Notes under the pieces: generated by a model | The model's database searches: none | What the model was told of the DNA's origin: nothing | Seen by the model: the letters and a program-made list of their open reading frames with translations, nothing else | Position numbers and translations under genes: made by a program | Source of the DNA: Halobacteriales archaeon YIM A00010 | Lineage (GTDB): Archaea; Halobacteriota; Halobacteria; Halobacteriales; Haloarculaceae | Assembly (NCBI GenBank): GCA_025041175.1 | Contig: JAKCFJ010000001.1 | Location: 2,249,526-2,313,525 of the forward strand | Reading direction: 5' to 3' | DNA length: 64,000 bases | Part shown: in pieces, positions 1 through 64,000 of the stretch | Layout: every line of letters starts with the position of its first letter | Numbering within the stretch: the stretch's first letter is position 1

Positions 1-61
1 GCAATCCTACAGAAATGATTTTCAGATTACATTAATTGTGGTGGCTGCCGTCGGTCGAGGC

Positions 62-193
62 ATGATTGGGACTGTATCGGCCCTGCTACACGTGTTCGCG
101 CTCGTGTTCCTGTTGGCGGTCAGCGTCTCGCTGTTCGTCGTCGCCCCGCTCGTGATCGTTTCTCTCGTCGTCGAACGGCTCGAATCGCGGTGA
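62..193 (+). CDS. Small single-span membrane protein, 43 aa
   Basis: Complete short frame from ATG 62 to TGA 193. The product is almost entirely hydrophobic (Leu, Val, Phe and Ala from about residue 5 to 37) and ends in a short charged tail, VERLESR, so it is predicted to be a single membrane-spanning peptide with a positively charged end. No family is recognised. Codon use is GC3-rich like the neighbouring genes, which supports real coding. It converges on msrA, 25 bases away. The function is unknown. Confidence 0.55.
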   Translation: MIGTVSALLHVFALVFLLAVSVSLFVVAPLVIVSLVVERLESR

Positions 194-218
194 CAGTGGG
201 GTCGCGCTCGGTGCCGAA

Positions 219-749
219 TCAGGTTCCTTCCGCTTTCGTCTCGAAGCGCTGTCTGACTTTCTCCACCTTCGGCTGTGCGTGCCTCTGGCAGTAGGCGTCG
301 GAGGGGTTCTTTTCGAAGTAGTCCTGGTGATACTCCTCCGCCGGCCAGAACTGTTCGAGTGGTTCCAGCTCGGTCACCACGTCGTCGTCGTACTCCTCGT
401 CGAGCGCGTCGATGTACGCCGCCGCAGTCGTTCGCTGCTCCTCGTCGTGATACAGGACGATCGATCGGTACTGGGTTCCGACATCCGGACCTTGCCGGTT
501 GCGCTGGGTCGGATCGTGCGTCCCAAAGAACGTCTCCAGCAGTTCGTCGTAGGAGAGCACGCCCGGATCGAATTCGACTTGCACGACCTCGGCGTGGCCG
601 GTTTCGCCCGAACAGACCGCCTCGTACGTGGGATCGTCTACGTGTCCCCCGGCGTACCCCGACGTGACTGACTCGACGCCCTCGAGCACTTGCATCGCGG
701 CCTCAGTACACCAGAAACAGCCACCACCGAACGTTGCACGGTCGGTCAT
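219..749 (-). CDS. msrA: Peptide methionine sulfoxide reductase A
   Basis: This is a 176-residue protein, full length for MsrA. It repairs oxidised proteins by reducing the S-epimer of methionine sulfoxide with thioredoxin-type reductant in the cytoplasm. The family signature GCFWC lies at residues 10-14, with Cys11 the expected sulfenic-acid nucleophile. Further family blocks follow: SGYAGGH, the GHAEVVQVEFDP strand and the FFGTHDPTQ..QGPDVGTQYRS core. The MTDRATFGGG start places the catalytic Cys at the usual distance from the N-terminus. It is transcribed alone and is convergent with the small membrane ORF. Confidence 0.95.
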   Translation of the reverse strand: MTDRATFGGGCFWCTEAAMQVLEGVESVTSGYAGGHVDDPTYEAVCSGETGHAEVVQVEFDPGVLSYDELLETFFGTHDPTQRNRQGPDVGTQYRSIVLYHDEEQRTTAAAYIDALDEEYDDDVVTELEPLEQFWPAEEYHQDYFEKNPSDAYCQRHAQPKVEKVRQRFETKAEGT

Positions 750-795
750 ACCGATCGTAGACGACCGGTCGGTATGTATGTGGCGCGGGATCGAC

Positions 796-1635
796 TCACT
801 CGCTCAGCCGTTGCATCTCCTCGGCCGTCAGATCGATGTCGGCGGCAGCGGCGTTCTCTTCGAGGTGATCGACGCTGGCGGTACCGGGTATCGGAAGCGT
901 CACCGGCGAGTGGTGAAGCAGCCACGCGAGCGCGATCTGGTGGGGCGTTGCGTCGCGCGCCTCGGCCACCGCTTTGAGCGCGGGGTCCTCGACCGAACCC
1001 GAGCCGATGGGTGCCCACGGGATGAATCCGATGCCCGCATTCTCACAAGCGTCGAGCACGTCCTCGTCGTCGCGTGTAGCGATGTTGTACTGGTTTTGGA
1101 CGGTTGCAATCTCCGTGATATCTCGCGCTCGGTCGAGCTGTTCGACGGTGACGTTGCTCACGCCGAGGTGGTCGATCACGCCGTCGTCTTGCAGTTCGGC
1201 GAGCGCCGTGAGCGAATCCTCGAGAGAGACGTCCGGATCCGGGCGGTGGTACTGGTACAGATCGATCGTCTCGACGCCGAGGCGATCGCGGCTGCACAAC
1301 ACCGCGTTGCGGAGGTAGTCGGGATCGCCCCGTGGGAGCCAATCGCCGGCACGGTTCCGGAGGAGTCCACCCTTCGTGGCGATCGTCAGCTCCTCGGGGT
1401 AGGGGCGGAGCGTCTCGCGGATGAGCCGCTCGCTCACGCCCGGCCCATAGGAGTCGGCCGTATCGAAGAGATCGATACCGAGATCGACCGCGCGCCGAAG
1501 CACCGCCTTTGCGGCGTTCACGTCGGTCGGTTGGCCGATGATGTTCTCGCCAGTGAGCCGCATCGCGCCGAAGCCGAGCCGATTGACGGTCAGTTCCCCA
1601 CCGATGTCGAACGTTTCGGGAGTGGTATCTGCCAT
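796..1635 (-). CDS. Aldo/keto reductase family oxidoreductase
   Basis: The start is taken at the ATG at 1635 (MADTTPETFDIGGEL), which puts LGFGAMRLTGEN at the position usual for the family; an upstream in-frame ATG at 1698 would add 21 unrelated residues. The 279-residue protein shows the NADPH-dependent aldo/keto reductase TIM-barrel blocks: GIDLFDTADSYGPGVSE with the catalytic Asp/Tyr region, IATKGG with the catalytic Lys, YQYHRPDPD with the His, and the C-terminal coenzyme site IPGTASVDHLEEN. The substrate cannot be read from sequence. It follows a gene on the same strand with a 53-base gap. Confidence 0.9.
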   Translation of the reverse strand: MADTTPETFDIGGELTVNRLGFGAMRLTGENIIGQPTDVNAAKAVLRRAVDLGIDLFDTADSYGPGVSERLIRETLRPYPEELTIATKGGLLRNRAGDWLPRGDPDYLRNAVLCSRDRLGVETIDLYQYHRPDPDVSLEDSLTALAELQDDGVIDHLGVSNVTVEQLDRARDITEIATVQNQYNIATRDDEDVLDACENAGIGFIPWAPIGSGSVEDPALKAVAEARDATPHQIALAWLLHHSPVTLPIPGTASVDHLEENAAAADIDLTAEEMQRLSE

Positions 1636-1688
1636 ACCGTGGCCAACGCCCGGTGACAAGTAAGGGGTTGTGGCATCGCCATCGGGGA

Positions 1689-2465
1689 TCACCGCCACTC
1701 GTTGAGCCGCGATCGGATCTCATACCCCGTGACCGACCCGTTGGCGCCGGTCGTGATCCGCCGGAGGCGGTCCCGCCGCCCGCTGAGCTCTGCAATGTCC
1801 TCGGCGGTGAGCCGCTCCTCCCGGTGGCGGTTGTAGCTCCCGATCCACGCGGGCTGATCGACGCCGCTCTCGTCGGTGACGTGTTCGTAATCGAGCGCCA
1901 CGACGTTCCCCGACTGCGAGATGCCGATCTGTCCCTCCCCGTCGAGTCCCAGACCCAACCCGGCGTCGTCGAGTCGCTCCTCGAACGTCGAAACGCGGCG
2001 TTCGTACTCCCGTTGCTGGGGCGTTTGGGAGCGCTCCAACGCCTCCGGGTAGTCGTAGCCGATGGTCTCAACCTCCTCCATCACGAGCCACCGGTAGTCC
2101 CCCGCGTGATCGACGACAGGCGCGAACAGATCCGATACTCCCCGTTCTTCGGCCTGCTCCCAGATCGTCGCCTCCATCCAGTTGCTCATCTCCGTGCGAG
2201 GAGCGTCGGCTTCCACGCCGAATTCGATCTTGAGGACGTAGTCGTGTGGACCCTGAACGATCGGCTCACCCTCCAGCCGAGACGGAAGCCGCCCCGCAAC
2301 CCGGTTTCCCGACCCGACGCTCCACCCGAACCCGTAGAGCGCCGTGAGCTGCTTCCACCCCGCGTACGGACTGTCGTACGTGTACAACTCCTCGGTGAGG
2401 CGATCACACAGTGCTCGTCCACGATCCGTGAGCACCGAGTTCGATTCCGATAATGATACTCTCAT
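1689..2465 (-). CDS. Haloarchaeal protein of unknown function, possibly kinase-like fold
   Basis: The product has 258 residues and no family I can name with certainty. It is acidic and soluble, with no signal peptide or membrane segment. Three blocks loosely follow the small-lobe to activation-loop order of protein-kinase-like folds: YVLKIEFG (a Lys-bearing strand), YRWLVMEEVETI (hinge-like) and GNVVALDYEHV (a DFG-like turn after a strand). I infer at most a degenerate kinase-like or kinase-regulatory protein. It is followed by the aldo/keto reductase on the same strand, so the two may be co-transcribed. Confidence 0.7.
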   Translation of the reverse strand: MRVSLSESNSVLTDRGRALCDRLTEELYTYDSPYAGWKQLTALYGFGWSVGSGNRVAGRLPSRLEGEPIVQGPHDYVLKIEFGVEADAPRTEMSNWMEATIWEQAEERGVSDLFAPVVDHAGDYRWLVMEEVETIGYDYPEALERSQTPQQREYERRVSTFEERLDDAGLGLGLDGEGQIGISQSGNVVALDYEHVTDESGVDQPAWIGSYNRHREERLTAEDIAELSGRRDRLRRITTGANGSVTGYEIRSRLNEWR

Positions 2466-2583
2466 CGGTCGTGAGATCCCTCGTACACGTCCTGTCGAGC
2501 ATCCATCGTATCAATGGATCGGTTTTCGAACGGAGGGATCACGAGCCGACGTTTCTCTCATTCGTCATTGCTCGGTCGACACG

Positions 2584-2853
2584 TCAGTAGGTCTCGACGG
2601 CAACGCCGAGTGCCTCGAAGTCCGCAACATTGTCAGTAAGAACAGCATCATCAAGGACGTCCGCCATCGCAGCGATGTAAGCGTCATTTGCACCGATCCC
2701 AGCAGAACCGCCATCACGGCCATCCGCCGTTGCGAGTAGCTCACCGGCCGTTCGAGCGATTGCCTCGTCCACCTCTACCCGTGGATATCCCAGCAGCCGA
2801 TTTCTCACCTCCTGATCGGTCGTATCACTGCGTGCCGTTGGGACGTACCGCAT
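2584..2853 (-). pseudogene. C-terminal remnant of a PIN-domain (VapC-type) toxin
   Basis: Only the second half of a PIN-domain ribonuclease is present. The 89 residues include GANDAYIAAMADVLDDAVL (the third acidic residue region) and TDNVADFEALGVAVETY (the C-terminal strand and acidic T-D-N-xx-DF motif). Intact PIN toxins are about 125-140 residues and begin with an Asp-bearing strand. Upstream the frame stays open for only about 14 residues before a TAG, and those residues (ending in ESLVP) do not look like a PIN N-terminus. No antitoxin gene is visible beside it. I call it a truncated relic. Confidence 0.7.
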
Positions 2854-3025
2854 CGGAACGAGCGATTCGTGTCGTTGGTAACAAAAACCGTCGTGTTTCG
2901 TTCGGGTTAGCTACGAGTTAGTCGACAGAAGGCTTATACCGCCACCATTCCTATCTTCGTATACGATCATCGGGGTAGTATTTCCAACTACCAAACTATC
3001 GCGTGATCGGACCGAGGGGATACAT

Positions 3026-3199
3026 ATGAGCGTTATCGACCGGATCAGTGATGCTTTTTTCCACGAAGAGCAGCATCCAGGTCCCTACGCGTGCCAGAAC
3101 TGCGATCGTCGCTTTTCGCTCCAGTATCAGGTGTGTCCCGAGTGTGGTGGCTACGCGATCGAGCGCGTCGATTGGTCGGAGCATCTCAGGGCCGAGTAA
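3026..3199 (+). CDS. Small zinc-ribbon protein, 57 aa
   Basis: ATG 3026 to TAA 3199 encodes MSVIDRISDAFFHEEQHPG followed by two Cys pairs, YACQNCDRRF and QVCPECGGYAIERV, which form a C-x2-C...C-x2-C zinc ribbon. Proteins of this size and design are common in haloarchaea as presumed nucleic-acid or protein-binding modules, but no specific role can be assigned. The pattern is too regular to be chance. It is transcribed divergently from the PIN relic and upstream of a second, unrelated zinc ribbon. Confidence 0.8.
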   Translation: MSVIDRISDAFFHEEQHPGPYACQNCDRRFSLQYQVCPECGGYAIERVDWSEHLRAE

Positions 3200-3347
3200 G
3201 CCCCCAGAGGTGAGAGTTCGAACCAATGCAGTATCCGGATGCGCTTCCTGACCGTGTCGGTTCCGTGCACGGGAGACCAGTCAGGCGTTGGACCGAGGGG
3301 CACGAGTAAGAGAAACGATTATGATGATTGCCGTGGTATACGAACAC

Positions 3348-3509
3348 ATGGTGGAGGAAACCATGCTAACGAGTACGCCGCGGTGTCTCAACTGTGGCTT
3401 CGAAGCTCCCCACGACGGTGGTGAATGGAGCTCCGCCAGCGTACCCCCGCTCGGGGATCTCATGCGCTGCCCCGAGTGTGGCAGCACCAACATCCTCGGT
3501 CGCTGGTGA
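3348..3509 (+). CDS. Small zinc-ribbon protein, 53 aa
   Basis: The frame is open from 3288, but the conserved part begins near MVEETMLTSTPRCLNCGFEA. I take ATG 3348 as start; ATG 3363 (MLTSTPRC) is equally plausible. Two pairs, CLNCGF and RCPECGSTN, are separated by about 32 residues, giving a two-knuckle zinc ribbon. The C-terminus is short (ILGRW). The molecular role is unknown. Confidence 0.75.
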   Translation: MVEETMLTSTPRCLNCGFEAPHDGGEWSSASVPPLGDLMRCPECGSTNILGRW

Positions 3510-3655
3510 GCCGAGAGAGGGCAACTTCACCGTCTCGCCAGTCACAACCGTCGTTTTGGTGATCCCCGTGAGACCGTGAGTTCATCGCGCCGCCGTTTGG
3601 CACCGAGTTCGTGGACACGACAGCGTTAGCGGCTCAGTTGCCGTTTGGCTTCCTT

Positions 3656-4399
3656 TCAGTTGCCCTGAATCCGTGGGGCAAGCACGAACGTGACGGAGCC
3701 GTCTCCGGCTGCGATGTCGAAGTGGAGATTGACGGGGAACTCCTCACCGAGTTCGACACTCACTTCAGCGTCGTTCGGGATCGCCTTGTTCATCTCTTTG
3801 AGGTAGTCGAGACTGAACAACGAGTGCGCGTCACCGGCCGAGAGGCTGATGAGTTCGTCGCGGTCGAGTTCGAAATGCACGTCGTCAGTGTCGCCCTCCG
3901 CGTCGACGTAGAAGTACTCGTCCTCCGCGTCGACGCCGAGTGCGATGTGGTCGGACACCATATCAGCGGCCGTTACCGCCCGGTCGATGTCCCGCCCCTC
4001 GATGCCGATCGTGGCGGACAGATCGAGATCGGGCAGATCCGGCTCCTGTCGGATGGAGTCAGGATCGATGAGCGCCAGCGTGTACTCCAGCCCGTCGATC
4101 TGGATGTGGAGCTTGCGCGTCTTCTCATCGAGTTCCAGATGGATCAGGTCGTCCGCGTTCGCCATGCCAGCGATATCCTCGAGTCGGGTGAGATCGACCC
4201 CGATCGTCTCTCCGTCGGACTCGTAGGACTCGAACGCGCTCGTATCGAGCTGGAGATTCACCATCCCGGCGTTGGCGGGATCGACCGCCCGGATGGTAAC
4301 GCCATCCTCGTCGAGGCGGACCTTACACTCGTCGACCAACACGCTTACCGAGTCCAGTGCCGCCAACAGCGTCCCCGAACTCACGATAGCCGTGAACAT
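3656..4399 (-). CDS. pcn: DNA polymerase sliding clamp (PCNA)
   Basis: The product is 247 residues, the normal length of archaeal PCNA. It forms a trimeric ring that tethers polymerase, ligase, FEN1 and other partners to DNA. The start [19 protein letters not shown] is the usual one; the open frame runs 117 codons further upstream but that part has no PCNA similarity. Recognisable blocks are [27 protein letters not shown], the interdomain connector near [20 protein letters not shown], and a C-terminal [25 protein letters not shown], split here for length. Halophilic PCNAs are strongly acidic, as this one is. It is transcribed alone. Confidence 0.97.
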
Positions 4400-4514
4400 G
4401 AATGCGGGTTCTCCTCGATGGGTTAAAAAACGATTCATTGTGGTCAATTCGGGGGCGATAACCAGCGTCTCGACGAACGATCGTGAGGAACGTTGCACCG
4501 ACCCCGCGAGAGGA

Positions 4515-5492
4515 TCAACGGATGGACGACACCGCATCGAGCACGCGGCGCTCATCGGCTCTGTCGGGTCCCTGGTCGGTGCCCGCGGCGTTTCCGACGT
4601 GTTCGACGGTTTGTTCGGCGGTCTGGGGGAGCGGCGTCGGGGTCCAGCCGATCGATTCGAGCTTGTGGGTGTCGAGGACGTGAGGGTGGTCGCGGTACAG
4701 CGGGAAATCGGACGGTTCCAGACCGGAAACAGAGAGTTCTCGCGCCCCAACTGTGACCGTTTCGACGGTCGTTCCGAGCGCGTCAGCGATCAGTTCGATC
4801 CACTCCGTGAGCACCGGAATCGTGTGGGTACCGACGTTGTACGCGTGGCCGGACTCGCCGCGCTCGGCGATCGTTCTGATGGCGCTGGCCACGTCTGCCA
4901 CGTACACGAGGTGACGGAGCGCGGTGTGGGGCACGAGGATCCGGTCGTGCGCTTGGACTCGGTCGATCCAGTACGCAAAGCGACCGGTGTAATCGTGAGG
5001 ACCGTACACGACGGGGGGCCGGATACTCATCGCGCGAATCCCCCGGTCACCGGCCGCGGCGACGGCCCGATCGCCCTCGGCCTTTCTGGGTCCGTACGTC
5101 TCCCACGACTCATCAACTGCCTGCTCGGGCGTGCACGCACACAGCGGGGTTTCGTTCTCGCGCTTGGGAACCACCCGCTCGCCGTAGGCTGCGCCGCTCG
5201 ACACGTAGACGTACGCGTCGATATCGGCGAAAACGTCCGTCGCCGCCCGGACGTTCTCCGGGTGGTAGGCCGCACAGTCGACCACCACGTCCGGCTCGAC
5301 GCGTCCGTGCGCCCGTTCGAGCGCGTCGTCGTCCGTCCGGTCACCCGTGACGTGATCGACATCCTCCGTGGCGAACGGGTTGTCGTGGCGTCCGCGATTG
5401 AAGATCGCTACGTCGTACCCCTGGGATCGAAACTCGTGGACTGCGTGACGCCCGATGAACCGCGTGCCGCCGATGACGAGAACTGTGTCCAT
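4515..5492 (-). CDS. NAD-dependent epimerase/dehydratase (extended SDR)
   Basis: The start is at ATG 5492 ([18 protein letters not shown]), which places the nucleotide-binding Rossmann signature GGTRFIGRH at residues 8-16; upstream in-frame codons show no homology. The product is 325 residues. SDR features follow: [11 protein letters not shown], the YVSSGAAYG strand, Y-x3-K as [10 protein letters not shown], and [11 protein letters not shown]. The GGTRFIG class includes nucleotide-sugar epimerases and RNA-binding relatives, and the substrate is not evident. It is a single gene on the minus strand between the TA pair and PCNA. Confidence 0.85.
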
Positions 5493-5626
5493 ATCCGTCG
5501 TAGCACTGCCGCTCCAATGGGTGTGCTGATGATGAGCGCGACAGTTCAGCACCTGACTTCGAATGCGATAGCCCCGTGGGACCAAATGCGAAAATGGTTC
5601 GTCAAAAGATGCTCATATCCGGTAGT

Positions 5627-6238
5627 TCACGAATGTGGAAGGAGAGCAGAATCGATGACATCGGAGCAATCGACCGGAATCCCTTCCCACGCCGCAGCAA
5701 CGGCGTGATATCCTGTCCATCCTTCGCTCTCTAGGAGTTCAGCGCACGTTTCACAGAACTCCGCTCGTGAGATGAGATCGTTATCGTAGAGAATGTAGAA
5801 CAGAAAGGTTGGAGGGACTACGCGTGCCTCGAGGTCACGACCCTGGATCTCACGTCGGATCGACCGACGACCGTGAGCATCCATCAACACCACGTAATCG
5901 ACTGCATCCGGATACTGTACGAGTTGCTGTTCGAGCGATTGCTCACCGGCATCGGCTCCATGCGGCCGGGGGACGCTCACCGTACACGTCAGCGGCGTCT
6001 CCGAATTCTCAAGGGCATCAAGGACGCGCGCTCCACCGTGGTGGAGTCGGTATGGGCGACTTCCCTCTGGAGCGTGCGAGTGGTTTTCCTCGCGGTGACG
6101 CTTCAGTTCGTGTTGACAGACGTTCGTCGTTGTGAGACCCACATGTTCGGTGATGTGGTCCCAGAGTGTGCTGTTTGCGGCGGCGATCAGTGCGTCAGTA
6201 TCGACCAGGATCGGATACTGGGGACCATCAGACGTCAT
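5627..6238 (-). CDS. PIN-domain-like toxin of an RHH/PIN toxin-antitoxin pair
   Basis: The 203-residue protein begins YPILVDTDALIAAANS, the first PIN strand with the conserved Asp of metal-dependent RNases. Further acidic residues occur in QHELKRH and DAVDYVVLMDAHGRR, the latter resembling the third PIN acidic motif. It is longer than a classic VapC, so I assign it to the wider PIN fold. It starts directly after the stop of the upstream gene with zero gap, a typical antitoxin-first operon. If active it would cleave RNA in the cytoplasm unless bound by its partner. Confidence 0.7.
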   Translation of the reverse strand: MTSDGPQYPILVDTDALIAAANSTLWDHITEHVGLTTTNVCQHELKRHREENHSHAPEGSRPYRLHHGGARVLDALENSETPLTCTVSVPRPHGADAGEQSLEQQLVQYPDAVDYVVLMDAHGRRSIRREIQGRDLEARVVPPTFLFYILYDNDLISRAEFCETCAELLESEGWTGYHAVAAAWEGIPVDCSDVIDSALLPHS

Positions 6239-6577
6239 TCAGAGGAGATACTGGCTCGTCTCATCCTCGGCTACCGTAGCGAACTCCTCGATATCCTCCT
6301 GGAGCAGATCGAACTCGTTGCCGAGCAGGAGACGCGTGGCCTCTTCAGAAACCTCACCCACCTTGTAGCGTTCGTAGAGCGTGATCTTGTCCTCGTCAGT
6401 CATCGCTCGACGGAGCATATCGGTGAGTCCCGCTCGTGCGAGTTCACTGATGTTGATCCCGCCGAGATGGACGGCGTCGAGTTCGCTAGCTGCCTCTTTC
6501 AAAGCGCCCGCCCTGAACTTGATCGTGTCGTCGTACGATCCCTGGCTCATATCGTTGCGTATGGCTGACTCCAGCAT
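6239..6577 (-). CDS. Antitoxin partner of the PIN-domain protein
   Basis: The 112-residue product starts at ATG 6577 (MLESAIRNDMSQG) or ATG 6550. I prefer 6577 because a perfect palindrome at 6581-6600 ends three bases upstream, as expected for a leaderless, autoregulated antitoxin. The segment YDDTIKFRAGALKEAASEL has the strand-helix character of a ribbon-helix-helix or similar dimeric DNA-binding head, and the acidic helical C-terminus would mask the toxin. The stop TGA abuts the toxin ATG. Confidence 0.7.
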   Translation of the reverse strand: MLESAIRNDMSQGSYDDTIKFRAGALKEAASELDAVHLGGINISELARAGLTDMLRRAMTDEDKITLYERYKVGEVSEEATRLLLGNEFDLLQEDIEEFATVAEDETSQYLL

Positions 6578-6580
6578 AAG

Positions 6581-6600
6581 CGTTCCCCCAATGGGGAACG
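6581..6600. promoter_or_regulatory. Palindromic operator upstream of the TA pair
   Basis: The 8-base arm CGTTCCCC at 6581-6588 is matched exactly by GGGGAACG at 6593-6600 around a 4-base centre CAAT. It sits 3 bases upstream of the preferred antitoxin start. A dimeric antitoxin binding here would block transcription initiation, the standard conditional-cooperativity arrangement. The palindrome is seen directly; the regulatory role is inferred. Confidence 0.65.
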
Positions 6601-6682
6601 TGTGGGAACAAACGTTCGACTGCCGAGATTCCTTCGCCGAGCGATGGAACGGCGGATTCACGAGGAATCGTTAGGTGAACTA

Positions 6683-6732
6683 CCCCGGCCTACTCGCTCA
6701 CGGCTTTTGCCGTTCGCTCGTTGAGGCCGGGG
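6683..6732 (-). ncRNA. Candidate 3' scaffold hairpin of the TnpB guide (omega) RNA
   Basis: The last 43 bases of tnpB plus the bases just after it form a strong stem, GGCCGGGG/CCCCGGCC, enclosing a second small hairpin CGGC-TTTT-GCCG at 6701-6712. In TnpB systems the guide RNA is processed from this region and its guide segment is the host DNA immediately beyond the right end, here below position 6682 on the minus strand. The structure is visible; transcription and processing are inferred. Confidence 0.5.
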
Positions 6733-7919
6733 CTTCCTGTTTCTACGACGCGCTTTGCAGGAACCGTGGTGGTCCCCGTAGGGAGCGCAGTCTCCACAGG
6801 CGTACATTCGGAGCGTCCCTCTCCTAACCGCTTAATTCCACGTGAAAGGATGTTCCACGCCGCATTCCAGTCTCTATCCGCGGTGAACCCACACGATGGA
6901 CAGGCGTGCTCGCGGACCCACAGCGATTTATCGGTCTTCACGCCACAAGCAGCGCACTCTTTCGTGGTGTTCCGTGGGTCAACCGGGATGAAATGCGTTC
7001 CTTCCCGTTCGCACTTATACTCAAGCATCCGCAGAAAAGTACCCCATGCAGCGGATGCTCGGTTTCGTGAGTTCGAGTTGAACTGCATCATCCCAGCGAC
7101 GTTCAAATTCTCTACAGCGACGAGATCGTATTCTCGGGCGTAATACGTTGAGAGCTTATGCAAGAAGTCACGACGTTTGCATTTGATAGTGTCGTAACAC
7201 TCTGCCACCCGCTTGCGCTGTTTCTCCCAGTTGTTTGAGCCGTGTTCTTTCCGAGAGAGGGTGCGCTGTTCACGTTTCAGTCGGTCACGTTCGTCGGTGA
7301 GGTCGAGCGACCCAACCGCCGTTCCGTCTGTATCGTGAGTGTATTTGAGAATGCCCACGTCAATGCCGACCGCCTCAGACGGCTCCGTGGGCTTCACGGG
7401 CGGACTATCGGTCGTTTCGAGTTGGAGCGAGACATACCAACGACCGGTGGGTTCACGCTTGACGACGACGCCTTTAACGGTAGCGTTGTCGGGTATATCG
7501 CGGTGGACAACAACGGGTATGTCACCAATCTTGTTAAGATACAACCTATCTTGACCACTCGTTTCCTTGAGCTCGAAGCCGGATTGGTTGTATTCAAAAG
7601 AGTGGTAGTACCCCTTCCCCTTCCATTTTAATTTGCCAACCGTGTGGCCCTTGTCCTTCTTTTTCTTAAGATTGGAGCGGTCGGTATAGAGCCGTCGGAC
7701 GACCATCTGTAGCACTTTCGCATTGACTTTCTGAAGGTCTGTCCACCACTTTTTGAGGTCGGGGAGTCGATTCTGTTCGGGCGTATAACTCGTGTCCGCC
7801 ACGCGGTTCATTCGGTGGAGAAAGTGATTGCGGACTTGCCGACAGATGTCCAATGTCCACGCCAGCCGCTCCTGCTGGTCTGGCGTAGGGTTGAGCCGGT
7901 ACCTGTAGGCGAAGTCCAT
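6690..7919 (-). CDS. tnpB: RNA-guided endonuclease TnpB (IS1341-type transposase accessory protein)
   Basis: The 409-residue protein is full length for TnpB. The N-terminus FAYRYRLNPTPDQQERL is the typical OrfB helix-turn-helix start. RuvC-like catalytic residues are visible as Asp187 (AVGIDVGIL), Glu270 (LVAVENLNVAGM) and Asp350 (ADRDWNAAWNIL). A zinc ribbon, C322-x2-C325 and C340-x2-C343, lies between the last two. All catalytic and metal residues are present, so the protein is probably active. TnpB proteins are known to be guided by an RNA made from the element's 3' end. It follows a DUF2080 gene by six bases. Confidence 0.93.
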   Translation of the reverse strand: MDFAYRYRLNPTPDQQERLAWTLDICRQVRNHFLHRMNRVADTSYTPEQNRLPDLKKWWTDLQKVNAKVLQMVVRRLYTDRSNLKKKKDKGHTVGKLKWKGKGYYHSFEYNQSGFELKETSGQDRLYLNKIGDIPVVVHRDIPDNATVKGVVVKREPTGRWYVSLQLETTDSPPVKPTEPSEAVGIDVGILKYTHDTDGTAVGSLDLTDERDRLKREQRTLSRKEHGSNNWEKQRKRVAECYDTIKCKRRDFLHKLSTYYAREYDLVAVENLNVAGMMQFNSNSRNRASAAWGTFLRMLEYKCEREGTHFIPVDPRNTTKECAACGVKTDKSLWVREHACPSCGFTADRDWNAAWNILSRGIKRLGEGRSECTPVETALPTGTTTVPAKRVVETGSPGLNERTAKAVSE

Positions 7920-7925
7920 GAGGCG

Positions 7926-8078
7926 TTACTCCTCGGTGTCGGTAGGCTCGGATACACGGACAACCTTCACATCTGCTCCAAGCCACCGCTTCGGAATGGT
8001 GATGTGAGCACCGCCGCTTCCGAAGGGCTTCACTTCTCGGTCAAGAGCCTCTTCGCCCTCAACTGTGAACGATACCAT
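7926..8078 (-). CDS. DUF2080-family transposon-encoded protein, 50 aa
   Basis: ATG 8078 to TAA 7926 encodes MVSFTVEGEEALDREVKPFG, then SGGAHITIPKRWLGADVKVV and a short acidic tail. This matches the small DUF2080 family repeatedly found directly upstream of archaeal IS1341-type tnpB genes. The AbrB-like pattern (GxxHITIPKRWLG) suggests a swapped-hairpin DNA-binding fold, so it may regulate the element. It is separated from tnpB by six bases. Confidence 0.8.
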   Translation of the reverse strand: MVSFTVEGEEALDREVKPFGSGGAHITIPKRWLGADVKVVRVSEPTDTEE

Positions 8079-8169
8079 ATGTTACTATATACAAAGCATA
8101 TAGATAAATATGTCGATACGTGGGCCTGTGGGACAGCTATCGAAGATGTTTGAAAACTATGCGGGCATC

Positions 8170-8190
8170 GTCAGAATCGAAGGTTCTGAC
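8170..8190. repeat. Short perfect inverted repeat
   Basis: GTCAGAA at 8170-8176 is complementary to TTCTGAC at 8184-8190, separated by 7 bases. It lies in the non-coding stretch between the DUF2080 gene and the solo element end and could be part of a transposon end hairpin. No further support. Confidence 0.4.
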
Positions 8191-8224
8191 TGCTAACCAG
8201 ACACTTTGTATCTGTGACGGCTGT

Positions 8225-8272
8225 ATCCCCTCCCTACTCGCTCCCTTCGGTCGCTCCTTGAGGAAGGGGACT
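8225..8272 (-). repeat. Solo right-end remnant of a second TnpB-type element
   Basis: Read on the minus strand, this stretch resembles the tnpB 3' end at 6683-6732 base for base in outline: CCCC stem, CTACTCGCTC, CGCTC, TTGAGG, GGGG. It can be translated as SPLPQGATEGSE followed by TAG, matching in style the SPGLNERTAKAVSE terminus of the intact TnpB. No tnpB body precedes it, so I infer a leftover end of a decayed element or a modified left end of the present one. The rest of 8079-8397 holds no gene; an AT-rich TATA-like tract (TTTATATATTTTTTATGG) near 8303-8322 may be the cobA promoter. Confidence 0.5.
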
Positions 8273-8397
8273 TAGCGCCTACAAATCGTTAAACAAATGT
8301 TGTTTTATATATTTTTTATGGGGATGTGGTGGTCGCCCTCCCCACACCTACCGATTCGCTGCGGTACGCATTTGTTCGATCACCGTCGAATACGACC

Positions 8398-9072
8398 ATG
8401 TCCGACGATCAACTGTCACGCACACCCGGCAAAGGGGAGACGCCGACGGCCCAGCCGATCGAAGCCGCGGCCCCCGAGGAGTTCGGGCTCGTCCAGGCGT
8501 GGTGGGGCGACGGCAAGGGGAAAACGACCGCCGCACTCGGGATGGGGTTGCGCGCGGTCGGCCACGGCTACCGGGTACACGTTCTTCAGTTCATGAAAGG
8601 CGGGGCATCGAGCGTCGACGCCGTTCGTGGCGAGTACAACGCCATCGCAGCGCTTCCCGGCTTCAGCTACGAAAACCTCGGCCACTACGGCTGGCACGCA
8701 CTGAACGACGGCACCGACGACCGAGACCACGAAACGGAGGCCAACGCCGGCTACGAACGCGCAACTGAGCTGATCACTGCCGCTCACGACGCCGATCTCA
8801 TCCAGCCCCTCGAACCCGACGCCCCGCCGGAACAGGGCGTCCACATGCTCGTTCTCGACGAACTGCTGTACGCCACGGAACGCGGTCTCATCCCGACAGA
8901 GGACGCGCTCGAACTCCTCACAACGAAACCCGACGCGCTCGAACTCGTGCTCACGGGCGGGCACGAGCGCCCTGACTTCCTCGAATCCCACGCGGATCTG
9001 ATCACCCACGTCGGCAAAGACAGCCACCCCTTCGATGCCGGGCAGCGGGGACGACAAGGAACCGAATACTAA
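8398..9072 (+). CDS. cobA: Cob(I)alamin / corrinoid adenosyltransferase (CobA/BtuR type)
   Basis: The 224-residue protein starts at ATG 8398 (MSDDQLSRTPGKGETP); an upstream in-frame start at 8326 lies within the promoter-like AT-rich tract and is rejected. The P-loop GDGKGKTTAALGMG (residues 37-50), HVLQFMKGG and the DELLYATERGLI block identify the CobA/BtuR family, which transfers the adenosyl group of ATP to reduced corrinoids. The Walker-B-like VLDELLYA and the C-terminal LTGGHERP are intact. It is followed 175 bases later by cobyric acid synthase, part of the same pathway. Confidence 0.93.
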   Translation: MSDDQLSRTPGKGETPTAQPIEAAAPEEFGLVQAWWGDGKGKTTAALGMGLRAVGHGYRVHVLQFMKGGASSVDAVRGEYNAIAALPGFSYENLGHYGWHALNDGTDDRDHETEANAGYERATELITAAHDADLIQPLEPDAPPEQGVHMLVLDELLYATERGLIPTEDALELLTTKPDALELVLTGGHERPDFLESHADLITHVGKDSHPFDAGQRGRQGTEY

Positions 9073-9247
9073 TAAATAAATTTGTATAATACAGTTCCGA
9101 ATGTATATACCACACGTGACTATCGAATAGAAAACGAAACATTAATTATGGCAGCGTTAACGAATTGCGGTGGAGGACAAGGCGGCGCACGCTCCCTTTG
9201 TTCCTCTCGCGCCCGGCCAGGGTTCGGAGCGACACACGCTCAACCCC

Positions 9248-10678
9248 ATGACTCACACGCTCCTCGTCGCGGGAACCGCGAGCCACGTCGGGAAATCGAC
9301 TGTCGTGGCAGGGCTTTGTCGCCTGTTCGCATCCCGCGGCGTTCCTGTCGCTCCGTTCAAGGCCCAAAACATGTCGAACAACGCCCGTGCAGTCACAACG
9401 CCGGAGGGTGCAGGCGAGATCGGCATCTCGCAGTATACCCAGGCGCGCGCGGCTCGTGTTCGACCGACCACGGACATGAACCCGGTTCTTTTGAAACCGC
9501 GCGGGAGTGGTGAATCCCAATTCGTGCTTCAAGGGAGTGCCGTCGGACACTACGAAGCGGGCGAGTACTACGCCGAACACTGGGATCGCGCCCGCGCCGT
9601 GGCCCGCGGGTCGTGGGAACGACTCGCCAGCGAGTACGACTGTGTCATCGCGGAGGGTGCAGGGTCGATCGCGGAGATCAACCTCCATGACCGGGATCTT
9701 GCGAACGTCGAGACGCTCGAGGGATATCCGCTCTCGCGAGTCTCGTCGCGCTGTCGGGATGACATCGTCGGGTGCCTCATCACGAAATTCCGGGGCGATC
9801 GTTCGCTGCTCACACCCGGTATCGAAGCGTTCGAAGACCGGACGGGCGTCCCCGTTCTGGGTGTGCTTCCGTACGAGGATCCCGGGCTTCCCGAGGAGGA
9901 CAGCGTCTCGCTTTCCGCCGAGCAGGCCACGCGTGGCGCGGACGACGGTGTGCCCGAAGCGCGAGCGGTCACGATCGCCGTCCCCCACCTCCCGCACATC
10001 TCGAATTTTACCGATCTCGAACCGCTGGCGCACGAACCCGGCGTTCGCGTCTCGTATCGTCCCCTCGATGAGGGGTGTACGTCTGCCGACGCGATCGTGG
10101 TTCCCGGAACGAAAAACACCGTCGACGATCGTCTTGCGCTCCAGTCGGCCGGTTTGGACGATCAGCTCCGGTCGTTTGACGGCCCGATCGTCGGTCTCTG
10201 TGGCGGCTATCAGATGCTCGGGCAGCGAATCACGAACGCGGCTATCGAAGGGACGGGTTCCATGGCGGTGATCGACGGGATCGGACTCCTCCCCGTCGAG
10301 ACGCGTTTCACGGAGGAAAAGCACGTCGAACCGGTGTCCCGACCGATTCGCGGCTGTGGTCCGCTTACGGGGGCGTCCGGCGTCGTCACCGGCTACGAGA
10401 TCCACATGGGCGAAACCACGTTGCTCGCGGACGCCGACCGACCGTTCGACGGGAGCGGGGCGGCAACCGACCGCGTGCTCGGGACGTACATGCACGGACT
10501 GTTCGAAAACGAAACGGTGCGAGATGCGTTCCTCGACACCGTTTTCGAGTCCGCTGGCATCGAACGCTCGGCGGTGACTGCGAACAGAATGACGGGAACG
10601 CAGGCGTCACCGTACGACCGCGCGGCTGCGCTCGTTCGCCAGCACGTCGATCTCGAACCACTCGGTCTCACCGAGTGA
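9248..10678 (+). CDS. cbiP: Cobyric acid synthase (glutamine-hydrolysing)
   Basis: The 476-residue protein starts at ATG 9248 ([18 protein letters not shown]), giving the DRAP-type P-loop at residues 9-18. It amidates adenosylcobyrinic a,c-diamide at four side chains using glutamine. [12 protein letters not shown] and the [13 protein letters not shown] block separate it from CbiA. The C-terminal class I glutamine amidotransferase domain has Cys318 in [10 protein letters not shown] and His416 in YMHGLFEN. The gene is also called cobQ. A TATA-like ATGTATATACC near 9101-9111 lies upstream. The intergenic 9073-9247 holds no other gene. Confidence 0.95.
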
Positions 10679-10690
10679 GGACGCAGACAG

Positions 10691-11440
10691 TTACAGATAC
10701 GCTCCGTCCCAGTCGTCGGGCCGGTGAACGTTTCCACACTCCGGACACTTGATTCGATCCAGCTCATCGGCCGCTTCGACGGGCGATCCACAGTTCGAGC
10801 AGTAGTAGCCGTACTGTTGCTCGTACGCATCGTCGTTGTACAGCGGGTGGAAGGGAGCCGCGTCGCCCGGGATCGTTTCGTCGCTTTCGACGAATCGTTC
10901 GTGGCCCGCGTCTTCTATCTTCGAGGGAACGTCTCGGGGTTCGGCGGGAGCCGTCTCTCCCGTGCGTTCTGTGGTCTGCGCGTGGATGTGCTCTCTCCAG
11001 CTCTCACCACCGAAATCGGCGTCTCGCTGGTCGACCCGTTCGTAGCCGAATCGTTCGGCAAAGCCGTCTCCATCGGTGTTACTGGCGAGGATTAGGACAC
11101 GTACGTCGGCTGCACCCCGATCGAGAAGGGTATCGCGCGTCCATTCGAACAGCTCCGTTCCTGCTCCCTGCCCCCGCTCTTCCGGATGAACGTGGAGCCA
11201 GACCAGTTCGCCCGCGTCGTCCGTGACGGTCCCCTCCGAAAAGCCCACGACGGAGTCGTCGGTTTCGGCGACACCCATCACGTTCTCATCGAGTCGATCC
11301 TCTATGGCTCCCACGTCGAACCACTCCTCCATGATCAGATCGATGGCGGTGGGACTGACCGCATACGACGCCTGTATCGACTGTCGCGCGATGTCGTAGA
11401 TCTTCGTGGCATCCGCCTCGGTTGCTTTGTGGACGTTCAT
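10691..11440 (-). CDS. GNAT acetyltransferase with C-terminal zinc ribbon
   Basis: The start at ATG 11440 (MNVHKATEADATKIYDIARQ) gives 249 residues with a standard GNAT beginning. Motif A is visible as LVWLHVHPEERGQGAGTELF (the Q/RxxGxG/A acetyl-CoA loop), followed by VRVLILASNTDGDGFAERFGY. Residues after about 165 form an unusual extension ending in a zinc ribbon, YYCSNCGSPV and IKCPECGNVHRPDDW. The fusion suggests a protein or nucleic-acid target rather than a small molecule. It converges on cobyric acid synthase, 12 bases away. Confidence 0.88.
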   Translation of the reverse strand: MNVHKATEADATKIYDIARQSIQASYAVSPTAIDLIMEEWFDVGAIEDRLDENVMGVAETDDSVVGFSEGTVTDDAGELVWLHVHPEERGQGAGTELFEWTRDTLLDRGAADVRVLILASNTDGDGFAERFGYERVDQRDADFGGESWREHIHAQTTERTGETAPAEPRDVPSKIEDAGHERFVESDETIPGDAAPFHPLYNDDAYEQQYGYYCSNCGSPVEAADELDRIKCPECGNVHRPDDWDGAYL

Positions 11441-11457
11441 GGATGAACTCCCTGGAT

Positions 11458-12291
11458 TCACCCCTCTCTGTCGTAGGACGTGATGCGCCCCCACGTCGAT
11501 TTTTTGCCCCACAGCCCCGAACGGATACATTCGCATTCGACGATCTGGGAGTTGTCGATGAATAGGTTCACGTTCGGGCCGAAGTTCTTGATGTACCACT
11601 CGAACATCTCCGGGCCGGGAGCCTCGAACACGCAGTTTTCGATTCCTAGCTCGGTGGCAATCGTGTAGGCCACGTCGGTCCGCCAGTCGGACACTGCCTC
11701 GGTGATCCCCTCTGCCTCGACCATCAGCTTGTACGCGCCCGCATCGAGGTGGCGACGACCCTCATCGATCGCCAGCGCGGGGTCCTGCTGGGTCTCCTCT
11801 AACAGCGCCTCCTCGCTCGAAGCCCCGCCCGCACCAAACTGAACGTTGATCTCGGGCTTGGCCTTCAGTCCGTGGTCGACGACGAGTTCGGTGAGATCGA
11901 CGATGTCGTCGGTGTCGATCGAGAGAAACCCCGAGGAGATCTCCACGATGTCAAAGCCCAACTCCCCCGCCTCCGCGACGTAATCCTCGACGTGGGCGTT
12001 GTCCGCAACGAGCACGTGCTCGATGAACCCGCCCGTCGAGACGTTGACGTCGAACTCGTGGCACGTCTCGATCAGCTCGACCACCGCCTCTTCGGGCATC
12101 AACGCGAACGACCCGCCCGAAAACTTGTAGATGTCCACGTAGTGACCCATCGTCTCGAGGATGTCGCGCAGCTCTCGCGGTCCCATCGGGTCGTAGTACG
12201 GTCCCCGGATCTCCGTGATGCCCTTCTCGCGAGGCTTGTCCGGTCGATCGTTCACTCGAAGGAAATCGAAGGCTCGGTTGTCTACTGGCAT
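11458..12291 (-). CDS. Phosphosulfolactate synthase-like protein (ComA family)
   Basis: The start at ATG 12291 (MPVDNRAFDFLRVNDRPDKP) yields 277 residues. The blocks KPREKGITEIRGPYYDPMG, VDIYKFSGGSFALMPE, VSTGGFIEHVL, GFDIVEISSGFLSI and KPEINVQFGAGG are those of the TIM-barrel ComA family, which adds sulfite to phosphoenolpyruvate in coenzyme M synthesis. Haloarchaea do not make methane, so a role in another sulfonate or an unknown reaction is likely. The end of the barrel, ENCVFEAPGPEMFEWYI, is intact. It sits 17 bases upstream of the GNAT gene on the same strand. Confidence 0.88.
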   Translation of the reverse strand: MPVDNRAFDFLRVNDRPDKPREKGITEIRGPYYDPMGPRELRDILETMGHYVDIYKFSGGSFALMPEEAVVELIETCHEFDVNVSTGGFIEHVLVADNAHVEDYVAEAGELGFDIVEISSGFLSIDTDDIVDLTELVVDHGLKAKPEINVQFGAGGASSEEALLEETQQDPALAIDEGRRHLDAGAYKLMVEAEGITEAVSDWRTDVAYTIATELGIENCVFEAPGPEMFEWYIKNFGPNVNLFIDNSQIVECECIRSGLWGKKSTWGRITSYDREG

Positions 12292-12365
12292 ACCAGCACT
12301 AGGCACACCAGCCAGCCACTTATCGGTTAGCCGGGAGTACGCAAGCAAGGGGCCAAAGGGTTCGA

Positions 12366-12854
12366 TCAGACCAGCCACCGGTCACTCGGTCGGGTCAGCG
12401 TCGAATACGATTCACTCGGCGTGAATCTGTGAATCCGCAGAATCGACACATGAGTATCAGGATCCTCGAACATCTCCCGATAGTTGTCGATGTCGAGATC
12501 GTCGACACGTTCGAACCCGGCGTCAGCAGTGACGAGTGGTGCGTCGAGCGAGCGCGCGACGCCAGCGAGCATCATGTCGGGATGCTGAATACGCTGGCTT
12601 CGCTCTTCCAGTTCCTGTCGGATACGGGCACCTTCGAGTGCGTGTGCTCGGGTGTAGTCCATCCGCTCCCCTCACGGAAGATCGTCATCGATCAGAACTG
12701 GATCTCGGCCTTCCTTCACGGCACCGTGGTACAGTTCAGAATACCCGACGGAAGTGAGGACGAAGCTCTCGTCTGGATGAGCAAGCCGGTACTCTTTCGC
12801 CGAGGTGTGGCCACGAAGAAAGTCAGCGCAGTAGCTACTATCGAGGACCCTCAT
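12366..12854 (-). pseudogene. vapC-type PIN toxin interrupted by an in-frame TGA
   Basis: Residues 1-60 (MRVLDSSYCADFLRGHTSA ... DPVLIDDDLP) carry the first PIN Asp strand. After a TGA at 12672-12674 the same frame continues GERMDYTRAHALEGARI, DMMLAGVARSLDAPLVT and ADAGFERVDDLDIDNY, the rest of the PIN domain. Because both halves are in one frame, a single nonsense change separates them. The overlapping antitoxin relic upstream is also damaged. The C-terminal tail after DNYRE is longer than usual. I regard the toxin as inactive unless the stop is read through. Confidence 0.8.
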
Positions 12855-13003
12855 GGCCTCGTTTCGAAATCCTCGTCCATCTCCTGTTTGACCTCACGGA
12901 GAAATGTACTGCGTGTTTGGCCTCCTCTCACCCTAGAAGGGACGAGATTCTCACGCACACGGCGCTGAGTGAGGATGGTCGGGTAGACATCCCCGCCGGT
13001 CGT
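12851..13003 (-). pseudogene. Remnant of the cognate VapB-type antitoxin
   Basis: An open frame of 50 codons after a TAG ends in a TGA that overlaps the vapC start (ATGA at 12851-12854). It encodes RVRENLVPSRVRGGQTRSTF and LREVKQEMDEDFETRP, the style of a haloarchaeal ribbon-helix-helix antitoxin body and C-terminus. There is no ATG or plausible start upstream of this block, and the N-terminal DNA-binding strand is missing. It is the decayed partner of the interrupted toxin. Confidence 0.6.
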
Positions 13004-13118
13004 CTAGTATCGCTCAACCGGATTCTCCTTCCTGCGCCACGTGAAGCAGACTCGAACGCCATAGATCGTTCCCTGTCTAGCGCTACCATAGAACATGCTA
13101 GTGTTGTCACAATAACCA

Positions 13119-13141
13119 TTTACTTTGCGTCGCAAAGTAAA
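13119..13141. promoter_or_regulatory. Perfect 23-bp palindromic operator before the ABC exporter operon
   Basis: The arm TTTACTTTGCG at 13119-13129 is matched without error by its complement at 13131-13141 around a single central T. It ends 51 bases upstream of the permease ATG (13193). The last gene of the operon encodes a winged-helix regulator, a natural candidate to bind it. The symmetry is seen directly; the binding partner is inferred. Confidence 0.75.
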
Positions 13142-13192
13142 CTCTAATAGAAAGTATTTTGTACTAGGTCAGCGAAGATAACGGAGAGAACG

Positions 13193-14041
13193 ATGGCAGC
13201 AGACACAACGACATCGAACCCAGTGATGGGTAACGCTACACCTGCTTGGGCGTGGCTCACTCAGGTCAGGGCTTTCTCGGAGCGCTGTCTCCGGGAAGTG
13301 AGAAACAGTTGGACGATGCTATCAATCGTAATCGGCCTTCCAGCAGGGATGCAACTCCTGTATGGACAGCGGTTGGAAGGGATTTCTGGCGAGATGATCG
13401 CCAGTACAGCCGTCGGTACCGGTATCTTTGGTGCGATGTACATCTGTCTCTATATATTCGGGTACCAGTTGGCTGGCGACCTCGAAGACCGTCGCTACGA
13501 AGCGTATCGATCGATGCCCATCTTTCCTTCAGCCGATCTCTCCGGACGAATGCTCAGTGGGATCGTTCTGGCGGGCAGCGCGTTCATCCTCACGATCCTC
13601 GCTGGTGTCTACACAGGTGCCTCGTTCGAACTCCGCGGTCTCATGTCGATTCCGATCGTTTTTCTCGCGTTCGTTGTAACCTGTGTCTTCTGGATGGTCG
13701 TCGCAATGCCGTTCATTCTGTACGCACAGAACGAACGGGTTGCGGAGTACGCCGTTCCGATGATCGCGATTGTGGGCTATATTGCGACCGGATTCAACGG
13801 GGCGAACACTGAGCTGTCGCCAATCGACGGTGAGATACTGAACTACCTGCCGAACACGCTCCCGACGCGTTTGGCCATCTACCACCTCGTTCCCGGAGGA
13901 GCCGAGAGCAGTGTTCTACCGCCTGTGTCGGCCGTCGGTCCCGAGTACGTCGCCTTGTTGGTCGGCTACGGGGTGCTCGCACTCGCCGTCGGGACTGTGT
14001 TGCTCACCACAGTACTGTACCGACAGGGGTGGCGGCCATGA
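13193..14041 (+). CDS. ABC-2 type exporter permease
   Basis: The 282-residue protein has six hydrophobic stretches, beginning with SWTMLSIVIGLPAGMQLLY and ending with LLVGYGVLALAVGTVLLTTV. The layout (amphipathic N-terminus, six spans, no large loops) is that of ABC-2 family permeases for drug, lipid or peptide export. Its TGA overlaps the ATPase start (ATGA), so the two are translationally coupled. It is the first gene of a four-gene operon behind the palindrome at 13119. Confidence 0.88.
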   Translation: MAADTTTSNPVMGNATPAWAWLTQVRAFSERCLREVRNSWTMLSIVIGLPAGMQLLYGQRLEGISGEMIASTAVGTGIFGAMYICLYIFGYQLAGDLEDRRYEAYRSMPIFPSADLSGRMLSGIVLAGSAFILTILAGVYTGASFELRGLMSIPIVFLAFVVTCVFWMVVAMPFILYAQNERVAEYAVPMIAIVGYIATGFNGANTELSPIDGEILNYLPNTLPTRLAIYHLVPGGAESSVLPPVSAVGPEYVALLVGYGVLALAVGTVLLTTVLYRQGWRP

Positions 14042-14910
14042 GCCAGACGTGTATCGAGGCGACTAACCTCGGGAAGTCCTTCGACGACGAACTCGTACTC
14101 GACGACGTCAATCTCAGCGTCAGGTCGGGTGAACTGCTCGCGGTGATGGGTCCGAATGGCGTCGGGAAATCAGTGCTGTTCTCGTGTCTGGCTGGCAGTG
14201 AACACCCTACACACGGCTCAGTGACCGTCTTCGGCGAACCAGCCACCGACCGATCCGATACGACGAGTTTCCTGTTACAGGACGCGCTCTGTCTCGAACG
14301 ACTCACCGGCCGGGAGAACATCCAGTTCTACAGTCAGCTGCACCCCATGTTCACCAGCGAGTGGCGGGAGTACGTCGAGGTGTTCGGTCTCACAGACGAC
14401 CTCGAAAAGCGCGTCGAGCACTACTCCGGTGGTATGAAGCGCAAACTCGAGCTGACAATCACCCTGAGTATCGACGCTCCGATCTACCTGTTCGATGAGC
14501 CGACTGCCGCGCTCGACCTGACGGTGATTCAGGAGGTTCATCGGTTGCTCCGTGAGAAACAGGCCGAAGGGAAAACGGTCGTCGTCTCGAGTCACAGCCC
14601 AATGGACGCCGATATCGCGGATCGCATCGCGTTCGTCGCCGACGGTCGCGTCGTTGTGACGGGTGAGCCTGATGAACTGTTCGATGCGGTACCACCGGTG
14701 CTCGAGACGACAGTGACGAACGCCGATAGCCTCACAAGAGTAGCGGTTGGGGGGCAACTGTTCCCCAGTGATGGGGGTGTTCGGGCCTTTGTATCGCCAG
14801 ATGAGTCGGTATCGACAGCGGAGATGGAGGCGGTAACCCGTCTCGAACAACTGACGTACACCGACCTGTTTAACTATTACACGGCTGATCTCCCAGCTAC
14901 ACCCAGATGA
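14038..14910 (+). CDS. ABC transporter ATP-binding protein
   Basis: The start is ATG 14038 (MSQTCIEATNLGKSF), overlapping the permease stop; 290 residues. All ABC motifs are present: Walker A GPNGVGKS, Q-loop (LLQDALCLERL), signature YSGGMKRKLEL, Walker B IYLFDEPTAALDL and the H-loop VVSSHSPMDA. In Walker A a Val replaces the usual Ala/Ser, a mild variant. It powers the permease encoded upstream, with a C-terminal extension of about 70 residues after the core. Its stop overlaps the next gene. Confidence 0.95.
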   Translation: MSQTCIEATNLGKSFDDELVLDDVNLSVRSGELLAVMGPNGVGKSVLFSCLAGSEHPTHGSVTVFGEPATDRSDTTSFLLQDALCLERLTGRENIQFYSQLHPMFTSEWREYVEVFGLTDDLEKRVEHYSGGMKRKLELTITLSIDAPIYLFDEPTAALDLTVIQEVHRLLREKQAEGKTVVVSSHSPMDADIADRIAFVADGRVVVTGEPDELFDAVPPVLETTVTNADSLTRVAVGGQLFPSDGGVRAFVSPDESVSTAEMEAVTRLEQLTYTDLFNYYTADLPATPR

Positions 14911-15536
14911 CGGTGGACATGGACGACGAAGAGATCGACAAAGAGAGTCTCCAGGAAGAACTCGGCCAGATCAAACAGGCCGTCGGGCTACAGGACGAAT
15001 ACCCCTACTGGTGGCGCTGGTGGCTCGTCGAGGGTATCAGTGTCGGCATTCTCCTCCCACTCATCGAGTGGGGACTCCGCGATGGATTCTCGTTCCCGCT
15101 CATCGGTGGGCTCATCGCTGTTTTCGTCACTCAACAGCTCGCGTTGTACCACATCCAATCGGAGTACGAACGACCGACGACTGGCATCCCGAGCTGGGAA
15201 ATGTGGCATCTCGTGGTCTTTGCTGCGCTCGGCGCGGTCCTCGTCGGGATGAATCCGTTTTTCGACGCGATCGATTCGAACGATCTGTTCGTTTTCTGGC
15301 TCGTGATCGCCGGTGGGCTTCTCGGTCTTGGCTACCTGTCTCTCGGCCAGTTGCTTGCGGCGCACAACATCAGAAAAGCCGACAGGTACGCCTTCCACGG
15401 TGCCGGTCTCTGGATTCTCGGGCTGGTCGCAGTCGTTCCGTACGTTCCACAAGTGTACGACTGGGTATTCACGATCTTCGGCGTAAGCTACGCCAGTTAC
15501 TGCATCGCCGCATACGGCATCCTCTCACGAGTGTAA
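14907..15536 (+). CDS. Membrane protein of the ABC exporter operon
   Basis: The 209-residue protein starts at ATG 14907 in a four-base overlap with the ATPase gene. The acidic cytoplasmic N-terminus (MDDEEIDKESLQEELGQIKQ) is followed by about six hydrophobic segments, for example GISVGILLPLIEWGL, LIGGLIAVFVTQQLALY and FVFWLVIAGGLLGLGYL. No named family is recognised. Coupled expression with the ATPase and permease suggests an accessory or second membrane subunit of the exporter. Confidence 0.8.
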   Translation: MTVDMDDEEIDKESLQEELGQIKQAVGLQDEYPYWWRWWLVEGISVGILLPLIEWGLRDGFSFPLIGGLIAVFVTQQLALYHIQSEYERPTTGIPSWEMWHLVVFAALGAVLVGMNPFFDAIDSNDLFVFWLVIAGGLLGLGYLSLGQLLAAHNIRKADRYAFHGAGLWILGLVAVVPYVPQVYDWVFTIFGVSYASYCIAAYGILSRV

Positions 15537-15537
15537 T

Positions 15538-15825
15538 ATGGAATTCGACAAACTCGTCCACCAACCGACTCGATTGCAGATGTTCGCTCATTTGTACGCA
15601 CACGGCGAGACGGGTTTCACTGATCTCCAGGAAGAACTCGACATCACGGAAGGAAACTTGGCGAGTCATATCTCGAAGATGGAAGACGCGGAGTGTGTCG
15701 TCGTCGAAAAGCAGTTCGTCGACCGGAAACCGCAGACGACGTATCGGCTGAGCGAGCGAGGTGAAGAACTGTTCGAGTCACACGTACAGACACTCGAGCA
15801 GTTGATTTCCGCTCTCGATACCTAG
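15538..15825 (+). CDS. Winged-helix transcriptional regulator (HTH_34-like), 95 aa
   Basis: The protein MEFDKLVHQPTRLQMFAHLY begins the typical one-domain winged helix with FTDLQEELDITEGNLASHIS as the recognition helix and KPQTTYRLSERGEELFESHV as wing and dimer helix. It is the usual length for this family of small archaeal regulators. It starts one base after the stop of the membrane protein gene, the last gene of the exporter operon, and is likely to autoregulate the operon through the palindrome at 13119-13141. Confidence 0.88.
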   Translation: MEFDKLVHQPTRLQMFAHLYAHGETGFTDLQEELDITEGNLASHISKMEDAECVVVEKQFVDRKPQTTYRLSERGEELFESHVQTLEQLISALDT

Positions 15826-15894
15826 CCTACATCGATTCATACAGCACTGTGAGTCGCTCACTCGATCGCTTCGGCGATGGTCGAAGCCCAGGGG

Positions 15895-17247
15895 CTACTC
15901 CAACAGCCGGGTGAGATCGCTCACGTCATGGTCTTCGAGCGTTCTCACGGTGTCGATGATCTCCTGTTGGCGGGACCGATCGTAGCGGTCGTCGGTCATG
16001 GTGGTGAATTTGTCCTCGATCTGGTCCCACGACATCGGGTTGTTCGGGTGGCCGCTGAAGTCGTCCTTTGCGACGCGGTGGGTGGTGCCATCCTCCAGTT
16101 CAACCTCGATGCGGGCGGGCATTTCGCCGTTCTCGAAGCGGTCAGTGAGTTGCTCGTCTTCTTCGACCGTCACGGTTCGCAGCAGCGTCTGTACGTCCTC
16201 ACGGTTGATGCGTTCGGGTTCGTAGGCGTCATTGGTCATCCGGCGGTCGATGAGCGCGGCCGCGAGCATGTACGGCAGCGAGTGGTCGGCCTGGGCTTTC
16301 GTTTCGACTTCGTAGCGCGATCCCTCGCCGCCGCCGATGATGAGCTTTGCGCCCGCGAACGTGTCGAGATGGATGGACTCGACCGTTTCCGGATCGATGT
16401 CGTGCTCCTCGGCGAGTTCGATGATTCCCTCGACGGCGGACTGGGCGTACGTTTCCGCAACGTACCGTTTGGTCATGGTGTCGAACACGCGTTCACACCC
16501 CCGGTCGAGATCCACGCTGAACTCGCCGCCGATGATCTGCTTCCACCCCTTCTGTCCCTCGAAGAGATCGGTCGGTCCTTCCATGTCGTGGTCTGCGAGC
16601 ACCACCGAGTAGACGGCGTTCCGGGCGGCGTTCGCGCTGGCGATCCCCTTCCACTCGTTGATGCCCCCGGTTCGGGTCACCCGGAGCGCGTTGTGGGCGG
16701 TTCCGGCGATCCCGATGGCGTTGCGCAGCTGTTCGCGGTCGAGTCCACGAACCGCGCCCGAGCCCGTCGCCGCCGACAACACCGTGTGGGTGACGTGGTC
16801 GAATCCTCGATCCCTGACGGGCGCGTTCCACGCCAGCTCGCCCTGGACCTCGTAGGCGACGCCGATGCCCGCGAGCAGCTCACGACCGGTTCGATCGGAC
16901 GCTTCGGCACACGCGATCAGGCTCCCGATGTTGTCGCTGGGGTGGGGGGTTTCGCCCGGCGCGAGAAACGAGTCCATGTAATCGAGGTAGCGGGTGAGCG
17001 CGGTGTTGTGCATCGCGGCCCCCACCGGCGAGGCGGTGTGGTCGCTCCCCCACAGCCGACACGGTCCCTCCGATTCCAGTTCGGTGCACGTCGCCCGCAC
17101 GCTGTCGATCGCCTCGGCACCCAACGCACCGACTGCGATCCCGATCGAATCGAGTACGCGCTTTTTCAGCTCCTCGCGCACGTCTTCGGACAGCTCCTCG
17201 TACGTGACCGACAGCGCAAAATCGGCGAGTTCCGCGGTCGTCGTCAT
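15895..17247 (-). CDS. MmgE/PrpD family protein (2-methylcitrate dehydratase-like)
   Basis: The 450-residue protein is the normal length for this family. It opens MTTTAELADFALSVTYEEL and carries KKRVLDSIGIAVGALGAEAI, RLWGSDHTASPVGAAMHNTAL, LDYMDSFLAPGETPHPSDN and HLDTFAGAKLIIGGGE. In PrpD the HPSDN-type loop belongs to the active site for dehydration of 2-methylcitrate in propionate breakdown. No prpB/prpC partner is in the window, so the substrate is uncertain. It is transcribed alone, in an otherwise unrelated neighbourhood. Confidence 0.92.
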   Translation of the reverse strand: MTTTAELADFALSVTYEELSEDVREELKKRVLDSIGIAVGALGAEAIDSVRATCTELESEGPCRLWGSDHTASPVGAAMHNTALTRYLDYMDSFLAPGETPHPSDNIGSLIACAEASDRTGRELLAGIGVAYEVQGELAWNAPVRDRGFDHVTHTVLSAATGSGAVRGLDREQLRNAIGIAGTAHNALRVTRTGGINEWKGIASANAARNAVYSVVLADHDMEGPTDLFEGQKGWKQIIGGEFSVDLDRGCERVFDTMTKRYVAETYAQSAVEGIIELAEEHDIDPETVESIHLDTFAGAKLIIGGGEGSRYEVETKAQADHSLPYMLAAALIDRRMTNDAYEPERINREDVQTLLRTVTVEEDEQLTDRFENGEMPARIEVELEDGTTHRVAKDDFSGHPNNPMSWDQIEDKFTTMTDDRYDRSRQQEIIDTVRTLEDHDVSDLTRLLE

Positions 17248-17414
17248 ACACGGTACGTCTCCGGGAAATCAGATAAGTCCGCGGCCGGCATATTGACACG
17301 CGTCTGTCGTACTGGTCGACAGCGACGAACCGGTCTCGGACACGGGCGCTACAACAACTGGATCGTTCGTAGGACATCCGTCGTATATCGGCCGTTTCCT
17401 CAAACGATCCGAGC

Positions 17415-18782
17415 TCACGTCCCGTGCTGCCAGCTGCTCACGTACTCCTTCTGTTCCTCGGAGAGATCGTCGATAGCGATGTTTTCGGCGTCGAGTTTGA
17501 TGCTTGCGACCTCCCGGTCGAGCACGTCGGGCACGTCGTGGACGCCGGCCTCGTAGCTGTGGTTGGCGACGACCTGGGTGCCGTTGGCCCGTCCGAACCG
17601 GTCCCGAATCGCTGTCAGCAGCCGGTCGGGAAGCCCGGTTTCGTGTGCACCCACGAGTTCGCGGACACAGACGGCCTGGACGCCGAAGCTCTGGTCCATC
17701 ACTTCGGCGGGATGGCCGAGCGAGAGCGGGCCTGCGAGGTTGACGAGGCGACCCTCCGCGAGCACGTTCAGCCGGCGGCCGTCCGGCAGCTCGTACTCGC
17801 GGACGCCCTCCCGAACCTCGGTAACGTCGGTGGCCAGCTCCGAGAGATCCTCGAGGTTCACCTCCACGTCGAAGTGGCCCGCGTTGGCGAGCACGACGCC
17901 GTCGCTCATCCGTTCGAAATGCTCGTGTGTGATCACGTCCGTGTTGCCCGTCGCGGTGACGAACACGTCGCCCTTCGGAGCGGCCTCGCGCATCGACATG
18001 ACGTCGTACCCCTCCATGTGGGCTTCGAGCGCGCGCCGGGGATCGACCTCACAGACGACGACATGAGCGTTCTGGCCCGCGGCCTTTTTGGCAAGCCCCC
18101 GGCCACAGTCACCGTACCCCGCGATAACGACGGTTTTCCCGGCAAACGAGAGGTTGGTGGTCATGGCGATGTTCGCCAGCGAGGACTCGCCCGTGCCGTG
18201 GACGTTGTCGAACAGCCGTTTCATCGGGGTGTCGTTCACCGCGAACACCGGATAGTCGAGCGCGCCGTCCTCGTCCATCGCGCGCAGTCGGTTGACGCCG
18301 GTCGTCGTCTCCTCACAGCCGCCGATGATCCCATCGATCAGATCGGGATGTTCCTCGTGGATGCGGAACACCAGATCGCCGCCGTCGTCGACGGTAATCG
18401 TCGGCTCAATGTCGATGACGGATTCGATGGCCGCATAGTACTCCTCCTCGGGAAGATCGCGTTTCGCGTAGGAGGTGATGTTCTGTTGGGCGTCGAGCGC
18501 GGCGCTCACGTCGTCGTGGGTCGACAGTGGGTTACACCCCGTGATGGCGACCTCCGCACCGCCCGCGGCGAGCGTTTCCACGAGCGCGGCCGTTTTGGCC
18601 TCGACGTGCATCGCCATCCCGATGCGCTGGCCCTCGAAGGGCTGGGACGCTTCGAACTCCTCTCGAAGCGTCGAACAGATGGGCATGTGCTGGCTCGCCC
18701 AGTCGATCTTCTGGCGTCCGGACTTGACGGCCGTCTCGGGGTCGTCGAGCTGCTCCGTGATTCGGGAATACGTTGCGCTCAT
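17415..18782 (-). CDS. ahcY: S-adenosyl-L-homocysteine hydrolase
   Basis: The start at ATG 18782 (MSATYSRITEQLDDPETAVK) gives 455 residues; the frame is open 35 codons further but without homology. The enzyme splits S-adenosylhomocysteine to adenosine and homocysteine, removing the product inhibitor of methyltransferases. Family blocks include HVEAKTAALVETLAAGGAEV, GCNPLSTHDDVSAAL, GESSLANIAMTTN (substrate), the NAD site VIAGYGDCGRGLAKKAAG and NAGHFDVEVN. The usual archaeal length is about 425; the N-terminus here is slightly longer. It is a single gene. Confidence 0.96.
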   Translation of the reverse strand: MSATYSRITEQLDDPETAVKSGRQKIDWASQHMPICSTLREEFEASQPFEGQRIGMAMHVEAKTAALVETLAAGGAEVAITGCNPLSTHDDVSAALDAQQNITSYAKRDLPEEEYYAAIESVIDIEPTITVDDGGDLVFRIHEEHPDLIDGIIGGCEETTTGVNRLRAMDEDGALDYPVFAVNDTPMKRLFDNVHGTGESSLANIAMTTNLSFAGKTVVIAGYGDCGRGLAKKAAGQNAHVVVCEVDPRRALEAHMEGYDVMSMREAAPKGDVFVTATGNTDVITHEHFERMSDGVVLANAGHFDVEVNLEDLSELATDVTEVREGVREYELPDGRRLNVLAEGRLVNLAGPLSLGHPAEVMDQSFGVQAVCVRELVGAHETGLPDRLLTAIRDRFGRANGTQVVANHSYEAGVHDVPDVLDREVASIKLDAENIAIDDLSEEQKEYVSSWQHGT

Positions 18783-19242
18783 TGGTGGGCGTTGACTCAG
18801 CGGTGGGAAAACTGTATCGAAGCTCGAACAGTCAGGTCGCTTCGTGGGACCGGCGGAATCGAACGCACAGCCGCTCACGATCGTCACATAAATAACAATA
18901 GAGAAGATATACCTACGTTCAATAAGGTGTGGGCCTATCCCTTGCTCGTGAGTGCCTCGAGAAGACAGATGATCTCGCCTCTGAGTTCGACCAGCCGTTC
19001 ATGAAAAAGACCGAGATCGCTGTCGAAGGCGAACAAGGGGAGCAAACGCGCGATCTTTTGGCTGCTGTCTCCCAGCGACCTCCCGCTGCTGGCGAAGTTT
19101 GCCCGCCAGCGACTTGGCCGCTAGTCGCGAACGGAGACCGGTAGTCGATTTTGTGCTCGAGAACGACGGTGGAACCGATTCGAGGAACTGTTCGAACTTT
19201 CTCTGATGTGGCGAAACGCTGACTTATCGTTCGAACTGCCGA
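18783..19242. other. Intergenic stretch without a convincing gene
   Basis: This holds the ahcY upstream region and about 300 bases of unknown content. A 71-codon plus-strand frame at 18929-19144 has no family and no codon bias, so I leave it out. The stretch contains ATCCCTTGCTCGTGAGTGC at 18937-18955, repeated exactly at 22651-22669 with further looser similarity on the 5' side, which suggests a shared relic sequence. Confidence 0.5.
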
Positions 19243-20115
19243 CTACAGTGTCGATTCGGGCTCGCCCCAGTCCACGTCGTTCCGAACGAACACCTCAAGC
19301 ACCGCGATCGAGAGCGCGAGGGGAACGATTCCGAATGCGATCATCTCGAGCGTTCCGGGATTGGTAACGACGAACGCATAACCGGCCCACCCGCCGGCGA
19401 ACACCTGTTGGACGGTCTGGAAGGCGATATGAAAGCCGATACACGCCCAGACGTCGCCGGTGATGGCTCGGATCATCCCGATCACGGCGGCTAGAGCGAA
19501 GAAGATAACGACGCGTTCGACCGTGGGTGCGGCTCCGATGGCGACCGCCCAGAGGGTGAACAGGACCGCCTGACCGCCCACTGCCAATCGCTGTGAATAC
19601 GCGGTGGCGAGGTTGTGATAGAGATATCCGCGAAACACCAACTCCTCGGGAAACGCTTCGTAGAGGAACACGAGCGCCATCAGGCTGGCGACGAGGAGCA
19701 GTAGCTCGCTGAGAGACGTCTCGAGGGCTATCTCGACCCATCCGAGCGCAACGACCGCCGTCAACCCGACGGCGGCGGGGAGTAAGTAACACGCCGTTCC
19801 GATCAAGAACGACTGCCAAGCGGAACGAGGTGGGGCGAGCCCTAACCCGGCCCACGGGCGTCGATCGAGAACGCGGCGAGCCAGTACGACCACCGGAACA
19901 GTCAGCACGGTGGCGAGGACGGCCGAGACGACGTGTCCGGCGCGATCGTAGTCTGTCCCAAAAGCCGCTCGGCTCACGTACTGGATAACGAGCCAGATTA
20001 TTGTTACGGCGACGAACACGGCCGCAATTCGCCAGAACAGCGAGATGCGGTGATCCGCATCCTGCGGTCGATCTCCGCTGGACCCACCCGTTCGGACGTG
20101 ACGTGAATCAGTCAT
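19243..20115 (-). CDS. CPBP-family intramembrane metalloprotease
   Basis: The 290-residue protein has about eight hydrophobic segments. The CPBP (Abi/CAAX-protease-like) signature is clear: EAFPEELVFRGYLYHNLA with Glu157, Glu158 and Arg162, and a later His in WACIGFHIAFQTVQQ. These residues form the membrane-embedded active site in the family. It is adjacent to a deletion-fused ABC gene and near a TetR gene, an arrangement suggesting it once belonged to an ABC exporter cluster. It starts 9 bases downstream of that fused gene. Confidence 0.9.
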   Translation of the reverse strand: MTDSRHVRTGGSSGDRPQDADHRISLFWRIAAVFVAVTIIWLVIQYVSRAAFGTDYDRAGHVVSAVLATVLTVPVVVLARRVLDRRPWAGLGLAPPRSAWQSFLIGTACYLLPAAVGLTAVVALGWVEIALETSLSELLLLVASLMALVFLYEAFPEELVFRGYLYHNLATAYSQRLAVGGQAVLFTLWAVAIGAAPTVERVVIFFALAAVIGMIRAITGDVWACIGFHIAFQTVQQVFAGGWAGYAFVVTNPGTLEMIAFGIVPLALSIAVLEVFVRNDVDWGEPESTL

Positions 20116-20124
20116 CTTTGGGAT

Positions 20125-20508
20125 TTAGCTCAACACTGCTCGATTGAATCGGTAGTAGCCGATCCCGAGCGGGACGATGATCCACGCTGCGACGAACACC
20201 CAGGCGAACCAAGTCTCGAGGTAAAACGGAACGTCGCCATCGATTCGATCGGCCGTCGAAACGGTTTCGACGCCGGCGATGTCGACGAGCGATTCGTCCT
20301 CGATGTCGTGACCGAGTACTGTCCCGGATCCCGACGACGGCGGCGTGAACCCGAGGAGCATGTTAATAGTCGTCGACTTCCCAGCGCCGTTCGGCCCAAG
20401 GAAGACGTAAATTTCCCCTTCGTGGACCTCCAGATCCAGGGACTCGACCGCCGTTATGCTCCCGAACTCTCGAGCGAGTGCTTTTGTGTGGATTTCCCGC
20501 ATATTCAT
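20125..20508 (-). pseudogene. Deletion fusion: ABC ATPase N-terminus joined to permease C-terminus
   Basis: The 127-residue frame starts as an ABC ATPase (REIHTKALAREFGSITAV, Walker A FLGPNGAGKSTT, LLGFTPPSSGSGTVLGHDI) to about residue 75. It then switches without Q-loop, signature or Walker B to a membrane tail, FYLETWFAWVFVAAWIIVPL then GIGYYRFNRAVLS, which is the end of an ABC-2 permease. The simplest explanation is an in-frame internal deletion of about 1.5 kb removing the rest of both genes. It cannot hydrolyse ATP. Start ATG 20508 or 20502. Confidence 0.8.
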
Positions 20509-20537
20509 CGTTGGTTTTCCGATCGGTAAATAGATTC

Positions 20538-20989
20538 CGCTCTTGCCGAGTCTGGTGTCGCAACTGCCGCTACGGCTTCACATACACCCGCAACACGCCG
20601 TTCGCAAACAGCCGTCTCTCCTCCGGTGAACTCCTGCTCATCTTCATCCTCTACGCCGATACCTTGCTCAGCATCAACCAGATCGTTCAACTGTTCGAGA
20701 CCTGCTACGACACGGTTCACACGCAACTCCGCGAGGGGGAAGCCGCGTTCGAATGCGGCTCCCCCTCGTCTGGGAACGTATCCAACACACCGTTGAGGGA
20801 CCAACCCAACACACCGTCGAGAGACCAACTCAGATCGATGAAACCGGCTCGAAGTGCTCGGGCTACAAGGGACAATCGCCGCCGCGAGACGGCCTCTCCC
20901 GCGGCGGCTCTGGGAATCCTGGCCGGTCACGGTGGGAGGGCGCTTCCAGCGACAAACTCACCGAGTCCTCCGTTTACGGCTCGAGGTAG
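20538..20989 (+). pseudogene. Frameshifted remnant of an IS1595-like transposase
   Basis: Transposase-like sequence spreads over two frames. The first gives VWCRNCRYGFTYTRNTPFAN (zinc-ribbon end) and ILYADTLLSINQIVQLFETC. After about 20755 another frame gives LVWERIQHTVEGPTQ, QIDETGSKCSGYKGQSPPRD and GLSRGGSGNPGRSRWEGASS. The pattern, a Cys pair followed by DET..(C)SGYKGQ..PRDGLSRGGS, is that of ISXO2/IS1595-type transposases. A 24-base stretch near 20780-20830 is imperfectly duplicated inside it. Both ends are missing. The family name is from memory. Confidence 0.6.
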
Positions 20990-21104
20990 ATCTCCGTTGT
21001 TCGAGATGTATCTACCTCGTTCCACGGAGCGGGCACCGACTGCTCTGGTTGAATCCGCCACTCATATTTCGAAACGTGATCGGCAGAACTGACGGGCGTT
21101 TTGG

Positions 21105-21725
21105 TCACTCTGTTGAGGAATTCAGCAACACTCGAGAAACCACGATTTCGTCGATCGTCTCTCGCATTTCCGCGGGGGCCTCGTCCTGGCCCAGGTTGAT
21201 CTTTCTGATGTGTGCGCCGGTGATCAGGTCGTCGATAATTCTCGCCATCCGTACGGGATTGATCTCGGTGAAGATGCCTCGATCGATTCCGTCCTGTATG
21301 ATGTCGCTCAGGTGATCGATGTATTCGTCGGATATCTGGTTGATGAGTTCCTGGTGGTCCGAATTGTGGTGGGCCTGAGACTGGATATCGTAGACCACGG
21401 TCATAAACGTCCAAAATTTGTCGTCGTCCATGCCCGATCCGAGCAGTACGTTATCGATATCCTCGTTCAATTTCGCCACCGGATCGCTGTCCGACGATTC
21501 GAGCGGCTGTTCGTCGAACTCGTGGATGTACACCAGAAGCTCCGTTATCAGTTCGTCTTTTCCGTCGAAGTAGTGGTTGATGAGCTGCCGACTTTTACTG
21601 AACTCCGCGTCGATATCTCGAACCCCTAGATTAGCGTACCCCTTTTTGTACAGCGCAGCGACCGTCGCTTCGATCAGTTCTTCGTACGTGTCGTCCGGAA
21701 TCGATGGAGCGTGTGAGGACGTCAT
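21105..21725 (-). CDS. TetR/AcrR-type transcriptional regulator
   Basis: The start at ATG 21725 (MTSSHAPSIPDDTYEELIEA) gives 206 residues. The N-terminal helix-turn-helix is TVAALYKKGYANLGVRDIDA followed by FSKSRQLINHYFDGKDELIT, the canonical TetR pattern, and the C-terminal half is an all-helical ligand domain. Haloarchaeal TetR genes of this type often sit beside ABC exporters; here the candidate target is the broken ABC gene and CPBP protease at 19.2-20.5 kb, separated from it by transposase debris. The effector is unknown. Confidence 0.88.
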   Translation of the reverse strand: MTSSHAPSIPDDTYEELIEATVAALYKKGYANLGVRDIDAEFSKSRQLINHYFDGKDELITELLVYIHEFDEQPLESSDSDPVAKLNEDIDNVLLGSGMDDDKFWTFMTVVYDIQSQAHHNSDHQELINQISDEYIDHLSDIIQDGIDRGIFTEINPVRMARIIDDLITGAHIRKINLGQDEAPAEMRETIDEIVVSRVLLNSSTE

Positions 21726-22029
21726 TTCTTGGTCGGTACTACTGGAGAGTAAACGCTGAACCGACTTGAACGATTCACATGACAGTTCACCTCCCGAAAC
21801 TGGTGGAGTCGACAGACGAGCCCGCCGAGCGAAACATTGTACTCCGTCGACCCTGTCAGGGACGATCCGTAACCCTCGTGGCCGACTACACCCACTCGGG
21901 TAGTCACTCGCCGTCGACTTCGATATTTTCGCCGTTCGCGCACTCGTTTTCGGGATCAAAGAAGAAGTACAGCGGGCGGATCAGATCCTCCAAGCTCGCC
22001 GGCCGCCCTCAAGGTAACTGGGGGATTCC
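21726..22029. other. Intergenic stretch with a short protein-coding relic
   Basis: No complete gene is visible. On the minus strand at 21904-22005 a 33-codon frame ending in TGA reads SLEDLIRPLYFFFDPENECA and ENIEVDGE, which looks like the C-terminus of a soluble protein, but a stop precedes it and no start is present. I interpret it as a gene fragment left by rearrangement. The remainder shows nothing. Confidence 0.35.
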
Positions 22030-22503
22030 TCAGAGTTTTCGACGGCAAGCCTTCTGGTGAATCCGGCGTCCTTCCTCGTTCAAAACGGGTCCGACGACAT
22101 CGCTGATCCCATCGAGGATCTTCGCGGAACGGACTGCTGGCTCGTTCCCGGTGAATTCTGCGATTTCATCGCTTCCGACGCTGTAGACGACGCGACCGAA
22201 GCCAGCTGTCGCCATCCCGCCAGCGCACATCGGACAGGGTTCGGTGCTCGTGTACATCACCATCGCAGCGCGTTCGTCGGGATCGTACTCCCGGCACGCG
22301 CGGTACGCGAGGTGAAGCTCGGGGTGGCGTCGAATGTCCGCTTCCGTGTTCTCGCGGTTCGAGTCGGTCATGATGACTGTGTCGTCGCGGACGAGAACCG
22401 AGCCGAACGGTTCGTCGCCACGGGCAACAGCCTCCCGGGCGAGCTCGAAGGTCTCGCGCATGTGGGCGTCGTGATCAAACTCGTCGAACTGGGAAGGAGT
22501 CAC
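22030..22503 (-). CDS. Zinc-dependent nucleoside deaminase family protein
   Basis: The 157-residue protein has the cytidine/guanine deaminase zinc-binding set: RRHPELHLAYRAC, with His and the catalytic Glu in an H-P-E rather than H-A-E form, and TSTEPCPMCAGGMA, the P-C-x2-C motif. GRVVYSVGSDEIAEF and a C-terminal VGPVLNEEGRRIHQK complete the fold. The H-P-E version is common among bacterial and archaeal nucleoside deaminases related to guanine deaminase. The substrate is not determinable. It is transcribed alone. Confidence 0.88.
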   Translation of the reverse strand: MTPSQFDEFDHDAHMRETFELAREAVARGDEPFGSVLVRDDTVIMTDSNRENTEADIRRHPELHLAYRACREYDPDERAAMVMYTSTEPCPMCAGGMATAGFGRVVYSVGSDEIAEFTGNEPAVRSAKILDGISDVVGPVLNEEGRRIHQKACRRKL

Positions 22504-22688
22504 GGTTGTATCGTAGTGGCCGACGTACTTGGTTCGAACGACGATGCTGTACAGTACGACTCCGCTATTCCACCCTCAAATGACAGTACAACCGCTCACG
22601 GGCGATGTGAGAGGAACGTTGGGGAAGATGTATCCAGTTTCAATGAATCCATCCCTTGCTCGTGAGTGCTACGCCGAGAAGATCTCTG
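22504..22688. other. Short intergenic stretch with repeated motif
   Basis: No gene is seen. It holds the second copy of ATCCCTTGCTCGTGAGTGC (22651-22669). The preceding bases also resemble those before the first copy (GAAGAT.TA.CC, then TTCAAT), so the similarity spans about 50-60 bases with gaps. Confidence 0.4.
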
Positions 22689-23384
22689 CTATCTCAGTTC
22701 CTCAATCTGCTCAGTTAGATAATTTCGAAGGTCGGTGATTGTCTCCATAGAGACCGCTGACGCGCCGAAATCACTTCGATAACCGTGTTTGAGTTCCTCG
22801 CTATCGAGAATCTCGAGTCCCCGCTCAAGTTGCATCCGAAGAGAATCCTCCTCTCCCCGGTGTAGATGCGACGTTACAGCGTTGAGATCAATCTCCTCGG
22901 CGACCGCAAGGACGTCTCTAAGGTCAGCTTCACGCCCGCTGTGGAGTTTCGCAGCTACAAGCACTTCTCCATCAATGGCTCGGGCGGCTGTCGTCTCCGT
23001 CCCGCCAGCTACTTCCCGTTTGCTACTGTGGTCGTGCAGATAGGCGAACGACCACTGAGCCTCAGTCTGGCGACAGCCGAGGCCATTCACCAGCAGATCG
23101 AACCCAATCGGTTGCTGTGGAGCAAGGCGTTTTTCGTACTCGATGACCTCGGTGTCGTAGAACCACTGCTTCGCGTGGCTGTCGGTTTCCTCGAATCCAC
23201 GATCTTCGAGAAATCCTACGAACGTCTCCTTATTGTCGGGTGCAACGACGATATCGAGATCCGTCGAGAAGCGAGTGTTGAACGCTGAGACGGCATACCC
23301 ACCGACAAGGACATACTGGTGGTCACGCTCGGTGAGTGCCTCAAGAAGATCGATGAGCGCGTTGCTCCGATCGTTGAAGCTCAT
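22689..23384 (-). CDS. Nucleotidyltransferase (AbiEii/MNT-like), probable toxin of a TA pair
   Basis: The 231-residue protein carries the minimal nucleotidyltransferase signature: YVLVGGYAVSAFNTRFSTDL followed by DIVV, that is GG-x-A-V...D-x-D, with a third acidic residue in PIGFDLLVNG. AAKLHSGREADLRDV is a further conserved block of the AbiEii/DUF1814-type group. It overlaps the preceding HTH gene by ATGA, the arrangement of AbiEi/AbiEii-like systems in which the transferase modifies tRNA or protein and is neutralised by the HTH partner. Toxicity is inferred, not shown. Confidence 0.78.
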   Translation of the reverse strand: MSFNDRSNALIDLLEALTERDHQYVLVGGYAVSAFNTRFSTDLDIVVAPDNKETFVGFLEDRGFEETDSHAKQWFYDTEVIEYEKRLAPQQPIGFDLLVNGLGCRQTEAQWSFAYLHDHSSKREVAGGTETTAARAIDGEVLVAAKLHSGREADLRDVLAVAEEIDLNAVTSHLHRGEEDSLRMQLERGLEILDSEELKHGYRSDFGASAVSMETITDLRNYLTEQIEELR

Positions 23385-24055
23385 GAGTAAACGCGCTCTG
23401 CCTCCTTGTAGGCTACACCGAGATCAAGCTCCTCGTACATCCGGTCGAGCATCGAGAGCGCCGACTGGAACTGCGCGTAGTGCTCGCGCATGTAGGCGAT
23501 CGTCTTCTCTCGCGGGATTACCGGGTATCCTTCGACGTGCTCGATATCGAGTGACGGTTGTGGATCCAGGACGATCTGCAACGGGCCGACAAGCGCGTCT
23601 CCGGGCTGGCGCTCGAACGACACTGGAACGCCGAACGACTCGAAGAACGTCCCCCAAGCGTCGACATCCTGTTCGTGAACGGCGAGGAACAACGGATAGT
23701 CATCGGGGTTGCGACCGACCTGGTAGCCACCCTTTGTCCACACGTACACAGCATCGATACGGCTAAACGCAAACGGCCAATCACCGAAGTGCGGGATGAC
23801 GTACGCTTCGTCGATCGATGGAGGACTGACACGGGCGCTCGCGGCCACCAACTCACGTGCTGCATCCCTTACGTGGTCCTCGACGACGGAGAGACCGCCA
23901 TCATAGCGGACGTAACCCGCCTCCTCGAGTCGGTTGACAGCCTGTCTGACCGTCTCGTAGGGTGTATGGAGGTGCTGGGCGACGCGGCGGATCGAGTCGC
24001 CTGTCTCGAGGGTAAGGATAACTCGTGCCGCCGTATCGTCGAGTACCTCGTACAT
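23381..24055 (-). CDS. Winged-helix protein, probable antitoxin/repressor partner
   Basis: The 224-residue protein begins MYEVLDDTAARVILTLETGD then SIRRVAQHLHTPYETVRQAV and NRLEEAGYVRYDGG, a clear MarR/ArsR-like winged helix. The remainder (residues 80-224) is a second mixed domain seen with such HTH proteins in haloarchaea. It overlaps the nucleotidyltransferase start by four bases. An HTH protein immediately upstream of a nucleotidyltransferase is the AbiEi/AbiEii (MenA/MenT-like) organisation. A TATA-like stretch lies just upstream at about 24075-24095 (GTTATAAATCTT on the plus strand). Confidence 0.75.
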   Translation of the reverse strand: MYEVLDDTAARVILTLETGDSIRRVAQHLHTPYETVRQAVNRLEEAGYVRYDGGLSVVEDHVRDAARELVAASARVSPPSIDEAYVIPHFGDWPFAFSRIDAVYVWTKGGYQVGRNPDDYPLFLAVHEQDVDAWGTFFESFGVPVSFERQPGDALVGPLQIVLDPQPSLDIEHVEGYPVIPREKTIAYMREHYAQFQSALSMLDRMYEELDLGVAYKEAERVYS

Positions 24056-24609
24056 CTGGTAATTACTACTAATCCAGTAACAGTTATAAATCTTACTGGG
24101 ATCTTCCTGATGAGTTCTCCCGGCGCTGTATCCCGCAGATAGTGATGCTGGTCAGAAGATCGGGGAGTCAGTTCGGTCGCAACTGGAGAGTGGAAGCTCC
24201 GTTATAGATCTGATCCTCGGTCAATCGATCGCTCGCACTGCCTCTCTGTCACTGGACTATACCCGGTTTCTGAGGCGCTATGCGTCTCGTTGTTGTCCGA
24301 TCAACGGTCATCTCCGGTTCGCGTTCGTGTGCGAGATGAGCGGTGTATCGGTCCGTCGAGAAAAACGACGACGCAGCAGAGGCGTTCGGAGGCGTCACCG
24401 GTCGAATTCCCGGTGAATCCGACGTATCTCACGGTGATTGTGGTTTTATACACTTGAATCCGAAAACTCGTCGCCATCTGTGAAATACAAACCGTTCGAA
24501 GAACGGATGGGGACAGAGATTTGAACCACGGTCGTTCCGCAGGCTCCACTCCCTGCTTCAAATCCCTCAGATCCCAGTACTGCCGCTCACATTCGATTAC
24601 GCCAGAAAG
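24056..24609. other. Non-coding stretch downstream of tRNA-Trp with tRNA-3'-like fragment
   Basis: No protein gene is supported. At 24509-24533 the plus strand reads GGGGACAGAGATTTGAACCA, resembling the minus-strand tRNA-Trp 3' end at 24611-24638 (GGGGACGGAGGGATTTGAAC). The stretch 24518-24565 also forms an inverted repeat with GATTTGAA/TTCAAATC arms. A small hairpin CCGTTC-GAA-GAACGG lies at 24492-24506. This may be an integration scar at the tRNA 3' end or a haloarchaeal repeat. Confidence 0.4.
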
Positions 24610-24645
24610 TGGGGACGGAGGGATTTGAACCCCCGATCGACTGAT

Positions 24646-24791
24646 ATCTCCGATCTCGCCTCGGTACTCCAGAGGGTCGTCATCGCGGGCGGTGATCAGC
24701 CGCCCGCTCGGTATATCAGTTCTGGAGTTTCGTCACCGGCCTTCGGCCGGTTGCTAACTGAGCAAAGCTCAGTTCACCGGGCGTGTGACCT
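24646..24791 (-). ncRNA. tRNA-Trp intron with box C/D guide RNA
   Basis: Haloarchaeal tRNA-Trp introns are known to act as box C/D guides that 2'-O-methylate their own pre-tRNA. Here box C is GATGACGA (24684-24677), followed by CTCTGGAGT (24674-24666), which pairs with the anticodon loop ACTCCAGAG, then a D-like CCGA (24664-24661). A C'-like GGTGACGA (24737-24730) and CTGA D' boxes are also present. The intron is 146 nt, about 40 longer than the roughly 105 nt known for Haloferax; the excess equals the hairpin pair at 24735-24774. Confidence 0.8.
24735..24774. repeat. Two-hairpin module inside the tRNA-Trp intron
   Basis: Two perfect hairpins with three-base loops are joined by TGCT: ACCGGCC-TTC-GGCCGGT (24735-24751) and AACTGAGC-AAA-GCTCAGTT (24756-24774). 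Stem lengths (7 and 8), loop length and linker match the hairpin arrays found inside cbiZ, cca and the alcohol dehydrogenase gene in this window. The 40-base length accounts for the unusual intron size. Confidence 0.75.
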
Positions 24792-24909
24792 CTGGAGTCA
24801 GTCGCCATGCCTGGCTTGGCCACGTCCCCGTACTCCTGAAAAGGGTCATCCTCCCTAAAGCGGTTTCGGTTCAGCAGGGTGATTACTCCTGTCTCGACCC
24901 GTCATCCAC

Positions 24910-25143
24910 CTACTCCCGATCGGTCGCTTTCCAATCGCAGTCCTGGCACTTGTAACCGGTGACGAACTCCATCACCGACGGCATATACCCCACTGATACG
25001 ACGGGGCCGCCACACTCCGGGCACTCCCGGTCGGCGTCCGAGATGGGCTCTGCGTCCATCACTGAGTCGTCCTCGATGCGTTCGGCGAGCGCTTCCGGCG
25101 TCACCATCCGTCCCTGGACGACGCGATTTTCATTGTCGGTCAT
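24910..25143 (-). CDS. Small zinc-ribbon protein (DUF5795-like), 77 aa
   Basis: The start at ATG 25143 (MTDNENRVVQGRMVTPEALA) gives 77 residues ending in a zinc ribbon: RECPECGGPVVSV, then YKCQDCDWKATDRE. The N-terminal RVVQGRMVTPEALAERIE block is strongly conserved among haloarchaeal proteins I recall as DUF5795; the function is unknown. It is transcribed alone, divergent from the sterol-carrier-like gene. Confidence 0.82.
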   Translation of the reverse strand: MTDNENRVVQGRMVTPEALAERIEDDSVMDAEPISDADRECPECGGPVVSVGYMPSVMEFVTGYKCQDCDWKATDRE

Positions 25144-25284
25144 ACTGACAGCGTTCGAACCGCCGAAACTAAACCGTGTCTGTCGCGTCACGACGGGCGA
25201 ACGTGCTCAAAGAGCGAGACACGGATAAACCACCAGCCATCCAAGCCCGTATTCTCATGCGAGTCGGTCACAGAGAGCACGCAC

Positions 25285-25986
25285 ATGACGAACTGGTTTC
25301 CGTCGCGGGAATGGCTGGGGACCTACCGCGATCGGTTGAACGAGAACGAAACGTACGGAGAACAGAGCGAGGGCTGGGGCGTCGATTTCGACGGCAGCTT
25401 CGTCTTTGAGATCACCGAACTCCCGGTCGCAGAGACGACCCTCGACGACCTCCCGACCGAACTCTCGGAAACGTTTCGTGAGCGCCTCGAATCGGTCTCC
25501 GAATCCCGCATCGAGCAACTCATCGACGACGCACCCCCCGAACTCACCGAAAGGATGGACGACGTGTCAGCCGACAGCCCACGCGAGCGGTTCATCACTG
25601 CGCTGTTCGAGACCGAAATCGAGGCGATGCCAGCAGTAACGTGGCCCGACCTCTGTGCGGAGATGCCCGACGATCTCGACAATCTCCTCGATCAACTGGA
25701 GCGCTACGTCCACGAAGACACTGTGTACGCGTATCTCGACCTCTACGACGGCGAGTGTCGAACGGCGGAGGTGCTCGAAGAACCCGACGGAACGAGCGCC
25801 GCGTTCGTCCTCACCGCGCCCTACACGAAATGGACCGAACTCATCGACGGCGCGGACGTGATCGAAGCCGTCATGTCACAGGATATGGACCTCGACGGAG
25901 ACATCACCAGCGTCATCGTCTACCCCGAAGCCGCACAGGAGATGGGCGATACCGCCGGCCGAATAGAAACGACGTTTCTCTTCTGA
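25285..25986 (+). CDS. SCP2 sterol-carrier-like protein
   Basis: The 233-residue acidic protein starts MTNWFPSREWLGTYRDRLNE and includes GWGVDFDGSFVFEI and, in the C-terminal half, a strand-rich domain: YAYLDLYDGECRTAEVLE, SAAFVLTAPYTKWTELIDG, and QDMDLDGDITSVIVYPEAAQ. That order (DGEC strand, aromatic W-x2-LI, M..LDGD) follows SCP2-type lipid-binding domains. I infer binding of an acyl or isoprenoid ligand. There is no signal peptide or membrane segment. It stands alone. Confidence 0.7.
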   Translation: MTNWFPSREWLGTYRDRLNENETYGEQSEGWGVDFDGSFVFEITELPVAETTLDDLPTELSETFRERLESVSESRIEQLIDDAPPELTERMDDVSADSPRERFITALFETEIEAMPAVTWPDLCAEMPDDLDNLLDQLERYVHEDTVYAYLDLYDGECRTAEVLEEPDGTSAAFVLTAPYTKWTELIDGADVIEAVMSQDMDLDGDITSVIVYPEAAQEMGDTAGRIETTFLF

Positions 25987-26145
25987 ACCCATCCGAAAAC
26001 GGACTCGTTTCGGAGAACCCTCACCTATTGAGACGATGTTCAACTGTTACTACAGATTAATAACCATCGACCGTTCACAACTGTTTAAATTACCCCGCAT
26101 GCGCGGCCGAACCCTGATGGGCGTTTGACGACGAAAGGAGTGTGT

Positions 26146-27192
26146 ATGTCACAGGTGCTCCAATCTCAATACTCGGGCCAACGGGTGGACACCGGGAGCA
26201 AGTGGTACACCCTGTTTCAGAAGGGTGTCGAGCTCGGGACGTGGAACGTCGAAAAGCTGTTCGATGAGATCGGATTCGAACAGGACCGCGCTTCGTGGGA
26301 AGCGTTGTCGCAGGACGAGCGGGACCAGATCCGGTATTTGATTTCAGGATTTTTGGACGGTGAGCGCGAGGTCGCGGGCGACGCGGCGACAAACCTCCAG
26401 CGCATCATGGGCGCGCCGTGTCTCGATGAGAACACGGAAAAGGAGATGTACATGACGATGCTCACGCTCACCGAGCACAAACACACCCAGTTTCTGGACG
26501 TGTACATGCAGGAGGTGATGGACGACCAGGACAACTACAACGACCTGGATCCACGGCGCGGAACGCGGATTCCGGTCGTGCAAGCGACGGGACTCGGCGA
26601 GGTGTTCGAACACCAGGGACTGTTGACGGCCAAAGCCGCAAACACCCTCAATCCCGTCGACATCGCCAAGGCCGCCACGAACTACCACCTGAACGTGGAG
26701 GGGATCCTCGCGCGGGTCGGGGCGAGCGCGATCAGTCGATTCCCCGAACGGGCCGATTTCCCGCTGTTGAACTACGCGTTCAAGTTCGTCAGCACGGACG
26801 AGGGCCGCCACATCACCCACGGGATCGAACTCTTAAAGGAGCTGATCGAGAAGGAAGAGGCCGGAAACCCGCAGTTCCAGGGGGTAAAGCAGGGCATCGT
26901 CGAGACGCTGTACCAGGACGTGCCGTACATGGCCGATTTCGGCTACATGTTCACCGACGCGCTGGACGACCCGCTCGGACTCGATTTCAACGAGGTGTTG
27001 ATGCGCGGTGGCAACCTCATCGACGGGATGTACAACGAAACGCTCGGGCTCGACATCGACTACATGGAGGTGCTCAACGTGGTCCGCGACCGGTATCTGG
27101 AAATCAACGAGTGGGATATCAAACAGCGGGTTCACGAGCAAGAACAGCACTACCAACGAAAGCGTGGTGTCGCCGCCGATGGGGGGGTCTGA
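26146..27192 (+). CDS. Ribonucleotide reductase R2-like diiron oxidase
   Basis: The start at ATG 26146 (MSQVLQSQYSGQRVDTGSKW) gives 348 residues. A complete diiron carboxylate set is visible in a four-helix bundle: Glu75 (DGEREVAG), Glu110 and His113 (LTEHKHTQF), Glu185 (HLNVEGIL), Glu219 and His222 (STDEGRHITHG). The family includes R2 subunits and R2-like ligand-binding oxidases. No large RNR subunit is nearby; instead a small helical protein and a 2Fe-2S ferredoxin follow in the same operon, suggesting an oxygenase or oxidase with its own electron donor. A TTTAAATT element near 26084 may be the promoter. Confidence 0.88.
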   Translation: MSQVLQSQYSGQRVDTGSKWYTLFQKGVELGTWNVEKLFDEIGFEQDRASWEALSQDERDQIRYLISGFLDGEREVAGDAATNLQRIMGAPCLDENTEKEMYMTMLTLTEHKHTQFLDVYMQEVMDDQDNYNDLDPRRGTRIPVVQATGLGEVFEHQGLLTAKAANTLNPVDIAKAATNYHLNVEGILARVGASAISRFPERADFPLLNYAFKFVSTDEGRHITHGIELLKELIEKEEAGNPQFQGVKQGIVETLYQDVPYMADFGYMFTDALDDPLGLDFNEVLMRGGNLIDGMYNETLGLDIDYMEVLNVVRDRYLEINEWDIKQRVHEQEQHYQRKRGVAADGGV

Positions 27193-27193
27193 G

Positions 27194-27481
27194 ATGGCGC
27201 TCGACAGGGAACTCAGGGAACTCGCTCGCGGCGCGGAGTTCACGGCGACCGACGAGGAGGTCGACCGAGCGATCGAGGAGGCCGCCGAGGAGCTGGGTGA
27301 GTCGCCCGAATCGGTCCGCGAGAACGTCGCGTACATCATGGACTCGACGTTCGAGGAGGAAGGGGTGAGCACCTCGTTCAACGAGATGGTGAGCGGCACG
27401 AGCCTCGAAGACGACGTTTCGAGCACCGGCGACCCGCGTCTCGAAGCGCTCGAAATGTACAAGCTCAGACAGCGGATTTAG
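27194..27481 (+). CDS. Small acidic helical protein of the diiron operon, 95 aa
   Basis: ATG 27194 overlaps the stop of the diiron gene region (TGAGATG). The protein (MALDRELRELARGAEFTATD...) is very acidic and predicted helical throughout, with no Cys, membrane segment or signal. No family is recognised. Its place between the diiron oxidase and the ferredoxin suggests an effector or assembly subunit, like the small coupling proteins of multicomponent monooxygenases; that comparison is inference only. Confidence 0.75.
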   Translation: MALDRELRELARGAEFTATDEEVDRAIEEAAEELGESPESVRENVAYIMDSTFEEEGVSTSFNEMVSGTSLEDDVSSTGDPRLEALEMYKLRQRI

Positions 27482-27488
27482 GGCAAGC

Positions 27489-27806
27489 GTGAGTACCGAC
27501 CACGAAGTCACCTTCGAGTTCGACGGTGACACGACGACGGTAACGGTCGCCGAGGACGAGTACCTCCTCGACGCCGGCCACGAGGCCGGGATCGATCTCC
27601 CGTTTTCCTGTCGCAACGGCAACTGTACGAGCTGCGTCGGTGAGCTGCTCGAGGGGGAAATCGACCAGAGCGACGGGATGGCGCTCGAATCCGACCAGAA
27701 AGAGGACGGTTACGCCCTGCTGTGTAGCTCCCACCCGCGTGCAGACTGTCACGTCAGGGCCGGCGAGGGGATACAACGGGAACTGCTCGGTTTGGATATG
27801 TTGTGA
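27489..27806 (+). CDS. Plant-type 2Fe-2S ferredoxin
   Basis: The 105-residue protein starts at GTG 27489 (VSTDHEVTFEFDGDTTTVTV). The cluster ligands are in the plant-type order: DLPFSCRNGNCTSCVGELL gives C-x4-C-x2-C, and YALLCSSHPRADC supplies the fourth Cys. The fold is the beta-grasp electron carrier. It is the third gene of the diiron operon, 7 bases after the acidic protein, and is the likely electron donor to the diiron oxidase. Confidence 0.93.
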   Translation: MSTDHEVTFEFDGDTTTVTVAEDEYLLDAGHEAGIDLPFSCRNGNCTSCVGELLEGEIDQSDGMALESDQKEDGYALLCSSHPRADCHVRAGEGIQRELLGLDML

Positions 27807-27862
27807 ACGTCTGGTTCGGACCTACGATGAACGACCGAACGGGTGTCGAGCGATCGTTGTGA

Positions 27863-29137
27863 TCAGCCGGTCGTCTCGGTGAGCGCAGTGAGTCCCGATC
27901 CGCCGACGTACACCCGTCCGCCGGCGACGGCACTCAACTCCCGGCCGTAGCCGGAAACGGGGAGGGGATGGCTCCACACGGTGGAACCGTCTGCTGGATC
28001 GAGCGCGGCCCCACCGAGATACAGCAGATCGCCGACCCGTGCCACGCCATCGGTTGGAACGCGTTCTCGATCGGGCTGTTCGATCTGTGCCCGCCAGCGC
28101 TCGGTGCCGTCTGTCCGATCGAGCGCGATCACGTCGTCGTCGATCGCGCCAAGCTGAACGTACACCCGCTCGTCGTCAGCCGTCCCGATCCTCGTCGGAT
28201 AGCGGGCGTCCGGGGCGTAGGCAGTGCGCCACTGCTCCTCGCCGGTCGCCGCGTCGAGCGCGATGAACGTCACGCCCGGATCTCTCGTTTCGGCGACGAA
28301 CAACGTTCCATTCGAAACGAGGGGGGTGGCGGCGGGCTGGAACCGCACCCGCGGGAGCGCCGTCCAGACGGTACTACCGGTCTCCAGATCGAGCGTCCGA
28401 ACGCCGCTCGCGGTCGGGACGTACACCCGGTTCTCGGTGACTGGAAGCGACCCCGAATACATCTCATCGATCCACGTCTGCCAGCGCAGGGTGCCATCGA
28501 GACCGAGCGCGGTGACCATCCGATCGCTGCCGTACCCCTCTCCCATGGGCATGCTCGTGAGGACGGCGTCGTCGGTGACCGTCGGCGGCGCGAACGTCCG
28601 GGACGAGGCTCCACCGGTGTCGATCCGCCAGCGGCGCTCGCCGGTGTTCGCATCGACCGCGATGAACGCGGTGTCGTAGGTCCCTCCGTCGTAGGGACCG
28701 AACCAGACGTTCGCGTAGACGGTGCCGTCCACCACGGCCGGCGGACCGACGTCGGGCATCAGTGGCTCGGGAGGATCGTCGACAGCCGGTTTCTCCGGCT
28801 CGAACGACCAACGAGCCTGCCCGTTCTGGGTGTTCAGTGCGGCTAGATCCTTTCCGCCGACGTACACGGTCTGCCCGACGACCGCTATGCCGTCGTGGAT
28901 GCGGTCGTGAGACACCGTCCACGCCTCCTCGACGTCGCCAGTGGGACCGGTGCCCTCGGGAAGCCGGGCCGACTGACCCGCGTTGGCCTTGAACTGCGAC
29001 CACTCCCCGCCCGACTGCTGGCCCGGCGCCGCCGTCGCTCGACGAGCCTCGTGACCAACCGTCCCGAGACCGACCAACCCGACGGCGGTGCTCCTGAGAA
29101 ACGATCGACGGCCGAATCTCGATACGCTCCGTTTCAT
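27863..29137 (-). CDS. Secreted PQQ-like beta-propeller protein with Tat signal
   Basis: The 424-residue protein opens RFGRRSFLRSTAVGLVGLGT, a twin-arginine signal, so it is exported folded. The mature part shows repeated PQQ/Trp-docking propeller blades: VGQTVYVGGKDLAALNTQNG, GTLRWQTWIDEMYSG, NRVYVPTASGVRTLDLETGS, AATGEEQWRTAYAPDAR, RTDGTERWRAQIEQPDRE and GGRVYVGGSGLTAL. Whether it binds a quinone or acts as a scaffold is unknown. It is convergent with the ferredoxin gene. Confidence 0.9.
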   Translation of the reverse strand: MKRSVSRFGRRSFLRSTAVGLVGLGTVGHEARRATAAPGQQSGGEWSQFKANAGQSARLPEGTGPTGDVEEAWTVSHDRIHDGIAVVGQTVYVGGKDLAALNTQNGQARWSFEPEKPAVDDPPEPLMPDVGPPAVVDGTVYANVWFGPYDGGTYDTAFIAVDANTGERRWRIDTGGASSRTFAPPTVTDDAVLTSMPMGEGYGSDRMVTALGLDGTLRWQTWIDEMYSGSLPVTENRVYVPTASGVRTLDLETGSTVWTALPRVRFQPAATPLVSNGTLFVAETRDPGVTFIALDAATGEEQWRTAYAPDARYPTRIGTADDERVYVQLGAIDDDVIALDRTDGTERWRAQIEQPDRERVPTDGVARVGDLLYLGGAALDPADGSTVWSHPLPVSGYGRELSAVAGGRVYVGGSGLTALTETTG

Positions 29138-29999
29138 TACAGATTAGCTACGATTATATTTTATAAGTGCTTTCTGGCCGTGTACCAGCCGTTGCCGGTC
29201 GCTACCGGCGCAGAAGCGCTCTTTTGGCCGCGAGCAGCCGAATCGGTGGCGTGATCCGGAGTGTACGACGTGCTAGGAGAGATGAGAACGAGCCGACCGG
29301 CCAAAACCACCGGTACCGTCGAGCAGATTGGGACGTCACCGGTGTACGGTCTGACGATGGCGGTACGGCCACACTGGCCAGTCGTACCAAACTCGTAGCA
29401 CGGAACCCGTAGCCAGGGAGACTACGGAGGGTGCAACAACGCGGACTATGCCAGATGGGACGCCGGGGGATTGCTTCGATTGGATGAAACCGTCACGTTG
29501 CGCTGTTGCACGTCCGACGTCCACATGGTACTCAGTGCCACACAAGTATGAGTCTTGTGCCCCCATAGGTTCATATGCAGAATTTGATATATGTTATATT
29601 CTCACCAGTTGGATTCACATACCTAAGCATCGAATTCGATGCTGAATTGCTCGAAAAGATGAAAACCACGATTAGAGGTTAACACCACCACAGCTGCGGT
29701 TCGGTTGTGGATGTCGGCAGCTATCTCCACAGGAACCGAACAATTGATAGGGAAAAGAGAAAATCGAAAAGGAGTGAAAAGGAGTGTACGTGGAGAGAAC
29801 TCGGGCGTAACGTTGCTGTGTTGCCGATCGCAATGGATCAGGGAGCAGTACCTGGTATTGTGATCCCGAGGTTCCAGTTGAAATGCAGGGATGGGAATGA
29901 GCTAACCTCGAAACGTCGACACCAGTTCGCCAATACAATGCGTATATGTACCATGTAGATTGGTAACACTGCTTTATCATTCCTGACCGTAGTAGTCGT
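29138..29999. other. 862-base stretch with no supported gene
   Basis: I see no conserved protein. Base composition drops in GC after about 29570. A 35-codon plus-strand frame at 29576-29683 (MQNLIYVIFSPVGFTYLSIE) is too short to assign. The last 50 bases contain CTTTATCATT (near 29970), a plausible TATA box for the gene at 30000. The stretch resembles decayed accessory DNA between two conserved blocks. Confidence 0.5.
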
Positions 30000-30493
30000 A
30001 TGATGGTCGTCGAGTTCCGAATAGATACACCAATCCTCCAGAAGAGTCTCACTCACGCCCCAGAAATGGTCATAAGTTATGAAGAGATATACCAAACTGA
30101 CGATGGGATTCTGTTCCTGTTTTGGGCAGCGGAAGGTGATTTGACGGCATTTGACGACAGCCTCGCCGCTGACCCAACAGTGACGAATCCGACGCAGCTC
30201 GCTGAAACACAGACACGATGCTTGTATCGAGTGACGTTTACTGAATACGGAGAGAACGTTGCTACCTTCCCGATCTGGCCTCGGTTGGATATTAGCTTGC
30301 TCGATGCAACAACAGCGACAACACACGAGGGATGGATCTTCCGAATGCGGATGCCCAGCCGAGAGACGCTCCAACAGTATCGAGAGATGCGAGCGTTGTT
30401 CACTACGACCAGGACCGGGACGTTGTGGCACTGTCGGAGAACAGGGCGCAGTTGGCACAACACTTGAATCACCAATACACAACAACTTGGTGA
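30000..30493 (+). pseudogene. Truncated, frameshifted Bat-type (bacterio-opsin activator) regulator N-terminus
   Basis: The frame from 30000 gives MMVVEFRIDTPILQKSLTHA, then PEMVISYEEIYQTDDGILFL and LLDATTATTHEGWIFRMRMP, the N-terminal domain seen in haloarchaeal HTH-10/bacterio-opsin-activator regulators. After about 30390 the sense moves to another frame (YDQDRDVVALSENRAQLAQH then LNHQYTTTW and TGA at 30491), pointing to a frameshift. The C-terminal HTH-10 DNA-binding domain is absent. The frame as it stands would make 155 residues with an unnatural Thr/Arg-rich end. Confidence 0.6.
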
Positions 30494-30503
30494 AACAGAT
30501 GAC

Positions 30504-31694
30504 TTAGTTCGTGCTGACGATCTTGATCACGTCTCCTTCGGTTAGTTCGTGGTCGTCGCTCACGCGTCGGCCATCGCGCGCGTCGACCGCGTGGAGATAG
30601 CCATCACCGATGTCGGAGTGGACGGCGTAGGCGAGATCCGTGGGGGTGGAGCCGTGGGGGAGGAGCACGGCGTCGGGAAGGACGGTGCCCTGTCCGTCGG
30701 TCCAGTTGGTCTCGTTTTGGACGGGGTAGACGGTGATGTAGTCGAGAAGACCGTACACAGCAGTGTTCAGCGCGTTCTGGACCCCGGTTCCGTCCCGCTC
30801 GTTCATGACGCCCCGAATGCGTTCGAGTCCCTGTTGCTGTTCCTCGGTGAGATCGCCGACGACGGCAAAATCCGGATCGCCGGGTTCGTACTCGATTGCC
30901 CCCGTGTCGACGGCCCGTCGAAGCGCAAGCTCCCCCTCGGCTGTCGCGGGGATCACGTCCGTCGTGGATTCTCGGAGCCGTTCGATGGTTTCCGGTTGTG
31001 CGACATCGGCTTTGTTGGCGGCGACGAGGATCGGCTTCGTGCGCGCTCTGAGCTCGCGCGCGAGACGCTCCCGATCCTCGTCGGTCCACGAACGCGGGGC
31101 CTCGGGGTAGTCCACGGTTCGGAGGGTGGCCGCGACCGCCGGTTCGCTGGCACCGACACCGGTCAACAGCTCCGTGAGCGCGTCCTCGAGGTCGAAATCC
31201 GGCGACCGGGACTGACGCGCGACGGTCTCCCAGTTCCCGTCGACGATTCCCGCGAGCCAGAGATCCATCTCCTCGCGGACGAAATCCACGTCCCGAACGG
31301 GATCGTAGGCACCGGCTTCGACCGGTTCTCCCTCGGCGTTTGTCCCCCCGCTGGCGTCGACGACGTTGATGACGGCGTCGGCGTTCGAGAGCGCGTCGAG
31401 AAACTGGTTTCCGAGACCGCGTCCCTCGTGCGCGCCGGGGACTAACCCGGCCACGTCGAGCAGTTCCACCGGCACGAACCGGACCCCATCGTGGCAGTTC
31501 TCGCTGTCACACCGCTCGTCCCGGTCGAGACACGGACAGTCGGTGCGGACGTGGGTTACCCCCCGATTGGGATCGATCGTCGTGAACGGGTAGTTCCCGA
31601 TCTCGACGTCGGCCAGCGTCGCAGCGCGAAAGAACGTGGATTTCCCCGCATTGGGCTTCCCGGCGAGCGCGAGCGAAAGAGAGCCGGCGGTCAT
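30504..31694 (-). CDS. YchF/Obg-family GTP-binding protein with TGS domain
   Basis: The 396-residue protein has G1 ALAGKPNAGKSTFF (residues 9-22), G3 ELLDVAGLVPGAHEGRGLGN, and G4-like LVAANKADVAQ. The Cys-rich insertion HVRTDCPCLDRDERCDSENC after G2 is characteristic of the archaeal version. A C-terminal TGS domain (LDYITVYPVQNETNWTDG ... DVIKIVSTN) is present. Obg-related proteins act in ribosome function and stress response. It is monocistronic and ends 11 bases from the Bat relic on the opposite strand. Confidence 0.92.
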   Translation of the reverse strand: MTAGSLSLALAGKPNAGKSTFFRAATLADVEIGNYPFTTIDPNRGVTHVRTDCPCLDRDERCDSENCHDGVRFVPVELLDVAGLVPGAHEGRGLGNQFLDALSNADAVINVVDASGGTNAEGEPVEAGAYDPVRDVDFVREEMDLWLAGIVDGNWETVARQSRSPDFDLEDALTELLTGVGASEPAVAATLRTVDYPEAPRSWTDEDRERLARELRARTKPILVAANKADVAQPETIERLRESTTDVIPATAEGELALRRAVDTGAIEYEPGDPDFAVVGDLTEEQQQGLERIRGVMNERDGTGVQNALNTAVYGLLDYITVYPVQNETNWTDGQGTVLPDAVLLPHGSTPTDLAYAVHSDIGDGYLHAVDARDGRRVSDDHELTEGDVIKIVSTN

Positions 31695-31840
31695 ACGCCT
31701 ACAGGGAGGCCGAGCGGAGAGTGCCTTTCGGTTCTATCACCGTCCCGTGGCCGGGAGTGGCTGTCGGCGGCAAGGAGTGGAGGTCTCGCATTGTCATTTA
31801 ATGTGTATTGAGTGGTGTTGATAATTAAATTAATAATGGT

Positions 31841-31854
31841 TTGTTTACAAACAA
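31841..31854. promoter_or_regulatory. Short palindrome upstream of the Tat-secreted protein gene
   Basis: TTGTTT at 31841-31846 and AAACAA at 31849-31854 form a perfect 14-base palindrome with a 2-base centre, lying 6 bases before the GTG start at 31861 within an AT-rich stretch. Operator function is inferred from position only. Confidence 0.35.
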
Positions 31855-31860
31855 TGTCAC

Positions 31861-33738
31861 GTGGTACGTAAACATCCTGACGGCGACGGACGAAATGACG
31901 GGACAGAAGATTCGTGGGTGCTCGACCGACGATCCGTCCTACAACTCGGCGGTATTGGTATTGCCGGGGTTGGCGCGCTGGGGACCAGCTCCGGCGTTGC
32001 CGGCGCAGCAACGAACTGCGCCGACGGACCGTTCGAACGAGCCTACAGCGGCGAGACGATCGTGCTAAGCGAGCTACCATCCGCAGAAACGCTCGACCCT
32101 ACTGCATCCGTGGACAGGTCTACGAACCCGCTCGCTCCCCTGAGTGAAACCGAACGGGAAGCGAGGCGCGCGCTTCTCGAAGGGCAGCAGCCGTCGAGAA
32201 ACGCACAGAGAGCGGACGCGGTACCACAGCGACCGGACGGGGACCGGCTTCGGGTCGGCACCGAGTACGACGGGGTAAACGCCGAAGGAACCCGTGGCGG
32301 CGTGCCGTCCGATTCCCAGATCGCCACCGGCTGGGGCGAGCACATCCACGCGCTCAACAGACAAGTCGCGGTTATCGATAAACGCTCGGGTAAGCAACGC
32401 CTGAAGGTTCGACTCGAAGATCTCTGGGAGCCAGTCATCCCCGAACCGGAGGGTGGATTCGTTTCCGGCTCCCCGTTCGTGTTCGATCCGCGGGCGCGCT
32501 ACGACCGTAATCGGGATCGATACGTTCTCGCTGCGGTGCAGTTCCAACAGGGGATTGCGGCGGACGGAAGCATCATCGACCGTGAAGAGATCGAAGAACG
32601 GGCGGATGGTCCCGGACGCGACGAGAACGAGGGAAGTACGACAGAGAACGATCCCCGGCCGCCGAAAGGGTATTTCGTCGTGGCGGTTTCGGCGGGGAGC
32701 GACCCGACCGGGAAGTGGTACGTCTACCGACTGCCCCCCGAGGACGCCGAGGGACCGGACAACATCGGGCTCGTCGATTATCCCGCGCTGGGTCTCGACC
32801 GCGATGCGCTCTATCTCACCCAGAACTTCTTCCCCAATGATGGTAGCGACGTTCGAGTGTCGATGGTGACGCTCGACAAGGCGACACTGTACAACGGCCG
32901 GGCGGTCACTGCCCACCACTTCGACAACCTCGACAACCCGACCGACGGCTATACTGACTTCACGGTTCAGCCGGCGCTCCAACCGTTCTCGGGCGGCCGC
33001 GATGGGACGTACTACATGGTGAACAGCGTGTTTCCGGAGGACCAGGACGCCCCGCTGGCCAGCACGCTCACCGTCTGGGAGGTGACTGATCCGGTCGACG
33101 ATCCCGCTCTCGAATGTTTCGTCGTCAACGTCGATCCCTACACTACTCCACCGAACGCCCGCCAGCCCAATACGGAGACGAGGATCGACTCCGTCGGCCG
33201 GCGGCTGATGAACGCCGATTACAATTCCGCGACAGGGTCGCTCTGGACGGCGCACGCGACCGCTATCGACTGGAACGGTGACGGAACGCTCGTGTCGGCC
33301 ATCAGGTGGTACGAGATCGATCCTCGATCGCACACGCTCCGCCAGAGCGGGATTTACGGCGAACCGGGCCGGTCGTATTTCTTTCCGACGGTCGGATCGA
33401 ACGGTGACACCACCGTCATCGCCCACAACGCGAGCGGTCCAGCCACCTTCCCACGGATGGACGTCGCGGGGCGGACCACAGACTTCGTGGAGAACCAACT
33501 CGAAGACGCAGAGGTCATCGAGGAGGGCGAATCGCGCTACGACTACGGCGAGGAGTCGGACGTAATGCGGTGGGGAGACTACAACGGCGTCTCGGTCGAT
33601 CCGTGGACCGGCCGTTTCTGGGCGGTCAGCCAGTATTCACCCGAGGAGAACGTTCCACCCGAGGCCGAACGGCGGGATCCGTACCACACCCGCGTCGCCG
33701 AGGTGTCCTTCGGTCGGTGGCCGTTCTCCGACCGCTAA
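31861..33738 (+). CDS. Tat-exported extracellular protein of unknown function, 625 aa
   Basis: The frame begins at GTG 31861; DRRSVLQLGGIGIAGVGALG is a twin-arginine signal starting near residue 22, so an internal GTG near residue 20 could also serve. The mature part is acidic, with blocks such as VDYPALGLDRDALYLTQNFF, HFDNLDNPTDGYTDF and MRWGDYNGVSVDPWTGRFWA, which read like propeller blades of a secreted enzyme or binding protein. No catalytic signature is recognised. It is a single gene with a palindrome just upstream. Confidence 0.82.
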   Translation: MVRKHPDGDGRNDGTEDSWVLDRRSVLQLGGIGIAGVGALGTSSGVAGAATNCADGPFERAYSGETIVLSELPSAETLDPTASVDRSTNPLAPLSETEREARRALLEGQQPSRNAQRADAVPQRPDGDRLRVGTEYDGVNAEGTRGGVPSDSQIATGWGEHIHALNRQVAVIDKRSGKQRLKVRLEDLWEPVIPEPEGGFVSGSPFVFDPRARYDRNRDRYVLAAVQFQQGIAADGSIIDREEIEERADGPGRDENEGSTTENDPRPPKGYFVVAVSAGSDPTGKWYVYRLPPEDAEGPDNIGLVDYPALGLDRDALYLTQNFFPNDGSDVRVSMVTLDKATLYNGRAVTAHHFDNLDNPTDGYTDFTVQPALQPFSGGRDGTYYMVNSVFPEDQDAPLASTLTVWEVTDPVDDPALECFVVNVDPYTTPPNARQPNTETRIDSVGRRLMNADYNSATGSLWTAHATAIDWNGDGTLVSAIRWYEIDPRSHTLRQSGIYGEPGRSYFFPTVGSNGDTTVIAHNASGPATFPRMDVAGRTTDFVENQLEDAEVIEEGESRYDYGEESDVMRWGDYNGVSVDPWTGRFWAVSQYSPEENVPPEAERRDPYHTRVAEVSFGRWPFSDR

Positions 33739-33854
33739 CACGGGGCCAGCTCGGATCCCATCACACGGTCCGTTTCTAGCACTGTCATCCCCCGTTACAC
33801 CCGCAGACGGGAGCGAGCACAGCACGCTCTCGGTGTCGCGGCTCCGTTCGCGCG

Positions 33855-34499
33855 TTACTGTAAAAGCGCGTCAGGATCGGCCTCGGCACGGAGATGAATC
33901 GAATCGTCACACGCGTCGGAGAGCCGCTCTGCTCGGTCGATAAACGCTTGCCTGACGGCGGCGAAATCGTTCCCCGGCTCGATGATCACACAGTCGGTGT
34001 AGCAATCGAGGAGTTCCGCATCCGCCTCGAAGTTCGTCAGAAGCTCATTGCCCTCCACTTGGAGCACGCCGTAGTCGGCGGCTTTCCACGGACTGGGTTC
34101 GCGGCTCTCAGTGGCTTCATCCACCGCCGCACTCGGTTGTCTGAGGTTGGACCATTCCCAAACCGCTGTCATAATGGCGTCCTCTGCGTCTCGGTAGTGC
34201 GCAAAGCGGTCCTTGACCATTCCCGGAACGTCCGCGAGATACGCCTCGGATGCATCGTGGAGCAGGCCGTACAGCTGCATCTCCGGACTGGCATGCTCGA
34301 CGGCCTCGAGTGCTCGGCTCACATTGATCGAATGCTGAGCGTGACTGTAGAATATCCGACTCTGCCCGACGAGCCGGCAGTTGTGCGCGAGCCCATGAGC
34401 AATATCGACTAGCGCGATATCCGACGGGTGGGGATCACACGGCCGAAACTTGGTCCCGAGAATCGTGTTTATGTGGTCGTCCTCGTACGTCCCGTCCAT
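33855..34499 (-). CDS. HD-domain phosphohydrolase
   Basis: The 214-residue protein contains the metal-binding HD signature in order: LVDIAHGLAHNCRLVGQ, YSHAQHSINVSRALE (H), MQLYGLLHDASEAYLADVPG (the HD doublet and following Asp) and a later Asp in EADAELLDCY. This resembles YfbR-like or phage-type HD nucleotidases that dephosphorylate (d)NMPs, but the substrate cannot be fixed. The final residues are short and acidic. It is transcribed alone, divergent from no close neighbour. Confidence 0.88.
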   Translation of the reverse strand: MDGTYEDDHINTILGTKFRPCDPHPSDIALVDIAHGLAHNCRLVGQSRIFYSHAQHSINVSRALEAVEHASPEMQLYGLLHDASEAYLADVPGMVKDRFAHYRDAEDAIMTAVWEWSNLRQPSAAVDEATESREPSPWKAADYGVLQVEGNELLTNFEADAELLDCYTDCVIIEPGNDFAAVRQAFIDRAERLSDACDDSIHLRAEADPDALLQ

Positions 34500-34619
34500 T
34501 GTTTTGCTACCTATGATACAGATGGTAATAGATTTTCGGCGGAACTCCTCCCTCCTCGGTCGAGCGACGGCTCGTCTCCCCCGAAGACTTCGAACCGGCC
34601 AGCAACTGAGCGATCCGCC

Positions 34620-35498
34620 CTACGCAGGATCGACATCGGGACTGACATCAACGTCGACCAGCGGCTCGTTCGTGATCGACATCTCGCCGCTCGCGCGGAT
34701 CGAGCCGTCGATGTGGGCCTGTTCGTGGAGGTCGAGATCGCCACAGCTCACGTCGCCCAGAATCTCCGCGCCTTCGGCGATCGTGACCGTTCCGTGGCGG
34801 GTGGTCACGTCGCCGTGGATGCGGGTTCCCTTCCCGAGGGTGATGCAGCGTTTCGTTCGGAGGCTCCCGAACACCTCGTTGTTCGCACCGATCTCTAAAG
34901 CTTCCGCCCGGATGTTGCCGTGCAACCGGCAGTCGTCACCGATCACGCCGCGGGTCGAGACGCGCCACGCGTCGTCGTTCACGCGCGATCCCCGCGGGAC
35001 GACGAGCGGTTCCGGCGCGTCCTCCTCCTCGTTCAACATTTCGGAGGCGACGTCTTGGGCAGCCTCCTCCTCACCGATCCGGAGCAAATGAGAGAGATAG
35101 ATGAACAGAAACACGATCGAGGGCATCGGATTCCGGATAACGATCCACCCGCTCGCTTCGAATCCCTCCTCGATGGTCACTTCATCACCGATGTCGAGAT
35201 CGCCCGAGACCATGAGCTGGCCCCCAACCTGTGCTCGCTCACCGATGTAGGCGTCGGCTCCGACCAGGACGTTTCCCTCGATCTCACACCACATGTCGAG
35301 TCGACAGTCCGCCGCGGACTCGATCGACCCACCGAAGACGGTGCGCTCACCGGCAATGACGGTTCGTCCTCGCACCCCGAACTCGACCGTGCTCTGTCCG
35401 CCGATGATCACGTCGCCATCGGTTACGAGGTCGTGTTCCTCGACCGTCGTTCCATCGGGAATGACGAGCCGGTCAAGCGCGTCGCCGCGAATCGACAC
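34620..35498 (-). CDS. Polymer-forming (bactofilin-like) beta-helix protein
   Basis: The 292-residue protein is built of hexapeptide-like turns, such as GDVIIGGQSTVEFGVRGRTV, GNVLVGADAYIGERAQVGG, LEIGANNEVFGSLRTKR and IAEGAEILGDVSCGDLDLHE, forming a right-handed beta-helix. A hydrophobic segment IVFLFIYLSHLLRIG (near residue 130) and an acidic loop interrupt the two helical halves. Haloarchaeal bactofilin-like proteins (halofilins) help maintain cell shape; this protein could belong to that group, but the central hydrophobic segment is unusual. It is a single gene. Confidence 0.7.
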   Translation of the reverse strand: MSIRGDALDRLVIPDGTTVEEHDLVTDGDVIIGGQSTVEFGVRGRTVIAGERTVFGGSIESAADCRLDMWCEIEGNVLVGADAYIGERAQVGGQLMVSGDLDIGDEVTIEEGFEASGWIVIRNPMPSIVFLFIYLSHLLRIGEEEAAQDVASEMLNEEEDAPEPLVVPRGSRVNDDAWRVSTRGVIGDDCRLHGNIRAEALEIGANNEVFGSLRTKRCITLGKGTRIHGDVTTRHGTVTIAEGAEILGDVSCGDLDLHEQAHIDGSIRASGEMSITNEPLVDVDVSPDVDPA

Positions 35499-35611
35499 GC
35501 CGTATGGTTACCACGACGGGGCTATAATCTCTTGGGACCGTCTGACGCGCGGCAGACACCGACGGAGACGCGAGCGACGATATTTTTATTTCGCCGCGAA
35601 TAACTCCTCGT

Positions 35612-35809
35612 ATGACCGTTCTTTCGTTCGACGAGCACGGCGTCGATGTCGTCTACCAGGGAACCGAATTCCGACTCGAACGCCAGCTCATCGAGGACGC
35701 GATCGAAAAATCGTATCCGAACGTCACCGACCACGAAGTGCTGAAGATCATCGAGGAAAACCCCGCGCTCGACGGCGAACCCCGGCGGATTCAGGACATC
35801 ATTCGGTAA
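35612..35809 (+). CDS. Small conserved haloarchaeal protein (DUF5800-like), 65 aa
   Basis: The protein MTVLSFDEHGVDVVYQGTEF continues with RLERQLIEDAIEKSYPNVTD and HEVLKIIEENPALDGEPRRI. It is highly acidic, soluble and of the same length as the haloarchaeal family I recall as DUF5800. The function is unknown. A TATA-like ATTTTTATTT is visible 30 bases upstream (35581-35590), giving a near-leaderless transcript. A short membrane-protein gene follows 75 bases later. Confidence 0.8.
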   Translation: MTVLSFDEHGVDVVYQGTEFRLERQLIEDAIEKSYPNVTDHEVLKIIEENPALDGEPRRIQDIIR

Positions 35810-35884
35810 TGGGCCAGGAGACCACCGATCGCGCCTGGCGTGGACACCAACAGGTCTATTGGACGAGCGATCCATGCGCAGGTA

Positions 35885-36037
35885 ATGAGCCAGTTTGAGC
35901 CGTTCGACGCGTCCGGGTTCGACCATCCATCGTGGCTGACCGCGCTCGGAACGGGTCTCGGGTACGGCGCCATCCTGCTCGTGGTATTCGTGGTGCTGTT
36001 CGTGCTCCCCTACGTGGTGTTCGCCGCGACGATCTGA
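35885..36037 (+). CDS. Small single-span membrane protein, 50 aa
   Basis: ATG 35885 starts MSQFEPFDASGFDHPSWLTA, followed by a hydrophobic helix, ILLVVFVVLFVLPYVVFAAT, to the C-terminus. One transmembrane span with a short cytoplasmic or external head is predicted. It converges on the Orc-like gene 22 bases away. No family or function is known to me. Confidence 0.65.
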   Translation: MSQFEPFDASGFDHPSWLTALGTGLGYGAILLVVFVVLFVLPYVVFAATI

Positions 36038-36059
36038 TCGGTGCAGCGCCGTTCGTTTC

Positions 36060-37226
36060 TCACTCGACTTCGAGATCGTACAGGTGTCGGAACGCCCGTG
36101 TCGGGAATCGTGGTTCGAGTCGGCTCGGCGGTCGTCCGATTGTGTTTCGATCGGCGTCGTTCGTGACCCGTTCGACGATACCCGTTTCAGCGAGCTCGTA
36201 CAGGAACCGCTTGACCGTCGCCCCGGACAGCTCCACCTCGGACGACGCCGCGATTGTCTCCGTCGTCGCACCGACGGACGCCCGCTGTGACTCGTCGAGA
36301 TCGACGAGTTCGCGCAGCACGGACTGGCGGCTGTCCGCCAGCGCCAGCACGCGAGCGAGCGACACCGACGGACGGGGGACAGCCGCCATTCCCGTCTGGA
36401 GAACCCGTTCGCTGATCCGCGACCGGTCGTGTTCGACCGCACCGACGGCCGCACCGAACAGCGCCGCGATCGCGTTGTGGGCGTTTCCCTCGGCCCACCC
36501 GCCGAGGCGGCGCAGTTGCTCGTGAGAAACGGCGCGCTGAGCAAGCCCATCGGAAGCCCGCTCGGTCAGGATGTCCACGAGCACGTGATCGTCGTAGGCT
36601 GGGATTTCGATGTGCTCGGGCGGAACGCTCTCTAGAGCTGTCGGCTCGCGGCGACCGATGGCGACCCACGACAGGCCATCGAACGGTGCCAACGCCGCCC
36701 CAAGCTCCGAGACGGCGTGCGTATCGGATTCGCCCACGTGGTCGACGGCGACGAGCACCCGGTTCTCCGCGAGGTGCTCGCCGAGCCGCGACCGGATCGC
36801 GTCCATTCCGACGCCGTGTTCGGGGACCGATTCCCCAACCACGCTGTCGAGAACCGTCTGGTGTAACCCGAACTCGCTCGTGGCCTGGCGTCCGTCCACG
36901 TAGACGAACGATGGCGTGCCCTCGGGATAGGTGCGAGTGGCCGTGTGGATCGCTGCCCGCGACCGGCGGAGCAGCCTGTCGAGCTGGGTGAACAGGGCGG
37001 TAACGACTGCCGATTTGCCCGATCCAGGCGGTCCCCAAACGTAGGCGTTCGGCGGGAGCGACCCGTCGAACACCGGATCAACGTGATCTAGCAACCGCTC
37101 CAACACAGGACCGCGACCGATCGGCTCCTCGACGTGGACGACCGGGCTGATGGCGTCGTAATCGAGGACGAGCTGCGCGGTCGTCCCCGAGCGTTGGCGG
37201 CGGCGGATTCGAGCTGTCAGATCCAT
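36060..37226 (-). CDS. Orc1/Cdc6-family AAA+ ATPase
   Basis: The 388-residue protein has an N-terminal arm, Walker A VWGPPGSGKSAVVT (GPPGSGKS at residues 65-72), a Walker-B-like LVAVDHVGESD, arginine-rich sensor regions and a C-terminal winged helix (SGATVKRFLYELAETGIVER). The order matches archaeal Orc1/Cdc6, which recognise replication origins. Walker B lacks the usual DE pair, having D-H instead, so ATP hydrolysis may be weak and the protein may be a divergent paralogue rather than the main initiator. I saw no origin repeats nearby. Confidence 0.8.
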   Translation of the reverse strand: MDLTARIRRRQRSGTTAQLVLDYDAISPVVHVEEPIGRGPVLERLLDHVDPVFDGSLPPNAYVWGPPGSGKSAVVTALFTQLDRLLRRSRAAIHTATRTYPEGTPSFVYVDGRQATSEFGLHQTVLDSVVGESVPEHGVGMDAIRSRLGEHLAENRVLVAVDHVGESDTHAVSELGAALAPFDGLSWVAIGRREPTALESVPPEHIEIPAYDDHVLVDILTERASDGLAQRAVSHEQLRRLGGWAEGNAHNAIAALFGAAVGAVEHDRSRISERVLQTGMAAVPRPSVSLARVLALADSRQSVLRELVDLDESQRASVGATTETIAASSEVELSGATVKRFLYELAETGIVERVTNDADRNTIGRPPSRLEPRFPTRAFRHLYDLEVE

Positions 37227-37412
37227 TGTGCTGAATGATACAGTGTGTGACTCGCCGGTTCGATTCGGAACGGGGAGTGCAACGAAACGGAACGGGACGA
37301 GTCAATCCGTGATGGACCGATCGAGGGAGGTGGGAATCGCAGGCTGTAGCCGAGACTACAGCAACGGGGCGTGAAAACCGCTTCGTCTCCGTCGCTGGAT
37401 GTCATCTCGGAG

Positions 37413-38540
37413 TCACACGGGCAGCCACGCGCCAGTGGAGAAGACGCCGAGGTAGTACAACGCGCCGATGAAAAACGTGTTGAGCGCGATTGCGGCGGCG
37501 GGTGGATCGAAGTGGGTGTCACTGTGGGCGTAGAAGACGCGCTGGATGACCTCCCCCGAAAGCGCACCGCTGACACCGAACACCGCAGCGATCGCCAGCG
37601 CCGGGACCGCCGCCATTCCAGTGGTCCCGCCGGCCAGTGCGACTGCTGCGGTCGACGCTGGCAGCGTGATGTGGTGGGTCACCGGAATCTGCTCGACGCC
37701 ACACGCCAAAAAGAGGAGTGTGGCGGCGCTGATGCCGAATCCGAGGAACGCGCTACCCGTGACGAGCACGAGATACCCACCCAACAGACCGACGACGAGA
37801 CCGAGCATCGCAACGTTGGCCCACCGGTACTGGTGGGGGAGCCACGGCTCGACGACCAACCGTTGTGAGACGTTCTCAGTCTCGTCCGCTCTCTCTCCGG
37901 TCGCTTCCTCCGTTTGTGCTCCGTCCGTCTGTGCCACGTCCATTCCCGAGCCGTCGGCAACGATTTCGCCGCCCTCGGCGGTCGTGTGCATTTCCTCCCG
38001 TTCGAACGGCGTCATGTCCCAAATGTTCTCGCTGCGGATGGAACCGATCAGCGGGTAGCCAAGGACCAGTCGGTGAGCGACGGCGGAGACGACGACGCCC
38101 ATTGCGATCGGATCCCACGGCATACCGAGACCCTCTGACGCCTGCCTGGCGACCATTCCGAACACCCCGAACAGCCCCCCGACGACGAGCACGTCGGGTT
38201 TCGTCCCGAGCGCGTGGGAGATGTTTTTCGCTTCGTGAAAATCGAAGCCGGTGTCCATATACCCCTTCTGCGCCGCGTAGGCGGCCGCAGCGGCCCCGCC
38301 GGCGAACGAGACGTGTGGCCCGAACACGGGACCGAACGCGATACTGCCCGTGATACCGATCGTGGGCTCGATTCCAGTCGCCTCTGCAACGACGTTCGCC
38401 GCCTCGCCGGCAATGACCATGATACCGGTGAAGGCAAAGGCCGGCAGCGCGCCCAGCGCCGCTCCGAACGCACCACCCGCAAAGGCGGCGAGCCACAGCT
38501 CGGGCTGGCCCAGCGCGTCGATGACCGCCTCGACGCCCAT
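37413..38540 (-). CDS. GlpX-like membrane protein next to glycerol kinase
   Basis: The 375-residue protein is strongly hydrophobic with about eight to ten predicted spans, rich in Gly and Ala (FAGGAFGAALGALPAFAFTG), and one acidic cytoplasmic loop (about residues 185-225). It begins two bases after the glpK stop. In Haloferax volcanii a putative glycerol facilitator gene, glpX, lies in the same position beside glpK, so I infer the same role; the name must not be confused with bacterial GlpX phosphatase. No aquaporin NPA motifs are visible. Confidence 0.65.
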   Translation of the reverse strand: MGVEAVIDALGQPELWLAAFAGGAFGAALGALPAFAFTGIMVIAGEAANVVAEATGIEPTIGITGSIAFGPVFGPHVSFAGGAAAAAYAAQKGYMDTGFDFHEAKNISHALGTKPDVLVVGGLFGVFGMVARQASEGLGMPWDPIAMGVVVSAVAHRLVLGYPLIGSIRSENIWDMTPFEREEMHTTAEGGEIVADGSGMDVAQTDGAQTEEATGERADETENVSQRLVVEPWLPHQYRWANVAMLGLVVGLLGGYLVLVTGSAFLGFGISAATLLFLACGVEQIPVTHHITLPASTAAVALAGGTTGMAAVPALAIAAVFGVSGALSGEVIQRVFYAHSDTHFDPPAAAIALNTFFIGALYYLGVFSTGAWLPV

Positions 38541-38542
38541 GA

Positions 38543-40081
38543 TCAGACATCACCCTCGCGGGCCCAATCGAGCGAGCGCTCGACGGCGTCGTTCCAACGG
38601 CTGTACATCGCGTCGGCCTTCTCGGTGTCCATCTCCGGGGTGAACTCCCGATCGACCTGCCAGTTGCTCCGAAGCTCGTCCAGATCGTCCCAGTAGCCCA
38701 CGGCAAGCCCGGCGGCGTACGCCGACCCGAGGGCGGTCGTCTCGTCCACCTCCGGCCGGACGATGGACGCCTCGATGATGTCGGCCTGCTGCTGGCAGAG
38801 GAAGTTGTTTTTCACCGCTCCACCGTCGACCTGCAGACTGGTGATTTCGATGTCGGCGTCGGCCTCCATCGCTTCCGCGACGTCCCGGGTTTGGAAGGCG
38901 ATCGACTCCAGCGCTGCCCGGACGATGTGGGCACGATTGGTCCCGCGGGTCAACCCGACGATCGTCCCGCGCGCCCGACCGTCCCAGTGGGGAGCGCCCA
39001 GCCCCGTGAACGCGGGCACCAGATACACGCCATCGGTCGACTCGACGCTGCGGGCGATCTCTTCGGTGTCGAGCGCATTGTCGATCAGATCCACGTCTTC
39101 GAGCCACTCGATCGCCGCACCTGTGATGAAGATCGATCCTTCGAGCGCGTACTGGACCGGCTCGCCCGAGCGCTGAAAGCCGATGGTCGTCAGCAAGCCG
39201 TGGTCGCTCTCGACGGCTTGCTCGCCGGTGTTGGCAAGGAAGAACGAACCCGTTCCGTAGGTGTTTTTCGCCTCCCCCGGGTCGAAACACGTCTGGCCGA
39301 ACAGCGCCGCCTGCTGATCACCAAACGCCCCTGCGACCGGGATTTCGGCGTCCAGAAAGCCATCGGGATCCGTGTAGCCGTAGTACTCCTCGTCGCTCGA
39401 TGGGCGAACCTCGGGCAACATCGCCCGCGGAACGCCGAACTCCTCGAGCAGTTCCTCGTCCCACGCGAGGTCGTGGATGTTGTACAACATCGTTCGGGAG
39501 GCGTTCGTCACCTCCGTGATGTGGTTGCCGGTGAGGTTCTGGATGAGCCACGAATCGATCGTTCCAAAGCGTATCTCGCCGTCTGCTGCGCGCTCGCGGA
39601 GATCTGCTGGCCGGGCGCGCTGGGTCTTGATGGGTTCTGCGTTGTCCAACAACCACTCCGCTTTCGTGGCCGAAAAGTACGCGTCCGCCTGCAGCCCCGT
39701 CTTCTCCCGGATCTCCTCGGCTTTGCCCGCCGCCTCTAGCTCCTCGATTCGACCGGTCGTCCGGCGATCCTGCCACACGATGGCGTTGTGGATCGGCCCG
39801 CCCGTGTCCCGATCCCACAACACCGTCGTCTCTCGCTGGTTCGTCACCCCGAGCGCCGCCAGCTGCTCCGTGTCGAGCCCTGCCTCCGCCAACGCCCTCG
39901 TAATGACCGTCTTCGTGTTCTCCCAGATCTCGATTGGATCGTGCTCGACCCATCCCGGCTCAGGGTAGATCTGCTCGTGTTTCTCGTACGCGCTGGCCAT
40001 CACCCGACCTGCGTGGTCGAACACCATGAACCGGGTTCCCGTCGTTCCCTGGTCGATCGCGCCGACGTAGGTGTCAGTCAT
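38543..40081 (-). CDS. glpK: Glycerol kinase
   Basis: The start at ATG 40081 (MTDTYVGAIDQGTTGTRFMV) gives 512 residues, the usual length. FGGY-kinase blocks are present: DQGTTGTRFMVFD (phosphate-1), the substrate-binding RETTVLWDRDTG and IVWQDRRT, the GAFGDQQAALFGQ loop, and ITSLQVDGGAVKNNFLCQQQ (adenosine site). It phosphorylates glycerol, the main carbon source for many haloarchaea. A TTGTTTA/TAAACAA inverted repeat (40113-40119 and 40141-40147) lies in the promoter region and may be an operator. It is followed by the GlpX-like gene. Confidence 0.97.
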   Translation of the reverse strand: MTDTYVGAIDQGTTGTRFMVFDHAGRVMASAYEKHEQIYPEPGWVEHDPIEIWENTKTVITRALAEAGLDTEQLAALGVTNQRETTVLWDRDTGGPIHNAIVWQDRRTTGRIEELEAAGKAEEIREKTGLQADAYFSATKAEWLLDNAEPIKTQRARPADLRERAADGEIRFGTIDSWLIQNLTGNHITEVTNASRTMLYNIHDLAWDEELLEEFGVPRAMLPEVRPSSDEEYYGYTDPDGFLDAEIPVAGAFGDQQAALFGQTCFDPGEAKNTYGTGSFFLANTGEQAVESDHGLLTTIGFQRSGEPVQYALEGSIFITGAAIEWLEDVDLIDNALDTEEIARSVESTDGVYLVPAFTGLGAPHWDGRARGTIVGLTRGTNRAHIVRAALESIAFQTRDVAEAMEADADIEITSLQVDGGAVKNNFLCQQQADIIEASIVRPEVDETTALGSAYAAGLAVGYWDDLDELRSNWQVDREFTPEMDTEKADAMYSRWNDAVERSLDWAREGDV

Positions 40082-40625
40082 CCGTGTTCCCCCCGTGGAA
40101 GCCGTGGTCGATTTGTTTATCCATGATTCCGATCTACTGGTAAACAATCGAGTCATTCATTATAAATCTACCGACGAGATTGCGTCGTCTACCCTGGAGC
40201 GGGGAGCAACGCGGTTCTACCCGGGGTTCAATACAGCTACAAACAGGAGTTTACTGCGGATGGGAAGAGAGAGATAAAGTAGGTGCTGTCGAGTGGGTGG
40301 TGTTCAGTCGATCATCGTCCGTAACACCGCCGGCTCGATGTAGCGCTCGAACACTGACTGTGAACCCTGGCATCCCCTGGTCCATGCCGTGAATCTGGTC
40401 CCGGTCGGGTGCTCGTATTTGAATGTATCGATAGTTCACAGGATATTCGGGGTACTGGGCTGCTTCAGGGTAGTTTCGTGGAAGGATCTATGATGTATAT
40501 ATTGTTAGTTGGTTGTTAAACGGCATGAACAGTAAGAACAGTGGTTTCAAGCAGAGCTTGAAGATTTTCAAGCACCCCAATACAAAGTACCCCTACGCCG
40601 TGGGGTGGTGTAGAGCCACATCATC
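40082..40625. other. Intergenic stretch between glpK and the toxin locus
   Basis: The left part is the glpK promoter. On the minus strand at 40304-40429 an open relic of about 42 codons reads TFKYEHPTGTRFTAWTRGCQ then SVFERYIEPAVLRTMID and TGA, preceded by a stop: a protein fragment without start. From 40480 GC drops; TATGATGTATATATTG (40489-40504) could be a promoter for the 40626 gene. CCCCTACGCCGTGGGG (40590-40605) is a small hairpin. No complete gene is present. Confidence 0.45.
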
Positions 40626-42851
40626 ATGCGTCGGATACGTCGCCTTGCGATCGTGTTGGTTGCTGTCGGGTTGGTAACGAGCGCCATCTACGCCACAGGA
40701 GCGTTTTCGAGTCTGAACACCTCTCGGGACGCGAACGTGAACGTCGCGGGGGATAAGGCGGGGTATCTTGGGCTTGCGCCAGGAGAGAACGGCGAGTACA
40801 CGACGTATCAGAACGGGAAGCTGCAGCTCCAGTTGAACGGCGCGCTCGGGGGTGAGGACGCGCCCCGCGGTGGCGGTGTCAACCACGGAGCCGAGACGAC
40901 GATCACCAGCGTCTTCACCATCACCAACCAGGGCGCGCAGTCGGTTGGCGTCTGGCTCGAGGATACCGGTGATCATATCGAGTTCGAGCGCGCGAGCGGG
41001 GGATCGCTCGAACAGAAAGGCAACGCCGTCGAACTTACGCCTGGTGACACTGTCCACGTCGGGCTGACCATCGACACCACCGAGACGGATGCCGACCAGC
41101 TCGACACCCAACTCATCATCAACGCTGACAGCGACGTGGAGGGCGTCTCGTCCCAGAAGGGATCCAGTCCCGGAAACGATGCCGGGCGGAACGGAGACGG
41201 ATCAGCAAGCGACTCTCAGACCGAGTCAAAGCAGTCCCACCAGAGTAACGAAAAGACAGAGAAGGATCAAAAGGACACGAACAACGATGGTGGTGGCGGA
41301 CTTTTAAGCGGTCTTTCGCATGCCGCTAATAACCCTGGAGAGACTCTTAATGACGCTGAGGAGGCGGTGAATGACTTCGTTCACGGTGTTAGCAAATCGG
41401 TGTGGAAAACTCTTAGTCCACTTGTTAAGAAAGCTGTAAAAGGTGGCCGTGATCTTTCCGATACTGCCCTGAAGATGGGGAACAAGCTCCTGAACAGTCC
41501 GGTTGATGTACTGAGAGAAGCCGCCGCCGGGCTCCTCTTTGGAGGTCTCGGTATGCCTGGTGGTGAATTTACTGCAAAAGAATCGAGCTCACCCTACTAC
41601 TTCCTGTCGTGGATGGGAAGCACGATCGTTCCTATCGTAGATATATTCACAGGGCTGCGTGACCTTGCCGACAGTGCAGCTCAGGGAAAGCTGATTAGCG
41701 CAGGGGTTGAGGTCGTTGGACTGATTCCAGCAGTTGGAAAAGGTGCTGATGTCGCCAAGTCGATCGGGATCGCTGAGACGTGGCTCGGCCCATTCGCATC
41801 GAAAGCGGACGAAGCGATGAAGATGCTCAATAAGGGGTATCTCTCAAAGCTTATGGGTGAGAATAAGAAAAAGCTGCTCGATAAATTCCCAGGTGGCTCA
41901 TCAGCATCTAAAACAGAGGAAATCTCTATGTCTGAAATGGATACATATATCAAATCGGGATACGATCCTGCACGGATCGACGATATGGTGACAAATGGGA
42001 AATTCACTAAATCTGATATCAATACACTTACTGGTAAAAATGCGAATCTCAAACGGGCACAGGCCCTTCAGAACAAGGGTGTCCCTGTGGAGGATATCCG
42101 ATATTACGTCAAAAACGATATCGATCTTCAGAAGGTCGATGAACTGAAAAACAAACAGTTCCCACAGAAATTCTCCCCGAAACAGACCCGAACGATCTTG
42201 AAGAATGACTACAGTCCCAAGCAGATCTCCCAGCTCAAAGGGCACCGATTCACAAACGATCAGATTACCACCTTCGCCAAGAAGGGCGTTGATCCAGATC
42301 GTCTAAAGAGTATGAAGGCTGATGGATGGAAAAACGATCAGATCACAACTCTCGTTAAGAACGACGTCAGCCAAAAACGCATAAAGAGTATGAAAGCTGA
42401 CGGGTGGGAAAATGATCAGATCACAACTCTCACTCGGAGGGGATCCGATTTCAAAGAGGCCAAAAAACTCAAACAAGACGGCCTAACTACCGACGATATT
42501 ACTGAGATATCGAAGAATCTAAACAGGAAGATTCCCGGGACAAACAAACATCTTCCATCAACTGGAAATCTCAAGAAGGTAAGGCAGCTTAAAGGGAAAG
42601 GATACAGCACAGACCAACTCAAATATCTCACCAAAAATAAGATTAGCCTATCTGGAGTGAAATATCTAGATAAATATGCCAGTAGAAATAGGATAATGGA
42701 CTATCTCAAGTTTCGGAAGGGAGTAGGACTCTACAGTAAATGCAGGGTTGTTGCTGGATGGAGGAATGGACACAAAAACAAGAACAATGATGTCCCACGC
42801 ATACCTGGATGCAGTGCTGAAGTTGACATCAATAGAACAATTTCGAAATAA
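40626..42851 (+). CDS. Secreted modular toxin precursor with C-terminal Cys-bracketed tip
   Basis: The 741-residue protein has a signal segment, RRIRRLAIVLVAVGLVTSAI, followed by a beta-sandwich domain to about residue 170 resembling haloarchaeal DUF1102/TasA-camelysin proteins. A low-complexity Ser/Lys/Asp linker covers about 175-225. A hydrophobic pre-toxin-like block, VEVVGLIPAVGKGADVAKSI, lies near 360-380, and a helical repeat region with 26-residue units spans about 440-690. The tip (residues 696-741) has two Cys (706, 729) around VVAGWRNGHKNKNNDVPRIP. Tip homologues recur as separate cassettes downstream with convergent small membrane genes. The GC content is well below the neighbours, implying transfer. 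Confidence 0.8.
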   Translation: MRRIRRLAIVLVAVGLVTSAIYATGAFSSLNTSRDANVNVAGDKAGYLGLAPGENGEYTTYQNGKLQLQLNGALGGEDAPRGGGVNHGAETTITSVFTITNQGAQSVGVWLEDTGDHIEFERASGGSLEQKGNAVELTPGDTVHVGLTIDTTETDADQLDTQLIINADSDVEGVSSQKGSSPGNDAGRNGDGSASDSQTESKQSHQSNEKTEKDQKDTNNDGGGGLLSGLSHAANNPGETLNDAEEAVNDFVHGVSKSVWKTLSPLVKKAVKGGRDLSDTALKMGNKLLNSPVDVLREAAAGLLFGGLGMPGGEFTAKESSSPYYFLSWMGSTIVPIVDIFTGLRDLADSAAQGKLISAGVEVVGLIPAVGKGADVAKSIGIAETWLGPFASKADEAMKMLNKGYLSKLMGENKKKLLDKFPGGSSASKTEEISMSEMDTYIKSGYDPARIDDMVTNGKFTKSDINTLTGKNANLKRAQALQNKGVPVEDIRYYVKNDIDLQKVDELKNKQFPQKFSPKQTRTILKNDYSPKQISQLKGHRFTNDQITTFAKKGVDPDRLKSMKADGWKNDQITTLVKNDVSQKRIKSMKADGWENDQITTLTRRGSDFKEAKKLKQDGLTTDDITEISKNLNRKIPGTNKHLPSTGNLKKVRQLKGKGYSTDQLKYLTKNKISLSGVKYLDKYASRNRIMDYLKFRKGVGLYSKCRVVAGWRNGHKNKNNDVPRIPGCSAEVDINRTISK
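42304..42459 (+). repeat. 78-bp tandem repeats within the toxin gene
   Basis: Two adjacent 78-base units encode SMKADGWKNDQITTLVKNDV and SMKADGWENDQITTLTRRGS; AAAGAG begins at 42305 and again at 42383. At protein level more divergent 22-26-residue units extend to both sides (for example GHRFTNDQITTFAKKGVDPD, GLTTDDITEISKNL, GYSTDQLKYLTKN). The motif is G-[FWY]-x2-D-[DQ]-I...K-N. The nearly identical pair shows recent duplication or recombination. Confidence 0.85.
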
Positions 42852-42913
42852 TTAACAATTGTCGGAGAAGCGATTCTCCAAGGCGATTGATCAAATATCA
42901 ACGCTGATTATCA

Positions 42914-43186
42914 TCATTCGTATAAACTCTCCCTATCATCATTTAAACAGCATAGCACCCAATCCTTCACCCGATAATATAAAATAAAAAATATACCTAA
43001 TAATACTATCCATAATAATTTGCCAGTCTCACCATAATTGACGATCCTCACAAGAAGATCAACATGAGCTATCACAGGCTTTACTACATATCCCATGAAG
43101 AGATAGTAAATAATAAATAAGGTAAGAGCTTCTATCTCTCGTTTAAATTTTCGTTTCCACCTTGCGAGCTGATGGCTATCAACCAT
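42914..43186 (-). CDS. Candidate immunity protein 1 (two-TM, 90 aa)
   Basis: The protein begins MVDSHQLARWKRKFKREIEA and then has two hydrophobic spans, LTLFIIYYLFMGYVVKPVIA and LWIVLLGIFFILYYRVKDWV, joined by a short loop. It lies on the opposite strand, convergent with the toxin gene, 62 bases from its stop. A paralogue (43575-43877) sits in the same position after the second tip cassette. The pairing of each tip with a small membrane gene is the reason to propose immunity; direct evidence is lacking. Confidence 0.65.
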   Translation of the reverse strand: MVDSHQLARWKRKFKREIEALTLFIIYYLFMGYVVKPVIAHVDLLVRIVNYGETGKLLWIVLLGIFFILYYRVKDWVLCCLNDDRESLYE

Positions 43187-43204
43187 TATATCATAAATAG
43201 TTCT

Positions 43205-43281
43205 TCTGAAAGGTTATAATGGTTGTTCTCTACTCCGAGGACAAGTATCGGTAATCTCGGAAAGGCCTACAAATTCAGCAG
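43205..43281 (+). repeat. Cassette boundary repeat, copy 1
   Basis: This 77-base stretch, from TCTGAAAGGTTATAATGGTT to AAATTCAGCAG, recurs at 43896-43972 without gaps (constant offset 691). It covers the promoter of immunity gene 1 on one strand and the 5' end of the second tip cassette on the other. The similarity continues into the immunity genes on its left. It marks the repeat period of the cassette array. Confidence 0.85.
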
Positions 43282-43582
43282 TAGGAGATTCTCCGGCGAC
43301 CAACTCACCTACATTGCCAAACATGGAGAAGAAACATATCCGAGATTCACACTCGAAAAGGCAGAACTCAAAGATGCAGGCTACAAGGCCGAGGATATCG
43401 CCTTCATCACCAAAAACGCGAAGGGTATAATGATGTCTCTCAAGGCACGGGAGAGAGTTGGATACTACAGTAAATGTGGGGTTGTTGCTGGATGGCGAAA
43501 TGGTCACCAAAACAAAAACGATGATGTCCCTCCTATACCAAGGTGTGATGAAGAGATTGATATCAATAGAACAATCATGTAG
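43223..43582 (+). CDS. Orphan C-terminal toxin tip cassette 2 (no ATG start)
   Basis: The frame opens with TTG at 43223 and has no ATG before residue 70. It encodes 119 residues: SIGNLGKAYKFSSRRFSGDQ resembles the main precursor around STGNLKKVRQLKGKGYSTDQ, followed by a repeat (LKDAGYKAEDIAFITKNAKG) and the tip YYSKCGVVAGWRNGHQNKND ... IPRCDEEIDINRTIM with Cys85 and Cys108. Lack of a normal start, signal or upstream export domain marks it as a silent donor for recombination into the full-length gene. Its 3' end overlaps immunity gene 2 by eight bases. Confidence 0.7.
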   Translation: MFSTPRTSIGNLGKAYKFSSRRFSGDQLTYIAKHGEETYPRFTLEKAELKDAGYKAEDIAFITKNAKGIMMSLKARERVGYYSKCGVVAGWRNGHQNKNDDVPPIPRCDEEIDINRTIM

Positions 43583-43877
43583 TAGACCATATATCATATA
43601 AATTATTAGATTTATTCGATAAATTTTTATCTTTTATTGTTTTCAATACTCTATTTTTCACAAAAAAGTATGGATATCCAAATAAGAAAAGTAAAGCAAC
43701 CCACAATATTTCTTCATTTGCGCCATAGTTGTAAATCATCACAAGGACATCGACACGAGCTATCGCAGGCTTGATCATAAATTCCATTAGAATATAATAT
43801 ATAACAAATAGACAAAATGCCTCTATCTCTCGTTTAAATTTTCGTTTCCATCTTGCAAGCCGATGTCTGTCAATCAT
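43575..43877 (-). CDS. Candidate immunity protein 2 (two-TM, 100 aa)
   Basis: A paralogue of the protein at 42914-43186: MIDRHRLARWKRKFKREIEA against MVDSHQLARWKRKFKREIEA, then spans LFVIYYILMEFMIKPAIA and EILWVALLFLFGYPYFFVKN. The first 60 residues are close and the rest diverges, as expected if each immunity protein is matched to its own tip. It converges on tip cassette 2 with an eight-base overlap. Its ATG (43877) lies 691 bases from that of gene 1. Confidence 0.65.
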   Translation of the reverse strand: MIDRHRLARWKRKFKREIEAFCLFVIYYILMEFMIKPAIARVDVLVMIYNYGANEEILWVALLFLFGYPYFFVKNRVLKTIKDKNLSNKSNNLYDIWSTT

Positions 43878-43895
43878 TATAGCATATACAATTCA

Positions 43896-43972
43896 TCTGA
43901 AAGGTTATAATGGTTGTTCTCTAATCCGAGTACGAGTATCGGTGATTTTGGGACGGCCTACAAATTCAGCAG
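43896..43972 (+). repeat. Cassette boundary repeat, copy 2
   Basis: The second copy of the 43205-43281 repeat. Downstream of it the tip-like frame (SIGDFGTAYKFSS) stops after about 45 more codons of unrelated sequence, so a third cassette once started here and was cut by the sequence at about 43973-44121. From 43973 to 44121 I see no gene; it may be the end of an insertion element. Confidence 0.8.
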
Positions 43973-44121
43973 CCCACACCAACGGCGTGAGAGCTATATG
44001 GGTCACGTGATGACATACACAAGCACACAATACGAACAAACACACGACTATTCGATCTGAGTCAACCGGGAAAACTACCCAGGACACAAAGAGGGTGTCA
44101 TAGAAAGGTTCTCATGGAAGA

Positions 44122-44946
44122 GTGCAGGGTGGAGAAACTGTGTCCAGCAGCGTCAACACCCTGCAAGAAGAGGCTTCGGTAGAATCGTTCTTCAATGTCG
44201 TGGAAACCGAGACGCTCGCATTGTTCGAGCATCTTGAGTTCGACTTTCTCGAAGAGTTCGATGTGTTCACCCCCTCTCGCCGGAGGCGAACACGAGACCA
44301 TCACCCTCCGGAACTGTTCCGAGCGTTCCTCCACTGCTACTACAAGGACATCTACGGCACACGTCCGGTCACGCGAGAACTTCAGAACACGGTCGTGTGG
44401 CTGAGTTGTGGGTTCGATCGACCGCGTCTCTCGACGGCGGTCGATCGCTTCCTCACCGACCTCGAACACGTCGTCGACGAGGTCTTCGACCGACACGTCG
44501 AGCAGGCCGAGACGCTCAAGGATGTGGGCTACTCCGCCGATGATATCGTCCACATCTCCAAAAACGCGAACAGCAAGTATCCCGTTCGTATCCAGAGACC
44601 CATCGAGGGCAGCGTCCGGAACCCACTCGACGGCTACAGGGCCCAAAAGCCGGCTGGAACGGGAGCCACTACCGAACAGCTCGTGAAACTCCGCAAGCAA
44701 GATATCCCAGCCGACGATATCAAATATTACGTGGAAAATGGATACAGACTGGAATTTGTTAGCTATCTCAAGAAAAGTAGATCGCCGCAAGAAGTTAAAG
44801 GATTAGTGGAAGATCTGCGGCGTACAAAATTCGCCGTTTTCTTATTCGGTAAATGTAGAGATATTTCTGCATCGAATAAAGCAGGAGATCGTACAATCAA
44901 GATAGGAGATCAATCATTTAAACCACCTCAGAAGTGTGGAGCCTAA
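44122..44946 (+). pseudogene. Transposase N-terminus fused in frame to a third toxin tip cassette
   Basis: The open frame of 274 codons starts at GTG 44122. Residues 1-128 are the N-terminal part of a haloarchaeal DDE transposase (VSSSVNTLQEEASVESFFNV, ELFRAFLHCYYKDIYGTRPV, FLTDLEHVVDEVFDRHVEQA). At about residue 129 it becomes cassette sequence: LKDVGYSADDIVHISKNANS, then IPADDIKYYVENGYRLEFVS, close to VEDIRYYVKNDIDLQKVDEL of the main precursor, and a different tip, FGKCRDISASNKAGDRTIKI ... FKPPQKCGA, with Cys245 and Cys272. The transposase is truncated and inactive; the cassette is a probable donor. Confidence 0.7.
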
Positions 44947-44960
44947 CAGTAAAGTGATGA

Positions 44961-45242
44961 TCAGTTATTTATAATTGAAATATAGTTGAGGGTTTTTCTC
45001 TTTATTCTAAAATACATAAAGAAAAACACAGCCCCTATTAAATATCCCATTGCACCGGCTGGAGTATCTGGTCCCCGGAAAGATCTATTCTCAACCGGAA
45101 TATGTTGAGGAGCAAACATCGGATGAATAGTTGCTAAAAATGGTTGTAGGATATGGGTGAATACAGTTCCAAATAACAGCACAATAATTATAGATTCTAT
45201 TCCAAATATGATCTTTCCTTTCCAACCTTCAAACATAGACAA
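44961..45242 (-). CDS. Candidate immunity protein 3 (two-TM, 93 aa)
   Basis: MSMFEGWKGKIIFGIESIII leads into VLLFGTVFTHILQPFLATIH and a second span YLIGAVFFFMYFRIKRKTL. The sequence differs from immunity proteins 1 and 2 but keeps the plan: a basic N-terminus, an IE near the first span, a P-x2-A near its end, and two spans. It converges on the third tip (14 bases apart), which is also of a different sequence type. This co-variation of tip and membrane partner supports the pairing. Confidence 0.6.
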   Translation of the reverse strand: MSMFEGWKGKIIFGIESIIIVLLFGTVFTHILQPFLATIHPMFAPQHIPVENRSFRGPDTPAGAMGYLIGAVFFFMYFRIKRKTLNYISIINN

Positions 45243-45451
45243 GCCTAGGAAGCAGCACTGGTAAGTGTAATGGTATCTAAGTATATCGGAAAGTATGTGC
45301 TGATAGCGTGCAGCCGAAGCAGGCTAGTCCGGCAAAGATATCTGAGCCGGGCAAAAACGGAGCGAAAGATCGAACTACGCTACAAACATCCTGTCCCGAT
45401 GCGGACCGAATACTACACAGAGCGTATCTGATCGCACGGCCCAAGACTCGT

Positions 45452-46276
45452 TCACACCGCTTCCCGTTCGATCGAGTCAGCGACGGATTCGAACAGCCGC
45501 GCGCCACAGAAATCACACGAGATGGCGAGCACAGTGTGTTCTCGACAACAGGACTCGACAGTTTCCGACACCGGAGTGACCTGTCCCCCACAGCTCGGAC
45601 ACAGCTCGATGAACACCCGGAGGCTACGGATAAGCGTTCCCTGTTCGGCCACGTCGAGCCGGTCCCACTGACCGATCCACTGGGGAAGCTCCCGTGCGGC
45701 CGCGAGATCCGCGACGAACGCGGCGTGCGATTCCCACTGACCGATCGACTGCCCATCGATGTGCGCGGTGAACGCTTTTCCGTGATCGACGAAAGCGATC
45801 TCCCCGCCCGTGTCGAGCGTCTCCGCCAGCGCTTCGCGCTCGGTCTCGGCGTTGGCGATCCGGTCCATCCGCTCGTACCACGCCTCCCGAAACCGCGGCG
45901 TGAGACAGAGATCATCGATCTCCTCACACGATTTGAGCGCGCCGGATTCGACGAGCAATCGCTCGGTGTTGACCGCGACCATTTCCTCGGTCGTCATCGC
46001 GGTCCCCGCGTCGGACTCTTCCTCGAACACCGAGAGCAGACGGCCGGGCGTGTAGCGCTGGGTCAGCGCCGGCGTCCCGGGCACGAGATAGCCGCGCAAA
46101 GCGATGTTCGCAAGCGCGAACACACCGAAGATCACCGTACCCGGCCACCAGACCACCCACAGCCACACACACACCACGGCGGCGACCGCGAGATTGTTTA
46201 TCGTACACGGGATACATCGGTTTTCACCAGTGTACTTCGGTTGACGAATCCCATCGAAGACCGACGGTATGTGCAT
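45452..46276 (-). CDS. Membrane-anchored haloarchaeal protein with C-terminal zinc site, 274 aa
   Basis: The N-terminus includes ENRCIPCTINNLAVAAVVCV and a hydrophobic region VWLWVVWWPGTVIFGVFALA, giving one or two spans. Then follows a soluble acidic domain (VDHGKAFTAHIDGQSIGQWE) and a Cys-rich end: LCPSCGGQVTPVSETVESCC, then ISCDFCGARLFESVADS. The mix of an N-terminal Cys pair near the membrane and a C-terminal zinc ribbon suggests a conserved haloarchaeal protein of unknown function. It is next to, but not part of, the toxin island: its GC content is normal. Confidence 0.75.
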   Translation of the reverse strand: MHIPSVFDGIRQPKYTGENRCIPCTINNLAVAAVVCVWLWVVWWPGTVIFGVFALANIALRGYLVPGTPALTQRYTPGRLLSVFEEESDAGTAMTTEEMVAVNTERLLVESGALKSCEEIDDLCLTPRFREAWYERMDRIANAETEREALAETLDTGGEIAFVDHGKAFTAHIDGQSIGQWESHAAFVADLAAARELPQWIGQWDRLDVAEQGTLIRSLRVFIELCPSCGGQVTPVSETVESCCREHTVLAISCDFCGARLFESVADSIEREAV

Positions 46277-46464
46277 AGAAATACCTATTCACGACAGGAA
46301 ATACATCTATCGGTTGCTGGACATTTGATGTTGGCTAGTTAAGGTGTGTGGGTGTCGGATGGGCCAGGGTGCCATCCGAACGTGACTGGTACGAATCCGA
46401 TCACGGCAAGAAATGATAAACCATGTACTTTTATCATTGTCCATGACGAATACAGTGATACGCC

Positions 46465-46632
46465 ATGATCGACGACCGACCTTCAGACGAGATCGAACCG
46501 CTGGTGCCGGTGATGCCACAGTCCCGCGTTCGGCCGGACGGTGGAGTACTGACGGAGCCCCGGATCGGTCCGGAAGTGCTCCCGGCAGAGGAGCGACACG
46601 CCATTGCTCCACTCGTTCCGGACCTTTCCTAA
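46465..46632 (+). CDS. Small proline-rich ORF, 55 aa
   Basis: ATG 46465 to TAA 46632 encodes MIDDRPSDEIEPLVPVMPQS, then RVRPDGGVLTEPRIGPEVLP and HAIAPLVPDLS. It is acidic with strong GC3 bias and a TATA-like TTTTATCATT (46430-46439) about 30 bases upstream. No family is known. It overlaps the end of cbiZ by four bases on the opposite strand. The preceding stretch 46277-46464 holds nothing else. It may be real, but evidence is only codon use and position. Confidence 0.45.
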   Translation: MIDDRPSDEIEPLVPVMPQSRVRPDGGVLTEPRIGPEVLPAEERHAIAPLVPDLS

Positions 46633-47396
46633 ACGTCGAAGACGGTCGCCCGTCGGGTCGTCGTGACGCCGTGTTCGGTTTCTTCGGGTGGTGGCGGCGT
46701 CTCCGCGTATCGTGAGGAGAGGCTCGCACGGACGCTTTCGCGGACGCACGCGCGAGCCGCCGCGCCAACCGTCGTCGCGCTGCCAGCAAACGGACGTTTG
46801 TCACCATCCCGATCGCTGTTGTCGGCCCGTGGCCGACTGCTTGCGGAGCGTTGCTCCGCTCTGCCCGAGGGACTTCGACCCTCGCAGCCGACGACGACGG
46901 CGTCGGTCGTGGTTCCGGTAACGCCCGCCACGGCCAGCAGCGTTGCGGTTTTGGCCTCGACAACAGCCCCGAGCAGCGTTGCGAGTGCGCCGTCGGTGAG
47001 CGGCTGGGACGTGGTGAGGACGACGTTGACGGTGCCAGGGCGAAACTCCGTGTTCGTCTCACAAGACGAGGGCGACGCTGCTGGCGGATCCATCGGAAGC
47101 GTTGCCGGGTTCGATATCCCGGCAGTCGTGACGGCTTCGACGGGTCCACAGCGCGCGCCACGGGCATGTCGAAGCTCGACCCCGGTGAACAGCGTTGGGC
47201 CGCCCGTGTCGAAGCCCGCTCGCTCGCGCCGGCGTTTCCCGTACGCATCCAGATCCACGTGTTCCCACTCCTCGGGCACGGAAACGTTGTACACCGACGG
47301 ATCGGTGTGGTAGCCGCCCCGCCACCCACTCGAGAGCCAGCGCGTGCCGGGACGGCGGTACTGGAGCACGCCGTCGCGCACGGTGATCTCAGACAT
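46629..47396 (-). CDS. cbiZ: Adenosylcobinamide amidohydrolase CbiZ
   Basis: The start at ATG 47396 (MSEITVRDGVLQYRRPGTRW) gives 255 residues. CbiZ removes the aminopropanol side chain of adenosylcobinamide to salvage it as adenosylcobyric acid. Family blocks are RWLSSGWRGGYH, PTLFTGVELRHARG, NVVLTTSQPLTDGALATLLG and EAKTATLLAVAGVTGTTTDA. Residues 171-192 are encoded by a three-hairpin repeat array inserted in frame, after which the conserved FAGSATTVGAAARACVRESV resumes. It overlaps cobD by eight bases and is the last gene of the cobalamin operon. Confidence 0.92.
   Translation of the reverse strand: MSEITVRDGVLQYRRPGTRWLSSGWRGGYHTDPSVYNVSVPEEWEHVDLDAYGKRRRERAGFDTGGPTLFTGVELRHARGARCGPVEAVTTAGISNPATLPMDPPAASPSSCETNTEFRPGTVNVVLTTSQPLTDGALATLLGAVVEAKTATLLAVAGVTGTTTDAVVVGCEGRSPSGRAEQRSASSRPRADNSDRDGDKRPFAGSATTVGAAARACVRESVRASLSSRYAETPPPPEETEHGVTTTRRATVFDV
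46821..46884. repeat. Three-hairpin array inside cbiZ
   Basis: Hairpins on the plus strand: GTCGGCC-CGT-GGCCGAC (46821-46837), GCGGAGC-GTT-GCTCCGC (46843-46859) and CGAGGG-ACTTCGA-CCCTCG (46866-46884), joined by TGCTT and TCTGCC. Start-to-start spacing is 22-23 bases. The array encodes cbiZ residues 171-192 without breaking the frame. Stems and linkers are of the same kind as in cca, the alcohol dehydrogenase gene and the tRNA-Trp intron. Confidence 0.85.
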
Positions 47397-48396
47397 CGGA
47401 GAGCGCATCGATGAGCAGCGCGTTTTCCTCGGGGGTTCGGACCGCGATCCGGACGTGGGTGTCGAGTCCGCGGAACGTCGTCGCGTCCCGAACGGCGATC
47501 CCCGCTGCGCGGAGCGAGCTGGTGATCGATGCCGGTCCGGGATCCGTTCCGACGTCGACCAACAGGAACGGGGCGCGAGAAGAGTACACCTCGAATCGGG
47601 ACGAGAGCGCCCGTCGCAGCCGTTCGCGTTCGCGTCGAACGCGCTGGCGCGTTTCGTGCACGAAGCCGGTCGCGCCCAGACAGTGGGCACCGACGGCAGC
47701 CGCCGGAACACCGAGTTCCCACGGCTGGACCGTGCTCAGCAGGCGCTCGCGCAGTTCGCCGGACGCCACAGCAAAGCCCGCGCGAAGACCGGGCAGCCCG
47801 AACAGCTTCGTCAGCGAGCGGGCGACCACGACGCCGGGCGTGCCGGCGAGCGAGCGCTGGTCAGTGAAGCCGAGAAACGCCTCGTCGAGGAGCACACGCG
47901 TTCCGGCGGATCGACAGCTCTCCACGAACGCGAGCAGCTCCTCGCGGTCGGGCAGCCCGCCGGTGGGGTTGTTCGGGGTGCAGACGATAGCGAGCGCGTG
48001 TTCGGCCGGATCGGCGGCGAGCAGCTCATCGAACGCCGCGAACGCGGGAGTCGCGCCCTGAAGGCGCACCTCGCGGGCGTACTCGCCGAACGAGGGGGTT
48101 GGGACGAGCACCGACGACGACGCAGAGACGGTCGTTTCGATCGCCAGCCGAATGGCGGCCATACCGCCGGCGGTCGGAAGCACCTGTTCGGGCGCACAGC
48201 CGACGAACTCCGCCCCGGCACGACGAAACGCCTCGTAGCCGTCCGGGTAGGAGCGCGACCGATCGAACGCCGCCTCGTACACCTCTCGGGTCCCCTCGGG
48301 AACGCGGGGGTTGCAGTTCGCGCTGAAATCGTGCTCGACGGTGGTGTCGCTGCCGTGTTCGACGCGATCGATCGAACCGACGGCGTCAGGATCCAT
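47389..48396 (-). CDS. cobD: Threonine-phosphate decarboxylase (aminotransferase class I/II fold)
   Basis: The 335-residue PLP enzyme resembles histidinol-phosphate aminotransferase; in this operon it is the decarboxylase that makes (R)-1-amino-2-propanol phosphate from threonine phosphate. Landmarks: DFSANCNPRVPEGTREVY, SYPDGYEAFRRAGAEFVG, VLPTAGGMAAIRLAIE, IVCTPNNPTGGLPDREELL, LLDEAFLGF, and the PLP lysine in RSLTKLFGLPGLRAGFAVAS. It overlaps cbiZ by eight and cobY by eleven bases. Function is assigned mostly from operon context. Confidence 0.9.
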   Translation of the reverse strand: MDPDAVGSIDRVEHGSDTTVEHDFSANCNPRVPEGTREVYEAAFDRSRSYPDGYEAFRRAGAEFVGCAPEQVLPTAGGMAAIRLAIETTVSASSSVLVPTPSFGEYAREVRLQGATPAFAAFDELLAADPAEHALAIVCTPNNPTGGLPDREELLAFVESCRSAGTRVLLDEAFLGFTDQRSLAGTPGVVVARSLTKLFGLPGLRAGFAVASGELRERLLSTVQPWELGVPAAAVGAHCLGATGFVHETRQRVRRERERLRRALSSRFEVYSSRAPFLLVDVGTDPGPASITSSLRAAGIAVRDATTFRGLDTHVRIAVRTPEENALLIDALSDV

Positions 48397-48973
48397 CGTC
48401 GGTCTCCTCCAGGGCTTGGGCGATCCGTGCGTCTCTCGGTCGGTTCACGTTCACGGCGAGACGATGGCTATCCCTGATCATGTGTTCGTCGGTGACGGTA
48501 TCGGTATCGGTATCGGAAACCACGTTCACGCCGGCGGGAGCGAGCGGTTTCCCCTCGACGGTGGCGTCGACGCTTACCCCCAGCGCGCGCTTTCGCTCGG
48601 TCGGGACACAGACGGTGAGCGATCCGGTGGTGTGCCGGTCGAGCACGGCGTTGATCGTCGGGCCGTCGAGCAGCGGGAGATCGGCCGCCACGGTCACGAC
48701 AGGGGATCCGACCCGTTCGAGCGCCCGTCCGAGATCGGGAACGTAACCCTCTCCCGGCGTCTCGATCGTCGGTGTGTCGAGCACCGTCTCGGCACGGGCA
48801 GCCGTCTCGGGAGTGTTGGGGGAGACGACGGCGTACACGGCGTCGATCCGGGCGGCGGCGAGCGCACCGATCACGCGGTCGATCATCGGGCGGCCACCGA
48901 TGGGCAGGAGCGGTTTTTCCCCCTGCCACCCGAGCCGCGTTCCGTTGCCACCACACATCACGAGAGCGTCCAC
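48386..48973 (-). CDS. cobY: Adenosylcobinamide-phosphate guanylyltransferase (archaeal CobY)
   Basis: GTG 48973 starts VDALVMCGGNGTRLGWQGEK; 195 residues. It is a small GT-A type nucleotidyltransferase: CGGNGTRLG (GTP loop), EKPLLPIGGRPMIDRVIGAL, and VVTVAADLPLLDGPTINAVL with the metal-binding Asp. CobY is the archaeal, non-orthologous replacement of bacterial CobU. It overlaps cobS by 16 bases upstream and cobD by 11 downstream, so all three are translationally coupled. Confidence 0.92.
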   Translation of the reverse strand: MDALVMCGGNGTRLGWQGEKPLLPIGGRPMIDRVIGALAAARIDAVYAVVSPNTPETAARAETVLDTPTIETPGEGYVPDLGRALERVGSPVVTVAADLPLLDGPTINAVLDRHTTGSLTVCVPTERKRALGVSVDATVEGKPLAPAGVNVVSDTDTDTVTDEHMIRDSHRLAVNVNRPRDARIAQALEETDDGS

Positions 48974-49719
48974 GCGATCACCCCCGCGTGCAGCGCGAGA
49001 ACGCGCCCGAGCTCGTTTGCACCGCCGAACACGTCCCCGCTCACGCCACCGAGCGCCCGCCGCGCCCACACCATCACGACCACGCCGGTAGACAGCCCAA
49101 CCAGCACGGCCGCCGGCGCGGCCGGAGACCAGCCGGTGGCTCCGAGCGCGAAGAGGGCAGCAGCCGCCGGAGCGAGCAAGCCTCGGGGATCGGTCTCGGC
49201 CGTGAACGCCGAGCCGAGTCCCTCGTGGGCCGCGGTTCCGAGACAGGCGATCGCGGCCATCCCGAGTTTCGTTCCGACCTCCCCAGCGACGACGACGCCG
49301 ACGGCGATCAAGGGGGGACAGCCCGCAAGCGCTAGCCCCGCAAGCGCCAGTCCCACGAGGGTGCTCGTGAGCGCGAGCACCGCACCGACGCCGACAGTCG
49401 TGTCTTTCATCACCGCGCGCCGTTGCTCGGGACCGCCGTGGACGACCGCAGCGTCCCCGAGATCCGCGATCCCGTCGGCGTGGTTGACGCCGGTGAGACC
49501 GATCACCCCCACCAGGAGGAGCGCCGCCACCGTCCCTTCGATCTCGGGGATGAGCCACGCGCCGACGCCGACGGGGAGCGCGATGAGCGCACCGATCGGG
49601 TAGGCGGCGAGCACGAACGCGGCCGGTGTCCGACGAAACGCCGTCCACGCCTCCTCCTCGGTTCCGACCGGCAGCCGCGTCAGAAAGCCGAGCGCGCCCC
49701 GGACGGCCGTCAGAACCAC
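48958..49719 (-). CDS. cobS: Adenosylcobinamide-GDP ribazoletransferase (cobalamin synthase)
   Basis: GTG 49719 starts VVLTAVRGALGFLTRLPVGT; 253 residues with several membrane spans, typical for CobS. The active-site motif is seen in GVIGLTGVNHADGIADLGDA, with the D-G-x-A-D-x-x-D-A pattern, and FGGANELGRVLALHAGV closes the protein. It joins the lower ligand to AdoCbi-GDP at the membrane. It overlaps cobY (16 bases) and cbiB (10 bases). Ala/Gly-rich repeats (ALAGLALAG) lie in one span. Confidence 0.93.
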   Translation of the reverse strand: MVLTAVRGALGFLTRLPVGTEEEAWTAFRRTPAAFVLAAYPIGALIALPVGVGAWLIPEIEGTVAALLLVGVIGLTGVNHADGIADLGDAAVVHGGPEQRRAVMKDTTVGVGAVLALTSTLVGLALAGLALAGCPPLIAVGVVVAGEVGTKLGMAAIACLGTAAHEGLGSAFTAETDPRGLLAPAAAALFALGATGWSPAAPAAVLVGLSTGVVVMVWARRALGGVSGDVFGGANELGRVLALHAGVIAWTLS

Positions 49720-50666
49720 AGCCCCGCCCCCACAGCGCTCCGGACACCGGTCACGAGGAGTGCCGCGAGCACGAACGCCAGCAGACTCGCGCGTCCCACG
49801 CGCCCGATCGCCTGCTCTGCGACCGCGACCGACGGCAGGGGACGGTCGGGGTTGAGTGCGTAGACGCCCGGCTTCTCCAGGCGACAGCCCACGACGGCGG
49901 CGAGCGTCCCCATCGGCCACCCCGCATTCGGTGACGGGACGCGGGGTAACCACGCGCGCTGTGTGGAGAGCGCAGCCACCGATCCCGAGGCCAACAGCAG
50001 GGCGCTCATCCGGGCCGGAAGCCACATCACGAGATCATCCAGCCGAGCACTGGGCGTTCCCACGCGCTTGTGCTCGTAGCCCAGCATCGAATCCAGCGTG
50101 TTCACCGCCTTCACCCACGCGGCCCCCGCTGCGCCGAGCGACAGCGACACCGGCGCGAGCACGACGAACGCGCACAGCGGCGCGACCAACCCATCAGAGA
50201 GGTTCTCCGCGGCGCTCTCGACGGCTCCGCTCCGGACGTGCCCCGCCGAGAGGGTGGAAGCTTCTCGACCGGCTAACGCGCGCAGTTGGGTGCGTGCGCC
50301 CGGCAGATCCGTGGCCGTGCGCGCGACGACTGCTCGCGCGGTGTCGAGCAACAGCCGGCGGCTCGTCGTCACGAACACCACGAGTCCCGCGACGAGGACG
50401 CCCACGACCGGATGGACGGAACCGGCGACGGCCACGATCGCGCCGCCAGCGGCCGCCGAAACGAACGGAACGAGACCCCCAACGAACGCGCCGACCACCA
50501 ACGGCCGACGCCACGCGCGGTCGAACGGAGCGATCGCCCGCCCCAGCCACGACACGGGGTGGAGCCGCTCCGGAGGCTCCCCGATCGCGCTGTCGAGTAC
50601 CAGCGCGAGCGCGATCGACGCAAACGGGATCAGCGTACCGGCGGTCGTGCTCGCGCGCACGTTCAT
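49710..50666 (-). CDS. cbiB: Adenosylcobinamide-phosphate synthase CbiB
   Basis: The start at ATG 50666 (MNVRASTTAGTLIPFASIAL) gives 318 residues with about six spans. CbiB attaches aminopropanol phosphate to adenosylcobyric acid. Family blocks are ALVLDSAIGEPPERLHPVSW, VESAAENLSDGLVAPLCAFV and AWVKAVNTLDSMLGYEHKRV, with SPNAGWPMGTLAAVVGCRLE near the C-terminus. It overlaps the HAD gene start/stop by ATGA and cobS by 10 bases. In bacteria this gene is called cobD (Pseudomonas) or cbiB (Salmonella). Confidence 0.94.
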   Translation of the reverse strand: MNVRASTTAGTLIPFASIALALVLDSAIGEPPERLHPVSWLGRAIAPFDRAWRRPLVVGAFVGGLVPFVSAAAGGAIVAVAGSVHPVVGVLVAGLVVFVTTSRRLLLDTARAVVARTATDLPGARTQLRALAGREASTLSAGHVRSGAVESAAENLSDGLVAPLCAFVVLAPVSLSLGAAGAAWVKAVNTLDSMLGYEHKRVGTPSARLDDLVMWLPARMSALLLASGSVAALSTQRAWLPRVPSPNAGWPMGTLAAVVGCRLEKPGVYALNPDRPLPSVAVAEQAIGRVGRASLLAFVLAALLVTGVRSAVGAGLWF

Positions 50667-51325
50667 CTTCCCCCTTCGAGCGCCGCCAGTCGGGCTGGGA
50701 TCGTCGGGAGTGGGCTGTCGCTCACGTCGACGAACGTCCCACCGACCACTTCGACGGCTCCGTCCGCGTCCGTATCGTCGCCGACGTGAACGAGCGACTC
50801 CACGCCTGCTCCGAGACGCCCAGCGACGGTTTCGAACGCGCGCGGATCCGGCTTTCGCCACCCACACCCGACGCTCGTGACGACGGCGTCGAACGAGCGA
50901 TCCACGCCGGAACACTCGAGCGCCCGCTCCACGAGCCCCGGAACGCTGCAGTTCGAACAGATCCCGACCCGCCCGTGACGAGCGGCAGCCTCGATCGCCG
51001 CGCGTGCGCCCGGACGGGTTCGCACGTCCGGCGCGAACGCCTCGGTGACTGCGCGAGCACACTGTTCCCGGTCCGGCTCGACCCCACGACTCTCGAGCGC
51101 GCGAACCACGTGTTCGGTGAGCGAAACCTCCACCCCACTCGGTACGTCGACGTGTGACTCCCCGTAGGCGACCGACCAATCCGCGGGCACCGTCATCCCG
51201 CGGTTCGACAGCGCCGCGGCCACGGTCCCTGCCGGGTCGGACGGCGCCCGGACGTCGACCAACGTTCCAAAGCAATCGAACGAAACGACCACTCCAGTGG
51301 TGTTAGTCCAAGCGAACTTGAGCAT
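50663..51325 (-). CDS. HAD-family hydrolase of the cobalamin operon
   Basis: The start at ATG 51325 (MLKFAWTNTTGVVVSFDCFG) gives 220 residues. HAD motif I is FDCFGTLVDVR, motif II GICSNCS, motif III with Lys in GWRKPDPRAFETVAGRLG, and motif IV VHVGDDTDADGAVEV. All catalytic positions are present, so it is a phosphatase. First in the overlapping six-gene operon, it may supply the alpha-ribazole-phosphate or adenosylcobalamin-phosphate phosphatase step (bacterial CobC, archaeal CobZ), as no other candidate is seen here. That assignment is inference. Confidence 0.85.
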   Translation of the reverse strand: MLKFAWTNTTGVVVSFDCFGTLVDVRAPSDPAGTVAAALSNRGMTVPADWSVAYGESHVDVPSGVEVSLTEHVVRALESRGVEPDREQCARAVTEAFAPDVRTRPGARAAIEAAARHGRVGICSNCSVPGLVERALECSGVDRSFDAVVTSVGCGWRKPDPRAFETVAGRLGAGVESLVHVGDDTDADGAVEVVGGTFVDVSDSPLPTIPARLAALEGGR

Positions 51326-51512
51326 CCCGGTCCGCCGCGACGGCCGAGATAGATGTGAAACGATCATCACTTCATTCCAAGCCGTTCATTCGGACGGAGA
51401 ACGCCACAATTATCGGTGTTATGTGGCGGTGTAGACGGCTCTCGATGGAGAAAACGAAACACTCCGTCCTCCGTGCGAAAGCTGTTTGTTCTACTACCTC
51501 ATACGAATACAT

Positions 51513-51974
51513 ATGGGATATGATAATGGATATTTTAGCTCGTTACTCGGTGGTGATTCCTCGGGGGGAGGACACGAGTGGGGGGTGAGGGAGTTGTACG
51601 ATCTGTCCCCGACGGAGTTCGAGCGGGTGGTCGGGGCGTCGTACACCGCCGATGGGTACGACATCGAGCGGGCGGGACCCACCGTCGAGGGCGGGATCGA
51701 TCTCATCGGAACGAAGTCGGGGTTCATTCGATCGAAAACGATGGTCGTTTCTGTCATCCCGCCCGGCGGAACCGTCTCCTCGGCGACAGTCGAACAGTTG
51801 GAACGGGGCCGGGGAATAAACGGAGCCAAGCTAGGTGTGCTCGCACGATCGGAGCCGTTCGGGGACAGCATCGAGCGGGCCGCCGCCGACAACGGTGCCA
51901 TCGAGCTGCTCGGCGGACAGCGGCTGTCCCGCCGGCTCACAGAAAACGGCGTCTCTCCACCGGGACGGCGGTGA
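51513..51974 (+). CDS. Mrr-like restriction endonuclease-fold protein
   Basis: The start is ATG 51513 (MGYDNGYFSSLLGGDSSGGG); 153 residues. The second part has the Mrr-type core: LYDLSPTEFERVVGASYTAD, GYDIERAGPTVEGGIDLIGT (the Asp of the PD-(D/E)xK fold) and KTMVVSVIPPGGTVSSATVE, where the expected Q/E-x-K is modified to V-V-S-V, so the active site may be incomplete. The remainder GRGINGAKLGVLARSEPFG fits the Mrr helix and strand. No methyltransferase is adjacent. Nuclease activity is doubtful. Confidence 0.7.
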   Translation: MGYDNGYFSSLLGGDSSGGGHEWGVRELYDLSPTEFERVVGASYTADGYDIERAGPTVEGGIDLIGTKSGFIRSKTMVVSVIPPGGTVSSATVEQLERGRGINGAKLGVLARSEPFGDSIERAAADNGAIELLGGQRLSRRLTENGVSPPGRR

Positions 51975-52017
51975 TCGATGCCGTACTCTTTTGCTCTTGG
52001 TCGACGATGCGTAACGT

Positions 52018-52278
52018 ATGACGCGGGAGAAGCTTGCGACAGCGAGCAAGGCGCTCGAACAGGCCGCAACGGGCGCTCACGAACGACACCGACAGCGAAT
52101 CGAAGAGCAGTCCGACCAGATCATGCAGTTGGCCGAGCGGGACCAGGATCCCGACCACGGTCGGTTGGATCGCCACATGAACACCCTCAGGGAACTCCAC
52201 GACGAGACCGACGATCCCGATATCGAGCGCGCCTACGAACGGATCCGCGAGTACCGACGGGGCGTGAGCGGCGTATGA
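52018..52278 (+). CDS. Small helical haloarchaeal protein (DUF7553-like), 86 aa
   Basis: The protein MTREKLATASKALEQAATGA continues as a fully helical, charged polypeptide (RIEEQSDQIMQLAERDQDPD, HGRLDRHMNTLRELHDETDD) to YERIREYRRGVSGV. The repeated helix-forming pattern and DPDHGRLDRH block match small haloarchaeal proteins of unknown function that I recall as DUF7553. The start 44 bases after the Mrr-like gene suggests either its own promoter or read-through. Confidence 0.75.
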   Translation: MTREKLATASKALEQAATGAHERHRQRIEEQSDQIMQLAERDQDPDHGRLDRHMNTLRELHDETDDPDIERAYERIREYRRGVSGV

Positions 52279-52321
52279 GGTAAAAAGCAATCGTTTTATG
52301 GGCGTATTCCAACGTTCAGAT

Positions 52322-52507
52322 ATGCAACGACGAGCAGCAGCGGCGTATTTCCTATTCTTTGTCGTGATCGGGATCGGCGCGTACGCGATCAGGACGATGA
52401 CCGAGGTTCCCCCAGGCCGGGGTGGCGGACTCGGCGCCGTGGTGGTGATGAGTCTGATCGCCGGGATCCTCGTGATCGGGCTGTCGTACCTTCCCGTGCG
52501 CGGGTAG
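52322..52507 (+). CDS. Small two-span membrane protein, 61 aa
   Basis: ATG 52322 (MQRRAAAAYFLFFVVIGIGA) is preferred over the in-frame ATG at 52298 because TTTTATGG at 52293-52300 looks like a TATA box placed for a leaderless transcript at 52322. Two hydrophobic spans, AAAYFLFFVVIGIGAYAI and GAVVVMSLIAGILVIGLSYL, flank a Pro/Gly-rich loop. The function is unknown. Confidence 0.72.
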   Translation: MQRRAAAAYFLFFVVIGIGAYAIRTMTEVPPGRGGGLGAVVVMSLIAGILVIGLSYLPVRG

Positions 52508-52548
52508 TGTCGAACTCATCGGGAGAGAAGCGACGAACGCCACAAAAG

Positions 52549-52622
52549 CGGGCTGGGAGGGACTTGAACCCCCGGCCATCTGGTTAAAAGCCAGACGCTC
52601 TGCCGGACTGAGCTACCAGCCC
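52549..52622 (-). tRNA. tRNA-Lys (UUU)
   Basis: The minus strand starts GGGCTGGTAGCTCAGTCCGG at 52622; the anticodon arm is TCTGG-CTTTTAA-CCAGA with anticodon UUU, the T arm GGGGGTTCAAGTCCC, and the acceptor strand CCAGCCC ends at 52550 with discriminator G at 52549. 74 nt, no intron, CCA not encoded. It lies just downstream (convergent) of the small membrane protein gene. Confidence 0.97.
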
Positions 52623-52726
52623 TCACATGCCGTTCTACCGCTCTCCGTTAAACCGTTACGGAATGACCATGCCACAGCAAGCGGCCTTCATTCCGGATAG
52701 CGGGAGACGGGTCGTTTCGAATACGT

Positions 52727-53395
52727 CTACCGCTGTTCGCGACTGATTCGTTCGAGCGCGTCAGTGACGATCGTTTCGGGATCGGTGTCGTTGATGGCAG
52801 CCACACGCCGGAGTTCGAGATACGTTTCCGGCGGGATCGAAAGCGTGAGCCGGCCGAGTTCGATCTCCCGGTCTTCGAGCGCTCCGTCAATCGATTGGCC
52901 ATTGTTCACGTCGCTCGCGATCGCCCGGACCTCCCGCACGGTCAGATCGTGATCGAGCACAGCCCACGCGAGCTGGTATCTGGTCTCCCCGTGAACGCGG
53001 GCGATGTGTTTGGCCGCAGTCGGCGCGATCCGGCCCGTGGCGACGTATTTGCGCACCGGCCGCGGGAGGTCGTGAACGCGCGCCCACTTCCGGATGAACG
53101 AGATCGTCGCCTCACCGCTCGCGCGTTCGGCCGCGCTCTTGTACGATCCTTCGCCCCGGACCAACGCGGCACACGCAGCCGCACCGCGAAGCATGTAGAT
53201 GTTGTCCTCGGCCCCGGCCGTGTTGTCTGCGAACGCGCGCACCGTTTTGGCCGCCTCCGAAAGACTGTCGGGATCCGACGGATCGAACTGGACCGCTTGT
53301 GGAGCGCGTTCGCCCGCCAACTCCGGATTGCCACGAATCACTGGCTGTCCGACTGGAGATTCGCGGTCAGTCGGCGGTGGATTATTACTCATCAC
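52727..53395 (-). CDS. ParB-like HTH protein with C-terminal RHH-type segment (DUF7119-like)
   Basis: The 222-residue protein has a disordered N-terminus, then a conserved domain including NIYMLRGAAACAALVRGEGS, FIRKWARVHDLPRPVRKYVA and GRIAPTAAKHIARVHGETRY, followed by LDHDLTVREVRAIASDV. The G-x-I...A-x-x-IA-RV pattern resembles the helix-turn-helix of ParB/KorB proteins. The end, LTLSIPPETYLELRRVAAIN then DTDPETIVTDALERI, looks like a ribbon-helix-helix. It is conserved in haloarchaea, I believe as DUF7119. No parA or parS-like sites are nearby. Confidence 0.75.
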   Translation of the reverse strand: MMSNNPPPTDRESPVGQPVIRGNPELAGERAPQAVQFDPSDPDSLSEAAKTVRAFADNTAGAEDNIYMLRGAAACAALVRGEGSYKSAAERASGEATISFIRKWARVHDLPRPVRKYVATGRIAPTAAKHIARVHGETRYQLAWAVLDHDLTVREVRAIASDVNNGQSIDGALEDREIELGRLTLSIPPETYLELRRVAAINDTDPETIVTDALERISREQR

Positions 53396-53790
53396 TCACA
53401 GAAACGAAGGCGAGAATGAAAAGCATCTCGGGAAGAATGGGGTTACACACCAGTTACTGAAACCAGCGATGACCGGCAGTGGTGTTCGATATGGGGTTTA
53501 ACTGTGGTTGCGCCGAACGCTACCGATGGATGGAGCCGTGAACTCGGTCTACACGAACGCACTTCGCGGCTGCGTCCGCTCTACTCTTGCCCGCCGTTCC
53601 GCAGGAGTGCGTCTTCAATGACACCCATACTGCACGTTGCTGGTGCTGGGAACGACAGCTGAAGGGCCTCCCTACGGTCGCCCGGTGCGTCCCGCGAGGA
53701 GCACGATAATAGATAGCAGTAACACGGTGAGGCTCAGCCACCGAACAGAGTCACTGATGACTGCTGATTACTGCCAAAATAGGAACGGTC
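53396..53790. other. 395-base stretch with no supported gene
   Basis: I see no coding signal here. Frames on both strands are low-complexity Arg/Ser-rich shadows. Near 53640-53750 the minus strand offers a possible promoter for nothing obvious. It separates the ParB-like gene from a small two-gene operon. Confidence 0.4.
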
Positions 53791-53964
53791 TTACTCCCGC
53801 TGTTCGGAAAGGTGCTCCCAGATCTCCGTACAACCACAGCCGTCGTCCACTCCTTCGAGGTGGGACCGATCAGTCTCCTGCTCGGCGTCTCCACCATCGA
53901 GACGGCATGCAGCCCCCGCGTCGGCATCCACCTCCACGTGGTCTCTGTCGTCGACGTCGCTCAT
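53791..53964 (-). CDS. Small Cys-containing acidic protein, 57 aa
   Basis: ATG 53964 to TAA 53791 encodes MSDVDDRDHVEVDADAGAAC, then RLDGGDAEQETDRSHLEGVD and DGCGCTEIWEHLSEQRE. It is acidic with a C-terminal Cys pair in DGCGCTEIWEHLSE, a motif seen in several tiny haloarchaeal proteins. Its start overlaps the preceding gene's stop by ATGA, strong evidence that both are translated. The function is unknown. Confidence 0.7.
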   Translation of the reverse strand: MSDVDDRDHVEVDADAGAACRLDGGDAEQETDRSHLEGVDDGCGCTEIWEHLSEQRE

Positions 53965-54209
53965 CGGAAGCTCACCTCAACCGCATCCGCGTAGAGTTCC
54001 GGCGCGACATCTGCCGATGCGTGCTGGCGCACACCATTCAGTTCCGCGTCTGTCATCACTCCTCTTACGACGCTATCATGTATAAGCCCGTGCCACTCTG
54101 TAAGGCTGGCCCGTACTATTGGCTGTGAGAAAGATTTGCCGGTAGCTGGGTCGACGTATATCAGATAATCTACGTTCAGTCTTGCGATTACGCCCCATTG
54201 AAGCGTCAT
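53961..54209 (-). CDS. Conserved small protein, 82 aa, first gene of a two-gene operon
   Basis: The frame opens at GTG 54212 or ATG 54209 (MTLQWGVIARLNVDYLIYVD) and continues PATGKSFSQPIVRASLTEWH, DAELNGVRQHASADVAPELY and DAVEVSFR. It overlaps the downstream 57-residue gene by four bases. No family is recognised. A 14-base direct repeat (54209-54222) that flanks the large hairpin array begins right at its start codon, so the array sits in its promoter region. Confidence 0.65.
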   Translation of the reverse strand: MTLQWGVIARLNVDYLIYVDPATGKSFSQPIVRASLTEWHGLIHDSVVRGVMTDAELNGVRQHASADVAPELYADAVEVSFR

Positions 54210-54225
54210 CACGATCGGTGACGTT

Positions 54226-54441
54226 CATCAGACCGCTGGTCTGATGAGCCAGCTAGAATCCGAAGGATTCTGGGGACGTTCGAAAGACGGAGAGCGTCTT
54301 TCGAGCCAGCCGGAACTCGGAGAGTTCCGGCGACGTTGACGAGACGCGAAGCGTCTCGTTCGCACACCAGAAGCCGAAGGCTTCTGGGGACGTTCGCAAG
54401 ACCGGAGGTCTTGCGTGCCAACCAGAACCCACAAGGTTCTG
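54226..54441. repeat. Eight-hairpin array with ~28-nt spacing
   Basis: Eight hairpins follow each other, all with different stems: CATCAGACC-GCT- (54226-54246), AGAATCC-GAA- (54255-54271), CGAAAGACG-GAGAG- (54281-54303), CCGGAACTC-GGA- (54310-54330), ACGAGACGC-GAA- (54339-54359), CCAGAAGCC-GAA- (54367-54387), CGCAAGACC-GGA- (54395-54415) and CAGAACC-CACAA- (54423-54441), each closed by its exact complement. Linkers alternate between GACGTT and GCCA[AG]C types. The whole is flanked by direct repeats TCACGATCGGTGAC (54209-54222) and TCACGATCGGTAAC (54442-54455). It is not a CRISPR: there is no common repeat. Confidence 0.85.
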
Positions 54442-54504
54442 TCACGATCGGTAACCGTCACCCGGATCGCTGGGGTTACTATCGTTGAGGCAAAGGATCT
54501 AGCC

Positions 54505-54825
54505 GTGACGACGCCGGTTCATCAACTCGACGACGGTGCGTGGATCAGCGTTAACGACCGCCGCGTCATGTGCGTGAGCAATCTGTGGCGGTTGCACGAC
54601 CACGAGTTCTGTCGGTGCGACGTCGCCGACGTGCTCGCCGAAGGGTTCGTCGATGTCGGCGTCGATCGATCGTACATCGATGCACGGATCGCCGGCCAAT
54701 GCATTACGTGTGGATCCGACGGGGTGACGGGGTGGCTCCAAATGGGCTGTGTCGACCCGGAAACCGACGAGTTCCGGGCTGTCGTGCCCGGGAGTGTCCA
54801 CCGCCCGCGGTCCGTCACTAGATAG
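54505..54825 (+). CDS. Hypothetical protein with Cys pairs, 106 aa
   Basis: The start is taken at GTG 54505 (VTTPVHQLDDGAWISVNDRR); in-frame codons upstream run into the hairpin array and are unlikely to be coding. Blocks RLHDHEFCRCDVADVLAEGF, DARIAGQCITCGSDGV and GWLQMGCVD hold two Cys pairs that could bind zinc. No family is recognised. It reads in the same direction as the reductase that follows at 54911. Moderate confidence, from codon use and Cys spacing only. Confidence 0.45.
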   Translation: MTTPVHQLDDGAWISVNDRRVMCVSNLWRLHDHEFCRCDVADVLAEGFVDVGVDRSYIDARIAGQCITCGSDGVTGWLQMGCVDPETDEFRAVVPGSVHRPRSVTR

Positions 54826-54910
54826 CGGAGATACTTTCCTGATAACTGATGCAGTGGGCAGCCTTGACGGAATACGTGGGGGTTTAGGCGCAGGGCTGTT
54901 GAGCGTGAAT

Positions 54911-56656
54911 ATGCCGAGTAAGGTCGAGGGATGGAAAGACGAGGTGTACGGAGCCGAGATCCGCGATCATCTCTTTCAATTCGCCGAGGAGGGGTGGGAG
55001 TCCATCCCCGAGGACGAACACGACGCGTGGTTCGAGCGGTTCAAATGGTGGGGGTTGTACCACCAACGGAAGGGTCAGGAAGGCAATTTCATGATGCGCG
55101 TCGGCGTGCCCGGCGGCCGACTCACGCCCGACCAGCTGCGTGTCGTCGGGGAGATCGCCGACGAGTACGCGCGCGGTCCAGTTTCGAACCCCGAGTTCGA
55201 TGGCGGGCCGGTCGATTTCACCACCCGCCAATCGATCCAGCTCCACTGGATCCAACTGGAGGACGTGCCGGACATCTTCGATCGGCTCGAAGCACACGGG
55301 CTGTCGACGATTCAGGCGTGTGGCGATTCGTGGCGCAACATCGTCGGGAGCCCCGTGTCCGGTCGGGACGCCGACGAGCACATGGACGTGTGGCCGATCA
55401 TCGAAGGGTTGAACGAGGAGTTCAAGAACAACCCGGCCCACTCCAACCTTCCGCGCAAATGGAAGGTGTCGGTGACGGGCGACACCCGCGGCGCGGGCCA
55501 GGGCGACATCAACGACCTCGCGTTCGAGCCAGCGGTCAAGGAGATCGATGGCGAGCAAGTGAAAGGTTTCAACGTGCGGGTCGGCGGTGGACTCGCCCGG
55601 AAAGAGCCGCGGTTCGCCCGCGATATCGACGTGTTCTGTACGCCCGAAACGATCTACGACGTGGCTGGCGGCGTGTCCGCGCTGTTCCGGGACCACGGCG
55701 ACCGCGACGACCGCTTTAGCGCCCGGATCAAGTTCCTGGTGGACGAGTGGGGTCCGGAGAAGCTCCGTCGCGTCCTCGATGAGGAGTACGTCGAGCACGA
55801 GCTTCCGACGGCGGGCGAGGATCGCCGCGACCAGTACGACTACAACGCTGGGCGCGCCGACGCTCCCGGCGATTACGTCGGCGTTCACGAACAACACGAC
55901 GGGCAGAAGTTCGTCGGGCTGAGCGTGCTCGTCGGCCGGATGGGTGCCGAAGAGGTCATCGAACTCGCCGACCTCGCCGAGGCGTACGGCTCCGAACTCA
56001 TCGGCGTCACCCAGCGCCAGAACCTCATCGTCGCCGACATCGAGGAGGCCGAACTGGACGAATTCCTCACGGAACCGTTGTTAGCGGAGTACAGCCCCGA
56101 TCCACATCCCTTCATGCGCGGTTCGATCGCGTGTACGGGCACGGAGTTCTGCTCGCTGTCGATCGTCGAAACCAAAAACCGGATGGTGCGCTACGCGCAC
56201 TGGCTCCGAGACAACGTCTCAGTCCCCGAGGGAGTGGAAGATTTCCACATCCACCTGTCGGGCTGTACGGCGTCGTGCGCCCAGCCCCAGATCGCCGACA
56301 TCAGCCTCCGCGGGATGAAAACCCGCAAGGACGGCGAGCCGGTCGAGGCGTTCGACATCGGTCTCGGCGGCGGCCTCGGAGAGGACCCCCAGTTCGCCGA
56401 GTGGATCGAAATGCGCGTCGCTGCCGACGAGGTGCCGGGCTACATCGAGAACCTGCTCGGGACCTACGAGGACCAGCGAGAGGGCGAAAGCTTCCGGGAG
56501 TTCATCGCGGCCCACGACGAGGAAGAACTCCAAGAGCTTGCCGACCCCGAGGAGACGGGCTACGAGGATCCCTACATGCACAACACGAAGATGACGTGGT
56601 ACCCCTACGCCGAGGATGACGCGATGGCGAACGCGCCCGCCCCGGCCGACGATTAA
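54911..56656 (+). CDS. Ferredoxin-dependent nitrite/sulfite reductase
   Basis: The start is ATG 54911 (MPSKVEGWKDEVYGAEIRDH); 581 residues. It is a siroheme/4Fe-4S reductase with the tandem ferredoxin-like halves: FTTRQSIQLHWIQLEDVPDI, IQACGDSWRNIVGSPVSG, and FVGLSVLVGRMGAEEVIELA. Cluster ligands are in IACTGTEFCSLSIVETKNRM (C-x5-C) and HLSGCTASCAQPQIADISLR (C-x3-C). Assimilatory nitrite and sulfite reductases are hard to tell apart by eye; no nitrate reductase (nasA) or PAPS genes are adjacent, so I leave both open. Confidence 0.93.
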   Translation: MPSKVEGWKDEVYGAEIRDHLFQFAEEGWESIPEDEHDAWFERFKWWGLYHQRKGQEGNFMMRVGVPGGRLTPDQLRVVGEIADEYARGPVSNPEFDGGPVDFTTRQSIQLHWIQLEDVPDIFDRLEAHGLSTIQACGDSWRNIVGSPVSGRDADEHMDVWPIIEGLNEEFKNNPAHSNLPRKWKVSVTGDTRGAGQGDINDLAFEPAVKEIDGEQVKGFNVRVGGGLARKEPRFARDIDVFCTPETIYDVAGGVSALFRDHGDRDDRFSARIKFLVDEWGPEKLRRVLDEEYVEHELPTAGEDRRDQYDYNAGRADAPGDYVGVHEQHDGQKFVGLSVLVGRMGAEEVIELADLAEAYGSELIGVTQRQNLIVADIEEAELDEFLTEPLLAEYSPDPHPFMRGSIACTGTEFCSLSIVETKNRMVRYAHWLRDNVSVPEGVEDFHIHLSGCTASCAQPQIADISLRGMKTRKDGEPVEAFDIGLGGGLGEDPQFAEWIEMRVAADEVPGYIENLLGTYEDQREGESFREFIAAHDEEELQELADPEETGYEDPYMHNTKMTWYPYAEDDAMANAPAPADD

Positions 56657-56745
56657 CGCTCGACGCTCTCGACACTCGAGAACACCCAACGTGATCGCCC
56701 GATTCGGGAGAATCGACGGGAGTGGCCATGACTGGAGCAACTGAG

Positions 56746-57312
56746 TCACACGTCATCCGGCGGCCGCAATCGAGGAAGCCACCGAGGAACACGGTCGCAA
56801 TATTCTTCGTACACCTCACCGTGCTTTTCCACTAGATGTGGTTCCTCGTATTCGATGACCCGTCGGTGGAACCCCAGCCAACACACAGCCGCCCACCAGA
56901 GAACATGTAGTGATTTGTATCGGATAGCTTGTCCGCCAATGACCAGAAGAACACCGACGTACATTGGGTTTCGCATGTGGCCGTAGATACCGCCCGTGAC
57001 GAGTGTCTTCGGCTCGTCACTCGGTGACGGAGTGCCGTGTCCTTCGTCCGAAAACCGCCAAGCGGTGGAAATATACAACAGAATTCCGAGAGCAAGTAAC
57101 ACGTATTCGACCAACCATGAACTACGGAAATCAAGAGACGGTGACTCCCGATCATATCGGGCCAACAACCGAGGGATGAGCCCAGCGACAGTTGTCGGGA
57201 CGAGGATCGTAAACACCGCCGTTTTCAGGAGAATATATGGTGATGCCACGGCGAAGGTGGCTCGTATTCGAAGATAAACCTTTGGAGGGAACAATAATAC
57301 GCGTCTATACAA
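56746..57312 (-). CDS. Isoprenylcysteine carboxyl methyltransferase-like membrane protein
   Basis: The 188-residue protein has four hydrophobic spans (including YILLKTAVFTILVPTTVAGL and YVLLALGILLYISTAWRF) and the family core GGIYGHMRNPMYVGVLLVIG followed by VIEYEEPHLVEKHGEVYEEY. These are the R-N-P-x-Y and E-E-P-x-L motifs that bind SAM in ICMT/PEMT-like enzymes. The substrate is probably a lipid or thiol group, otherwise unknown. It converges on the reductase gene. Confidence 0.88.
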   Translation of the reverse strand: MYRRVLLFPPKVYLRIRATFAVASPYILLKTAVFTILVPTTVAGLIPRLLARYDRESPSLDFRSSWLVEYVLLALGILLYISTAWRFSDEGHGTPSPSDEPKTLVTGGIYGHMRNPMYVGVLLVIGGQAIRYKSLHVLWWAAVCWLGFHRRVIEYEEPHLVEKHGEVYEEYCDRVPRWLPRLRPPDDV

Positions 57313-57370
57313 CAGCGGCGTTCGAAGGTCGAAGGAGCAGGTTTACCGTTCTCAGGGGTGTTGGTCGGGT

Positions 57371-57652
57371 ATGGCCGATCGAATCATGACGGTCAACGCG
57401 TACACCACGCTGGATCTCCTGGAGGGGCGCGCGGAGGGCCACGGGTTCGAAGAGGAAGCAATGGCGACGCTCAACGTCCGCACGCCACGAACGGATCCCG
57501 AGCACGCCACGCTCCAACTCGAACTGGACAACACCGAACTCGAACACCTGCCACCACACGCCGACTCGGTGACGCTGACCGCCGAACAAGCGCGCACGCT
57601 CGCCGAGGAGCTTACCGAGTGTGCCGAACGGATCGAAGCGGAAGCGGAGTAA
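57371..57652 (+). CDS. Small conserved haloarchaeal protein (DUF6360-like), 93 aa
   Basis: The protein MADRIMTVNAYTTLDLLEGR goes on EGHGFEEEAMATLNVRTPRT, HATLQLELDNTELEHLPPHA and VTLTAEQARTLAEELTECAE. It is acidic and soluble and matches a family I recall as DUF6360. The function is unknown. It converges on a GNAT gene three bases away. Confidence 0.8.
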   Translation: MADRIMTVNAYTTLDLLEGRAEGHGFEEEAMATLNVRTPRTDPEHATLQLELDNTELEHLPPHADSVTLTAEQARTLAEELTECAERIEAEAE

Positions 57653-57655
57653 CGA

Positions 57656-58177
57656 TCACAGCCGGAGCGACATTTCGAACTCGAAGCTCTCGGTTTTGCT
57701 CGGCTCGAATCCGACCTTCCGGTAGAGTGCGCGGGCGGCGGAGTTCCACCGTTCGACCGACAGCCACACCTGCTCGATGTCATGGTCTTCTCCGGCACCC
57801 AACAGCGCGGTGATGAGCCTCGTTCCGATGCCCGATTCCTGGTAGTCGTCCAGTACGAAAATGGCGAGTTCGTACTCCTCGGTGCCGTCGGGAACGAGCG
57901 TTGCGTGCCCGACGAGTCGGCCCTCCGCCGACGCGGTGACGTTAACAGCGTCGTCGGTGAGGATGCTCTCCAGCCACTCCCGAATGCGGGGTTCGTTGGT
58001 GGGTGGAATGCCTTGGGCCCGGTCTTTAGGATCGAACGCGAGATACATCTCGAGGAAGTCCTCGAAGCCGCCGCCGGTGTACGCGCGTATCTCCACGGTG
58101 CGCCCGGCAGCGTCCTCGAACGTTATGGGCGGCGACTCGAACGGGCCGGCCGGTTCGGAGGGGTAGACGCGCGTCAT
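57656..58177 (-). CDS. GNAT-family N-acetyltransferase
   Basis: The 173-residue protein has VEIRAYTGGGFEDFLEMYLA at the start and motif A as ELAIFVLDDYQESGIGTRLI (Q-x-x-G-I-G, acetyl-CoA loop), then VWLSVERWNSAARALYRKVG, the N-x-x-A-x-x-x-Y-x-K-x-G block. The acceptor substrate is unknown. Its start overlaps the preceding universal stress gene by ATGA. Confidence 0.9.
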   Translation of the reverse strand: MTRVYPSEPAGPFESPPITFEDAAGRTVEIRAYTGGGFEDFLEMYLAFDPKDRAQGIPPTNEPRIREWLESILTDDAVNVTASAEGRLVGHATLVPDGTEEYELAIFVLDDYQESGIGTRLITALLGAGEDHDIEQVWLSVERWNSAARALYRKVGFEPSKTESFEFEMSLRL

Positions 58178-58539
58178 CGTACCAGCGTGACCGTCATCGT
58201 CGCGTTCAGGAGGACGAACTCCGCAACGTCCTCGAGTTGGATCTTGCCGAGGGGACTCCGTTGTCCACCGTCGATGACGAGCCGATCGAACCCTTCTCGC
58301 TCTGCGAATTCGACGAGTTGGCTTCCGGCGTGGCCCGTGAACGATCGCACGTCAGCGTCGATCGAACGCGCCGAAAGATGCTCCTGTACCTCCCGCTCGA
58401 GTTGATCGATCGACGGTCCATCAGCAGTCTCCACGACGGCGACGGTGAGTTCGTCCCCGGTGTCCGTGGCGCGCGCTGTGGCCGCCCCGAGCACCGCTTT
58501 GGCCCGTTCGCTCCGATCGATGCCGACGAGTAGCCTCAT
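58174..58539 (-). CDS. Universal stress protein (UspA family), short form
   Basis: The 121-residue protein MRLLVGIDRSERAKAVLGAA has the Usp first strand, a middle QLEREVQEHLSARSIDADVR helix-strand, and GSQLVEFAEREGFDRLVIDG. The usual ATP loop G-x2-G-x9-G-[ST] appears altered to GGQRSPLGKIQLEDVAEFVL, so nucleotide binding may be lost. It is shorter than the usual 140 residues. It overlaps the GNAT gene. Confidence 0.88.
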   Translation of the reverse strand: MRLLVGIDRSERAKAVLGAATARATDTGDELTVAVVETADGPSIDQLEREVQEHLSARSIDADVRSFTGHAGSQLVEFAEREGFDRLVIDGGQRSPLGKIQLEDVAEFVLLNATMTVTLVR

Positions 58540-58636
58540 AGCGGTCGGTTGCTCGCGCGAACTAAAAGACTCTCGGGAACGTCACTAGAGATCTCCGATT
58601 TCTGGCGACACGCTTTTTCGTCGCCGCGTTCCCAGT

Positions 58637-59251
58637 ATGTGTATGACCAACGATCCCGTAGGCAACGGAGAGCCATCTGCAGCCACGTCCACAGCCGAAT
58701 CCGACGAGGCCAGCGCCACCGAAACGGGAACCGAGACCGCCCGTGAGCGCGAGATACCCGAAGAGATCCGCGAGTACGACCGGTTCAAGAAGATCGACGG
58801 TAGCCAGTACGAACGGGCGAACCAGTTCCTTCGGGACCGCACGTACATCACGGCGCGCGAGTGGGCCATCGCCCGGCTGTGCTCGGATTTCCGCACCGAG
58901 ACGGGCGTCGAAATGACGAAGATCGGGGAGAATCTCCCGGATCTCGTGCCGTTCATGGAAGACACCTACACGCCCCAGGCAGTGAACCAGGCCCGGTCGG
59001 CGTTCGAAGAGAAGATCAGGACGGCGGGAGCGACGTTCCTCTACGGCGCGATGTGCGATTTCTTCACTGCCGAGGAGCTGGACGACATCATGTACGAATC
59101 CACAGAGGTCGCGAAGTTCCTGTTGGAAGTCGAGGGGGTCGATCTCTCCGTCGAACAGGAACTCGAAGCCGAAGAGCGCGTTTCGAGCATGATGCGCGAG
59201 GTGCGCGAGGCCAGCGCCGAACTCAGGGCGGACGAACTCGAGGAGGAGTAG
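58637..59251 (+). CDS. Conserved haloarchaeal protein (DUF5806-like), 204 aa
   Basis: The start is ATG 58637 or 58643 (MTNDPVGNGEPSAATSTAES). A Ser/Thr/Glu-rich flexible head of about 45 residues is followed by a conserved helical domain: REIPEEIREYDRFKKIDGSQ, RTYITAREWAIARLCSDFRT, GVEMTKIGENLPDLVPFMED and FLYGAMCDFFTAEELDDIMY. I recall this family as DUF5806, function unknown. Its stop abuts the stop of the following minus-strand gene. Confidence 0.82.
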   Translation: MCMTNDPVGNGEPSAATSTAESDEASATETGTETAREREIPEEIREYDRFKKIDGSQYERANQFLRDRTYITAREWAIARLCSDFRTETGVEMTKIGENLPDLVPFMEDTYTPQAVNQARSAFEEKIRTAGATFLYGAMCDFFTAEELDDIMYESTEVAKFLLEVEGVDLSVEQELEAEERVSSMMREVREASAELRADELEEE

Positions 59252-59731
59252 CTACGACGGGGAGTCGTCCGGTGGAGCCACGGTCTCGGGGAGAAACGGA
59301 TCGAGGTCGTCGTGGTCGATACTGATTGTCTGGTCGTCAGCGAGGGTTCTAATGGCGGTCGTGAGTCCATCGTCGACCCGTTTGGACAGCTCCACCGCGT
59401 TCTGGCTGTCGTAGTACAACGGACAGCAAACGGCGACCTCGGTTGCGGTGTCGACGGTGACCGCGAGCACGAACGTGACGCCTCCGTCTTCGGCGCGGTA
59501 CAGTTCGGTGTTGTCGAGCTCGGCTCCGGAAACGGCCGCCTGTAGGTGGTCGAACTCGTCGTCGGGAACGAGCACGTCGAAACCGGGTTTGTCTCCTGTG
59601 AGCAGCGCTACGTCGCCGGGGTGGAGTTCGACGACTGTCCAGCCCGCAGACCGGTAGTCGTCGGCCGTCGCTTCCATGTCGTCGATCACTGCCCCCCACT
59701 GCTCAGAGACCGATCCGATAGGCGCGTCCAT
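59252..59731 (-). CDS. Conserved haloarchaeal protein (DUF7529-like), 159 aa
   Basis: The start is at ATG 59731 (MDAPIGSVSEQWGAVIDDME); the frame runs 18 codons further upstream but the conserved part starts here. It contains RSAGWTVVELHPGDVALLTG, GFDVLVPDDEFDHLQAAVSG, VTFVLAVTVDTATEVAVCCP and YYDSQNAVELSKRV, which I recall as DUF7529. It is acidic and soluble. The function is unknown. Confidence 0.78.
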   Translation of the reverse strand: MDAPIGSVSEQWGAVIDDMEATADDYRSAGWTVVELHPGDVALLTGDKPGFDVLVPDDEFDHLQAAVSGAELDNTELYRAEDGGVTFVLAVTVDTATEVAVCCPLYYDSQNAVELSKRVDDGLTTAIRTLADDQTISIDHDDLDPFLPETVAPPDDSPS

Positions 59732-59820
59732 ACGCCCTATCACGGAGCGACGCGCATAGGGGTTGTCCTGTTCCAGCGCCTCCACCGTTCATACTGCGGA
59801 CAGAACCACGGAGTGAGCGG

Positions 59821-59862
59821 AATATCCAGCTGCTGTCTGGCGGTTCATCAGCAGCTGATATT
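59821..59862. repeat. Imperfect inverted repeat between cca and the DUF7529 gene
   Basis: The arm AATATCCAGCTGCTG (59821-59835) matches CAGCAGCTGATATT (59849-59862) with one bulged base and a 13-base loop. It lies 140 bases downstream of the cca stop on the minus strand and could terminate that transcript. No T-run follows. The rest of 59732-60004 holds nothing else. Confidence 0.45.
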
Positions 59863-60004
59863 CGATCACCTCTGTCCGACAGTATCAGCCGTCACGAACA
59901 CCGGCCCGGAGCTTCACACGAAACGACGACCACACTGCTCGTGTTCGAACCGATCGGGCACCGAGCAGCGTCTCGGGGCATCCACGGACAGCGAGGAATG
60001 ATGG

Positions 60005-61429
60005 CTACGGTTTCGGGTCGAAATAGCGGGCGAACTCGGTTCCGAACTCCTCGGCGAGCGTTGCTGTGTCCTCACCGATCAGTATCTCGTGCTTCTCGCG
60101 GAGCGCGTCCTCGACGTCTCCACCGAGCGCGACCGAAAACAGCCGTTCTTCGAGCACCGAGCGGGCGTTCGTGAGTTCTCGGGGGCGCTCGACCACGTAC
60201 CGGTTCCCGTCGATGAACGGGCCGTACACCTCGCTATCGCCGGAACGCTCGTCGTTCCAGTTGCCCGAGGGACTCTGTCCCTCCCTGCCCAAGGCGCGTT
60301 GCTCCTCTCTGTCAGCGTACTTCTCGTAGAAGCCGCTCGCGTGCTCGCCGGCGTCAACGGGCGGACCGATGTGGCGTTCGACCGCCGGACGGTCGGAGAC
60401 CTCACACTCGACGAACAACACGGCGCGCTCGTCTGCGAACGTGGCGGCCCGGATGGGATCGAAGCCGCGCCGGTCAAGTTCGTCCCGCAGCCCCCGGAGC
60501 GACCGGTCGAGCTGGGGGTACAGCTGGTCGTCCACGAGATCGGGCGCGTCGAACCGCACCGCAACCGGCGTCGTCTCGCGGCGATCGAGCTGAGCGCGCA
60601 TCTCCTCGCGGGAGAGCGGGTCGGGATCGTCCGACACGAACCGGTCGGTGGTTGGATCGTCCCGGAACGCCTGCGCGTGGTGGAGCAGCCGGGCGACGTT
60701 CGTCTCCGAGCAGACCGCAGCGACGTTTCGCTGGGGATCCGTGGGATCGATCACGACAAGCGGCGCGTCGAACGAGTGCTCACCGTGATTCTCGGGATCG
60801 ATCCGGACGGGTAACTGCCACTGGGCGACCGAATCGACGAACGACCGGAAACAGCCGTATTCGAGCACGAGCAGCTCGGTCAGGTAGCCCGAGAACCCCC
60901 GAGTCCTGAGATCGCTGCCGTAGACGCCGATCCCCTTCAGAAAGCCCTTGGCGAGTCGAATTGCCCCCGCACGCTCGGGATCGAGACGGGCGGCGACGTA
61001 CTCGGTGTGAAACGGCGTTCGATCGACCGCCGATTGGATCGCGCTCGCGCTCTCGACCGCGAAGCAGGGCACGACGTCCACCGCGAACCCCGAGCGCTCG
61101 CCCGTCACGTAGGGGTGTTCCGCGAACTCCTCGCGGCCCTCGGGAAGCACCTCCCACCCGACCTGCAAGCCGTGCTGTTCGAGCTGCTCGCGCGAAAGAT
61201 CTGGGGGAAACCGAACGAACACGTCGATGTCCCGGTCACCGCTGGTCCACGTGCCCCGGGCGGTCGAGCCGACCTGTAACACGTCGGCCGAAACGGGAAG
61301 CTCCTCGACAGCAGCCTCCGCGCGCGCGATGAGCGTCTCTGCGACCTCCCGCAGCCGCTCCTGTTCGGTCGGATCGGGATCGACGCGCGAACGAACCCGA
61401 TCGGTGACCGCATCGAACGCATCGCTCAT
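60005..61429 (-). CDS. cca: CCA-adding tRNA nucleotidyltransferase (archaeal class I)
   Basis: The 474-residue protein adds and repairs the 3' CCA of tRNAs. Class I archaeal features are seen: VLQVGSTARGTWTSGDRDID with the catalytic D-x-D in DRDIDVFVRF, GFAVDVVPCFAVESASAIQS with the third Asp, RLAKGFLKGIGVYGSDLRTR and FSGYLTELLVLEYGCF. Residues about 375-388 come from an in-frame hairpin insertion (EEQRALGREGQSPSG), after which VYGPFIDGNRYVVERPREL resumes. It is divergent from tRNA-Asn. Confidence 0.95.
   Translation of the reverse strand: MSDAFDAVTDRVRSRVDPDPTEQERLREVAETLIARAEAAVEELPVSADVLQVGSTARGTWTSGDRDIDVFVRFPPDLSREQLEQHGLQVGWEVLPEGREEFAEHPYVTGERSGFAVDVVPCFAVESASAIQSAVDRTPFHTEYVAARLDPERAGAIRLAKGFLKGIGVYGSDLRTRGFSGYLTELLVLEYGCFRSFVDSVAQWQLPVRIDPENHGEHSFDAPLVVIDPTDPQRNVAAVCSETNVARLLHHAQAFRDDPTTDRFVSDDPDPLSREEMRAQLDRRETTPVAVRFDAPDLVDDQLYPQLDRSLRGLRDELDRRGFDPIRAATFADERAVLFVECEVSDRPAVERHIGPPVDAGEHASGFYEKYADREEQRALGREGQSPSGNWNDERSGDSEVYGPFIDGNRYVVERPRELTNARSVLEERLFSVALGGDVEDALREKHEILIGEDTATLAEEFGTEFARYFDPKP
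60267..60306. repeat. Two-hairpin array inside cca
   Basis: GAGGGAC-TCT-GTCCCTC (60267-60283) is perfect; AGGCGC-GTT-GCTCCT (60292-60306) has one mismatch. They are joined by CCTGCCC and spaced 25 bases start to start. The second resembles GAGGCGC-GTT-GCGCCTC in the alcohol dehydrogenase array, one step diverged. The insertion falls between the conserved blocks FYEKYAD and VYGPFIDG of the protein. Confidence 0.8.
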
Positions 61430-61523
61430 AGCTCTCGGTGGGCCGTCCGGCGGTAAAGCGTGTCGGACCGCGAAAGCGAAAAGGATTTTAAGCGAATGCG
61501 AGTATCATCGAATGCGGACACGG

Positions 61524-61596
61524 GCCGCCATAGCTCAGCTGGTAGAGCACCTCGCTGTTAACGAGGTTGTCCCAGGTTCGAGCCCTGGTGGTGGCG
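61524..61596 (+). tRNA. tRNA-Asn (GUU)
   Basis: The gene begins GCCGCCATAGCTCAGCTGGT at 61524; the anticodon arm is CTCGC-TGTTAAC-GAGG with anticodon GUU, the T arm CCAGGTTCGAGCCCTGG, and the acceptor TGGTGGC plus discriminator G ends at 61596. 73 nt, no intron, CCA not encoded. The 61597-61791 stretch downstream holds no gene. Confidence 0.97.
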
Positions 61597-61791
61597 CTTT
61601 CCAACCGATTCCGTTTTCATTTCTTCGAGGGGCACCATTTTACTGATCGTCGTACGGGTTTGGCTTCCCCTCCGGGATCGTTTCCGTTCTGTACTAACCG
61701 ATGGGAACCGTGTCGCTACAGTCGTTCCAGCCCCATTCCAAATATGAGAACCATAACAGATATAATCAACACCCGATAGCCTCAACGCACG

Positions 61792-62205
61792 ATGACTGCT
61801 CTCGCGTTGGTGGTTGCTCGATTTTATGACGAGATCGCTGACTCGTTGGAGTGCCGCGCCAGAAAGACCGCCGCCGAGCACGCCACGGCCCAGATCGTCG
61901 ACGTGGTCCCCGTTCCGGGCGTGTATGACGTTCCACTGGCAGCTGATCGACTGGCGAGACGAGCGGAAATCGATGCTGTGGCCGTACTCGGGGCCGTGAT
62001 CACTGGTGACACCGACCACGATCAGGTGGTAGCCCATACTGTTGCTCAGCAATGTTGTGCGATCAGTGTCGCTCAAGATACTCCTGTCACGTTCGGGTGT
62101 CTCGGACCGGGAATGAGTGCTGCTGAGGCACGGGAGCGGATCGAGTATGGAGCAGCAGCTGTTTCTGCAGCGATCGATATGATAGAGTCCCTTCCTGCTC
62201 CGTGA
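61792..62205 (+). CDS. ribH: 6,7-dimethyl-8-ribityllumazine synthase
   Basis: The 137-residue protein is normal for a short archaeal RibH. It condenses the pyrimidine intermediate with dihydroxybutanone phosphate in riboflavin synthesis. Blocks: LALVVARFYDEIADSLECRA, VPVPGVYDVPLAADRLARRA (G-x-Y/F-E/D substrate site), VAVLGAVITGDTDHDQVVAH with the catalytic His, and a C-terminal RIEYGAAAVSAAIDMIESL. It stands alone after tRNA-Asn. Confidence 0.93.
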   Translation: MTALALVVARFYDEIADSLECRARKTAAEHATAQIVDVVPVPGVYDVPLAADRLARRAEIDAVAVLGAVITGDTDHDQVVAHTVAQQCCAISVAQDTPVTFGCLGPGMSAAEARERIEYGAAAVSAAIDMIESLPAP

Positions 62206-62299
62206 ACCGTCTGACTACCGTTGACCGATTATCTCCGCGACCGAAGAATCAGTATCGAGTCCTCCATCACGGAGTCCGGACCAGTTCGACTCGCGTGCC

Positions 62300-63574
62300 T
62301 CACCACGCGCTTTCGAGAACCCCCTCGATCTCCGTCTCTGTCGGATCGAATCCGTCAGGTGTGTTCCCCAGCAGGCTGTCGGCAGCCACTGCCCCGGCGA
62401 CCGCCGGGAGATCATCGTTCGAAAGATCCGGGATCGAACGGAGCCGCGATGGAAGACCGAGCGCATCGCGGATCTCGGTTACCGCGTCGATGACCGCCGT
62501 TGCAGTCGCTGCGCTCGATTCGACGCCGAGCGCCTCGGCCAGTTCCTCGCGCCGGCCGTCGACCCGATCGAACAGGAACGCGAGCGCGTGGGGCGCGATG
62601 ATGCCGTGGGCCTCGCCCTGCTGTACGTCGTAGCCGCCGGAAATGCCGTGGCCGAACGCGTGGATGAGCGAGAGTGTCGTCACCGGGCTGCGCCCGGCTG
62701 TCGTCGGGCCACGCCCGACTGCCCGAGGAGCTTCGCTCTTCCCTGCCTGAGGCGCGTTGCGCCTCTCTGTCCTGCTGCCCCGCGAAACGCCGTACTGAAC
62801 TAGCATCGTGCCTACGATCACATCGTGTAACGTCCGATCGTCCCGCGCTCCGGATCCGAGTCGGGGAAGCCCCTCCGCGAGCGATTCCAGCCCACGCGTT
62901 GCCGTCGCGTCCGTGATGGGGGTTCTGTTGTGGGCGTACAGCGACTCGATCCCCTTATCGAAGCCGTTCATCGCGGAGGCACACAGGACCTCGTGTGGCG
63001 TCGTCTCGATCAGCGACGGGTCGTACACGAGCGCTTCGGGCATGAGCCGTTGGTCGAACACGCCGCCCCGGACCGGTGGCCGATCGTCCGGATAGGCAGT
63101 GATCCCGGCGGCGACAGAGAGATCCGCACCCGCCAACGTGGTCGGCACCGCGAACACGGGCACCAGCTCCGTTTCCGGAACGGGAAGCGTCCCCGTCTCC
63201 ACGAACGCGGATCGGATGGTCTCCCGTGGGCGGTCGTCGGCCGCGAGCACGCTCATGACCGTCGCTACGTCGAGGCTGCTCCCTCCACCGAGGCTCACCA
63301 GCGCGTCGACCTCGCTCGCACGCTCCACGCCATCGAGTGCCGTCTCCAACCGCTTTTGGGGCGTCGTCTCCGCAAACACGCCGGTGAGCCGGTCGCCCAC
63401 CCCTTCACGGACCGGCTCGACGACCGCCGGTGTTTGGCCGACCGTCGTCCCGGTGACGAGGAGCGCGCGCTCGACACCACGCTGTGCGAGTTCCGTTCCC
63501 AACGCTCCAGCGCTGTCGCGGCCGTACAGGATCGTCCCCGGCTCGTACTCGAACCCGAACGAATCGACTGTCAT
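62300..63574 (-). CDS. Iron-containing alcohol dehydrogenase with in-frame insertion
   Basis: The start at ATG 63574 (MTVDSFGFEYEPGTILYGRD) gives 424 residues, somewhat longer than the usual 385-400. Type III ADH features: ALVSLGGGSSLDVATVMSVL (GGGS-x2-D NAD site), VFAVPTTLAGADLSVAAGIT, and metal ligands in MNGFDKGIE and the HAFGHGISGGYDVQQGEAHG segment. Residues about 270-298 (RNAPQAGKSEAPRAVGRGPT) are encoded by a four-hairpin array and have no counterpart in the family; TTLSLIHAFGHG resumes directly after. The alcohol substrate is unknown. Confidence 0.9.
   Translation of the reverse strand: MTVDSFGFEYEPGTILYGRDSAGALGTELAQRGVERALLVTGTTVGQTPAVVEPVREGVGDRLTGVFAETTPQKRLETALDGVERASEVDALVSLGGGSSLDVATVMSVLAADDRPRETIRSAFVETGTLPVPETELVPVFAVPTTLAGADLSVAAGITAYPDDRPPVRGGVFDQRLMPEALVYDPSLIETTPHEVLCASAMNGFDKGIESLYAHNRTPITDATATRGLESLAEGLPRLGSGARDDRTLHDVIVGTMLVQYGVSRGSRTERRNAPQAGKSEAPRAVGRGPTTAGRSPVTTLSLIHAFGHGISGGYDVQQGEAHGIIAPHALAFLFDRVDGRREELAEALGVESSAATATAVIDAVTEIRDALGLPSRLRSIPDLSNDDLPAVAGAVAADSLLGNTPDGFDPTETEIEGVLESAW
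62683..62765. repeat. Four-hairpin array inside the iron alcohol dehydrogenase gene
   Basis: In order: CCGGGC-TGC-GCCCGG (62683-62697), GTCGGGC-CAC-GCCCGAC (62703-62719), GAGGAGC-TTC-GCTCTTC (62725-62741, one wobble) and GAGGCGC-GTT-GCGCCTC (62749-62765). Linkers are CTGTC, TGCC and CCTGCC. Spacing is 20-24 bases. The reading frame is kept through the array and conserved ADH sequence resumes on both sides. Confidence 0.87.
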
Positions 63575-63614
63575 ACACCTCGTTGGCGGGGGACAGACAA
63601 CGCTCTTTTGCCGG

Positions 63615-64000
63615 TCAGTCGTCGGCCGCGGGAGATTCCGACGCGTCTCCACCGGTCCAGACGCCACTGCCGAGATCGATCGCGCCGTTCCACTTGGCGG
63701 CGAGCGTCGACACCGCGAGATCGCCAGTGACGTTGTTCATCGTCGCAATGCGGCCGAGAACCGGATCGACGGCGGCAACGAACCCAACGACTGTCAACGG
63801 GAGACCCGCCTGCTCGAGCACGATCGTCAGCATGATCAACCCCGCACCGGGAACGCCAGCGGTACCGATGCTGATCAGCACCGTGACGAGGAGTATCGCC
63901 ACTTGATCGCCGAGACCGAGCGGCTGACCGACGACGTTGGCAGCAAAGACGACGGTCACCGCCTGCCTGATCGCCGCCCCGTCCATGTTGGCCGTCGAGC
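63615..64000 (-). CDS. Dicarboxylate/amino acid:cation symporter, C-terminal part (cut by window edge)
   Basis: The frame runs off the right edge. Visible blocks: NMDGAAIRQAVTVVFAANVV (the N-M-D-G motif of transmembrane segment 7), GTAGVPGAGLIMLTIVLEQA (hairpin loop 2 region) and VGFVAAVDPVLGRIATMNNV with the R/T-x-x-N-V cation/substrate site. These identify the DAACS (GltP/DctA) family, which imports dicarboxylates or glutamate with Na+ or H+. The C-terminal tail is acidic and short. Confidence 0.9.
   Translation of the reverse strand, partial: STANMDGAAIRQAVTVVFAANVVGQPLGLGDQVAILLVTVLISIGTAGVPGAGLIMLTIVLEQAGLPLTVVGFVAAVDPVLGRIATMNNVTGDLAVSTLAAKWNGAIDLGSGVWTGGDASESPAADD

Follow-up and report, generated by a model that had tools for sequence, protein, structure and literature searches.

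A haloarchaeal array of perfect hairpins that probably consists of four copies of a small REP/BIME-like mobile unit

Results

Eight perfect hairpins form four double-hairpin units between two small genes

In the window (the whole 64-kb stretch of DNA analysed here) eight successive hairpins with perfect stems lie at 54225-54441, between two small divergent genes, as the preliminary description had stated. A gene at 52727-53395 on the minus strand, upstream of one of these small genes, encodes a DUF7119 protein with a ParB-type HTH domain. The hairpins occupy positions 54225-54247, 54255-54271, 54280-54304, 54309-54331, 54339-54359, 54367-54387, 54395-54415 and 54423-54441. Their stems measure 7-10 bp, where 7-9 bp had been given, and the start-to-start spacing ranges from 25 to 30 nt around the proposed pitch of ~28 nt. 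The loops, described as mostly GAA or GGA, are so in five of the eight hairpins; in order from 1 to 8 they read GCT, GAA, GAGAG, GGA, GAA, GAA, GGA and CACAA. The linkers alternate as originally described. Single-strand folding of the array is far stronger than that of shuffled sequence on both strands (z = -10.1 on the plus strand and -8.5 on the minus strand), with no shuffle folding equally well on either. The window holds 42 perfect hairpins of this grade, eight of them within these 217 nt. An Rfam search with the array gave no match to any curated family, and a search of phage records with it gave none either.

The hairpins fall into four pairs (1+2, 3+4, 5+6 and 7+8), each of which forms a double-hairpin unit that ends in CG on the plus strand; the orientation of the units, CGTC...AA, is that of the minus strand. 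The unit of hairpins 1+2 (54224..54278, 55 nt) is matched by the covariance model R1 at E=6e-13, its boundaries being set at the CG before each TT. Hairpins 3+4 form a unit of 57 nt (54279..54335), which is supported by the 57-nt direct repeat D1. The unit of hairpins 5+6 (54336..54392, 57 nt; R1 E=9e-24) is the version conserved across the class, and plasmids from many haloarchaeal genera contain matches to this central part of the array (54331-54394). The last unit, of hairpins 7+8 (54393..54446, 54 nt), matches the model weakly (E=7e-4) and has a degenerate end, TCACG in place of GGACG. Comparison with the empty site of a congener (G003, locus L048) delimits the whole inserted array as 54224..54446, that is, four head-to-tail units on the minus strand in 223 nt.

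Hairpin pairs and short arrays of different families also occur in the window, at 24735-24774, 46821-46859, 60242-60283 and 62683-62765; their linkers are TGCT or TGCC and their stems of the GTCGGGC-, ACCGGCC- and GAGGGAC-type. A unit that is probably decayed (model E = 0.0015) is found at 8164-8222; it lies upstream of a tnpB gene (~6690-7925, minus strand), at a distance of ~240 nt.

The flanking direct repeat is not a target duplication

The array is flanked by a direct repeat matching at 13 of 14 positions (54209-54222 and 54442-54455), which had been noticed before and read as a target duplication. The repeat is real and the reading does not hold, because the right copy is composed of the unit end TCACG followed by native sequence, ATCGGTAAC, and the left copy belongs to a native imperfect stem-loop (GTCATC...GGTGAC, 54205..54222) that adjoins the insertion point. 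The same stem-loop is found with other loops and without the array in three related loci (L046, L047 and L048), and the native part of the right copy reads GACGATCGGTAACC in one congener (G005) and GACGAGCGGTAACC in another (G003). We rejected a 14-bp target-site duplication on the basis of this native stem-loop of the relatives and the pairs of occupied and empty sites described below. The loop of the left stem-loop may have become similar to the right flank by conversion.

Base pairing is preserved while the stem sequences change

Written on the minus strand of the window, the unit consists of CGTC, a hairpin B, a linker (TGTGCGA, TGGC, TGCTA and others), a hairpin A and a final AA; it measures 55-60 nt in general and 54-57 nt at this locus. 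Of 212 clustered hairpins, 76 have a YGTC tag 0-2 nt from the foot, or about one per pair, against a background of 4.5%. The stems include sequences such as CCAGAAATC and GTCGGGC, and the loop is 3 nt long in 186/222 hairpins.

The proposal that structure rather than sequence is kept is borne out by covariation and by the complementarity of the free stem tips. In an alignment of 22 copies, which were gathered by sequence similarity and not by pairing, 95.9% of the cells are paired, as opposed to at most 49% in controls with slid partners, and there are 27 double changes where shuffles give 7.7. A second set of 81 copies was found with a pattern that leaves two tip pairs free and hairpin A wholly unspecified; the free tip dinucleotides are complementary in 79 of them (~5 expected), and hairpin A pairs at 8 or 9 of its 9 positions in 66. 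The two orientations of a loop (GAA/TTC, GGA/TCC, GTA/TAC) are about equally frequent, which suggests hairpin inversion or template switching. At four sites of one genome (L086-L089, ~1478-1522) with similar flanks, the same pair, GCCGAGC and ACCAGAAATC separated by tgcta, stands between TGTC boundaries, with the loops flipped in some of the copies.

The unit is spread through the haloarchaeal class

Similar arrays, whose absence elsewhere would have counted against the preliminary reading, are common. A DNA search of the organism's own genome (5.97 Mb, 7 contigs) returned 54 similar places, and its other contigs carry arrays of 3 to ~10 hairpins that share individual hairpins in shuffled order. 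A covariance search of archaeal genomes had been suggested, and a model of one double-hairpin unit built from the 22 copies finds matches in 268 of 292 genomes of haloarchaea, which represent 74 of 77 genera. As at most 18 candidates were scored per genome (35 in the phylum sample below), genome-wide copy numbers are lower bounds throughout. In a sample of 148 genomes of the phylum, matches outside the class are confined to three genomes of one family and have weak E-values. Among the matches listed in an exact-pattern scan of 84,980 species genomes, all 80 with titles are haloarchaea.

Long arrays occur elsewhere, with eight hairpins at L255 and with 6, 15 and 10 at L324-L326, which belong to one small genome. 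This genome (G027, L324-L327, ~1.9 Mb) carries units very densely, including the 15-hairpin array and a stack of five units in one of its IS200/IS605 left ends, in mixed orientation. A Haloquadratum genome also has the unit (25 loci examined, 38 matches at E<=0.1, several of them decayed), again in IS605-type ends.

Units are inserted immediately 5' of CG and stack at single sites

The unit is discrete, and its boundaries are given by empty sites, which were sought by joining the flanks of units and aligning occupied with empty sequences. All movement is inferred from comparisons between species and not between strains of one species. At the window locus the occupied site reads GGTTACCGAT/223 nt/CGTCACC and the empty site of G003 (L048) reads GGTTACCGCT/CGTCACC; the empty site of a further congener (G002) is identical to that of G003, and both count as one case. 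Further pairs come from tnpB genes or their 3' regions: TATCGC/57/CGCCATCCGTGG and TATCGC/CGCCATCCGTGG in a tnpB 3' region, GAAACAG/56/CGCAAACG and GAAACAG/CGCAAGCG in tnpB, and GAATCAA/60/CGCCTGT and GAATCAA/CGCCTGT at a second tnpB 3' site. At the DLGVNSL site of tnpB the pair is CTGTTCA/55/CGCCGAGG and CTGTTGA/CGCCGAGG, and in an IS200/IS605 left end it is CACGCC/57/CGCCGTGAACGG and CACGCC/CGGCGTGAACGCC. At these six independent sites the unit lies immediately 5' of CG, and CG thus stands at both ends of the unit; as CG makes up 12.7% of the dinucleotides of the window, six of six would arise by chance with a probability of ~4e-6. No longer target duplication is present at the six sites. 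A seventh pair, in the loop of a right-end hairpin (L097 and L149), is similar but less exact.

The 55- and 56-nt insertions break tnpB reading frames. We had considered in-frame intragenic insertion and rejected it, the tnpB frame being broken in L148.

Homologous sites differ in the number of units they hold. One IS left end has none in L153, one in L054 and L174, two in L055 (114 nt) and five in L326, and the second tnpB 3' site has none in L146, one in L165 and two in L327. The window array, with four units where G003 has none, fits this pattern of stacking. Two further congeners (G005 and G004) carry ~56 nt or more of other sequence at the window insertion point, in which the unit model recognised no unit; that this is a decayed unit is a guess.

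Several arrays (L010, L011, L013 and L021) stop at a shared position in decayed genes for IS6-family transposases, AACG/CTATCGAC ('AIDPETN'). The idea that arrays aim at this one point was discarded, for the junctions also read AACG/CTATCGA and so are covered by the CG rule; they are left out of the six sites because an intact empty copy was not aligned. In a unit of another family (L028:2574-2620, compared with L140) the tag is CTTC and the insertion lies at CTTC (GACGG/CTTC...CA/CTTCGAC), which suggests that tag and target co-vary among families.

Units are concentrated at IS200/IS605 elements

The preliminary description had raised the possibility of a larger relative of intragenic hairpin elements, and units do occur inside tnpB genes and at their ends. 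Of 81 units from titled genomes, 43 are situated within TnpA/TnpB homology or no more than 400 nt away from it, compared with 11.6% for random positions on the same contigs. Among the best matches listed, the distance to a Y1 TnpA gene is 125-190 nt for at least eight units, where 0.06 would be expected within 600 nt, and these units occur in both relative orientations. Pfam searches identified TnpA (PF01797) and TnpB (PF07282) at L054 and an IS240/IS6-type DDE transposase at L052.

Across whole genomes, units and Y1 transposase occur together only to a moderate degree. Y1_Tnp, counted with the RAYT subgroups together, is found in 202 of 292 genomes and the unit in 268; the transposase is scarcer in genomes without units, with 8/20 among those listed against ~194/268 (Fisher p = 0.004). 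No Y1 transposase was found in the congeners G001 and G003, though they have at least 11 and at least 2 units, respectively.

The end hairpins of the IS elements themselves have TTCA or TTTA loops and are unlike those of the unit, so that it is not evident that this TnpA would recognise the unit. Homologous IS ends also exist without a unit (L153, L152, L149, L150 and L146), and on this ground we rejected the notion that the unit hairpins are native to the left ends of IS200/IS605 elements. The 3' ends of tnpB in L136, L137, L139, L141, L146 and L152 bear double hairpins very like the mobile units; these right ends, in which guide RNAs are encoded, belong to several distinct tnpB groups.

Discussion

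Consideration of the unit structure, its insertion sites and its distribution leads us to propose that the array probably represents four head-to-tail copies of a small, gene-less, REP/BIME-like mobile unit of haloarchaea. The CG at which an older unit ends could serve as the target of a new one, and tandem arrays could build up in this way, in the manner of BIMEs. Units gather above all in and next to the palindromic ends of IS200/IS605 elements and within the tnpB genes of these elements. By analogy, the unit may move as single-stranded hairpin DNA through a Y1 HUH-type transposase that acts in trans and cuts at CG; the CG at both unit ends can be likened to the cutting of TnpA_REP at CT beside REP hairpins. 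The enzyme could be the TnpA of IS200/IS605, a relative of it or something else, and no cognate enzyme was identified among the genomes examined. Stem tips and loops may be renewed by template switching or hairpin inversion. Between the two small divergent genes of the window locus, the array probably rides along as a neutral passenger.

Hairpin clusters could also arise and spread without any transposase, through slippage during replication, template switching and gene conversion among copies already present. This would account for several features of the data: loops about equally frequent in both orientations, stem tips that are exchanged in matched blocks and rarely seen in intermediate states, arrays that share hairpins in shuffled order, and the absence of Y1 transposases from some unit-bearing genomes. 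Slippage and conversion alone, however, leave unexplained the exact insertions of 55-60 nt at CG in unrelated host sequence, and we consider this explanation unlikely. Loss of the transposase genes might also have left the array behind as what remains of IS200/IS605 ends, PATE-like or terminal-only, since in many genomes units do occupy the left or the right end of such an element. Against this stand the homologous ends without a unit, the differences between native end palindromes and unit hairpins, the occurrence of units in either orientation relative to TnpA and a window site devoid of IS-end sequence, and we already disfavour this improbable origin.

Two further possibilities arise from the locus itself. 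The very strong folding, the kept base pairing and the position between two small genes, with flanks conserved in congeners, would suit a functional structured RNA or a protein-binding array that controls these genes, as the preliminary description had suggested. Congeners have the same two small genes without the array, however, and the same units are dispersed throughout the class at many unrelated places, including the inside of tnpB genes; together with the empty Rfam result this makes a role specific to the locus very improbable. A decayed coding repeat, for which one could cite three minus-strand frames that are all open across most of the array, has next to no likelihood: the arms hold few stop codons in any frame, unit lengths (54-57 nt here, 55-60 nt elsewhere) ignore multiples of three, and the longest frame has no Pfam match. 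On these lengths, the broken tnpB frames and the absent Pfam match we rejected it.

The reading of the array as stacked copies of a mobile unit can be extended, speculatively, to a class-wide hairpin-only mobile system with several tag families (CGTC, TGTC, CTTC and others). Such a system might be moved by a dedicated, putative single-stranded DNA recombinase with dinucleotide target specificity, and it might parasitise or disable IS200/IS605 transposons by stacking in their ends, tnpB genes and guide-RNA regions. We regard this as possible but not probable.

The closest published element to the unit is SMR-A of Haloquadratum walsbyi (HqIRS42, HqIRS43 and HqIRS55; PMC3119063), whose "mechanism of mobilization remains enigmatic" (PMC3119063). 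Like the unit, SMR-A is haloarchaeal, lacks a transposase, makes no target duplication and lies in near-terminal palindromes of IS605-type elements (PMC3119063). It differs in being ~110 bp long with prominent terminal inverted repeats (PMC3119063), whereas the unit, of 55-60 nt, contains a pair of internal hairpins and lacks terminal inverted repeats; unlike SMR-A as described, the unit targets CG, occurs also outside IS elements and forms long arrays. Some overlap between the unit and SMR-A is possible, and two tandem units measure 114 nt. The PATEs of haloarchaea are likewise gene-less and hairpin-bearing and make no target duplication, but their own ends bear near-terminal palindromes of the IS605 type (PMC3119063); the unit has none of these and is inserted into them, its ends being CGTC and AA with the native IS palindromes outside. 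A further comparison is with the left and right ends of IS200/IS605 elements and the TnpB omega RNA: units occupy these ends, and in several tnpB groups the right-end hairpins are similar to the unit, yet homologous ends also occur without it.

The bacterial REP, BIME and REPIN sequences share with the unit short, dispersed, perfect palindromes with small loops, a tetranucleotide at the foot and mosaic arrays. TnpA_REP cleaves at a CT that lies 5' or 3' of a REP hairpin, with the foot tetranucleotide helping to choose the site (PMC8266576), and dinucleotides of the cleavage type at both ends are common to the unit (CG) and to the TnpA_REP/REP system (CT) (PMC8266576). In contrast to bacterial REP, with its GTAG, the unit has a CGTC or TGTC tag, is a pair of different hairpins and lies inside genes and IS ends; a RAYT-type gene was not identified for it, Y1_Tnp having been counted without a split by RAYT subgroup, and only the IS200-type subclass of Y1 has been reported from archaea (PMC6006769). 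The CGTC-tagged REP superfamily resembles the unit in its tag, with TGTC variants at one foot, in its stems of 8-9 bp and in having members inside genes (PMC3733652). Its loops of 4-5 nt, A/T first stem pairs, CCA tail and bacterial hosts (PMC3733652) differ from the unit, which has loops mostly of 3 nt, stem feet mostly of C/G and TG tails.

In our literature search the unit was not described beyond SMR-A and PATEs, an absence that is not proof that no description exists. In the literature searched, haloarchaeal counterparts of REP are limited to the Haloquadratum repeats, and REP-type repeats defined by structure, tag and target are bacterial; RepRanger counts archaeal palindromes generically (PMC12306157). 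We regard the unit as a novel variant among REP/SMR-like mobile palindromes, belonging to neither of the two groups.

With the unit described here, many odd runs of hairpins in the genomes of haloarchaea find an explanation, as do those at IS200/IS605 ends, including the stretch in which TnpB guide RNAs are encoded. With a unit of 57 nt that has exact ends, a CG target and empty sites, and that is present in more than 90% of the sampled haloarchaeal genomes, the question of how such palindromes are mobilised becomes directly testable.
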